Below are positions 1 through 32,161 of a DNA stretch of 32,161 nt, piece after piece. The notes under the pieces were generated by a model that was not told where the DNA came from, searched no databases, and saw only the letters and a program-made list of their open reading frames with translations. The translations under genes were made by a program, and so were the position numbers. The stretch is from a virus: positions 1 to 32,161 of the IMG/VR virus record IMGVR_UViG_3300042860_003194; one strand, written 5' to 3'. The first letter of the stretch is position 1, and each line of letters begins with the position of its first letter.

Positions 1-89
1 ACCTCTCGTGTGTGTTGCTTGCATCGGGGGGTATGAGTGAGCTCGGGGCATCCAGGTGTAGAACATCGGGTTGCTGGTTTCCACGGCAT
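1..89 (-). CDS. HNH endonuclease, N-terminal part (cut by window edge)
   Basis: The first 29 codons begin MPWKPATRCSTPGCPEL and continue to CKQHTRE. This C-x4-C ... C-x2-H zinc-binding start with a basic leader is typical of the HNH endonucleases encoded next to phage terminase genes, which nick DNA and support packaging. The HNH catalytic core is not in the window. The start at 89 is chosen because it sits exactly 8 nt after the start-associated element (98-116) shared with other genes; an in-frame ATG at 119 is the alternative. There is no Shine-Dalgarno sequence. Family assignment rests on the zinc motif and on the matching gene end at the right edge of the window. Confidence 0.6.
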   Translation of the reverse strand, partial: MPWKPATRCSTPGCPELTHTPRCKQHTRE

Positions 90-116
90 ACATAGAGTGG
101 TGCTTGCCGGTGGGGA
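87..116 (-). promoter_or_regulatory. Start-associated element before the HNH gene
   Basis: Read on the minus strand: TCCCCA (116-111), 7 nt, GCACCA (103-98), 8 nt, ATG (89-87). Both boxes and both spacings match the elements at seven other genes. It replaces a ribosome-binding site here. Confidence 0.6.
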
Positions 117-252
117 CATACGGGGGGTATGCTTACTATGGGGGGGTATCTTCTACGGTGCAGGGGTAGTCTACAGATTCCTTGAGGTTCCTCAGCAGGC
201 AGGGGGGTGTCATCTTCCCGTTCCCGACCTGGGGGGAACAGATCGCATTCCC

Positions 253-306
253 CAATGAGAATCCCTCGTCCTCCCCGTAGGGGGGAGGACTTTGGGAATC
301 TCATTG
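253..306. repeat. Large imperfect inverted repeat / hairpin
   Basis: Left arm 253-276 and right arm 282-306 pair through a 9-bp perfect inner stem (GTCCTCCCC / GGGGAGGAC) and a 13-bp outer stem with one mismatch (CAATGAGAATCCC / GGGAATCTCATTG), around a loop of about 5 nt. No T-run follows on either strand, so a simple intrinsic terminator is unlikely. It may be an RNA structure or a protein-binding palindrome. The outer arm sequence recurs at 385-397. Confidence 0.75.
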
Positions 307-347
307 TGAGGCCTGCGTTATTTCCCCTGCTTTTGAGCGTGGAATTG

Positions 348-533
348 GTGCGTGCTGGGGGTTCAGTGCTGGGGGCACGCAGCCCAATGAGATTCCCTGA
401 GATTCCCGAGGGGTGCGTGTGGGGGGCACGATACGGACATTCCGCCCACGTAGAGACATGCAGTCGCAGCTCTGCGTGCTGGGGGCAAAGCCACCGGGGG
501 TTGGCGGTATTGACCGGGTGCGAGGTGGGGGCA
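348..533 (+). repeat. Array of degenerate TGCGTGCTGGGGG repeats
   Basis: Copies start near 348 (GTGCGTGCTGGGGGTT), 366 (GTGCTGGGGGCA), 413 (GTGCGTGTGGGGGGCAC), 473 (TGCGTGCTGGGGGCA) and 518 (GTGCGAGGTGGGGGCA). All have the G-tract on the plus strand. Looser relatives (TGCTTGC-N3/4-GGGG) occur at about 17-34, 102-119 and 130-149. Spacing is irregular, so this is neither a simple satellite nor a CRISPR array. Confidence 0.65.
385..407 (+). repeat. Tandem TGAGATTCCC repeat
   Basis: TGAGATTCCC occurs twice back to back (388-397 and 398-407). The first copy extends to CAATGAGATTCCC, which is the complement of the right arm of the 253-306 inverted repeat. The same 10-mer occurs again at 8863-8872, inside a small gene. 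Confidence 0.7.
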
Positions 534-561
534 TGGTGGAACCTTTGAGGCTGTCAAGCTG

Positions 562-591
562 TCCACTGAGAGGAGCACTGATTCACCCATG
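562..591 (+). promoter_or_regulatory. Start-associated element before gene 589
   Basis: TCCACT (562-567), 7 nt, GCACTG (575-580), 8 nt, then ATG at 589. The 7-nt spacer also contains AGAGGA, so a weak Shine-Dalgarno function is possible at long spacing. Confidence 0.65.
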
Positions 592-894
592 ACCGACCAC
601 ACACCATTACTCGATGAGATACTCGAGGCACGCACCCGAATGAATCTCGCTCGTGTCGCATCAGACCGAGCTGCAGCAGAATACCGTCAGACTGTCCGCC
701 GAGTGGTGGAGTCGTGGAGATCAAACGGTGTGCCGCTCCGCCGGTGCGCCGATCGCATGAGTATCAGTGAGGGGGCTCTGCGTGAGCTGCTACGTGCCGA
801 GGGTGTATCCCGCCGCACACGAAAGAAGAAAGCTCAGCCGAACGTCGTTGTTGCTGAGGTTCAGAACGACTGGAGATTAGGGAAGGGTGCGTAA
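589..894 (+). CDS. Small putative helix-turn-helix protein
   Basis: 101 aa. A predicted helical N-terminal half (about residues 8-45) is followed by LRRCADRMSISEGALRELLR (about 51-70), which has the spacing of a helix-turn-helix as in sigma-region-4-like or small phage DNA-binding proteins. A basic stretch RRTRKKK follows. The start carries the start-associated element. It is the first gene of a rightward operon, and its stop overlaps the next ATG (TAATG). DNA binding is inferred from the pattern only. By position, next to the G-tract control region and divergent from the late side, a regulatory role is possible. Confidence 0.7.
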   Translation: MTDHTPLLDEILEARTRMNLARVASDRAAAEYRQTVRRVVESWRSNGVPLRRCADRMSISEGALRELLRAEGVSRRTRKKKAQPNVVVAEVQNDWRLGKGA

Positions 895-1049
895 TGAAAT
901 TCCGAAAGAGAATCCCAAAGGGTGCAGTGCCGTCAGGCAGCTACATCGATAAGGAGACCGGCGACTATGTCGTATTGTATCAGATCGAGCAAACATTTGC
1001 AGTCAGAACCGAAACAAAGAAGGAGACCGTGCCGTGTGCTGCGAAATAG
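894..1049 (+). CDS. Small hypothetical protein (51 aa)
   Basis: Starts at the ATG overlapping the stop of the preceding gene (TAATG), which suggests translational coupling. It begins MKFRKRIPKGAVPSGSYID and ends VPCAAK. A basic N-terminus is followed by a short segment that could form beta strands (GDYVVLYQIEQ). No family was recognised. The position between two coupled genes in the same direction supports it being real. Confidence 0.55.
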   Translation: MKFRKRIPKGAVPSGSYIDKETGDYVVLYQIEQTFAVRTETKKETVPCAAK

Positions 1050-1183
1050 GTCATCCGTGCAGCTGCGATCTCGGCGGGTTTATCAGTGCAGGGGACTGCC
1101 GTCTTTGCGGACAGAGCGTCGGTAAGAAGATGCCAGGTCACGGCCTATGCCCGACATGCGTCCTATCAGAGAGGCAACAGTAA
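1034..1183 (+). CDS. Small cysteine-rich putative zinc-binding protein (49 aa)
   Basis: GTG start at 1034, preceded by a good ribosome-binding site (AAGGAGA, about 8 nt upstream) inside the end of the previous gene. The protein has four cysteine pairs or near-pairs: MCC at the N-terminus, HPCSC, CRLCG and LCPTC. The last two resemble a zinc ribbon. The stop TAA directly abuts the next ATG. No named family was recognised. Zinc binding is inferred from cysteine spacing. Confidence 0.6.
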   Translation: MCCEIGHPCSCDLGGFISAGDCRLCGQSVGKKMPGHGLCPTCVLSERQQ

Positions 1184-1390
1184 ATGCCGACGTATGAGTA
1201 TCGATGCATGATGTGTAATGAGCTCATGTCTTTGAAGAGACCCATTGAGGATCGCGACGATGAGGTCAAGTGTGGCAGCTGTGGTAATCCAGCTCAGAGG
1301 GTCTATCACTCTGTCAATGCTGTCTTCAAAGGTGGAGGTTTCTACTCCACCGATAATCCACCGGCACGCAAGCCACGCAGTCGAGAATAG
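1184..1390 (+). CDS. FmdB-like zinc-ribbon protein
   Basis: 68 aa. It opens MPTYEYRCMMCNELM and has a second knuckle VKCGSCG, followed by the family-typical tail KGGGFYSTD. This is the FmdB putative regulatory / zinc-ribbon family, a C-x2-C ... C-x2-C single ribbon whose function in phages is unknown. It starts immediately after the previous stop and ends just before a hairpin terminator. The C-terminal NPPARKPRSRE is basic. It echoes the PPARK peptide encoded by a repeat-like DNA sequence elsewhere in this window. Confidence 0.85.
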   Translation: MPTYEYRCMMCNELMSLKRPIEDRDDEVKCGSCGNPAQRVYHSVNAVFKGGGFYSTDNPPARKPRSRE

Positions 1391-1430
1391 CAAAGAGCCC
1401 CGATGAAGGGAAGTCAGCAGGGCTCTTGCG
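1390..1430. terminator. Bidirectional hairpin terminator
   Basis: AAGAGCCC (1393-1400) pairs with GGGCTCTT (1420-1427), extended outward by GC/GC with one bulged A. It lies between the ends of convergent genes (1390 plus, 1437 minus). The interior TGAAGGGAAGTCAGC is identical to that of the 4623-4657 terminator. Confidence 0.75.
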
Positions 1431-1436
1431 ACCAAA

Positions 1437-1643
1437 TCAATCAAGGCTGCCATCGTCGGGCATCACTCGAATCTGTATCTCATGTCCCAGAGCTATGGCA
1501 GTCTTGAGATCGAGGTATTGCTCCTCGGCTGATTTGAGCATGCCCTGGTAGGCAATAATCTGCGCCTTCAGCCCGCTAATCTCGGCTTCGAGAAAATCGA
1601 GTGCCTGCTGGCCATCCATGATGAAGTCTTCTCCGTCGCTCAT
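1437..1643 (-). CDS. Small coiled-coil hypothetical protein
   Basis: 68 aa, acidic, with a long predicted helix from about residue 10 to 50 (QALDFLEAEISGLKAQIIAY and on) that could form a coiled coil. The ribosome-binding site AGGAAGGA precedes the ATG. The start overlaps the stop of the WhiB gene upstream, so the two are probably one transcription unit. No family was recognised; similar short coiled-coil proteins often accompany regulators in actinophages. Confidence 0.7.
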   Translation of the reverse strand: MSDGEDFIMDGQQALDFLEAEISGLKAQIIAYQGMLKSAEEQYLDLKTAIALGHEIQIRVMPDDGSLD

Positions 1644-2332
1644 TTTGTATCCTTCCTGGCGCGTCGCTTGACCGCCTGTTTGGTCTTATGTTCGGCCTTG
1701 AGCTTTTTCGTGATTGGGTCACTACCATTGACCTTGCGACCGACACCACCATTCTGATTGCTCTTTTTCTGTTGCTCGGTCTGCAGCTTCAGTGCGGCTT
1801 GTAGATGATCGGCGCAGAAGTTTGTGATCTCAGCATAGCGAGGCGCACCGCAGAAACAGAAGCGTGCTTCATTCTCTTTCTGTTCATTACGTTTTTCTCT
1901 TGCCTTCAGGTCTCGTTCTCGACGCACACGTGCTGCGCTGTCGATGTTAGCTTCGAGTAATGCGTCTGCAGCCCTTGCCCAATTCTCTTGGCGTTGCGCC
2001 CACACAGTGCTGCGCTGTGTTGGAGTCAGACCGGCGTAGATGCCATGACCTGCTATTCGTGATGAAATAGGCTTACCGATCTTCTCCTCCGCGTTCTCAA
2101 GTTTAGCTGCTGACTCCAGGCAGTCATCTTTCACCGGACATCGCAGACATGTGAGCAACACTTTTAGAGCTGGAGTGCCGCCTGCGTTCTGAAAGAAATC
2201 CTTGATGTTCATGTCTGCACATGCTGCGTCATCGAGCCAGTCAAAGGATGAAGCTGCTTCGACGTAGCGATCCAAGAAGCCCGTGTCTCTGTATTCGTAA
2301 TCCCCCTCTTCGGGGTTATGTGTGGTAGTCAT
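1640..2332 (-). CDS. WhiB-family regulator with C-terminal zinc-finger-like and basic extension
   Basis: 230 aa. The Wbl core has the four Fe-S cysteines at about 38, 62, 65 and 71 (AACAD ... LLTCLRCPVKDDC) and the GIYAGLT turn near 97-103. Wbl proteins bind a [4Fe-4S] cluster and act on transcription, usually through sigma factor region 4; phage versions can interfere with host WhiB. This one is more than twice the usual size. After the core come a charged helical region, a FCFCGAPRY ... CADH cysteine/histidine cluster (about 163-181) and a lysine-rich tail. The start has no clear ribosome-binding site; TCACAC lies 8 nt upstream, a weak match to the start-associated element. Confidence 0.88.
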   Translation of the reverse strand: MTTTHNPEEGDYEYRDTGFLDRYVEAASSFDWLDDAACADMNIKDFFQNAGGTPALKVLLTCLRCPVKDDCLESAAKLENAEEKIGKPISSRIAGHGIYAGLTPTQRSTVWAQRQENWARAADALLEANIDSAARVRRERDLKAREKRNEQKENEARFCFCGAPRYAEITNFCADHLQAALKLQTEQQKKSNQNGGVGRKVNGSDPITKKLKAEHKTKQAVKRRARKDTK

Positions 2333-2389
2333 GTTCCAAAGTGTGAGCTCGGTCAGCCGGTCAGCACATCCTCGGTCCCGAACCGGGGG

Positions 2390-2755
2390 TCAGTAGTATC
2401 CTCGTCTGTTATGGTGGTCGAGAGCTCGGCAGGGGTGACCATAGCGATGCTGGATGTAGTCGAGCCCACGGTCAATCTGCTGCAGAGCATTGAGGCTCGG
2501 ATCGAGACCAAGTATCTGCGGGATGCCATAGGCTGATGACCGGGGGTTGTCGGCCTTAGGGTTCCAGCGAGATTCCCGGTGCCACAGCTCGCGTAAGCAC
2601 ACCCAGGAACGGCTCCAGCGGCCCTCAGAGAGCCTTTTGGCGTATTGCTTGGGTGTCTCTATGGTAAGCTTGCTCAGGGGCGACGTAGCGGTCGCCTGTG
2701 GCGTTGCCAATACATAGGCAACGGCAAGCACGACGGAGATGGCGGTCCGTTTCAT
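2390..2755 (-). CDS. Secreted lytic-transglycosylase-like protein
   Basis: 121 aa from the ATG at 2755. The first 23 residues (MKRTAISVVLAVAYVLATPQ...) form a Sec signal peptide. The mature part contains CLRELWHRESRWNPKA and SSAYGIPQIL, the catalytic-Glu and following-loop pattern of SLT/lysozyme-fold muramidases that cut the glycan chain. A GTG at 2791 in frame would add a 12-residue leader and is less likely. There is no good ribosome-binding site; GCACCC lies 9 nt before the start. It is far from the endolysin, so a role in infection, wall remodelling or lysis are all possible. It is a short version of the fold. Confidence 0.7.
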   Translation of the reverse strand: MKRTAISVVLAVAYVLATPQATATSPLSKLTIETPKQYAKRLSEGRWSRSWVCLRELWHRESRWNPKADNPRSSAYGIPQILGLDPSLNALQQIDRGLDYIQHRYGHPCRALDHHNRRGYY

Positions 2756-2794
2756 TACAATGACGGGTGCCCTATGGGTTTGAGATCGCACGTC

Positions 2795-2811
2795 TTGCGT
2801 GCTGGGGGTGT
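2795..2811 (+). repeat. 17-bp polar repeat, perfect copy
   Basis: TTGCGTGCTGGGGGTGT. It lies in the gap between the leftward transglycosylase-like gene and the rightward gene at 2877. With its flank it also forms GCACG-N5-CGTGC. Confidence 0.8.
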
Positions 2812-2876
2812 GCGGTGAGAGTAGACCGAGACACCTTCTGTGTCAGATCGGCAGGTTGCCGGTCAGAGAGGAATTT

Positions 2877-3107
2877 ATGTCCGAGAAAAAGCCAATGCTA
2901 AAGCTGCAAAGATTCGGAGCTCGCACCGCGCTGATCATCCGTGATGAGAAGGGGAACGGGTCGAGCATGAGAGACGACGAGCTGTCCCGCGTCATGGCCA
3001 TGCTGCCAGTGGAGGTTGCGTCAGCGGTTTACGATAAGTTGATTGAGGGTTATCCAGGATCGCTACATCAGCTGATCGAAGAGGTCAAAGCTTCCACTAC
3101 GTTTTGA
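2877..3107 (+). CDS. Hypothetical protein (76 aa)
   Basis: The start MSEKKPMLKLQ is chosen because GAGAGGAA lies 6 nt upstream; the frame is open further upstream but without a site. It is a small mixed-charge soluble protein with no recognised domain (RFGARTALIIRDEKGNGSSM, then a helical half). It is the only gene of its direction here and its end overlaps the end of the convergent methyltransferase gene by 40 nt, unusual but possible for a compact phage. Good codon-like composition and the ribosome-binding site support it. Confidence 0.6.
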   Translation: MSEKKPMLKLQRFGARTALIIRDEKGNGSSMRDDELSRVMAMLPVEVASAVYDKLIEGYPGSLHQLIEEVKASTTF

Positions 3108-4327
3108 CAGAGCCACTGAGCTACCGGCGCAGAGATACCATTGCCGATCATCTTGTATCGAGCTGAGTCGCTTAGTTCTCTTCCCTGGTCATCGTATCGC
3201 GTGTGGTCATCGGGCCATCCCTGAAGCCTTTCGCATTCTACTGGCGTGAGCCTTCGGACTCGGTATGTGCTCTGATCGGGTGCGGCTACAACCTGATTGA
3301 CAGCTGTTCGAAGAGTGGGGGATGCTTCCTCGGTGAGCAACAAACCTTTACCACCACCCTCTTTTCCCCATCGTTCTGTTATGGCAATCGATGGGGTTGC
3401 AACACAATCTCCTACGTCGTAGCCAGTGCGGAGAGTGTGATACAGCTGGTCGGATTCCGCAGCATTGTATCCGTCATAGCTGAGAGTCTGCTCCATGACC
3501 AAGTTGTAGTGCCCGTCGCCTGACGGACCGCCGGTGCCTTTTGCCCATTTCGAGCTGACAGTGCCAGTAATGTCTGATTGCAGCCAGCCAGCTGTTGAAA
3601 ATACAAGATGACCAGCATCAGCATGCTTCAAGTCAGGACCGCCATTATGAGCGGTCATAGCCTGAGCCATTACTCTGCTTGTTGTCCACTCACCTGTTCG
3701 AGTTCTGTCTTGAGCTTCTCCGGAAGTTTCTTTCCCCGCTTCTCTGCCCTTGTCAGGATGCCAGAGCACGCTCGTTGGCTTAGAGAGTATTTGGCCGGCA
3801 CGTCGTCCTGCAAGATCAGCGATAACGAATACGCGCACTCGTCGCTGAGGGGGGCCAAAGTTGCAGGTATTGACCACCCTGTATCCGATCTCCATACTGC
3901 CGAGAGCGGCCAACGAGCGAATGGCAGAGTCGAAGTCTCTACCTCCGTTGCTGGAGAGAGCTCCTCGGACGTTTTCCCAGATTGCGATTTTGGGGTATTG
4001 GTTTTGCGTGGCATCTCTCATCTCCTTGATGATTCTTATGGCTTCGAAGAAGAGACCGGATCGGTCTCCTTGTAATCCAGCACCTTTACCGGCGATGGAT
4101 AGGTCTTGGCATGGAGAGCCAAAGCTGATGATGTCCACTGGCTTGAGCTTTGCACCATTGAGCTCTTTCACGTCGGTGTATTGCGTGGCGTTCGGCCAGT
4201 GCTTTTTCAAAACCGACCTGGGGCGTTTGTCGATTTCGCATTGCCATAGGGTCTCGATGCCAGCTGCGTCTGCGCCGAGATCGAATCCCCCGACACCTGA
4301 GAATAGGGAACCATGTGTAAGAGTCAT
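3068..4327 (-). CDS. DNA (cytosine-5-)-methyltransferase
   Basis: 419 aa from the ATG at 4327. The C5-methyltransferase motifs are in order: I LFSGVGGFDLG (about 8-18, S-adenosylmethionine binding), IV GSPCQ (catalytic Cys about 73), VI ENV (about 118-120), VIII QRRVRVFVIA (about 161-170), a long target-recognition region, then IX/X with ECERLQGWP and YKMIGNGISAPVAQW near the C-terminus. It transfers a methyl group to cytosine C5 in a specific site, probably to protect phage DNA from restriction. No cognate endonuclease is adjacent, so it is an orphan. There is no Shine-Dalgarno sequence; it carries the start-associated element. It lies in an accessory region. Confidence 0.93.
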   Translation of the reverse strand: MTLTHGSLFSGVGGFDLGADAAGIETLWQCEIDKRPRSVLKKHWPNATQYTDVKELNGAKLKPVDIISFGSPCQDLSIAGKGAGLQGDRSGLFFEAIRIIKEMRDATQNQYPKIAIWENVRGALSSNGGRDFDSAIRSLAALGSMEIGYRVVNTCNFGPPQRRVRVFVIADLAGRRAGQILSKPTSVLWHPDKGREAGKETSGEAQDRTRTGEWTTSRVMAQAMTAHNGGPDLKHADAGHLVFSTAGWLQSDITGTVSSKWAKGTGGPSGDGHYNLVMEQTLSYDGYNAAESDQLYHTLRTGYDVGDCVATPSIAITERWGKEGGGKGLLLTEEASPTLRTAVNQVVAAPDQSTYRVRRLTPVECERLQGWPDDHTRYDDQGRELSDSARYKMIGNGISAPVAQWLCQNVVEALTSSIS

Positions 4328-4355
4328 GCCGGTGATGGGTGCGCCCAGGTGTGGA
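4325..4355 (-). promoter_or_regulatory. Start-associated element before the methyltransferase gene
   Basis: Minus strand: TCCACA (4355-4350), 7 nt, GCACCC (4342-4337), 9 nt, ATG (4327-4325). It forms one block with the adjacent 17-bp repeat, and the whole 36-bp block recurs at 6027-6062. Confidence 0.7.
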
Positions 4356-4372
4356 TTGCGTGCTGGGGGTGT
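4356..4372 (+). repeat. 17-bp polar repeat, perfect copy
   Basis: TTGCGTGCTGGGGGTGT in the divergent gap between the methyltransferase (start 4327) and the membrane-protein gene (start 4404). Confidence 0.85.
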
Positions 4373-4376
4373 AGTG

Positions 4377-4406
4377 TCCCCGTCGAGACGCACCGATGTG
4401 GCAATG
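4377..4406 (+). promoter_or_regulatory. Start-associated element before gene 4404
   Basis: TCCCCG (4377-4382), 7 nt, GCACCG (4390-4395), 8 nt, ATG at 4404. No Shine-Dalgarno sequence is present. Confidence 0.65.
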
Positions 4407-4616
4407 AGACTGCTGCATGAGATAGCCTTCGTAGCTATCGCCGTGCTCTCGATGATGCCCGCAAACGTAAGGCTGGTCAAGTCCCTGCGAGCGCAGAACG
4501 GCAAAGCTGGCAGATGGGTAGCTGTGTGGCTTCTGCAGGTTTGGGTAATCTACCGGCTGATAGAGTATTTCCAGCTTGATGCTTCCGGGTCTTGGGATCG
4601 CTTCAATCTCTTCTGA
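4404..4616 (+). CDS. Small membrane protein (70 aa)
   Basis: Two hydrophobic segments, about residues 3-18 (LLHEIAFVAIAVLSMM) and 36-53 (WVAVWLLQVWVIYRLIEYF), flank a basic loop NVRLVKSLRAQNGKAGR. This fits a two-helix inner-membrane hairpin. The frame is open far upstream, across the minus-strand methyltransferase, but this start is marked by the start-associated element and the gene ends 6 nt before a strong terminator. The function is unknown. Size and topology would suit a superinfection-exclusion protein or a holin-like protein; neither is shown. Confidence 0.55.
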   Translation: MRLLHEIAFVAIAVLSMMPANVRLVKSLRAQNGKAGRWVAVWLLQVWVIYRLIEYFQLDASGSWDRFNLF

Positions 4617-4622
4617 AAAGGG

Positions 4623-4657
4623 AACGACCCCGCTGAAGGGAAGTCAGCGGGGTCGTT
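4623..4657. terminator. Strong bidirectional intrinsic terminator
   Basis: A 14-bp perfect stem, AACGACCCCGCTGA / TCAGCGGGGTCGTT, around the 7-nt loop AGGGAAG. A T-rich run (GTTGTTCT) follows on the plus strand. It lies between the convergent gene ends at 4616 and 4669. Confidence 0.9.
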
Positions 4658-4668
4658 GTTGTTCTACG

Positions 4669-4827
4669 TTAGAGACGAATGCCGTGGTCGCGTTGCATGC
4701 GATCCCGACGACTCACCTTGATCTCTTCTCCCATTGCTTCGAATGCTCGCGCATTGCGTTGTGATGGTGAGAAGGTTGCATAGAGGATTGCTGAAAGTAT
4801 GCTCAATCCGATGATAGCTTCAATCAT
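4669..4827 (-). CDS. Small single-span membrane protein (52 aa)
   Basis: It begins MIEAIIGLSILSAILYATFS, one hydrophobic helix, followed by a basic, soluble tail (SRRDRMQRDHGIRL). A strong ribosome-binding site, AAGGAG, lies 6 nt upstream of the ATG. It follows the secreted-protein gene in the same direction with a 33-nt gap and ends just before the 4623-4657 terminator, so the two genes probably form a short operon. No family was recognised. Confidence 0.6.
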   Translation of the reverse strand: MIEAIIGLSILSAILYATFSPSQRNARAFEAMGEEIKVSRRDRMQRDHGIRL

Positions 4828-4860
4828 GTGCACTCCTTAGAAGTTGGTTGGGAACGGTCA

Positions 4861-5172
4861 TTACGGTTGCTGCCAGGGGGCTGTTTGAAAGGTGTGCATC
4901 TGTGGTCTCGGACATAGAGGCACTGGAGCTGCCTGCCGAGTGATGCGGCCGGTGCAGGTCACCTTGAATGTTGGATCGCTTCGATGATACCACGTGCTGA
5001 CTCGAGCTTTGTTAGTGTGTATCGTTATGGCGTAATGACCTGTCCAGCAGCTCGTGTAGAAGGTGCCTTGCTTGATGTAGGTTCGGCAGCGATCCGGCTG
5101 AGTAGCTTCTGCCGGTGCAGCTGCGATTGCGATAGCGAGCGTGCTTGCGAGTATGGCGGTTATGGTCTTCAT
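4861..5172 (-). CDS. Small secreted cysteine-containing protein
   Basis: 103 aa. MKTITAILASTLAIAIAAAP is a signal peptide with likely cleavage after AEA (about residue 23). The mature part has four cysteines (near RCRTY, TSCWTG, VTCTG and PLCPR), which fits disulphides outside the cell. It resembles no family recognised here. The start carries the start-associated element. It could be a lysogenic-conversion or exclusion factor displayed or released by the host; that is inference from the signal peptide and the accessory position. Confidence 0.7.
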   Translation of the reverse strand: MKTITAILASTLAIAIAAAPAEATQPDRCRTYIKQGTFYTSCWTGHYAITIHTNKARVSTWYHRSDPTFKVTCTGRITRQAAPVPLCPRPQMHTFQTAPWQQP

Positions 5173-5199
5173 GTGGTCGAGAGTGCATGCCGGTGTGGA
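5170..5199 (-). promoter_or_regulatory. Start-associated element before the secreted-protein gene
   Basis: Minus strand: TCCACA (5199-5194), 7 nt, GCACTC (5186-5181), 8 nt, ATG (5172-5170). The gene has no Shine-Dalgarno sequence. Confidence 0.65.
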
Positions 5200-5211
5200 C
5201 ACAGCATAAGG

Positions 5212-6018
5212 TCAGCTCTCTGACCGGGGGTCATGCGTGCTGGGGGTGTCGTCTTCTACGAAACAGCCACACCCTCCCCAATCATTTGCGTCGATAGGTT
5301 GCTGCGCCTCTACTCGTTCGCGAAGGGTCTTTAGGGTCAGGGGTGCTTTGACTCCCTTTTTGGTCTCAGTCAGAATTGAGACATCCTTTGCCAAGTAATC
5401 CCGCATCTCTTGCTCTTTTTTCTCATGAGCCGCGTAGCGATCAGGAAAAACCTCAAGCAGTTTCTTGAATTGTGCTTGACCGGCGCGAACACAGAAACCT
5501 CCGCAATTGTTATGCGCGAATCCGAGACCATACAGACGTGGTGCAGTTAGACCCTCGCTCTCGGCCCAATCGATAAGCTGTTGCTTGTCCATGTATGGCT
5601 TTTCGGTTAGTGGTGCCCTCGCAATGTATGGTGCATAGTTTCTTTCGATTGCGCCCAATCGATGGATTTCACTCCAGTCAATGCCTACGTAGACTATTGC
5701 TTGCTCATGGGTGTAGTTGCTCTCAAGCCAGCTTCTTGCTGGTTTTTGTTTGAGCTCGTGAGAGCAGCTCGCTAAACGCGAATTACCTATGAATCTCTTG
5801 TCTCTGAAAACCTGCCATACATCACGCCCATCGCGCAAGATCACCAGCTCACCGCCAATGTTGGCATGTGCGTCGTCGATGAATCTGTAAAGGTCTTCGT
5901 CTTCAATGCCGGTATCTGAGAATAACAGCGTCAGGTTGTCTGTGCCGTGTTCGGCTGCGACCCTCTTAGCTGCGGCCCAAGAGCCAATGCCTCCCGAGAA
6001 CATTACTATGTGTTGCAT
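5212..6018 (-). CDS. PP-loop ATPase / PAPS-reductase-like protein
   Basis: 268 aa from the ATG at 6018. An N-terminal FSGGIGSWAAA (about 7-17) is the SGG-x-(D/G)S PP-loop of the adenine-nucleotide alpha-hydrolase superfamily, followed by LLFSDTGIED. Cysteines lie at ASCSHELK (about 85), NNCGGFCVRAGQ (about 172 and 176) and GGCGCF near the end, a pattern seen in phage PAPS-reductase-like and DndC-like proteins that may bind Fe-S. The substrate is unknown. Possible roles are sulphur transfer in nucleic-acid modification or sulphur metabolism. Its neighbour is a DNA methyltransferase, which makes nucleic-acid modification attractive but unproven. The C-terminal DDTPSTHDPRSES is encoded by the 5233-5249 repeat. 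Confidence 0.8.
   Translation of the reverse strand: MQHIVMFSGGIGSWAAAKRVAAEHGTDNLTLLFSDTGIEDEDLYRFIDDAHANIGGELVILRDGRDVWQVFRDKRFIGNSRLASCSHELKQKPARSWLESNYTHEQAIVYVGIDWSEIHRLGAIERNYAPYIARAPLTEKPYMDKQQLIDWAESEGLTAPRLYGLGFAHNNCGGFCVRAGQAQFKKLLEVFPDRYAAHEKKEQEMRDYLAKDVSILTETKKGVKAPLTLKTLRERVEAQQPIDANDWGGCGCFVEDDTPSTHDPRSES
5233..5249 (+). repeat. 17-bp polar repeat, one mismatch
   Basis: ATGCGTGCTGGGGGTGT, inside the last codons of the PP-loop gene and about 60 nt upstream of the secreted-protein start. An ACCGGGGGTC stretch follows directly to its left. Confidence 0.75.
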
Positions 6019-6045
6019 CCTGAAAAGGGTGCGCCCAAGTGTGGA
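6016..6045 (-). promoter_or_regulatory. Start-associated element before the PP-loop gene
   Basis: Minus strand: TCCACA (6045-6040), 7 nt, GCACCC (6032-6027), 8 nt, ATG (6018-6016). Together with the adjacent repeat it is identical to 4337-4372 except for one base. Confidence 0.7.
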
Positions 6046-6062
6046 TTGCGTGCTGGGGGTGT
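6046..6062 (+). repeat. 17-bp polar repeat, perfect copy
   Basis: TTGCGTGCTGGGGGTGT in the divergent gap between the PP-loop gene (6018) and the HNH/holin gene (6098). Confidence 0.85.
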
Positions 6063-6070
6063 TGTAGCAT

Positions 6071-6100
6071 TCCCCGTAGGATCGCACTCGTATCGCTATG
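6071..6100 (+). promoter_or_regulatory. Start-associated element before the HNH-like/holin gene
   Basis: TCCCCG (6071-6076), 7 nt, GCACTC (6084-6089), 8 nt, ATG at 6098. Confidence 0.65.
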
Positions 6101-6631
6101 TCCTCATCCGCCCAAAGACGTGCAGAGCAACGAGCTATCCTTCGGCTTGAAGCTCTTGTCGGTATCTCGGGCGGGAGACTCCGATGTGAGTGCTGCGGCG
6201 AGCGGCGGGTGTGGACACTATGCTTCGATCACATAGATGGTGGAGGCTCTCGACACCGTAAAGAGAATGCCTCAAATCCTACTGTGCGGCTGGTCCGACG
6301 GGAATACCGAGAGACCGGCTACTGGCCACGGCACCGATACCAAGTGTTGTGCGCTACCTGTAATCATGGTCGCCGGGTCGGTTCCGGAACCTGTCCGCAC
6401 GTAGAGGAGGTGATTATGTCCACTCAAGCTCGCAATGCCCTGAAGTCCTACATCAAGGTCTTCCTCGCCACTGTCCTGGGGTTGTTCCTCAGCGACGGTG
6501 CCGATGTATTCGCAGTCTCTTACGCTGATGTCAGAACATGGCTCAGCGCAGGAATCGCGTCCCTGCTGCCGTTGATCATTACGGCACTCGACCCGAGCGA
6601 TCCTCGCTTCGGAAAAGGTTCTGAGGAGTAG
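6098..6631 (+). CDS. HNH-like zinc-binding domain joined in frame to a holin-like protein
   Basis: 177 aa. Residues about 28-100 have CECCG ... LCFDHIDGGGSRHR ... YQVLCATCNHGRR ... TCPH, the two-knuckle zinc site and DHID core of small phage HNH endonucleases. With no stop codon between them, the frame runs into a holin-like membrane protein from residue 107. This HNH-like part also lacks the usual C-terminal extension, so it may be a DNA-binding or nicking remnant. The start carries the start-associated element. A strong terminator follows at 6648. Whether the fusion is made as one chain is not known, since the holin part has its own ribosome-binding site. Confidence 0.65.
   Translation: MSSSAQRRAEQRAILRLEALVGISGGRLRCECCGERRVWTLCFDHIDGGGSRHRKENASNPTVRLVRREYRETGYWPRHRYQVLCATCNHGRRVGSGTCPHVEEVIMSTQARNALKSYIKVFLATVLGLFLSDGADVFAVSYADVRTWLSAGIASLLPLIITALDPSDPRFGKGSEE
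6416..6631 (+). CDS. Holin-like protein (internal start)
   Basis: 71 aa beginning MSTQARNALKSYIK. A near-perfect Shine-Dalgarno sequence, GAGGAGGTGAT, ends 2 nt before this ATG, in frame within the longer gene. One hydrophobic segment (about 13-24, KVFLATVLGLFL) and a second (about 42-56, AGIASLLPLIITALD) are followed by PSDPRFGKG, the pattern of small actinophage holins (r1t-like). Holins permeabilise the membrane so that endolysin can reach the wall. The endolysin is about 7.5 kb away on the other strand. This start is likely the main one. Confidence 0.7.
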   Translation: MSTQARNALKSYIKVFLATVLGLFLSDGADVFAVSYADVRTWLSAGIASLLPLIITALDPSDPRFGKGSEE

Positions 6632-6647
6632 TCACCTCAGATAACAG

Positions 6648-6682
6648 AATCCCCGCCGGCTTCCTCTCTCCCGGCGGGGATT
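6648..6682. terminator. Strong bidirectional intrinsic terminator
   Basis: A 12-bp perfect stem, AATCCCCGCCGG (6648-6659) / CCGGCGGGGATT (6671-6682), with an 11-nt loop and T-rich flanks. It separates the convergent ends of the holin-like gene (6631) and the small gene at 6704. Confidence 0.9.
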
Positions 6683-6703
6683 TCTGTATTGTATGCTTAG
6701 GTG

Positions 6704-6862
6704 CTACTCGACGGGGGTTTCGCGATCACAATCCACGCAGATGCCGTCGCAGCAGTCTTCACTATCCACAGATACAGCCAGCTCCTCGGGTTGAGGGGTA
6801 GCTGCTTGAGCTGCCCGTTCAGCGATTAGCCTCTGACGCTCTTGATACGAGATTCGTGCCAT
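6704..6862 (-). CDS. Small cysteine-containing protein downstream of the integrase (52 aa)
   Basis: It begins MARISYQERQRLIAERAAQA (basic helix), then a linker and an acidic tail with CCDGICVDCDRET. It starts 21 nt after the integrase stop, in the same direction, and ends before the 6648-6682 terminator, so it is likely cotranscribed with the integrase. There is no Shine-Dalgarno sequence; GCACAC lies 9 nt upstream, a weak match to the start-associated element. No family was recognised. Being next to a serine integrase it could be a recombination directionality factor, but nothing in the sequence shows this. Confidence 0.5.
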   Translation of the reverse strand: MARISYQERQRLIAERAAQAATPQPEELAVSVDSEDCCDGICVDCDRETPVE

Positions 6863-6883
6863 GCTGGTGAAGTGTGCGCCGGT

Positions 6884-8719
6884 CTATGCGTTGAGCAAGT
6901 TCCAGCTCGCAGGCTGTTCCTTACCCTTCCACCAAATCACGACTCGCTCGTCGAGCATCGCCTTGAGCTTCTCGGGATTGTTCATGACGCGAGCCTTACC
7001 CTTACCGACCGGCAGAATCATAACGCCCTCGATCAGGGTTGATAGAACCTCGTGCTTGACAGCAAATTCCAAATCCGCCCATACAGATAGATCGCCTGAC
7101 GGGAGGATTCGAGTCACGTCCGGAGCGGTGGGTATCTTCCCCGCAGCTGTGACGAGTTCCTCGATGCGTGCTGCCAGCTTCTCTGCCTTCTTCTCGTAGG
7201 CATCACGTAGAACCGATGAGAGGTCAGGCATGATGGCATCAATAGTTTCTTCGAGCTGGCGGCGCAGCTTCTCGATCTCCTGTGCTTCAGATGCGCCACC
7301 CGAGGTGAGTCTGTTCATCTGCCGCTCATACTCTTCGTGCTCCCGACGTAGGTTGTCAGCATCGAAAAGCTCAATTGCCTTTTGCGACACATACTCTTCG
7401 AGCATGTCGAGTCGGATTGAGACACCGCTGCACTCTTTTGTTTGCACTCCGTTGCAGCTGTAGGTGCCGTTCTCTACACCCGTGGCTGTGCGGCGACTGC
7501 ACGTCCGACCACACTTACCGCATTTGACCAGGCGACGCAGCAAGACATCTACCTTTGGGGCTCGAGCGAATGTTCGCTTAGAGATTGCACGCTGTAGGTC
7601 AAGGTATTCTTCAAGGGTAAGCACGGGATCGACCCCCTGCACCATGTTGCCGTTGCTGTCTTTCTGCACTCGGTCGAGACGCAGCTTGTAGTTTCGGTAG
7701 CGATTATTCCGATTGCGACGCTCCTCAGCGTCCTCTTTTGCCGAGTCATTGTGGGTTAGGTAGCCAGCCAAGATAGGGTTGGTCAAACAGTAGCGTGCAG
7801 TCCCGGTGATTCGAGATCGGTCGTCGTTCTTCGGAATCCAGCCACCGGCGACGAGTATGTCAGCTGCATCAGCCAAAGAGCCATCTTCTTCGACCAGCAA
7901 GGTGTAAAGCTTGCGAACAGTAGCAGCCCATCCCTCTCTTGGCTCCATGATCTTGCCCATCTCGGTCACGCCGTAGGCATCGGTCCGTGGAAATTTGGGG
8001 GCAGTAAAGCTACCGTCCTCTGCATAGGTGATTCCCTTTAGGGTGTAGCCGGTAGGGAATCCACCGCCCACGTAGAAGCCAAGCTGATTCTTTGGAGCAC
8101 GCTTGCTGCGGATACGGCGAGATGTGGCGCGGCTGTAGTCCTCGTTTGTAGCAGAGCTGGCAGCGGACTGGAAGAATCCACCCATGTCACGAGTAGAGCG
8201 TTCGCCCTCTGCCTGGCACCATGCCACGAGCCCCCGGCGTGTCATCTCGTGAATGAAGTTTAGAGGCTCCATGAGATCGCGGCTGTAGCGTGACTGCTCC
8301 CAAGCAGCACTGCCGTCGTAAAGCTTCTGCTCCAATAGGTGACGATTCATCATCTGCCACGCCGGTCGGAAAGGTGGCTCTTGGTCCGGACGTGTCCAAG
8401 CAGATGTGCGATCCCAATAGAAATGAGTGATGCGAACCTGCTTGCCGTATTTGGCAGACAGCTCGCGCTCCCATGCAGGGATCATCTTGGCTTGGTCCAT
8501 AACACTCAGGGTCTCACCCTTCGAGTTGCGGCAATAGGCTGCGAATTGCAGCTCGCCAGGTATGGCAGTCTGAATCTGCACGTAGCCGTGCTTCTTGGAA
8601 TCAACGAGCTCGGACAGCTCAGTCCAGTTGATTTGCGTGCCGGGGGTGTCTGCGCCGGTCAGTGGCTTGTTGTAGGTCTTGTCGTTTAGCTGCTGTGCTG
8701 GTAGAAACATCGTGGTCAT
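6884..8719 (-). CDS. int: Large serine recombinase (integrase)
   Basis: 611 aa. Its catalytic region is unusual in starting only near residue 58: FAAYCRNSKG (catalytic Ser about 66 with Arg 64), then WEQSRYSRDL (about 140-149), then EGERSTRDMGGFF. A recombinase domain follows (GFYVGGGFPTGYTLKG ... ILAGYLTH), then a zinc ribbon CGKCGRTCS ... YSCNG ... KECSG (about 395-430) and a coiled coil (about 440-530), the standard large serine integrase order. It would catalyse attP x attB integration into the host chromosome. The start is supported by GAGAGGAA 6 nt upstream. A 17-bp polar repeat copy lies inside codons 24-29. Confidence 0.92.
   Translation of the reverse strand: MTTMFLPAQQLNDKTYNKPLTGADTPGTQINWTELSELVDSKKHGYVQIQTAIPGELQFAAYCRNSKGETLSVMDQAKMIPAWERELSAKYGKQVRITHFYWDRTSAWTRPDQEPPFRPAWQMMNRHLLEQKLYDGSAAWEQSRYSRDLMEPLNFIHEMTRRGLVAWCQAEGERSTRDMGGFFQSAASSATNEDYSRATSRRIRSKRAPKNQLGFYVGGGFPTGYTLKGITYAEDGSFTAPKFPRTDAYGVTEMGKIMEPREGWAATVRKLYTLLVEEDGSLADAADILVAGGWIPKNDDRSRITGTARYCLTNPILAGYLTHNDSAKEDAEERRNRNNRYRNYKLRLDRVQKDSNGNMVQGVDPVLTLEEYLDLQRAISKRTFARAPKVDVLLRRLVKCGKCGRTCSRRTATGVENGTYSCNGVQTKECSGVSIRLDMLEEYVSQKAIELFDADNLRREHEEYERQMNRLTSGGASEAQEIEKLRRQLEETIDAIMPDLSSVLRDAYEKKAEKLAARIEELVTAAGKIPTAPDVTRILPSGDLSVWADLEFAVKHEVLSTLIEGVMILPVGKGKARVMNNPEKLKAMLDERVVIWWKGKEQPASWNLLNA
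8633..8649 (+). repeat. 17-bp polar repeat, one mismatch, in integrase 5' coding region
   Basis: TTGCGTGCCGGGGGTGT lies about 70 nt inside the integrase gene on the opposite strand, where it encodes part of DTPGTQI. Confidence 0.7.
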
Positions 8720-8749
8720 CTTGATTCCTCTCGATCCATAGCGGGGTTG

Positions 8750-8770
8750 CTGTAGGCTTATCCCCTACAG
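8750..8770. promoter_or_regulatory. Palindrome upstream of integrase, candidate operator or part of attP
   Basis: CTGTAGG, 7 nt, CCTACAG, about 30 nt upstream of the integrase start, followed by a partial polar repeat (TGCGTGCT, 8771-8778). A regulator site or attachment site is possible; the sequence alone does not decide. Confidence 0.3.
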
Positions 8771-8833
8771 TGCGTGCTCGCTGGTAGAATGCAAGAAAAT
8801 GCAATACCGCCCGGTGTTTTGATTTATCACATT

Positions 8834-9016
8834 CTATTCGAGGGGGTTCTCAGGAGCCTCGCTGAGATTCCCGGCTCCTTCATCCTCCGGGAATGTCATA
8901 CCTTTGGAGCGTCTCCACGCTCGCAAAATAGCCCTGACCTGGCAGATCGGACATGGGTCGGGGTGGACGTAGGTTTCTTCATCCGGGGTCGCCGGGTCAA
9001 TGGGTGTATGAGTCAT
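8834..9016 (-). CDS. Small hypothetical protein with a CPIC motif (60 aa)
   Basis: MTHTPIDPATPDEETYVHPD is followed by PCPICQVRAILRAWRRSKGM and an acidic tail. One C-x2-C knuckle precedes a basic helix, so a small metal- or nucleic-acid-binding protein is possible. It is the last gene of the leftward early operon, 42 nt after the sigma gene. A partial polar repeat in the opposite orientation (CAGCACGCAC, 9047-9056) lies in that gap. No clear ribosome-binding site and no recognised family. Confidence 0.55.
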   Translation of the reverse strand: MTHTPIDPATPDEETYVHPDPCPICQVRAILRAWRRSKGMTFPEDEGAGNLSEAPENPLE

Positions 9017-9058
9017 GTGGCTAAAGGTTCCCTATTCCGAGCTGGCAGCACGCACCGG

Positions 9059-9874
9059 CTACTCGTCAATGAATTGGTTTATGAGGCTTGGATGGCGGAG
9101 CTTAGAGATTGCTGTGGCCTCCAGTCGGCGCATGGCCTCACCAGTGACCCCATACCGATCCCCGAGCTCTGCGAGGGTAGCCTTGTCCACGTTGTCGAGC
9201 CCGAAACGAGCCTTGATGACCTCTTGCTCGATGGGAGCCAGCTCGCTGATTGCCCTATGTAGGGACTCTGCCAGCATGCGACGTTCGACCTCCTCGTGTG
9301 GGTCAGACGATTCATCGGCTATGGTATCGGCAATAGTCCTACCCCCGGCATTGTCCCCCGGAATTGGTTTGTCGAGGCTATCTGATACCATAGGCAGCTG
9401 CTCGAACCGTGACCACTCACCGGCGACCTGCGCTCGCTCTTCTCGGGTCAGCTCTCGTCCAAGCTCGCCGCTGATCTCGTTGATACGCTTCTGCACCCTT
9501 GCAGCCTTGTAGCTGACCTGCTCGGGGATGTAGATGGTCCTGTCCTGATCGATACCCTTGTTGAGTGCTGTCAGGATGTATCTCTCTGCGTAGCCATAGA
9601 GGGTTCCCTTTTCAGGTCTCCATCGATCTACAGCCTGCGTTAGAGCCAAGCTACCAATAGCCAGTAGCTCGTCAAAATCCAAACGATAAGTCTTCCCCAG
9701 GTAGGGAATCATGCGCATGTGGCGACGAATGAGCTCCTCTTTGACCTTTGCTTCGGCAGCCTCATCGCCGTCACTACGTGCAGCCTGAAGCTGCTCGCCA
9801 AGTTCAGAAACCTGAGCTTGTGTAAGAGGTTCAAAATCCGGACTCGATAGCCGGTCAGAGAGTGAGGGTATCAT
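9059..9874 (-). CDS. Phage sigma-70 family RNA polymerase sigma factor
   Basis: 271 aa. Region 2 is visible at about 48-110 (LIRRHMRMIPYLGKTYRLDF ... FDELLAIGSLALTQAVDRW ... YAERYILTAL). Region 3 follows (SREL-type ELGRELTREERAQVAG and an LDKPIPGDNAG linker), then region 4 at about 212-265 (ELAPIEQEVIKARFGLDN, then a helix-turn-helix ATLAELGDRYGVTGEAMRRL). It is organised like primary or group-2 sigma factors but lacks region 1.1. It would direct host RNA polymerase to phage promoters. The start overlaps the helicase stop (ATGA), so it is translated with the early genes. This fits a switch to late genes. Confidence 0.9.
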   Translation of the reverse strand: MIPSLSDRLSSPDFEPLTQAQVSELGEQLQAARSDGDEAAEAKVKEELIRRHMRMIPYLGKTYRLDFDELLAIGSLALTQAVDRWRPEKGTLYGYAERYILTALNKGIDQDRTIYIPEQVSYKAARVQKRINEISGELGRELTREERAQVAGEWSRFEQLPMVSDSLDKPIPGDNAGGRTIADTIADESSDPHEEVERRMLAESLHRAISELAPIEQEVIKARFGLDNVDKATLAELGDRYGVTGEAMRRLEATAISKLRHPSLINQFIDE

Positions 9875-11508
9875 TCGAATGGGTTCGCTTCCTGCTCGCT
9901 GGCATGGATTGCCCCATACTCAGCCTTGTAGAGACGCAGACCGCAGATGTTCTCATAACGGCCTTCACGTTCGACACGAGCCCAGCCATTGGTTATCAGA
10001 AAGTCAATGGCTTTCGTCAGCGTCTCGCCGCGCCAGCCCGATCCCTGGTCTTTCTTTTTGTGCTCGTTGATGAGCTCCTTTACCTCTCCCTTTGGGATTG
10101 CTCCGGATAGCTCAGAAAGCAGCTTGCTTATCTTCTCAGCTGCAATCAAGTCCCAACGCTTCTCGGCTGCTTCTTGATCGGCAGTCTCGGGACTGACTAT
10201 TTCCAGCTTTGTGATTTCAACAGTGCCATCGCTCATGGGTGTGCTCTTGAGCACTCCTACCATCCGCTTGCCCGACCTATGCACGATTTTGCACCGGCCC
10301 GGACGATCCTTGACCACGTAGAGCTCGACCACTCCAGGATTGTATGCAGACCCCGGTTGGACCGCTTTTGCCTGCAACACGACACCGCTTGCAGCTGCGA
10401 GCTTCGCGCCGCTTCCTCGCATGCCTCGTGACTGAAATGAGGTCTGACCGGCAGAGCCAGCTGATTTAGCGACGTGGTCCACCACCAAGATACCGGGTTT
10501 TGATGGTGACATGGTCCACGGCCAAATGTTGCCGGTCAAAAACATGTTCACGTCGCGAGCCTTATCCTCTTCCAGTGGTGGCTCGTGGCTGGCCATAGCT
10601 GCTGCGAAACCGTCGAGCACAATGAAGCTGCAACGACGGTGCTTGAGAACACGAGCGACCTGGCCACGAACCTTGCTGTCAATTCCGTTCGAGACGGTCT
10701 TGTAGTAAAAGAGTCTCTTGTTGCGATCTCTTGTTCCCGCCTCTGTGAGCGGACCCTCAATCCAGTCACGAAGTTGATCCTTGTCTATCTCCATGCCACC
10801 GGCAATCGAGACGACTCGCTCGCTGCACGTGATACCGTCAGTCTCTTCGGCATCAAGATAAATAACAGCATTACCCTTCACCATCTCCTGCACGCATGTG
10901 AGCTTTGCAATCCAGCTCTTCATCGACTCCGGCGGTGCCGCGATGAAGTTCAGTCGCCCATCTCCGTAGATAATCGACTCACCGTCATTCCTGCGCAGCA
11001 TGGTTGGTTCGAGCCTCCTATGTGTGCCGGTGAAGATGCTCTCAATTACTGGCCCAAGATCGACGAAACCGTCGTCATTGCTGCTTGCATTGGAAAGCTC
11101 GGACAGAGCTGCAATTTCAGCCAGCGGGTCTTCACCAGATTCAATCACCTGAGCAGCCTTACGTGCCGCAGCAGCCTGATCCCTCTTTGTGGCCAGCTCT
11201 CGAAGGGTTGTGGCGCATTCTTTAGCTTCTTCGATGTCAGCGCAGGCATGCTGCATTAGCCATGAGATTGCTTTGTCACCGCCGATCTCCTCCAAAACAC
11301 CGCCCTGGCGAAGTTCCTCGACGACGGCAGATGGAGTCACCTGTCCCTTTAGAGCTACTCGCGCTACGGTTGAGTAGATTGACCCCATACGCGAATCACT
11401 AAAATCACCCGGACCCAGCCGGTCGATCACAGCTTCAATCACGTCACTATCGGTCAAGCACGACCCTATCAGCCGGTGTTCAGCTGGTGCATTTGTCAGC
11501 TTACTCAT
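9871..11508 (-). CDS. DnaB/RepA-like replicative helicase
   Basis: 545 aa. The N-terminal about 100 residues (EHRLIGSCLTDSDVIEAVID ... ISWLMQHACADIEEAKECAT) match the DnaB N-terminal domain. The core has a Walker A variant, APPESMKSW (about 191-199; Gly replaced by Glu and Met around the Lys), and Walker B FIVLDGF (about 294-300), followed by VVDHVAKS, as in RepA-like hexameric helicases (AAA_25). A C-terminal winged-helix-like segment follows (about 480-530). It would unwind DNA at the phage replication fork. It overlaps the resolvase and sigma genes by ATGA junctions; GAGGAGAGGAAGAA precedes the start. Confidence 0.82.
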   Translation of the reverse strand: MSKLTNAPAEHRLIGSCLTDSDVIEAVIDRLGPGDFSDSRMGSIYSTVARVALKGQVTPSAVVEELRQGGVLEEIGGDKAISWLMQHACADIEEAKECATTLRELATKRDQAAAARKAAQVIESGEDPLAEIAALSELSNASSNDDGFVDLGPVIESIFTGTHRRLEPTMLRRNDGESIIYGDGRLNFIAAPPESMKSWIAKLTCVQEMVKGNAVIYLDAEETDGITCSERVVSIAGGMEIDKDQLRDWIEGPLTEAGTRDRNKRLFYYKTVSNGIDSKVRGQVARVLKHRRCSFIVLDGFAAAMASHEPPLEEDKARDVNMFLTGNIWPWTMSPSKPGILVVDHVAKSAGSAGQTSFQSRGMRGSGAKLAAASGVVLQAKAVQPGSAYNPGVVELYVVKDRPGRCKIVHRSGKRMVGVLKSTPMSDGTVEITKLEIVSPETADQEAAEKRWDLIAAEKISKLLSELSGAIPKGEVKELINEHKKKDQGSGWRGETLTKAIDFLITNGWARVEREGRYENICGLRLYKAEYGAIHASEQEANPFE

Positions 11509-11891
11509 TTCTTCCTCTCCTCAAGAGGCTCCAAGTAGATGACGACCTCTTCGGTCTTATCTACCTTGAGCTTCGGTTCTCTTACCTCAATGAATTCATC
11601 GGTATCGTCTTCAGTCATACCGGCTCTGACGAGGGCATCGACCACCGTCTTGGCAACAGTGCCCACGTAGTTGTGTGCATCTCTCCGACCAGCTCTCGGA
11701 AAGCTGATGGAAATGTGCACAGCAATTCTCCTACCCAATAATGTGTCTCGGTCCGACTGGTCGGATACTCGCCATGCAGCAGTAGTAGCCCATGCCCACG
11801 GATCGAGTCGTCTCTTTCGAGATGCCCAGTGCAGCCGGCGACTCTCGTTCTCGCTGAGGGGTCTTGTTGGTGCCGTGAAGGTCAGTATCAT
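11505..11891 (-). CDS. RusA-like Holliday-junction resolvase
   Basis: 128 aa from the ATG at 11891, which overlaps the stop of the HTH gene; an in-frame start at 11930 is less likely. The hallmark RRDAHNYVGTVAKTVVDALV followed by TEDDTDEFIEV supplies the conserved aspartates of RusA, a dimeric endonuclease that resolves four-way junctions. In phages it processes replication and recombination intermediates before packaging. It is placed between the annealing protein and the helicase, as in many siphophage early operons. Confidence 0.82.
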   Translation of the reverse strand: MILTFTAPTRPLSENESRRLHWASRKRRLDPWAWATTAAWRVSDQSDRDTLLGRRIAVHISISFPRAGRRDAHNYVGTVAKTVVDALVRAGMTEDDTDEFIEVREPKLKVDKTEEVVIYLEPLEERKK

Positions 11892-12109
11892 TTTGCCTCC
11901 AACGCCGTAAGCCAGGTTTCCATACCCCATACCTCTACTGGATGCAGATTACAGCGCACAGCATAGCGGTCAGCCACCTCAACGGAGAGACCTTCCAGCT
12001 TGGCACGATTGAGCACCGAGCTCGATGCCTTGACTGCAGATCGAAAATCCCTGTAGGAACGTCCGTATGATGCAATCAAGGGTTCGATAGGCAGCCTCAC
12101 TGTTCCCAT
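11888..12109 (-). CDS. Small helix-turn-helix protein
   Basis: 73 aa: MGTVRLPIEPLIASYGRSYR, then DFRSAVKASSSVLNRAKLEG, then LSVEVADRYAVRCNLHPVEVWG. The LPIEPL ... AD-x-Y/L-A ... HP-x-EVWG framework is that of small Xre-like helix-turn-helix proteins in actinophage early operons. The start overlaps the previous gene by 13 nt. DNA binding and regulation are inferred; the target is unknown. Confidence 0.65.
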   Translation of the reverse strand: MGTVRLPIEPLIASYGRSYRDFRSAVKASSSVLNRAKLEGLSVEVADRYAVRCNLHPVEVWGMETWLTALEAK

Positions 12110-12312
12110 AGCGCAGTCTTTATTCGTTGCAGCTGTAGCTGCGCATCATCACGTTCAGCAATGATACGTTCACGGTCAGAGATGAGCCACTCGAATAGGT
12201 TTGACTCTTCGTCATCATCAAATGCTCCGTTATCGGTTCGCCAGCTGATGAGAGTTCTAATGCGGCTGATTTTGACCTCAGCGATCTGCTCAAGAGATAG
12301 ACCCTCTGTCAT
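12097..12312 (-). CDS. Small hypothetical helical protein (71 aa)
   Basis: Acidic and almost fully helical, with a coiled-coil-like C-terminal half (SDRERIIAERDDAQLQLQRI). Overlaps at both ends (ATGA with the gene upstream, 13 nt with the gene downstream) show it belongs to the early operon. No family was recognised. Confidence 0.65.
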   Translation of the reverse strand: MTEGLSLEQIAEVKISRIRTLISWRTDNGAFDDDEESNLFEWLISDRERIIAERDDAQLQLQRIKTALWEQ

Positions 12313-12965
12313 CGCTTCACCGCCTTCTCAAGCTTGCTGATAAGGTCCGATGCTTGTGCCTTCGTCAAGTCTTTTGTAGAGACGACTCCGTATGCTTTCA
12401 AGAGTCTTTCGTGGTATTCACCGTCGTCTTCGAGAGAAGGAATGTCGCGACGTAGAATTTGGATACGCTGCACCTGCTTGGCATCAGCGCGAACCGGCTG
12501 CTCCTCGTCAGAGCTCTGCCAGCCATTATCGATCTCAGGCTCAGGTGCTTTTACCGGAGCCGGTGCCGGTGCTGGAGCTGCTTGGCGAGCTTTAGCGGCC
12601 TTGACCTCATCTGCCGAGGCAATTCCCTTTTTGGTGTCGGCTGCGAGCACGGCAACGATTGCTCTACCCCATGCTGATGTCTCACAGACCATAGCTTCAG
12701 AGTCACGAGTAAAGGGTGTCCGTCCAGGAAAAGGTTCCCACGCGATCCCAATACCCGGACGTTGATCATCCGGGGTTCGATAGGCTGCGGCGACGTATTG
12801 CAGGTATGTCTTGTCGCCTAATGTGATTATCTTTACCGGCTCAAAGCTGTCCACCGGCTGGAGTGACCCGTTAGGGTATTTTGCGCGGAATTCCGCGATA
12901 CGAGTGGCGACATCGATGTAGTCTTTACCCCAGTCGCCTGTGTTGGGGCGTGTGTGTGTAGTCAC
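12309..12965 (-). CDS. Putative single-strand annealing protein (Sak/ERF-like)
   Basis: 218 aa, GTG start. The N-terminal about 115 residues contain YLQYVAAAYRTPDDQRPGIG and CETSAWGRAIVAVLAADTKK, recalling the E-T-S-A-x-GRA signature of ERF/Sak-type annealing proteins. A proline/alanine linker (APAPAPAPVKAPEPE) and a helical C-terminal domain (about 155-218) follow. It would coat and anneal single-stranded DNA for recombination. Neighbours are a resolvase and a helicase. GCACAC lies 8 nt before the start, a partial match to the start-associated element. Family assignment is moderate. Confidence 0.55.
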   Translation of the reverse strand: MTTHTRPNTGDWGKDYIDVATRIAEFRAKYPNGSLQPVDSFEPVKIITLGDKTYLQYVAAAYRTPDDQRPGIGIAWEPFPGRTPFTRDSEAMVCETSAWGRAIVAVLAADTKKGIASADEVKAAKARQAAPAPAPAPVKAPEPEIDNGWQSSDEEQPVRADAKQVQRIQILRRDIPSLEDDGEYHERLLKAYGVVSTKDLTKAQASDLISKLEKAVKR

Positions 12966-12983
12966 CTGCTGAAGTGTGCCAGG

Positions 12984-13583
12984 TCAGTCGGGTTGCGCAC
13001 GCGCAGAGCGCAAGTCCTTTACCACAGCACGAGCTGACCGCATCCAAGAGAGCAGGATGTCGGGTCGAAACGTGCGTAATTCGCGGCTTAGAGCGACCCA
13101 GCGGCCCAGCCCCCGGTAGTTCTCATAAGCGAAGATAGCGCGATCCATAATGCCATCATGCCAGCCCTGCTCCAAGTGAAGGAGACCCTCAAGGAAGGTA
13201 AGCTCATCTTGATGAAGCCCGTAGTCTTCGGCTGCATCTTCGGGGTGGCGGCCTACTGCAATGTCCATTATGAATCGACGAATGGTCTGAGGACTGCTTT
13301 CATGATCCCACTCCCCGTATGCTCGAAAAACCGAGTCTATCCTCGGATCGAACATTATGTGGTGCTGACCGCAGAGCATTGCTACCGTCATTGCCGGTAT
13401 GCTATCTGTATCAGGAAGCAAAGCCCCGACGACCCGCATTGGGAAACGAGCTGCATTGATAGCGATAGGAGCAGGGTAGTTCTGAGTCTCTTCGAGCATT
13501 TCGATGGTGTTGAAGAGACCATCGTCGGTTATTGGGAAGCTCCCCGCAAACCTGAGAAGCATGTCACGGACTGGTATCGTCAT
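12984..13583 (-). CDS. Hypothetical protein (199 aa)
   Basis: A soluble, largely helical protein: MTIPVRDMLLRFAGSFPITD ... MLCGQHHIMFDPRIDSVFRA ... LSRELRTFRPDILLSWMRSARAVV. No motif or family was recognised. It has a good ribosome-binding site (GGAGG) and overlaps the WhiB gene end by 20 nt, so it is coupled to it at the head of the early operon. Confidence 0.7.
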   Translation of the reverse strand: MTIPVRDMLLRFAGSFPITDDGLFNTIEMLEETQNYPAPIAINAARFPMRVVGALLPDTDSIPAMTVAMLCGQHHIMFDPRIDSVFRAYGEWDHESSPQTIRRFIMDIAVGRHPEDAAEDYGLHQDELTFLEGLLHLEQGWHDGIMDRAIFAYENYRGLGRWVALSRELRTFRPDILLSWMRSARAVVKDLRSARAQPD

Positions 13584-13809
13584 TACGTGCCTCCGACTCG
13601 TATGCTCTTTCGATGGCAGTCAGACCTCCCCATACCCCCGCTCTAAAAACAGCCTGACCTTCAAGATCGAGAGCGTATTCCAAACACTCGGCCTTGACTG
13701 GACAGCTGAAGCAAATAGCTTTTGCCTGCTCCCGCTCATCGGGAGTCCGCCGGTTGTAGAACAGACGCGTCCCAAGCCCCCGGCAAGCTGCCTTATGTCT
13801 CCAAGTCAC
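13564..13809 (-). CDS. WhiB-family regulator (short)
   Basis: 81 aa from a GTG at 13809. The four cluster cysteines lie at about 9, 33, 36 and 42 (KAACRG ... AICFSCPVKAECL), followed by AGVWGGLT (about 57-64). This is a minimal Wbl protein: a [4Fe-4S] binding transcription factor acting with sigma factors. It is likely the first gene of the leftward early operon that ends with the phage's own sigma factor. The start has no Shine-Dalgarno sequence but carries the start-associated element. Confidence 0.93.
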   Translation of the reverse strand: MTWRHKAACRGLGTRLFYNRRTPDEREQAKAICFSCPVKAECLEYALDLEGQAVFRAGVWGGLTAIERAYESEARNDDTSP

Positions 13810-13836
13810 GTCAGGAAGGGTGCGCCTGCCTGTGGA
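13807..13836 (-). promoter_or_regulatory. Start-associated element before the short WhiB gene
   Basis: Minus strand: TCCACA (13836-13831), 7 nt, GCACCC (13823-13818), 8 nt, GTG (13809-13807). It has no adjacent 17-bp repeat, showing the two signals are separable. Confidence 0.7.
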
Positions 13837-13841
13837 ATGGC

Positions 13842-14405
13842 CTATTCGAGCCCGTAGCGAGCCTTTAGAGCCCTTATCTCGGCATCAATGACCTTACGCT
13901 CGGCCCTTAGCTCGTCGAGCTCGCGTTGAGCGTTTTTCCGGACCCCAGGTGGCATCTTGCGTGCTGGTGGTGTGGTCTTTGGTTTGGCTACCGGCGCGAC
14001 CGGGACTGGCCACTCGATCTCGAATTTGGTCTTGTCCGTGTCGCCTGCGGGTGCGAAACTTACATGTATGTGCGAGATGTGCGGGTTCGATCCGCTGTAT
14101 GGCCTCCACGCCCATCCGAGCTTACGAGAGGCAATTTTCTTGCGGTGGATGATGTATGAGATTCGCTTATCCTTTTTTGCCGCCGCACGTAGAGCGTTGG
14201 CCACGTCCCAGCTGTCAGCCCCGAGGTCTGAGTCGATGTCAAGAGCTCTCACGAATCCTGTCTTATGATCGGGGTTGTGGTCGCTCTTGGTCGTTCTATG
14301 CCTCGCGTCGCCAATCCACCCATCGCTATCTTTCTTGCGGTTTGGGTATTTACGGTTTACCTGGTCGCGAAGTTTACCGGCTGCTGCGCTGATCTTGTAG
14401 CTCAT
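13842..14405 (-). CDS. Endolysin, M15-like zinc peptidase
   Basis: 187 aa from the ATG at 14405, chosen because AGGAGG lies 7 nt upstream; an in-frame start at 14465 would add 20 residues. The peptidase part has WIGDARHRTTKSDHNPD ... VRALDID and SHIHVSF, the H-x6-D and H-x-H zinc ligands of VanY/L,D-carboxypeptidase-like lysins that cut peptide crosslinks in peptidoglycan. After it comes a proline-rich linker (VAPVAKPKTTPPARKMPP) and a charged helical tail (about 155-187). The TTPPARKM stretch is encoded by a copy of the 17-bp repeat. Confidence 0.85.
   Translation of the reverse strand: MSYKISAAAGKLRDQVNRKYPNRKKDSDGWIGDARHRTTKSDHNPDHKTGFVRALDIDSDLGADSWDVANALRAAAKKDKRISYIIHRKKIASRKLGWAWRPYSGSNPHISHIHVSFAPAGDTDKTKFEIEWPVPVAPVAKPKTTPPARKMPPGVRKNAQRELDELRAERKVIDAEIRALKARYGLE
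13957..13973 (+). repeat. 17-bp polar repeat, one mismatch, inside the endolysin gene
   Basis: TTGCGTGCTGGTGGTGT, with GGCATC next to it, resembles the 2795-2811 copy including flanking bases. On the coding strand it gives the linker peptide TTPPARK. Confidence 0.7.
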
Positions 14406-14535
14406 CTTCGACCCTCCTGAGTCGTTTCTGTTTTGCTCGTGAGTAGTGCTTACCGCTGGGGACACTGCCTGCAGCGTTCGATCTGCGGAGCTCCTGTATC
14501 CGACGCAGCTCCTCAGCTGTCTTGGCTTGTCTCAT
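14374..14535 (-). CDS. Possible small basic protein (53 aa)
   Basis: It begins MRQAKTAEELRRIQELRRSN and is rich in Arg and Lys. It covers the gap between the membrane-protein gene and the endolysin, overlapping the former by 23 nt and the latter by 32 nt. AGGA lies 8 nt before the ATG. Small basic proteins are common at such places, but the reading could also be chance. Confidence 0.35.
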   Translation of the reverse strand: MRQAKTAEELRRIQELRRSNAAGSVPSGKHYSRAKQKRLRRVEDELQDQRSSR

Positions 14536-14806
14536 CTTCGTCCTGCTTTTGATGCCATGCTCGATGATTCTGCAGGTCTTCCTCGACCCTCCCGACCGAA
14601 TCAGAGAGATAACGTAGGCTTTCGGCTACCTCATCGACGAGCTCGACGAGACGCTTCTGACCACCCTGCCGGTGATTGACCGCATTGTTCACCTGCTCGA
14701 TCGGCAGCTCCAGCCTTTTGGCTCGCAACCATGCAGCAGCAGCCATAAGTGTAGGGGGGACCGCACCAATGAGCGCAATCAGTATCTGTGTTAGGTATTC
14801 ACTCAT
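14513..14806 (-). CDS. DUF2746-like membrane protein (lysis region)
   Basis: 97 aa. One N-terminal membrane helix (about 5-27, LTQILIALIGAVPPTLMAAAAWL), then a basic stop, NAVNHRQGGQKRLVELVDEV, a coiled-coil region and NHRAWHQKQ. This is the DUF2746-like layout common beside actinophage endolysins, often considered a holin accessory or spanin-like protein. The start overlaps the tail gene stop (ATGA). Together with the endolysin it forms the lysis end of the late operon. Confidence 0.75.
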   Translation of the reverse strand: MSEYLTQILIALIGAVPPTLMAAAAWLRAKRLELPIEQVNNAVNHRQGGQKRLVELVDEVAESLRYLSDSVGRVEEDLQNHRAWHQKQDEDETSQDS

Positions 14807-17325
14807 GTTAGCGTCACTCCAAAAACGTAGCTGTCGCCGGTAGCTAAACCAATGCTCGAAATTCCGCCGTATGTAAAATAGAGGACATTTGATGCAACCT
14901 CTACGGGGTGTCCGGGTGAGGTATCGTAGATGTTGATGCTGTCATCCAAATAGTCATAGACATACTGCGTTGTGACGAGGTTATTCGTTGCCAAAGATAC
15001 TCGATTGGTTCCCGAGATTGGTCTTACGCAAGAGATCGCATGTATGCCGCTCGACGTGACAGTGTATCCCCACGGTCGGACCAAGTCAGTGCTCGACCAC
15101 TCCACACCAGTCAGATAGCTTGTGGTGACTCCAGTAGTGTAGTCAAAGAAGTTGATTGCCGCCTCATCGGGTGTCGATGTCGTGAATCGTGTAAGGTAGT
15201 AGAAACCATTGGCTGTTGGGACACCGAGACCGCGAGTGTTGTCTGTTGCTGAGGGAGGGGTTGGGACGATGTAGTCACCAGTGATGTGGTCCCAGTCGAA
15301 GTTGTTTGTATCGTTGCTGTTCTTGACGTGGAATCGGAAGCCTGTAGTTTCTGCATCATTATGCTGCATGACCAGCTTACCGGCATGAGCTATCATTCTT
15401 AGGTTGGTGTCTACTGTGGCAACAGTGAGCCCGGTGCCAAGAGTGCCTCTTGCGACTGGTGCTGCGTCGTTTGCTGTGAAGCTCCAAAACGGACCGCCTG
15501 CTGGAGCTGTTGCTCCTGCGGTGTAAATCCACACCCATCCATTTGTGTAGTCAGTTGTGACCTTATCGATACCAGCACCCGAAAAGTCATGTGTAGTCCA
15601 AGCACCCGTGCCGGGGTCTCTTGCATAGATCGCGGTGGAGGTAAATGTGAGTAGCCTTCCATCGGAAAAAACAAAATAGTCCGAGTTGGCCCCACCAGGT
15701 GGCACCGAAATAGCAGAGCTTGTTAGAGTGTTCCTGCTGTAAGCACGGATTTCATTTCCGTAGCTTCCACCACCTACAACGACCGGACCAGCTCCAAGAA
15801 TCAAATCCGCGCCGAGCCCCATGTAGTTGTTGTAGTCTGTCGATAGCCTGCCTGTTTCTCGGAAAGTGTTCATCGAGTTTGGCAAATCGGCAGTGTTGAG
15901 TGGAAAAGCAGGATTGAGGCTGCCTACCGGCTGCTGCACCGGCGTGACAGCCCCAGCTCGCTGCGTGATGCCAATTGCTGCGTAAACGTCCGGAGTCGCT
16001 GGATCATTGTCGGTCAGGGTTATCAGAACAATCTCGTCGCCAATGGCAAGATACCCTCCCGTGCCATTGATGAAGCTGATAGGGTCGTCGTCAATAGTCG
16101 GTGCGTCAGCTGTGCCCTCGCCGGTCGCGGGATCGTAGGTCAGCACCTCAGCTCCGTATGTTAGTGCCCCTTCCTCCGCACCTACTGCCGCATAGTCTGA
16201 AGCTGAAGCTGCGCTGCTGGCCTCGCCACCGGCTGTCTTGGCTTCCTGACGCTGGATTAGCCTGCGAAGCCTCTCCTCAAGTTGAGCCCTGACTGTTCCG
16301 AGCTCAGGAACGACTCGAATGTTCTCGCCCTGGACTGAGATGGTCAATGCCCTGACCCGGTATGTGTAGCGATCCCCAAATCGATCAGTGACGTAGACGT
16401 AGTCACCGACATTGTAGTGCAGGTATGGCTCGTAGCCCTCAGGCAGAACCTCTGCAGTCATGGAATCAGCCGGTGTCTCAAGAGTAGGCATCGTGCGATC
16501 TGTAATGTTCTGAGCTGTGACCTGAGAATCGACATTGTTGAGGCTGAGAAAGGTTTCGCGCCGTCCGTATGTGCCAGTAGTCGTGCCCACCGTTTCAACG
16601 AATTGACCATTGCCGTATTCAGTGTAAATGACGTTCCGCACCGGCCCATTGACCTCGCGAGTCACATTGACTGCATTTTGAGCTATTCGGAGAACCACCG
16701 GATTGGTTTGTGTTGTGGTGTCCACACCTCGTTCGACTGCATACTGGAGCACCAGGTCAGCGTCTACCCACACATCGACAGCTGCATCCGCGTGACGTGA
16801 TGCGACCTCGGCAAGGGTGGCCCCAACACGCTCCTCAATTGTGATCTCCTGATCGGGCCCCCATGCGACGCTGTTGCTGTCCGTGGTATCGTCAAAGCCC
16901 AAGCTCATTTCTATCAGAGCACCTCTTGCCTGAGCCTCGTCAAAAAGCTCTTCCATAATCGCGCCGACGTATTGGTCGGTGTAGAGTCGGCTGGTTCCAG
17001 CTCCACTCTTGTAGATTAGCGCATTCTCAAGTAGGCTGCGAGCACCACGCCCGCTTACCTGCAGCACTATGCGTTCGTCGGTCTGCACCCTGACGATTTT
17101 CTCAATGACCCCAGTCCACACATAATCGTCAGCCCGATCTCCATAAGAGAATTTGACCAGCTTACCGATGTCGCCTTCGCTTATCGCGTTGAGATCGACA
17201 AATTCAAATGTAAAGCTGCCTTCACCTTTGAGCTCGTCGGTCCATGTAATGTTCACTGCGTTGCTCAGTGGATAATTGCGGGTGCCGTTGCGGTTGTAGA
17301 GTGTTGCGCTGACGAAGCTGGTCAT
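14803..17325 (-). CDS. Tail-tip protein with putative receptor-binding C-terminal region
   Basis: 840 aa from the ATG at 17325, overlapping the Dit stop. Residues 1 to about 370 (YPLSNAVNITWTDELKGEGS ... WTGVIEKIVRVQTDERIVLQ ... YTDQYVGAIMEELFDEA) match the baseplate/Tal-type proteins of siphophages (Gp37-like). A helix-rich joint (RLRRLIQRQEAKTAGGEASS) and an OB-like segment (TYDPATGEGTADAPTIDDDP) follow. The C-terminal about 350 residues are made of repeated short beta motifs (FVFSDGRLLTFTSTAIYARD, LRMIAHAGKLVMQH), suggesting a beta-propeller that could contact the host surface. The propeller is inference. Confidence 0.75.
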   Translation of the reverse strand: MTSFVSATLYNRNGTRNYPLSNAVNITWTDELKGEGSFTFEFVDLNAISEGDIGKLVKFSYGDRADDYVWTGVIEKIVRVQTDERIVLQVSGRGARSLLENALIYKSGAGTSRLYTDQYVGAIMEELFDEAQARGALIEMSLGFDDTTDSNSVAWGPDQEITIEERVGATLAEVASRHADAAVDVWVDADLVLQYAVERGVDTTTQTNPVVLRIAQNAVNVTREVNGPVRNVIYTEYGNGQFVETVGTTTGTYGRRETFLSLNNVDSQVTAQNITDRTMPTLETPADSMTAEVLPEGYEPYLHYNVGDYVYVTDRFGDRYTYRVRALTISVQGENIRVVPELGTVRAQLEERLRRLIQRQEAKTAGGEASSAASASDYAAVGAEEGALTYGAEVLTYDPATGEGTADAPTIDDDPISFINGTGGYLAIGDEIVLITLTDNDPATPDVYAAIGITQRAGAVTPVQQPVGSLNPAFPLNTADLPNSMNTFRETGRLSTDYNNYMGLGADLILGAGPVVVGGGSYGNEIRAYSRNTLTSSAISVPPGGANSDYFVFSDGRLLTFTSTAIYARDPGTGAWTTHDFSGAGIDKVTTDYTNGWVWIYTAGATAPAGGPFWSFTANDAAPVARGTLGTGLTVATVDTNLRMIAHAGKLVMQHNDAETTGFRFHVKNSNDTNNFDWDHITGDYIVPTPPSATDNTRGLGVPTANGFYYLTRFTTSTPDEAAINFFDYTTGVTTSYLTGVEWSSTDLVRPWGYTVTSSGIHAISCVRPISGTNRVSLATNNLVTTQYVYDYLDDSINIYDTSPGHPVEVASNVLYFTYGGISSIGLATGDSYVFGVTLT

Positions 17326-18155
17326 AGGAAGATCGCCCTGTATTGGATTGTCATGAGCTGCGTCGCGGCCCCGTCTCGCGTCACCGTCCAAGTGTTGGTG
17401 CCCGGCATCAACGGCATCCATAGGTTCGTGCCGGTCGTGACTACATTGCCACTGACATTGGTAGCCCCATCAAGAGCTGTGAATCCGCCGGTGAAAATTT
17501 GCAAGCCGGTTGTGACGGGTAAGTCATACTCCAAACCGAATCCTGTGGTGGCCGAGTAGATGCTGATGCTGTTAGCTGCTCCGGGAATGTTGATTGTAGA
17601 ATTGACCACCTCAGCACTGCCGAGAACATTGAAGCTGAAGGTTTCGCTGTTGTCCACGTATTGGTTGATGGTGGTATTGGTGCTTGAGATCAGAATACCG
17701 GATGGGATTGTGATAGTCAGCACGGCTCTTGCTGTGGTCGGGTTGATGTAGTCGAGGCTTAGCTCAGGTGAGATGTGCACCTGGGTGAAAACATTGCCGC
17801 CCGGTCGATACCACGTCAGCGTTCTCGTAGGTGTGCCGATTTGAATAGTGCGTCGATGTGGCCTGATGGCTGTCTTTAGCTCATTGATGTTTGTCAGCAG
17901 ACCTTCTCTTGGGTTCGCATGGACTGCTCCGGTGCTGCTCTTGTCACCGAAAATGACGATAGGTATGTTTACGGTGCGTGAGTCTGTGGTCCGTTGCCGA
18001 GGCAGAGCACCGCGCAGTTGTGGGACGACGTAGTCCTCGCCACGGACTCCGGGCCCATCGTTGAGCTCCGAGAGATCGAGAGTCTCCCATGCCGGTGTGC
18101 TGAGAGGAAGGCTATCAATTGTCAGATACTCTGACCTTGTGACTATGTAGCTCAT
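17322..18155 (-). CDS. Distal tail protein (Dit-like)
   Basis: 277 aa. It follows the tape-measure gene and precedes the tail-tip gene, the fixed place of Dit. The N-terminal half (LRGALPRQRTTDSRTVNIPI ... LLTNINELKTAIRP) has the siphovirus tail-protein pattern. The C-terminal half is a beta-rich domain (NQYVDNSETFSFNVLGSAEV) like a galectin or carbohydrate-binding insertion. Dit hexamers cap the tail tube and anchor the tip. Start and stop overlap both neighbours. Confidence 0.75.
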   Translation of the reverse strand: MSYIVTRSEYLTIDSLPLSTPAWETLDLSELNDGPGVRGEDYVVPQLRGALPRQRTTDSRTVNIPIVIFGDKSSTGAVHANPREGLLTNINELKTAIRPHRRTIQIGTPTRTLTWYRPGGNVFTQVHISPELSLDYINPTTARAVLTITIPSGILISSTNTTINQYVDNSETFSFNVLGSAEVVNSTINIPGAANSISIYSATTGFGLEYDLPVTTGLQIFTGGFTALDGATNVSGNVVTTGTNLWMPLMPGTNTWTVTRDGAATQLMTIQYRAIFL

Positions 18156-20404
18156 ACATTCCCCCTGAGTAGGTTGGCTCTACGCAGAGCTGCTGGTATC
18201 GAGGTTGCTGCAGGTTCTGATACCGGGTTGTTGATGACGACATTGTAAGTTGCCCCTGCGCCGCCGAGCATGCCGGTGAGAACATTGTTAGGTAGAACGT
18301 ATCCACCAGTCTTAGGGACCATGAGCTCAGGCCCGCGTTCGCCGACGATCATTGGCTTGCCACCGGCGAAAGCACCGCCATCAGCAAATCCCGGTATCTT
18401 CCCTACCAGACCACCGACTCCCTTGAAGATGTTCGCGATAACATTCAGACCGGGAAGCTTCAAGATCGCGGCGAACACATTTCGAATAATCGTTGGTAGG
18501 TTCTGAAACAGACGTGAGACGAATTGAATAGCTATCTGTGCACCATTTTTTAGATTGGTGAATACCCTTGCGATAGTGTCGCCAACGCCCTGGAATGGAG
18601 CTGCGATTGCCTTACCGAGTCCGCTTGCGAGATTCTTGATACCAGTGACAGCATTACTGAAGCCTTGCTTGATGCGATCCCAGTTTTTGACTATCAGAGC
18701 TACTACCGGAGCCAGCGGTCCAGTTAGAATGATAGCTATGTTCTGCCAGTTGGCCTTGATGAAATCAAATGCCGAGCTGAAGATGCCCTTGATGTCGTTG
18801 AAGAGCTCTACGAAGAATGCACTGATGCTATCCCAGTTCTTCACAATGAGAATGATGGCTGCAATGGCTGCCGCAGCTGCGAGAGCCCACGGGTTGAGGA
18901 GCAGAGAAAGGTTTAGAGCCTTCACGACAGTTATGATGCCTTGCACACCCGTGACGACCTTCCCGAATACAATCAGCACTGGACCAAGAGCTGCAGCGAG
19001 ACCGGCTGAGATAACAATCAGCCGAGCAGTCTCAGGTGAAAGGCTTTTGAAGGCATCAGCAGCAGCTTGGATAAATGGCTTTGCAGCTTCGAGTGCTCTA
19101 CCAATCTCAGGAATGATTACGTTGGCAAGGGGCTCGAGAGCAATCTTGCCTTCATTCTTCAAAAGCTTGAGCTGCTCCGGCCAGTCTCGTGTGCTATCGA
19201 CCGCATTCTGCACAGCACCGTCAGCACCCTCAAGGGAGGCTGTCAGTGCTTGCACGTCGAGATTACCCTGCTTGATCTGCTGAATAATGACACCGAAGTT
19301 TCTTGGACCGAATACCTCTTTTGCCAGAGTGGTTGCCGCAGCCTCGTCACCGGCAGCAAGCAGGTCTTGTATTGATTTGAATGTGTCTTGGATGAATTTG
19401 CCGGTATCGAGCACAGCTGCGCTATTGCTCTGCGCTAACACAGCGTTAGCGTTGCTTATGTCTGATGTGGCTTCTGTGATTGTGGATTTGAGCTTTGTGA
19501 CGTTATTCTGTGCAAGAATCAGAGCGGATTTAGCAGCCTTAGGGTTCGCCTGCACCTCGGCAAGTTTCTGCTCAGCAACAATCAAATCAAGCTGTGCGTT
19601 TTCGAGTGTGCTGGTTGCGTTGGCCCGATCTTTGAGTGCTTGCTCAGCACCCTTATCACCTTTGAGAGAATTGACTACTGCTTTCTGAATACCAGCCAGG
19701 ACCGCGCCTGAGTTCGCTCCAGCCTTCTCAAGCTGACCAAGCAATGATGTTGCTTCGTCCGCGCTCAAGCCAAGAAGATCGAAAGTAGCAGCTCCGTCTG
19801 TTGCGCTCCTTGCGAGCTCATTGACACCAATACCAGTTTGCTGCGAGATTACGAGCAGCTTATCGAGTGCAAGTTCCTGCTCATCGGCCCCGATCCCATA
19901 AGCATTGAAGAAACGGGTGATACCCTCAGTATCGACTGGTGCGCCGGTGATTTCTTGCAGATCGAGCACCTGCTTGGCAACGGCCTGCAATTCGGTGCCA
20001 GTAAGACCGAGACGAGTATTTAGTGTTCCAATGACATTGCCGGTCTCCTCAAATGAGGCTGTCACTGATGAAGCTACTGATCGGAAATCGTTCTGTAGCC
20101 CTTCGAGCTCTTTGCCGGTAGCACCAGTCTGGACCGCAATGTTATCGAATGCCCCGTCGATCTCCATGCCCACGGCAATGATTGCAGCTCCAGCTGCTGC
20201 AATAGGGGCCGTGATGCCTGCGGTCAGACCCTTACCGACCTTGTTTAGACCGCCCGACAGACGATCACTGAAGCTCTTGCCGCTTTTTTCTGCTACTGGC
20301 CCAAGAGTCTTGTCCAAATCATTTCCAAGAGAGGATGCAAAGTTATCCACCAGCTTGGGGCCGATGAGCACGTTGATGATACCGGCTTCAATTCCGCCTG
20401 CCAT
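18152..20404 (-). CDS. Tape measure protein
   Basis: 750 aa, the longest of the mid-tail genes. It has an N-terminal glycine/alanine-rich region (KVGKGLTAGITAPIAAAGAA), a TP901-type core with long helices (ALKDRANATSTLENAQLDLI), hydrophobic segments about 455-515 (LIVISAGLAAALGPVLIVF, WALAAAAAIAAIILIVKNW) and a glycine-rich C-terminus (FADGGAFAGGKPMIVGERGP). It sets tail length and is ejected with the DNA. At about 0.15 nm per residue a tail near 110 nm is expected from general knowledge. It overlaps the chaperone stop by one nucleotide. Confidence 0.92.
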   Translation of the reverse strand: MAGGIEAGIINVLIGPKLVDNFASSLGNDLDKTLGPVAEKSGKSFSDRLSGGLNKVGKGLTAGITAPIAAAGAAIIAVGMEIDGAFDNIAVQTGATGKELEGLQNDFRSVASSVTASFEETGNVIGTLNTRLGLTGTELQAVAKQVLDLQEITGAPVDTEGITRFFNAYGIGADEQELALDKLLVISQQTGIGVNELARSATDGAATFDLLGLSADEATSLLGQLEKAGANSGAVLAGIQKAVVNSLKGDKGAEQALKDRANATSTLENAQLDLIVAEQKLAEVQANPKAAKSALILAQNNVTKLKSTITEATSDISNANAVLAQSNSAAVLDTGKFIQDTFKSIQDLLAAGDEAAATTLAKEVFGPRNFGVIIQQIKQGNLDVQALTASLEGADGAVQNAVDSTRDWPEQLKLLKNEGKIALEPLANVIIPEIGRALEAAKPFIQAAADAFKSLSPETARLIVISAGLAAALGPVLIVFGKVVTGVQGIITVVKALNLSLLLNPWALAAAAAIAAIILIVKNWDSISAFFVELFNDIKGIFSSAFDFIKANWQNIAIILTGPLAPVVALIVKNWDRIKQGFSNAVTGIKNLASGLGKAIAAPFQGVGDTIARVFTNLKNGAQIAIQFVSRLFQNLPTIIRNVFAAILKLPGLNVIANIFKGVGGLVGKIPGFADGGAFAGGKPMIVGERGPELMVPKTGGYVLPNNVLTGMLGGAGATYNVVINNPVSEPAATSIPAALRRANLLRGNV

Positions 20405-20817
20405 TACTGCTCACCACCCTTCGAGACGCGTTTTACACTGAGACCCTGACCGAGCAAGTCTCCAAGAGTAGTGCGCCGCTTGCCTGTGTTTTCAGCGTTG
20501 TCCCACGGTCTCGGTATCTTGACTGGATTGGGTTTGCGTGCTGTTGGCTTGCTGTGTGACTGCACGTAGGCACGAAGTAGCGCATCGAGCATTTCGATGG
20601 TGGCAGCTTGTAGCTCATTGTCGATAGTCCAAGAGGTCTTGTTTGACCGCCACAGAGCAGCTTCAGGAGGTAGCCAGCGAATGAGACCCGCGATCCTTCG
20701 AACACCGATACCTGGCTGACCCCATAGGTCATCGGCCAAGTTTCGATTGTAGTATCTCACCCAGTCCGCCTCGATCGCCTCGTAGTTCTCCCTCACGAGA
20801 CGTTCGAGGTCAGTTAG
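20404..20817 (-). CDS. Tail assembly chaperone, second frame (made by -1 frameshift)
   Basis: This frame has no convincing independent start. A GTG at 20796 exists, but the frame is open back through the end of the first chaperone gene, to the slippery site at 20817-20823. After slippage it reads LTDLERLVRENYEAIEADWV, continuing to RIAGLIRWLPPEAALW and ending KRVSKGGEQ. The frameshifted product would be about 232 aa (95 + 137). By analogy with lambda G/GT, the fusion and the short form are both needed in a fixed ratio to load the tape measure. The tail end contains SKPTARKPNPVK, encoded by a weak copy of the 17-bp repeat. Confidence 0.85.
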   Translation of the reverse strand, partial: LTDLERLVRENYEAIEADWVRYYNRNLADDLWGQPGIGVRRIAGLIRWLPPEAALWRSNKTSWTIDNELQAATIEMLDALLRAYVQSHSKPTARKPNPVKIPRPWDNAENTGKRRTTLGDLLGQGLSVKRVSKGGEQ

Positions 20818-21101
20818 TTTCCCGGTTCGACCGCGTAAAGCTGGCTGATGCTCTCAATCAGGACAGTCATGTCAGATACAGAAACATTACCGGCTTGGAA
20901 GTCTGACCACTGCTCACCCAGCAGAGTCTTGACGGCAGTAATGATCTGCACGCTGTCTTGAGAGGTTGCGGCTTCGACGATACTCCACGGCAGCTCCACC
21001 GGAAGGGTGTAGTCTTTGCCGTTGAATCGGACGATAGGTGCATCGAGCTTAGCTTCAGCTCTTGCGGCCCTTGCCGCATCGAGGTCTATGATGCGGCTCA
21101 T
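20814..21101 (-). CDS. Tail assembly chaperone, first frame
   Basis: 95 aa: MSRIIDLDAARAARAEAKLD, an Ala/Arg-rich helix, then VRFNGKDYTLPVELPWSIVE and a helical C-terminus. This is the usual form of actinophage G-type chaperones. Placed directly after the tail-tube gene and before the tape measure. It ends EPGN-stop with GGGAAAC overlapping the last codons, which allows the -1 extension. Confidence 0.85.
   Translation of the reverse strand: MSRIIDLDAARAARAEAKLDAPIVRFNGKDYTLPVELPWSIVEAATSQDSVQIITAVKTLLGEQWSDFQAGNVSVSDMTVLIESISQLYAVEPGN
20817..20823 (-). other. -1 ribosomal frameshift site GGGAAAC
   Basis: Canonical X-XXY-YYZ heptamer in the right frame (G GGA AAC), immediately before the stop TAA of the first chaperone. 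Slippage to GGG AAA moves translation into the second frame, which stays open to 20404. Confidence 0.88.
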
Positions 21102-21104
21102 CGA

Positions 21105-21668
21105 TTACGCTCCTGTATCGAAGCTGTCGTCGTCGGTGATTAGATACCACGCGTCAGTGGAATCAGAACCGAGGACCGACAGGGTGATCGGCAGGTCAGC
21201 AGCTGCGTTGCGAACGATTGTAGTCTCTACGTTCTCGACCACTACGGCACGACGGATGACCAAACGATAGTTTTTTGTGCCATCGTTCCACTGGATTACT
21301 ACTGCGTTCTCTGCGAGCGCATCGTCGTTCTCCGGCGGGAAGAAAAGATAATTTCCGCCTGACTCTTCAAAGCTTCCCCCACCCAGCGCAAGGCTGAAGG
21401 TGTCTGCGTTCCATTGACGGCAGGTAAAGCTCATGTCAGCTGAGCGGCCGGTGACCACTCGACGGATTGGAAGTAGTGACTGAAAGGCATTGACATCTTC
21501 CACGGTCACTCCGAACGAGGCTGAGATGCCGTCCTCCGAGATGTAGCCCAGGTCTTTGTATGCCGCGTTGAGTGCGTCTGTGGGTCCGTTTGGTTCTGCT
21601 GTTCCGACGGGTGCGATGTAGACCTTGCCGCCGGAGGCTACCACGACCTCTGATGCGTTGTTTGCCAT
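21105..21668 (-). CDS. Major tail (tube) protein
   Basis: 187 aa, mostly beta: VYIAPVGTAEPNGPTDALNA ... YISEDGISASFGVTVEDVNA ... YRLVIRRAVVVENVETTIVR. This N-terminal signature and the order (terminator, tube, chaperones) fit HK97/lambda-gpV-like tail tube subunits forming stacked hexamers. AGGAGA lies upstream of the ATG. There is no Ig-like C-terminal domain. Confidence 0.83.
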   Translation of the reverse strand: MANNASEVVVASGGKVYIAPVGTAEPNGPTDALNAAYKDLGYISEDGISASFGVTVEDVNAFQSLLPIRRVVTGRSADMSFTCRQWNADTFSLALGGGSFEESGGNYLFFPPENDDALAENAVVIQWNDGTKNYRLVIRRAVVVENVETTIVRNAAADLPITLSVLGSDSTDAWYLITDDDSFDTGA

Positions 21669-21675
21669 GATTCTC

Positions 21676-22086
21676 CTATGGGTTTGGGTGAGTGTAGGCT
21701 ACGAATCCTGCGAGGTATCTCGGTGTCTTCGTAGTCGGGTCCGGCGACCAAGATACACCAGTCTCCTGCGTGAATCCAGTCACCACACCCTGTGTTAGTA
21801 GTGCTCCGTCGAGCTCGGCCAGCAACACTGCTGAGGCTGTGCTGAGCAGATCGAAGGCTGTCTCCTTGTCGTCAGCCCATGCCTCGATGTTGATACGTGG
21901 TGCATAGAGCCAGCCTGACATTACAGCTGTGCCCCCGGAAAGGCTGACCCTGATCCTGGGCAACGTCGCTTCAGGTGGAAGCTCTGTAGAGGCACAATCA
22001 GCACCGGCAATAGTCTCAATCGCAGAGGAGGCATTGAGAGTGTCCACTACAGCCGATTCGATGTCAGGGTAGGTTCCGTAGCTCAT
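21676..22086 (-). CDS. Tail terminator-like protein
   Basis: 136 aa: MSYGTYPDIESAVVDTLN ... LPRIRVSLSGGTAVMSGWLY ... INIEAWADDKETAFDLLSTA. The alternating beta strand and helix, and the place between the neck protein and the tail tube, fit the gpU/Gp17-like terminator that stops tube polymerisation. The start overlaps the previous stop. Assignment is mainly by order. Confidence 0.7.
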   Translation of the reverse strand: MSYGTYPDIESAVVDTLNASSAIETIAGADCASTELPPEATLPRIRVSLSGGTAVMSGWLYAPRINIEAWADDKETAFDLLSTASAVLLAELDGALLTQGVVTGFTQETGVSWSPDPTTKTPRYLAGFVAYTHPNP

Positions 22087-22745
22087 TTTGAATTCCTCCG
22101 GATCGCGTAAATTTTCTTGAGCCCCTCGCTGACTACCTGGCGATGCTTCTCAAGGTCTGGCTGGTGCTCTTTTGCATAGAGTCGATCATAGGTGTTGCCG
22201 GTAGCCTTCGCGACCTTCTCCGCAGCACGGTTCAAGATAAAACGCGGTCCCTTCGACAGCGATCCATACTCGACGAAATGCGCTTTGTAATCTGTATTGA
22301 CCACCACGCCAAGAGTGCCGTCATACTCACTGCCATCGATGTCTCCCTTGACCTCATTTCGAGTCGTCTTACCGTTCCAAAAAGAGTAGCTACCGGGCCG
22401 GTCGATTAGCCTGTTGGTTCCTTCTTGTCCGCGACGGCGACGGTTTCTACGTGAGCTCGCTTCTTTGAATACCCTGCGAACGGCAGATGCTGGTGTGGCA
22501 AAACCTTCGAATGATTTGGAGTAGTAGCCTTCGTCATTTGCTTCTGTTGCAGCCATCCCAGCTGCTTCCCTCGCGACCTGGGTTGCGAGATCATCCATGT
22601 ATGCTCTGAGCTTCGTGCTGCGGCTCAAAGCTGCCCATACAGCATCAAAGTCAAATTGCACGGTCTCGAAAACCATTGGTTTGCCTGATGCAGATGAGAT
22701 GTTTCCTACAGCGTCCGGAATTGCCTTTGCTCTTTGACGCTTCAT
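22083..22745 (-). CDS. HK97 gp10-like neck / tail-completion protein
   Basis: 220 aa with the gp10 family end GVVVNTDYKAHFVEYGS ... PRFILNRAAEKV (about 148-177) and a basic middle (SSRRNRRRRGQEGTN). It joins head and tail at assembly. The ATG overlaps the stopper stop (ATGA). An internal ATG at MVFETVQ would be a shorter alternative. Long for the family owing to the N-terminal about 70 residues. Confidence 0.75.
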   Translation of the reverse strand: MKRQRAKAIPDAVGNISSASGKPMVFETVQFDFDAVWAALSRSTKLRAYMDDLATQVAREAAGMAATEANDEGYYSKSFEGFATPASAVRRVFKEASSRRNRRRRGQEGTNRLIDRPGSYSFWNGKTTRNEVKGDIDGSEYDGTLGVVVNTDYKAHFVEYGSLSKGPRFILNRAAEKVAKATGNTYDRLYAKEHQPDLEKHRQVVSEGLKKIYAIRRNSK

Positions 22746-23071
22746 ACAGTCACCTTCTTAGCTTCAATTTCGTAATGATGGCTCAGTGCTGCCGTTTGAC
22801 GTTCGACCGGCGGACCGACTACCTCCCATGTATCGCCACCTACTGAGATGCGATCTGTATGCTTGATGTCATAGTAGCGTGTGTAGATACGAGCTCTAAG
22901 CTGTGCAGAATTGGTGTCTTGGTCCAGCTCGGAGGGGCTGGATTCATCTACCCTTACTCGGACGTTGCTGGCATGGGTTTCGTAAGTCTTAGTGATGTTG
23001 CCGTAGCGATCCTTTGCGTCGTCGAGTCGCTGGATGGTAGCTGTTTCGTTGAGTAGAGAATCAAAGCTCAT
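22742..23071 (-). CDS. Head-closure (stopper) protein
   Basis: 109 aa, beta-rich: TATIQRLDDAKDRYGNITKT ... VRVRVDESSPSELDQDTNSA ... DRISVGGDTWEVVGPPVERQ. This matches the SPP1 gp16 / phage head-tail joining protein fold. It plugs the connector after packaging. Overlapping start and stop with both neighbours. Confidence 0.77.
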   Translation of the reverse strand: MSFDSLLNETATIQRLDDAKDRYGNITKTYETHASNVRVRVDESSPSELDQDTNSAQLRARIYTRYYDIKHTDRISVGGDTWEVVGPPVERQTAALSHHYEIEAKKVTV

Positions 23072-23601
23072 ACTGTCACCCGGAAAGAATCGAGACCGGC
23101 CTGCTCATTGGCCCGAAGCACCGGGGACGGGTCGGCATAAGTCACTGAGTAGCTGCCGATGGTCTCTTGCTTGATACCGGACGATCCATCTGTGATTCGG
23201 CCAGCAAGATCCAGCACCACACCAAGAACAGCATCCGGGACTGTGTCATACCCATGATTGTAGATAACCTCAATCGAGCCGGGTGTGCTCGGCCAAGTTG
23301 TGCCGTCAGTGCGCAAGATGTAGCCCTTCTTGCTCCACCTGTATTTTGTAGTCTCAAGCAGATCGCCGTCAATCTCCACCAAGTCTATCCCATTGACCGG
23401 AGCTGCCGGTAGCAACAGAATAGATGTGCCTGTGCCGTCGAGAATGACGGTGTCGTTCAGGATTTTGGTGATTGAATGACCGACGTAGCTCCGAACGATG
23501 TCCGAAGCTATGTCGATTGCCAGCTCTGCCGACGTTGGGTCGTCAAATTCACGACCCAGGTAGGCTTCAAGATCGGCGACGGTTGCGAGAGGATTACTCA
23601 C
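23068..23601 (-). CDS. Head-tail connector (adaptor) protein
   Basis: 177 aa from the GTG at 23601, which overlaps the previous stop (GTGAGTAA); a start at 23619 is possible. MSNPLATVADLEAYLGREFD, the helix DPTSAELAIDIASDIVRSYV, then a beta region with IEVIYNHGYDTVPDAVLGVV are the gp6/gp15-type adaptor pattern. It docks on the portal ring. Confidence 0.8.
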   Translation of the reverse strand: MSNPLATVADLEAYLGREFDDPTSAELAIDIASDIVRSYVGHSITKILNDTVILDGTGTSILLLPAAPVNGIDLVEIDGDLLETTKYRWSKKGYILRTDGTTWPSTPGSIEVIYNHGYDTVPDAVLGVVLDLAGRITDGSSGIKQETIGSYSVTYADPSPVLRANEQAGLDSFRVTV

Positions 23602-23803
23602 TGACCTCGTCCCCTGCATCTTCGGCTACTGGCACTACCGGCTCAGCCTTTACGGTCTTCTTTGATTCCGGCTTGACGGCCTTGTTCTTTGGTTCTGCAG
23701 CTGCAGCGGTCTTGACTACTGCGGTTTTTCCGAGACGAGCTGCCTCTTCCTCAGATACGCGGACGAATACTCCGGTTTCCATTTCGACTACAATCATTGC
23801 CAT
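23594..23803 (-). CDS. Small hypothetical protein after capsid (69 aa)
   Basis: MAMIVVEMETGVFVRVSEEEAARLG, then an Ala/Lys/Pro-rich tail (KTVKAEPVVPVAEDAGDEVS) that looks disordered. AGGAGA precedes the ATG. It is the first gene after the capsid hairpin. Such small proteins at this place in actinophages have no firm function; a head-linked role is possible. Confidence 0.7.
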   Translation of the reverse strand: MAMIVVEMETGVFVRVSEEEAARLGKTAVVKTAAAAEPKNKAVKPESKKTVKAEPVVPVAEDAGDEVSE

Positions 23804-23834
23804 GTGCTTCTCCTCTGTTTCGTCTCTTATGAGA

Positions 23835-23876
23835 ACGGCCCGTCAGTGACAGCGAGTGCTGCCGCTGACGGGCCGT
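23835..23876. terminator. Hairpin after the major capsid gene
   Basis: A 12-bp perfect stem ACGGCCCGTCAG (23835-23846) / CTGACGGGCCGT (23865-23876), with a smaller CAGC/GCTG stem in the loop. It lies 17 nt after the capsid stop in transcription order. Only a weak T-run follows on the minus strand (GTTCTCAT). It probably acts as a partial terminator or mRNA 3' stabiliser to raise capsid yield. Confidence 0.7.
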
Positions 23877-23892
23877 CCCTACGTCCGCTCTA

Positions 23893-25086
23893 CTACGCTG
23901 TCAGATCGACTGTGCAGAAGGCTTCAGGGTGTAGCACGCCCATTGCTGCGCGTGCGTTCGCGACGAGAGCCACGAGACCCTTGATCGCGTAGTCGCTGTG
24001 CTGTGGATACATTGAGATTGTCAGCGGTGACCGTTCCCAAATTACTGTCTTACGGAAGTCACCAACGATGGCGTTTCCGACTGGAACAGCTTGTGATACC
24101 ACGCGTGGCAGACCCCAAATGGTAGGTGTTGAGGCTGTTGCCGGTCCACCGAACAGATAGGTATCGTTGCCATCGAGCAGCAGGTCAATCTTCTCGTTAT
24201 CTTCAGGGTGCACCAGCACTGCAGATGCGCGGCTGTTGCCGACTGTCTGCACCTTGCGGATTGCCTTGCGGATCGAGGTGACAATGTCTGTATCGAAGGC
24301 TTGTGCTTGCACGTAGCCTGTGTTGAAGATACCGGTCCAGTTTTCGCCAAGACCGTTTCCGTTGATCAGCTGGTCCTCAATCTCTTCCTGAATGCCGTAG
24401 CTTAGGAAGTTGTTTGCGAGGGTTTCAAGCTGAGCAGCGTCTGCGAGTGCGCGGACTGAAGCTGGAATGAAGTGACGGATGTCGCGGACTGCTGCGGTAT
24501 CCTTCACGAAGGTGATTGTTGATTCAGCAGCAGGATCGCCTTCAGCGGTTGGGGCAGCTGAGTTTACAGACTGTCCGCCGGTGATGCGTTGTGCACGTGC
24601 GAATTCGACCAAGTCAGATGTGGTTGAGCCAAGTGTGACGAGGTTGATTGCTGTGATGTCGCGACCAAATGCCTGTGCGACCGGGCGATACATGTCATTC
24701 TGCACCATTGCGCCAGCTGAGGTATCTGAGCCACCAAGAAGAGTAGCCTTGAGACCACCAACAGCGACTGTTGGGGAATTAGATAGGCTCTTTACATCAG
24801 GTGTTCCGTTGCGGTTGGCTGCGTCGAGCCATCCCTTGAATGCTGCGTCGCCAAGAAGCTTTGCACCAGGTGTGCGAGCTGTGGTTGTTGCAGTGGTTTC
24901 AGGCTTTACATCAGCAAGCTCTGCGCCGAGCGCATCTACTGCCTTGCGAAGCTCTGAGTCGGCCTTTACTGCCTTTGCACCGGCGATTGCGGACTCTACT
25001 GTCTCGCGCTCTTCAGTGGTCAGGGAGCGGCCTTCAGCAGCGGCGGCTTCAGCAGCGGCCTTTGCTTGAGCGATCAAGTCTTTCAT
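23893..25086 (-). CDS. Major capsid protein (HK97 fold)
   Basis: 397 aa. An N-terminal delta-like scaffolding segment of helices (about 1-75: LIAQAKAAAEAAAAEGRSLT ... LRKAVDALGAELADVKP) is followed by the HK97 core (TSDLVEFARAQRITGG ... FIPASVRALADAAQLETLAN ... SAVLVHPEDNEKIDLLLDGN ... IWGLPRVVSQAVPVG ... VIWERSPLTISMYPQHSDYA). The delta part is expected to be removed by the adjacent protease. AAGGAG precedes the start. Confidence 0.94.
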   Translation of the reverse strand: MKDLIAQAKAAAEAAAAEGRSLTTEERETVESAIAGAKAVKADSELRKAVDALGAELADVKPETTATTTARTPGAKLLGDAAFKGWLDAANRNGTPDVKSLSNSPTVAVGGLKATLLGGSDTSAGAMVQNDMYRPVAQAFGRDITAINLVTLGSTTSDLVEFARAQRITGGQSVNSAAPTAEGDPAAESTITFVKDTAAVRDIRHFIPASVRALADAAQLETLANNFLSYGIQEEIEDQLINGNGLGENWTGIFNTGYVQAQAFDTDIVTSIRKAIRKVQTVGNSRASAVLVHPEDNEKIDLLLDGNDTYLFGGPATASTPTIWGLPRVVSQAVPVGNAIVGDFRKTVIWERSPLTISMYPQHSDYAIKGLVALVANARAAMGVLHPEAFCTVDLTA

Positions 25087-25089
25087 GTT

Positions 25090-26637
25090 CTACTCCTTGT
25101 TGGATTGGGTTGGGTTGAGGTCTGTCAGTGCATCAAGCTCATAGAGCTCAATCAGTGACGCTGCGACTCCCGGCTCCATCCCCAGTTCCTCGGCCTTGAC
25201 CTGCGATGCAGGTTCCTCGGCCTTGACCGGCTCGGTCGGTGATTCGAGAGAACCGAGAACATTGTCCAAGAGTGCTTTCGCCTCACGGAGAGAGTTCTCG
25301 TTCTTCGCAGATAGGGTGCGGCCAGCCTTACGGTTGGCAACAGTGGCACGGCCACTCTTGGCTTTCTCCTCACTCGCTACGAGCTCGGAGAATCTGAAAC
25401 CGACGAATAGTTGGGTTGCCGAATAGACATCCGCTTCCTGTTCGTAGATACGGACGAGAGCGAGGGGATCATCTTCGCTTGCTTCGAGGCTTAGAGGATC
25501 GCCATCGACACCGAAGAAGCCTTCGGTCATGATGTATTCGACTCGGCCATAACCGTCTTGGCCCCACATAACGTAGGAGCCTTCAGACAGTTCGCCAGGT
25601 TCGGCTTTGCGGCTTACCTGAGCTGCTTTTGCTGCAATGAGCTGGGTAGCTGGATTGGCACCCTTGAGGGTGACTGAGGCTTCCAAGATGTGAAGTTCAC
25701 GAAGCTCATTGACTCCGTCGTCGCCCTTTGCCTCGTCGATCACGTCATAGGCAAATGAGAATTCAGTGACTACTCGTTCGTTCAGAAGCGTGCGAACCAT
25801 CTGTGCTCGCGGCGTGTCGAAGAATGCTGCCTTGATTAGCAGGCCGTCATCGGTCTCTTCAGCTTCGAGTGTTTTTCCGATAAATGATTCAGCTGTAGAA
25901 AAATCGTGGTTCCACACCACCGGCAGTGTCTTACCGGCAGCAGCATAACCTTGTAGGGATTTAGCGAATGCGCCAGGCATGACTCTATCGCCGACGAGAT
26001 CGGTGTTTCCGAATACAGATACGAGAGCAGTGAATGACCCATGAGGTGCCTCAGAGTCTGATACTGCCTTTACCTCGATCTCAGCTGGAAAGCTTTTGAT
26101 GTTCATGCTATGGGACTCCTTTCCCGTTGTTGATTGAGTGCGTGCGGATTCCTCATCGGCAAGTTCCGAGAGAATGCGTTCTGCCCAAGCACGTCCGGGG
26201 TCTCCTCCCCATAGTGCCCAAGCTATTCGACCGGCAGATGGATAGCCTTCCTCGTCCGGTGACCATCCTTGACCTTGCTTATCTACCTCGTGTCGAGCGA
26301 AGTAGCTTACCATGCGACCGATTGTTTCTTCGGAGAGGTTTCGACCGTTGGCAATGTCTCGTGCGCGAGCTACCCCTACCTCGGTCCCGCCACGTCCGTA
26401 TTCCTGTCTCCAGCGCAGCCCTCGCTCAGCTTCCTCACGAGCTCCTTGCGGGGGTGAGTATTGCTTGCGACCGGCACTACGTTCCCCACCTACCGGAATG
26501 TCCTCGGCCAATGAGATTGCTACCATCTGATCTACAGCTTCCTGTCTCGTGCGATGACAGCCGACTACCTCGCCATCCTCTTTCTCAACGGCCCAGCCTG
26601 AGCAGTCAGGGTTTTCGTTTGTCACGAAGTATGGCAT
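25090..26637 (-). CDS. Prohead protease with N-terminal extension
   Basis: 515 aa. The HK97-type (U35) protease domain is at about 178-330: HGSFTALVSVFGNTDLVGDR, PVVWNHD, LLNERVVTEFSFAYDV, LRELHILEASVTLKG. His in WNHD and Ser in EFSFAY are the likely catalytic residues. Residues about 1-175 form a separate domain (RWRQEYGRGGTEVGVARARD, GYPSAGRIAWALWGGDPGRA). A C-terminal barrel-like part (SYVMWGQDGYGRVEYIMTEG) and a helical scaffold-like tail follow. An in-frame internal ATG (26106) with AAGGAG 9 nt upstream could give a short 338-aa form. It processes the capsid shell during assembly. Confidence 0.87.
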   Translation of the reverse strand: MPYFVTNENPDCSGWAVEKEDGEVVGCHRTRQEAVDQMVAISLAEDIPVGGERSAGRKQYSPPQGAREEAERGLRWRQEYGRGGTEVGVARARDIANGRNLSEETIGRMVSYFARHEVDKQGQGWSPDEEGYPSAGRIAWALWGGDPGRAWAERILSELADEESARTQSTTGKESHSMNIKSFPAEIEVKAVSDSEAPHGSFTALVSVFGNTDLVGDRVMPGAFAKSLQGYAAAGKTLPVVWNHDFSTAESFIGKTLEAEETDDGLLIKAAFFDTPRAQMVRTLLNERVVTEFSFAYDVIDEAKGDDGVNELRELHILEASVTLKGANPATQLIAAKAAQVSRKAEPGELSEGSYVMWGQDGYGRVEYIMTEGFFGVDGDPLSLEASEDDPLALVRIYEQEADVYSATQLFVGFRFSELVASEEKAKSGRATVANRKAGRTLSAKNENSLREAKALLDNVLGSLESPTEPVKAEEPASQVKAEELGMEPGVAASLIELYELDALTDLNPTQSNKE

Positions 26638-26640
26638 GGG

Positions 26641-28608
26641 TTATCCTACGAAGTCTACCATGCATTGGCAGTTAGCTCGCTCGTCGTCATCCAGGTCAGG
26701 ATCGCCCGGCCAACGAGCTCCATTGCTGAAGGTGTCGCTGATTGCGACTGTCTCGCCATTCAGAGCTGCGTGCGACCCGCGAGGGTTGCCGCTGGTCACA
26801 ATCCATGTCTTAGTTCCACGGTTGTTGGCTTGTGCTGACTCGATTCGTCCAAAGTTCGCCATCGCAGTGGCCAGTGTAAATGAAGAGCCGACCGTGTCAG
26901 CGTCTCCCATCTCTTCAAACATCTCACGAGCTATGTCTACCGGCGAATCCTCGTCTCCAAGATCGGCGAACCGACGAGACAGCCGGTCTTGAGTGGCCTT
27001 GTTGATACGCTTTGCCGCGCCATCAGCTACAGCTGCGAGATAGTTTCGAGCATTATCTACATCCCACTCACCTACTATTTTTGCTGAGCGACTGGTGACT
27101 CTTGTTAGCGCAGGTAGAAGGTCAGCAGCCAGCTCCTTATCGAACCTGGCGCGGTCGTAAACGCGACGTGCGTCAGCTTTGACCTCTGCGGATTTGGCAG
27201 CTCCAAGTCTTGAAGCAACAGATCGACTCTGCCTCTCGAGATTGTCCTTGAGCACCTGAGCAATTGAGTCCGCTCCCGATTGACGAATCTCCAAGAAAGT
27301 CTGTCTGCTGATTGCTTGCTTCTCGCCATCAGGTAGTGATGCTGCTTTAGCCTCTACGTTATCAGCAGAAAGTGTTCCGAGGGTTCGCTCATCGCTTACG
27401 GTATCTTGTGGTGATGCGAGACCGCCTACGAGCACATTGAGCGGAGTCACGAGATCGTCTCCGCCGTCGATTGCCGGTAGGTTGAGACGAGCACGTGCCT
27501 CATTCCTTGTGAGGTAAGGTGCTCCTACGGAAGCTTGCAGAACACCGGCTTGCTCCTCGAATGACCCGCGCAGCTTTTCTTGCAGCTGGAATTCGAGATA
27601 GGCATTTGGCTCGTTGAATTCGGGTAGAAGCTGAGCTTCAAGTTCCTCGCTTATGATTGTTAGCCAGGGAGCTAAGCAGTCAGTGTAGAGCTGGCGATGT
27701 TGTTCAGTCAGGCTTGAGTAGTTCGCATTTCCGAGACCCAGCAGACCGGCAGGCACTCCGTAGGCAGCAGCAACGATTTCCCGAGCAAGTTGATTACTCT
27801 CAAGATACTGCGCGTCTCTCGGTGAGAATGTCTGTAGTGGCTTGGCAATCATGCCCTCTTCGAGGACTGCAGTCTTACCTGAATTCTTTGCGCCGGTAAA
27901 GCTGGCATCCCAGTCCGCACGGAATCTCGCACGAGCTGTGTCACTCCATTGAGGGGCACCGATCGGACGTTCAATGACCAGTGAAGCTCTCGCACCCTGT
28001 CTCCACAGACCTTCACGATGTTCGGCAGCAGCTTGCTGCTCAGCAAGTAGCTGACGTAAAGTTTCAAGCGGCGACAGACCCTTTCGCAGGTCTTTTGGAT
28101 TGTAGCCATGAATGTGAATAACCTGATCCCGAGTGTAGTCGATTGTCCCGTTGGTTCCCTTGATGCGGTATCCTTCCGGACGTAGCCAATTGTCTCCAAG
28201 AGCTTGCACCATGTTTGGTGGCACTCTGACGAGAGCAATGCGATCTCCGCTCCGAACCTTGACTCGGATAGCTTCGTCATAGATGCAGAGGTCTTTTACG
28301 AGACCTTCCATCCAGCGCGAACGAGTAGTGTAGATGTCGGGTTGTTCAAGAGTTTGTGTCAGCGATGTGCCGGTAATGCGCGAACGGCTATTGTCGCCAT
28401 CTCGTCGATAGGCATGCAGAGGAATCTGCGAAATGTTCCGTGCCAAGAAATCGACCACAGAGCGGACCTCGTGCTGCGCCTTGTAGAGGTCAGCGTAGTC
28501 AATACCACGACCATCGAAAAGACTAATCTGCCCGCTGAGATCGGGTCGGTTCAGGAGATTGTTCGCCTGGACACTGACGAGACCGTCTGCGTTCTCGACG
28601 ATTGCCAT
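26641..28608 (-). CDS. Portal protein fused to a MuF-like head morphogenesis domain
   Basis: 655 aa. Residues 1 to about 395 are an HK97-family portal (YKAQHEVRSVVDFLARNISQ, RDQVIHIHGYNPKDLRKGLS, YGVPAGLLGLGNANYSSLTE). After a linker the chain continues with long helices and ends KTWIVTSGNPRGSHAALNGE ... ARWPGDPDLDDDERANCQCM, the terminal signature of MuF/SPP1 gp7-like minor head proteins. Usually these are two adjacent genes. The portal ring passes DNA; MuF-type proteins enter the head with it. There is no internal ribosome-binding site at the junction. AGGAG precedes the start. Confidence 0.88.
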   Translation of the reverse strand: MAIVENADGLVSVQANNLLNRPDLSGQISLFDGRGIDYADLYKAQHEVRSVVDFLARNISQIPLHAYRRDGDNSRSRITGTSLTQTLEQPDIYTTRSRWMEGLVKDLCIYDEAIRVKVRSGDRIALVRVPPNMVQALGDNWLRPEGYRIKGTNGTIDYTRDQVIHIHGYNPKDLRKGLSPLETLRQLLAEQQAAAEHREGLWRQGARASLVIERPIGAPQWSDTARARFRADWDASFTGAKNSGKTAVLEEGMIAKPLQTFSPRDAQYLESNQLAREIVAAAYGVPAGLLGLGNANYSSLTEQHRQLYTDCLAPWLTIISEELEAQLLPEFNEPNAYLEFQLQEKLRGSFEEQAGVLQASVGAPYLTRNEARARLNLPAIDGGDDLVTPLNVLVGGLASPQDTVSDERTLGTLSADNVEAKAASLPDGEKQAISRQTFLEIRQSGADSIAQVLKDNLERQSRSVASRLGAAKSAEVKADARRVYDRARFDKELAADLLPALTRVTSRSAKIVGEWDVDNARNYLAAVADGAAKRINKATQDRLSRRFADLGDEDSPVDIAREMFEEMGDADTVGSSFTLATAMANFGRIESAQANNRGTKTWIVTSGNPRGSHAALNGETVAISDTFSNGARWPGDPDLDDDERANCQCMVDFVG

Positions 28609-28617
28609 GTCTTACTC

Positions 28618-28833
28618 CTATTCCGTGACCTGAATAAAGTCTATGTTCTCTCGCTCGATGAGCACCTCGCCAGCTACGTCCACCGGCTCAGAGCCCGGCT
28701 CAAGCAGCGAAGCACCCTTGAGAAGCACTATGCTTCCCGATACCTCTATGAGATACCCACGGAAAGCTCTGCCAGTCTTTAGATTGACGAGAACCTTCCG
28801 TGAGTATGCGAGCCTCTTGTATGGATTAGGCAC
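28618..28833 (-). CDS. Small LSm-like phage protein (71 aa)
   Basis: A GTG start with AAGGAA upstream. RKVLVNLKTGRAFRGYLIEV ... IVLLKGASLLEPGSEPVDVA ... GEVLIERENIDFIQV has the five-strand pattern and spacing of Sm/LSm-like folds. Similar small proteins sit just before the portal in many actinophages, with no proven role. RNA binding is not shown. It could be structural. Confidence 0.75.
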   Translation of the reverse strand: MPNPYKRLAYSRKVLVNLKTGRAFRGYLIEVSGSIVLLKGASLLEPGSEPVDVAGEVLIERENIDFIQVTE

Positions 28834-28842
28834 TGTCGTTCC

Positions 28843-29751
28843 TTAGCTTATCGCGCTGACGTGTAGTCCGATCCGATACGCAGCGGGAACCGAGCCGATT
28901 TGGTTTTGGATGTTGTTCGGCAGTGTGTCCGTTTCGTAGTTGAAAGTTGCTGGATTGATGCTGCCATTGTAGTAGCCACCAGCCCAAAAACCATACGGCC
29001 CACTGGAGAAGTTTGCCGGGTTGATTCCGTTATTCCAAAACGGGTTGTGCTGCGTCTGCGCCAGCGTCAGGAATTGCGGTCCGTCTGCATTGTCGTGTGT
29101 GCCGGTGTTTACCGGATTGACTGCCATACCTACGAAGTAGACTGTTCCAGCTGTTAGATTCACTGTCGATCCGAGAGTAATCTCCCGCACCTCGCTGGAG
29201 AAACCACCCACGTCATCACTCGATTTGACCAGGGTGTAGCCCAAGTCTTTCACGAGTCCGTGCGGACGACCGGTGTTTCCTTGATCATAGATGAAACCAC
29301 GAACATGCATACCTGTATTGCCAGCGGCTGTCGTTCCGTTGCCGTTGTATGCGAATGCCCATTTGGAGATGGTCACATTGGTGTTGAAACGGATAGCTGC
29401 GAGCATAGCTTGCGGGAATGCGTTCGTTGTATTCTGCGTTCCGTCGCCGATTGGGAAGTAGTAGCGGCTGGTCCCGATTGGTGCGATTGCTGGCCATGCT
29501 GTTCGAGGATCGCCGTCTTCCCAGCTCGTCCCGTTGAAGATTAGTGCGCTGTCGCGTATTGCCCCAGCCGTTGCTACATCTTCGAGGTCATTGAGGTCGA
29601 TGTGGCCAGCGGGTGCTGGTCCGTTCACCCATTCGGTGCCGTCGTATTGCAGAACGTCATCGGTTGATGCGTCTGTGATGTTTACATCGGTCAGACCGTC
29701 AAGGTCACCGGCACCGGCTCCACCGGGTGCATAGAAGCTGCTATCAGGCAT
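28843..29751 (-). CDS. Fibre- or decoration-like protein
   Basis: 302 aa. The N-terminal part has tail-fibre repeats: LDGLTDVNITDASTDDVLQYDGTEW, then HIDLNDLEDVATAGAIRDSA ... LIFNGTSWEDG (DL-x-DV ... L-x-Y/F-x-G-T-x-W twice). The rest is a beta-rich domain with many Asn/Gly/Thr (NGTTAAGNTGMHVRGFIYDQ ... TAGTVYFVGMAVNPVNTGTH), like a carbohydrate-binding or head-fibre tip. It lies between the terminase and portal genes, unlike tail fibres, so a head-attached fibre is plausible. No ribosome-binding site was clearly seen. Confidence 0.65.
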   Translation of the reverse strand: MPDSSFYAPGGAGAGDLDGLTDVNITDASTDDVLQYDGTEWVNGPAPAGHIDLNDLEDVATAGAIRDSALIFNGTSWEDGDPRTAWPAIAPIGTSRYYFPIGDGTQNTTNAFPQAMLAAIRFNTNVTISKWAFAYNGNGTTAAGNTGMHVRGFIYDQGNTGRPHGLVKDLGYTLVKSSDDVGGFSSEVREITLGSTVNLTAGTVYFVGMAVNPVNTGTHDNADGPQFLTLAQTQHNPFWNNGINPANFSSGPYGFWAGGYYNGSINPATFNYETDTLPNNIQNQIGSVPAAYRIGLHVSAIS

Positions 29752-29753
29752 GA

Positions 29754-30035
29754 TTACCCCACCTTCAGGATTCGAACGTCTTGGCCGGCAGAGCTTGCGA
29801 TTGCGTAAACGACTGACCCGAGCCGGAGATCGAGTGTTCGTGCCCCACCCGCAGGGATGGGAGAGCCATTTGAGGTTGTGACGGAGCTATTTCCGCCGAT
29901 GTAGATCGTCACCGATCCGTTGTTCAAAATTTCGTATGTGACGCGACCGTCTTTATTGCCAGCTGCATAGTCATCGCCGGTGATGATTGCTGTGGCTGCG
30001 GTTCCTACAGTCACTGCTGATGCTGTGATACTCAC
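29754..30035 (-). CDS. Small beta-rich structural protein (93 aa)
   Basis: MSITASAVTVGTAATAIITG ... GRVTYEILNNGSVTIYIGGN ... LDLRLGSVVYAIASSAGQDV. It looks like a compact beta sandwich, as in small head decoration or fibre-base proteins that carry a partner fibre. It overlaps the large terminase stop (ATGA) and is directly followed by the fibre-like gene. Confidence 0.68.
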   Translation of the reverse strand: MSITASAVTVGTAATAIITGDDYAAGNKDGRVTYEILNNGSVTIYIGGNSSVTTSNGSPIPAGGARTLDLRLGSVVYAIASSAGQDVRILKVG

Positions 30036-31645
30036 AGTAGCTCGACCCCCCGATCCTCGTAGACGCTCTTGCCGGTAAACGCTGAGCCCGTGAGCATGGC
30101 CGAATTCAGCGACATGGCCAGCGCGACGATTCCGTCGATACGAGCCACAGACCGAGCCTTGTCCACCTTGATGTTTCCAGCCGGGTCCATGTTTACGAGT
30201 GCGCTGTCGGCGTGCGCTCGCAACACCGGGTGTGCTCCGTGCCTTAGCGTCTTGGAGAGGATGAGTGCCTCAAGCCTTTTGGTCGGAGCTGACATGGTTG
30301 CAAATCCCTGCCGTGTTGGAGCGACTCGCATTCCAAGCTCCTGGAGATCGGTTATCAGAGACGTAGCGTTCCACGGGTCATAGGCAAGCTCTAAAATCGG
30401 GTGCTTGTCAGCGATGTCAATGATAGCTTGCTTGATCCATTTGTAGTCCACGACGTTGCCCGGAGTCAGGGTGATGTGACCTTGATCGGCCCATGTTCCG
30501 TATGGCAGCCGGTCTCTTTTCTCACGCTCTCGAAGGTCAGCCCCTGGTATCCAAAAATGCGGTATCGCGGTGTATCCGCCATCTTCTTCAGGGAAGAGCT
30601 GCACGAGAGCACTGATGTCTGTGGTGCTCGAAAGATCGAGCCCGATGTAGCAAGGTCTTCCCTCATACTCCTTCTTGTCGATAGGTGTCTCGCCGCACGC
30701 ATCCCAAGCTCGCATGTCAATCCAACGACTGACCTCCCTGGTCCAACGATTGAGATACAGCTGAGCAAAGGTAGTCTGACGAGCTGGCGATACTTTAGCC
30801 TTCTGCACTTCGCTCTCAAGGAAGTCCGGCATTACAGTAATTCCAAGAGACGGATTCGCCTTTGCCCATGTTTTAGGATTGTCCCAGTCGTCAGCGTCCT
30901 CAGCTGCGTAGATGACAGTGAGGAAGCTGTCGTCGCGGTGTGTTCCGTTTGCTACGTTCACAGCATACTCGTGCTGCTCCCATGCGATGTGGTTCGGATC
31001 GTAGACACCGGCGGTAGTAATTCCAATAACGATTGGCTGGCGACGTGCTCCTACCGAGGAGCTGAGAACATCCCACAGCTCGCGACTCTTATGTGCGTGC
31101 ACCTCATCGAGAACACAGAGGCTTGCCCCGAGCCCGTGTTGCCCCAGCGCGTCACCTGAGATTGTGCGGAGAACAGAGCCAGTCTTAGGCACCTCAATGT
31201 ATGATCTAACAGCACGACACCGGCCACGTAGCTTTGGAGATGCCTGCACCATCTTTCGCGCCAGCTCGAAACATAGTCTTGCCTGAGCTCGATCACGAGC
31301 ACCCATGTAAACCTGAGCTCCGGGTTCATTGTCGGCCAACAGACCATAGAGAGCGAGACCGGCGCACATGGTAGTCTTAGCTGCCTTGCGGGGAACCTCC
31401 ACCCACACAGTGCGATACAGTCGAGTGCCGTCAGCTCGCTTGTATCCGAACAGCGGTCTAATGACCTCGTATTCCATCCACGGCATCAACGGCCACGGTT
31501 CACCGGCACCTTTACCTTCCACCAGGTGTAGCAGCTCGAAGAAACGCACAGCTCGATCTGCCGCCTGCTCGTCGTAGTAGGCTCCATCGGGAAGGTATTT
31601 GCCAGCCGACGTATGGAGAGGCTTAGTCCAAGAGATCGCTGTCAT
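30032..31645 (-). CDS. terL: Terminase large subunit
   Basis: 537 aa from the ATG at 31645 (GGAG 9 nt upstream; 31660 is an alternative). The ATPase has Walker A VPRKAAKTT (about 84-92), Walker B LCVLDE (about 176-181) and coupling motif ITTAG. The nuclease part starts at YIGLDLSSTTDISALVQLF and continues with ELAYDPWNATSLITDLQELG; its aspartates bind metal. It is a terminase of the Terminase_1/YmfN-like type found in cos phages of HK97 kind, fitting the HNH gene nearby. It cuts and translocates phage DNA into the prohead. Confidence 0.95.
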   Translation of the reverse strand: MTAISWTKPLHTSAGKYLPDGAYYDEQAADRAVRFFELLHLVEGKGAGEPWPLMPWMEYEVIRPLFGYKRADGTRLYRTVWVEVPRKAAKTTMCAGLALYGLLADNEPGAQVYMGARDRAQARLCFELARKMVQASPKLRGRCRAVRSYIEVPKTGSVLRTISGDALGQHGLGASLCVLDEVHAHKSRELWDVLSSSVGARRQPIVIGITTAGVYDPNHIAWEQHEYAVNVANGTHRDDSFLTVIYAAEDADDWDNPKTWAKANPSLGITVMPDFLESEVQKAKVSPARQTTFAQLYLNRWTREVSRWIDMRAWDACGETPIDKKEYEGRPCYIGLDLSSTTDISALVQLFPEEDGGYTAIPHFWIPGADLREREKRDRLPYGTWADQGHITLTPGNVVDYKWIKQAIIDIADKHPILELAYDPWNATSLITDLQELGMRVAPTRQGFATMSAPTKRLEALILSKTLRHGAHPVLRAHADSALVNMDPAGNIKVDKARSVARIDGIVALAMSLNSAMLTGSAFTGKSVYEDRGVELL

Positions 31646-32072
31646 CAGACGATTCTCCATCCGCTTTCAATCGCGTGCGTGCCGACGGGGTCAAGCCCAA
31701 TTCGCCGGCGAGCTGGCGAATCAGCATCGCGGAGTCACGCTGCACTCTTACAGCTGGATTGCTTACCATGCCGTCACGCCGGCCTTCGACCAGCACGCCT
31801 TCTCGATCCACAATCTCGGTCGAGCGTTGGTAGTTCACGACTGCGTTAGCATAAGCAGCCAAGATGTCTTGGTCGGCTTCGAAGAGTAGTCCCATCAGCT
31901 TCAGTTGCTTGGCGGTGCGTCGCCACACAGCCTTTGCATCTTTGCTGAGCCACGTCGGACAGCGCGGCTCGCTCTTGGCTGGCTTCGGTTCCTTTTGATT
32001 GATACGGTCAGCACGCACTCCGCGAACGACGCGCAGGTGCGTTGGTGTTGGTGCCGGTCCCGGTCTTGCCAT
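31623..32072 (-). CDS. terS: Terminase small subunit (P27 family-like)
   Basis: 149 aa: MARPGPAPTPTHLRVVRGVR, a basic N-terminus, then PTWLSKDAKAVWRRTAKQL, AAYANAVVNYQRSTEIV, VSNPAVRVQRDSAMLIRQLA and GLTPSARTRLK, the order typical of the phage-terminase small subunit P27 family. It recognises the packaging site. A strong ribosome-binding site, AGGAGG, lies upstream. Its end overlaps the large subunit start. Confidence 0.9.
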   Translation of the reverse strand: MARPGPAPTPTHLRVVRGVRADRINQKEPKPAKSEPRCPTWLSKDAKAVWRRTAKQLKLMGLLFEADQDILAAYANAVVNYQRSTEIVDREGVLVEGRRDGMVSNPAVRVQRDSAMLIRQLAGELGLTPSARTRLKADGESSDDSDLLD

Positions 32073-32161
32073 TACGAGCTCCTCCTATGGGGTGCTTTTA
32101 TCAGTGCGCCGATTCCGTTCGGTGACATAGTTGGCCTAACCTGTCCTTTTGCGGGCGAAGC
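32072..32161 (-). CDS. C-terminal end of the gene upstream of the small terminase, probably HNH endonuclease (partial)
   Basis: 30 codons open to the window edge, ending KAPHRRSS and a TAA that overlaps the terminase ATG (TAATG). The sequence ASPAKGQVRPTMSPNGIGA could be the basic tail after an HNH core. The other half would be the N-terminal piece at 1-89. If the window ends are joined directly, the two parts are not in the same frame. Confidence 0.4.
   Translation of the reverse strand, partial: ASPAKGQVRPTMSPNGIGALIKAPHRRSS

Follow-up and report, generated by a model that had tools for sequence, protein, structure and literature searches.

The window, by which we mean the whole stretch of DNA analysed, is a 32,161-nt phage contig from the IMG/VR viral collection, and nearly all of its large genes lie on the minus strand. 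The minus-strand gene set includes the terminase subunits, portal, protease, tape measure, WhiB and a DnaB-like helicase, together with an RpoD-type sigma factor, a serine recombinase, a cytosine methyltransferase and a PAPS-reductase-like gene. A second contig, L003, bridges position 32161 of the window to position 1 through 287 nt that are absent from the window; with them the HNH gene is complete (109 aa) and has its first codon at position 89 on the minus strand. Since L003 joins the two ends, the map is circular, as the original prediction had supposed, and positions 90-588 are therefore intergenic between the minus-strand HNH gene and a divergent plus-strand gene for a 101-aa protein.

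1-89, minus strand: 5' part of the HNH endonuclease gene (109 aa; the rest lies in the 287-nt gap and is taken from L003)
90-588, no strand: the whole non-coding control region, between the HNH start (89, minus) and the start of the 101-aa gene (589, plus)
589-894, plus strand: divergent 101-aa gene, with a long N-terminal helix and a helix-turn-helix (HTH); homologues in relatives
9059-9874, minus strand: phage RpoD-type sigma factor, kept in the six genomes compared
31623-32072, minus strand: terminase small subunit (terS), the first gene past HNH on the circular map

We rejected the possibility that 90-588 is coding sequence: the open reading frames found there have no match in the relative G001. 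Three contigs of one phage (the window, L002 and L004) stop at exactly position 32161, and this shared end at 32161/1 is probably either where the virion DNA ends (cos) or a common assembly break. In the relatives L056, L060, L062, L063, G016 and G017 the contig breaks inside HNH or in the stretch from there to terS.

Conservation of the region and its neighbours

The relative G001 (32,764 nt) is probably complete, because it has an 87-nt terminal overlap, and it is collinear with the window (TerL is 74% and DnaB 55% identical). Its G-rich region occupies the corresponding position before HNH, and the gene on the far side encodes a homologue of the 101-aa protein with 48% identity. As a query, the single 101-aa sequence found no relatives; a profile made from the two sequences found G014 (37% GC), G016 (38%), G017 (64%) and G018 (64%), and profiles of TerL and HNH added L054, L057, L066, L068, L080 and L081. 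The region lies directly before HNH in the window and nine relatives, at 37-67% GC and whatever gene is on the other side, and the architecture of 90-588 is conserved in all nine. The proposal of a control region upstream of the HNH-terminase-structural genes is thus supported by position and by conservation, the lack of which in relatives had been named as the outcome that would speak against it. The placement of the region between early-like and late-like units fails for some relatives: in G018 it lies between minus-strand genes, with the 101-aa gene 5 kb away, and in G017 the 101-aa gene is likewise 5 kb away.

In more distant phages, whose HNH proteins are 35-46% identical, neither array nor iterons were found before HNH, a single iteron match excepted. 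A search of GTDB genomes with the TerL profile returned no relative and no prophage in a host genome, and isolated phages held no homologue of the 101-aa protein and only TerL and HNH matches below 60% identity. The relative contig L040 (34% GC) carries two divergent 101-aa genes and no G-tract region. The phage group is probably actinobacterial. The N-terminal half of a 218-aa early protein of the window (12309-12965) is 63-66% identical to hypothetical proteins of the Gordonia phages GAL1 and Kuwabara, a match that may hint at actinobacterial hosts.

The AlphaFold2 model of the 101-aa protein has a pLDDT of 80 overall and of 93-97 over residues 11-70, with helices at residues 5-45, 50-56 and 61-68. 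A fold search gave non-significant matches only, mostly to HTH proteins, and on this model the protein is a candidate DNA-binding regulator. The phage also carries two WhiB-like genes (13564-13809 and 1640-2332), the first of which is kept in all six genomes compared.

G tracts and an oriented 13-mer

More than ten runs of five to seven G on one strand had been predicted, and 90-588 indeed contains 11 such runs and not a single C5 run. Over 1-588 there are 12 G runs of at least five and again no C5 run, while the whole 32 kb holds 29 G5 against 14 C5 runs. Dinucleotide shuffles of 1-588 (n = 1000) gave 4.5 G5 runs on average and never more than 10, versus the 12 observed, and in shuffled whole windows the richest 588-nt stretch had at most 4. 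The three sites of the original prediction are all present where it had put them, as exact GGGGGGTAT (26-34, 122-130 and 141-149); the first of them, however, falls inside the HNH coding sequence and not in the intergenic region.

The strand bias recurs among the relatives. The counts of G5/C5 runs in the region are 11/0 in the window, 12/1 in G001, 4/1 in G014, 6/0 in G016, 5/0 in G017 and 4/0 in G018, so that one-strand G tracts are found in all six genomes compared (42 G5 versus 2 C5 in total); the region of L066 has 7/0. Arrays equivalent to that of the window are present in L042, L036, L038, L054, L057 and L066. The array is missing in L068 and weak in L080, and therefore is not essential to the group. 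Within the group, contig breaks are frequent in the G array or close to it, as they might be if the array reflected chance base composition or an assembly artefact. However, the shuffle tests and the recurrence of the region in separately assembled contigs at 37-67% GC argue against this explanation, which conservation refutes and which we consider scarcely credible.

The suggestion that closely spaced G tracts could form G-quadruplexes was not supported by motif prediction: four tracts of at least three G with loops of 1-7 nt occur nowhere in the window's region and once in total over six regions. A canonical G-quadruplex is poorly supported because the tracts are spaced 15-50 nt apart.

The loose repeat described earlier as TGCKTGC-N-GGGGG is real and sharper than stated, and is best written TGCGTGCTGGGGG. 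It is the commonest 13-mer of the window, with six exact copies, all on the plus strand; these copies, the variants within the region and the G-tract array are located as follows.

122-236, plus strand: G-tract array adjoining the HNH start, with runs at 122-127, 140-146, 202-207 and 231-236, two of them being GGGGGGTAT
349-361, plus strand: 13-mer TGCGTGCTGGGGG, exact
363-381, plus strand: 13-mer variant TCAGTGCTGGGGGCACGCA, part of a dyad
414-426, plus strand: 13-mer variant TGCGTGTGGGGGG
473-485, plus strand: 13-mer TGCGTGCTGGGGG, exact
519-531, plus strand: 13-mer variant TGCGAGGTGGGGG
2796-2808, plus strand: dispersed exact 13-mer, 40 nt before the start of a transglycosylase-like gene (2755, minus)
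4357-4369, plus strand: dispersed exact 13-mer, 29 nt before the start of the cytosine methyltransferase gene (4327, minus)
5234-5246, plus strand: dispersed exact 13-mer, at the PAPS-reductase-like gene's 3' end and ahead of a signal-peptide ORF (starting at 5172 or 5207)
6047-6059, plus strand: dispersed exact 13-mer, 28 nt before the start of the PAPS-reductase-like gene (6018, minus)

The four exact dispersed copies thus share one orientation and lie about 28-61 nt ahead of accessory or lysis genes; for the copy at 5234 the distance to the signal-peptide ORF is about 61 nt, or 26 nt to the alternative start. A fifth dispersed site, at 8634, has one mismatch. In the window the exact copies are on the plus strand and the genes downstream of them on the minus strand, and the relatives are alike except for one minus-strand site in G017. 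An exact TGCGTGCTGGGGG is found in G001 too, ahead of the orthologous transglycosylase-like (lysis-type) gene. The dispersed copies fall in different reading frames, and protein sequence is therefore no explanation for them. A search of the viral collection for the exact 16-mer TGCGTGCTGGGGGTGT returned six contigs, which is about chance level by a rough count for a collection of that size; two of the six (near-identical, from one phage, a relative with 37% GC) carry the 16-mer in this intergenic region.

The stretches 6027-6065 and 4337-4375 are 39-nt copies of each other, 95% identical, which consist of the 13-mer and GGGTGCGCCC and sit directly before the starts of the PAPS-reductase-like and methyltransferase genes. 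GGGCACCC also occurs ahead of the transglycosylase-like gene, in the window and in G001. Judged by these repeats, the 13-mer and GGGTGCGCCC form a putative two-part start element. In G016 a 45-nt repeat with a variant of the 13-mer lies on both sides of a serine integrase gene (5436 and 7638, in window orientation), as if the integrase had moved as a cassette between the repeats.

The nearest described systems are stoperators, start-associated sequences and the Corndog repeats. Cluster A mycobacteriophages have more than 20 stoperators, the sites of the L5 repressor, per genome, at which an immunity repressor binds and stops elongation, and like the 13-mer these are asymmetric 13-bp sites, dispersed in short intergenic spaces, with one orientation relative to transcription (PMC9283540). 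However, the window has four exact dispersed sites (and the one with a mismatch at 8634) instead of more than 20, their sequence is different, and the 13-mer is in addition gathered in one array together with G tracts, iterons and a palindrome. The 13-mer appears to resemble stoperators most in its asymmetry and orientation; we do not claim membership, because the number of sites differs. The start-associated sequence (SAS) of Cluster K, GGGATAGGAGCCC, sits upstream of the start codon at a distance of 3-7 bp, where it overlaps the ribosome-binding site (PMC3203893). It too is an asymmetric 13-bp repeat found upstream of non-structural gene starts in one orientation, and it is sometimes accompanied by an extra inverted repeat (ESAS), which can be likened to the locus described here (PMC3203893). 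In contrast to the SAS, the 13-mer is about 28-61 nt away from the start and has no match to a ribosome-binding site. The Cluster O phages (Corndog group) carry many identical 17-bp dyad repeats across the genome (PMC4351075), and the window likewise has many identical short repeats, scattered over the genome of a probable actinophage; the Cluster O repeats are palindromic and unoriented, whereas the 13-mer is asymmetric and oriented (PMC4351075).

Iterons and the palindrome P1

The strongest feature of the region, a long imperfect palindrome (P1) with its iterons, had been overlooked in the original prediction.

210-219, plus strand: iteron TCATCTTCCC
253-306, no strand: P1, long imperfect palindrome with outer arms CAATGAGAATCCC / GGGAATCTCATTG and inner arms GTCCTCCCC / GGGGAGGAC
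294-303, minus strand: iteron TGAGATTCCC, within the right arm of P1
388-397, plus strand: iteron TGAGATTCCC, also in the leave-one-out test
398-407, plus strand: iteron TGAGATTCCC

The iterons have the consensus TSANNTTCCC, number 2-7 per phage region and are nearly confined to this locus. They occur in both orientations and also outside hairpins, and the motif in the outer arms of P1 recurs elsewhere within the same region. Each genome has its own form: TGAGATTCCC in the window, TGACATTCCC in G001, TCATATTCCC in G014, TCACATTCCC in G016, TCATTTTCCC in G017 and TCACTTTCC in G018. Sites were ranked with a leave-one-out PWM: in every one of the six larger genomes, 4-7 of the top 20 fell within the region, where 0.2-0.5 sites are expected by length and none of 300 shuffles reached the observed number; the pattern was first spotted by eye in these same regions, a circularity that leaving one genome out reduces and does not remove. 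The shorter contigs L066, L080 and L081 agree with this clustering, which is weak in L068 (9/300). Such a cluster of repeated sites at one locus is what an iteron origin would present, and the iterons are candidate initiator sites. For a 199-aa early protein considered as a candidate iteron binder (12984-13583; variable among relatives, with an all-helical model at pLDDT 87), the fold search found no structural relative.

In the window P1 folds as a two-part hairpin (z-score -5.2 as DNA and -5.2/-6.6 as RNA). Across the group it is 45-60 nt long, and its z-scores as single-strand DNA in eight phages range from -3.0 to -7.1. Only one 64-nt hairpin of the window is stronger, whichever strand is folded. 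Among the eight sequences ranked, P1 comes first or second in the window, G001, G014, G016, G017 and L066, about third in L068, and fourth or fifth in G018. The strongest hairpin of the window, at 23817-23880, lies immediately 3' of the gene for the major capsid protein and is a probable terminator. P1 itself was rejected as an intrinsic terminator: in none of the ten phages that have it is it followed by a T tail on either strand.

The plan of P1 is common to these ten phages (the window, G001, G014, G016, G017, G018, L066, L068, L080 and L081; L054 and L057 break inside the G array, so that P1 is unseen there, and are left out of the count). Its sequence is different in each, and the arms still pair. 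A search of viral contigs for the exact hairpin core gave no matches, as expected for a sequence that is not conserved. The mean pairing energy is -33.2 kcal/mol for native arms, compared to -22.4 kcal/mol when arms are swapped between phages (0 of 100,000 permutations), a figure that is supportive only, since the arms were chosen from folds and this favours native pairs. The change of the inner arms with pairing kept points to a strand that may act in folded form, rather than only to protein sites on duplex DNA.

One explanation for this conservation of structure is control at the level of RNA, either through an HNH-sense leader in which the P1 hairpin is followed by C-rich unstructured RNA (antitermination or Rho-type control), or through G-rich plus-strand RNA in R-loops or quadruplexes. 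P1 folds equally well as RNA on either strand, pairing persists while the inner-arm sequence varies, and the G/C strand bias is constant. However, no Rfam family was found in the window or in the loci of six relatives, there is almost no canonical quadruplex motif, and the iterons extend beyond the hairpins in both orientations. We regard RNA-level control as quite improbable.

An alternative explanation is that the region is a replication origin, at which an initiator would bind the iterons, P1 would be extruded or melted, and the phage's own DnaB-like helicase would be loaded. The iterons occupy a single locus, in both orientations, around a palindrome conserved in structure, and the helicase is encoded in the window and conserved in six genomes. 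In G001 the detrended GC skew has its minimum at the region and its maximum half a genome away, and in the window the minimum is near the region. The combination of repeated sites with a phage replication helicase function is also seen in lambdoid iteron origins. However, the locus differs from lambdoid origins: an AT-rich unwinding element is absent, an initiator gene was not recognised, and some of the iterons contribute to a long palindrome. In each of the six genomes tested, the G+C content of the region exceeds that of the genome, the skew does not fit G014 or G018, and an origin alone would leave the dispersed 13-mers before genes unaccounted for. The origin is the main rival to the reading we prefer, possible but doubtful, and is weakened by the missing AT-rich element and the inconsistent skew.

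Packaging comes next. If the iterons were sites for the terminase small subunit (cosB- or pac-like), then HNH and terminase would act at P1 or nearby. Kala et al. are said to have linked HNH endonucleases to cos packaging in 2014. The region always adjoins HNH, the iterons are at a single locus, and for many of the group's contigs the end falls somewhere from the G array to terS. It resembles HK97-type cos/HNH regions in adjoining the HNH and terminase genes; unlike those, it lies upstream of HNH, is more than 3 kb from terS in G014, and contains a palindrome that is crossed by all contigs holding it. P1 is traversed unbroken in all ten sequences that have it, no contig ends inside it, and the many ends inside HNH or in the interval from there to terS, three of them at 32161, suggest that cos is located there. 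In Paenibacillus phage LincolnB, an isolate with a related HNH, the HNH gene ends 55 nt from the right end of the genome. P1 as cos is therefore disfavoured, and we consider packaging as the function of the region unlikely.

A probable control locus before the late genes

The locus is real, conserved and made of several parts, and it probably serves an uncultured phage group as a control region. The original prediction had offered late promoters, a replication origin or repressor operators; the control region is supported, and these three cannot be told apart here. The position of the region before HNH in ten phages, together with the 13-mer before other minus-strand genes, points to control of transcription, and we judge it nearly an even call that the region is a compound operator/promoter of the HNH-terminase-structural (late) operon.

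From the observed sites, their conservation, orientation and position, we infer protein binding, an effect on transcription and the proteins that might act. A phage DNA-binding protein would occupy the TSANNTTCCC iterons, among them the two that make up the outer arms of P1 as an inverted pair, and a nucleoprotein complex would be built at the iterons and P1. A second phage factor, possibly the RpoD-like sigma factor, a WhiB protein or the 101-aa HTH protein, would read the G-tract and TGCGTGCTGGGGG sites in their one orientation. Together the two factors would set the time at which transcription on the minus strand, into HNH and the late genes, begins or is let through, and the copies of the 13-mer before accessory and lysis genes would place those genes under the same factor.

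Several observations do not fit this late-operon reading easily. A scan of positions 1-700 found neither a sigma-70-type promoter nor a T-tailed terminator; iterons that are nearly confined to one locus would suit an origin or a packaging site equally well; the altered but still pairing inner arms point to a folded strand; and the G array is lost in L068 and weak in L080. The combination of iterons, a covarying palindrome and a G array was not found in the papers searched, all of them openly licensed. It is conceivable, though rather improbable, that the locus is a phage switch of an undescribed kind, made of a structure-conserved hairpin, framing iterons and a one-strand G array, which would act as a folded single strand (either a leader RNA or extruded DNA) and link late transcription with replication or with packaging.

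With this locus, an uncultured phage group gains a regulatory landmark that is recognisable by its architecture and not by its sequence. It also offers specific pairs, the iterons with a candidate binding protein and the 13-mer with a sigma, WhiB or HTH protein, whose co-variation is testable in the ten phages. If it is true that P1 works as a folded strand, then it would be an unusual control element for the late genes of tailed phages.
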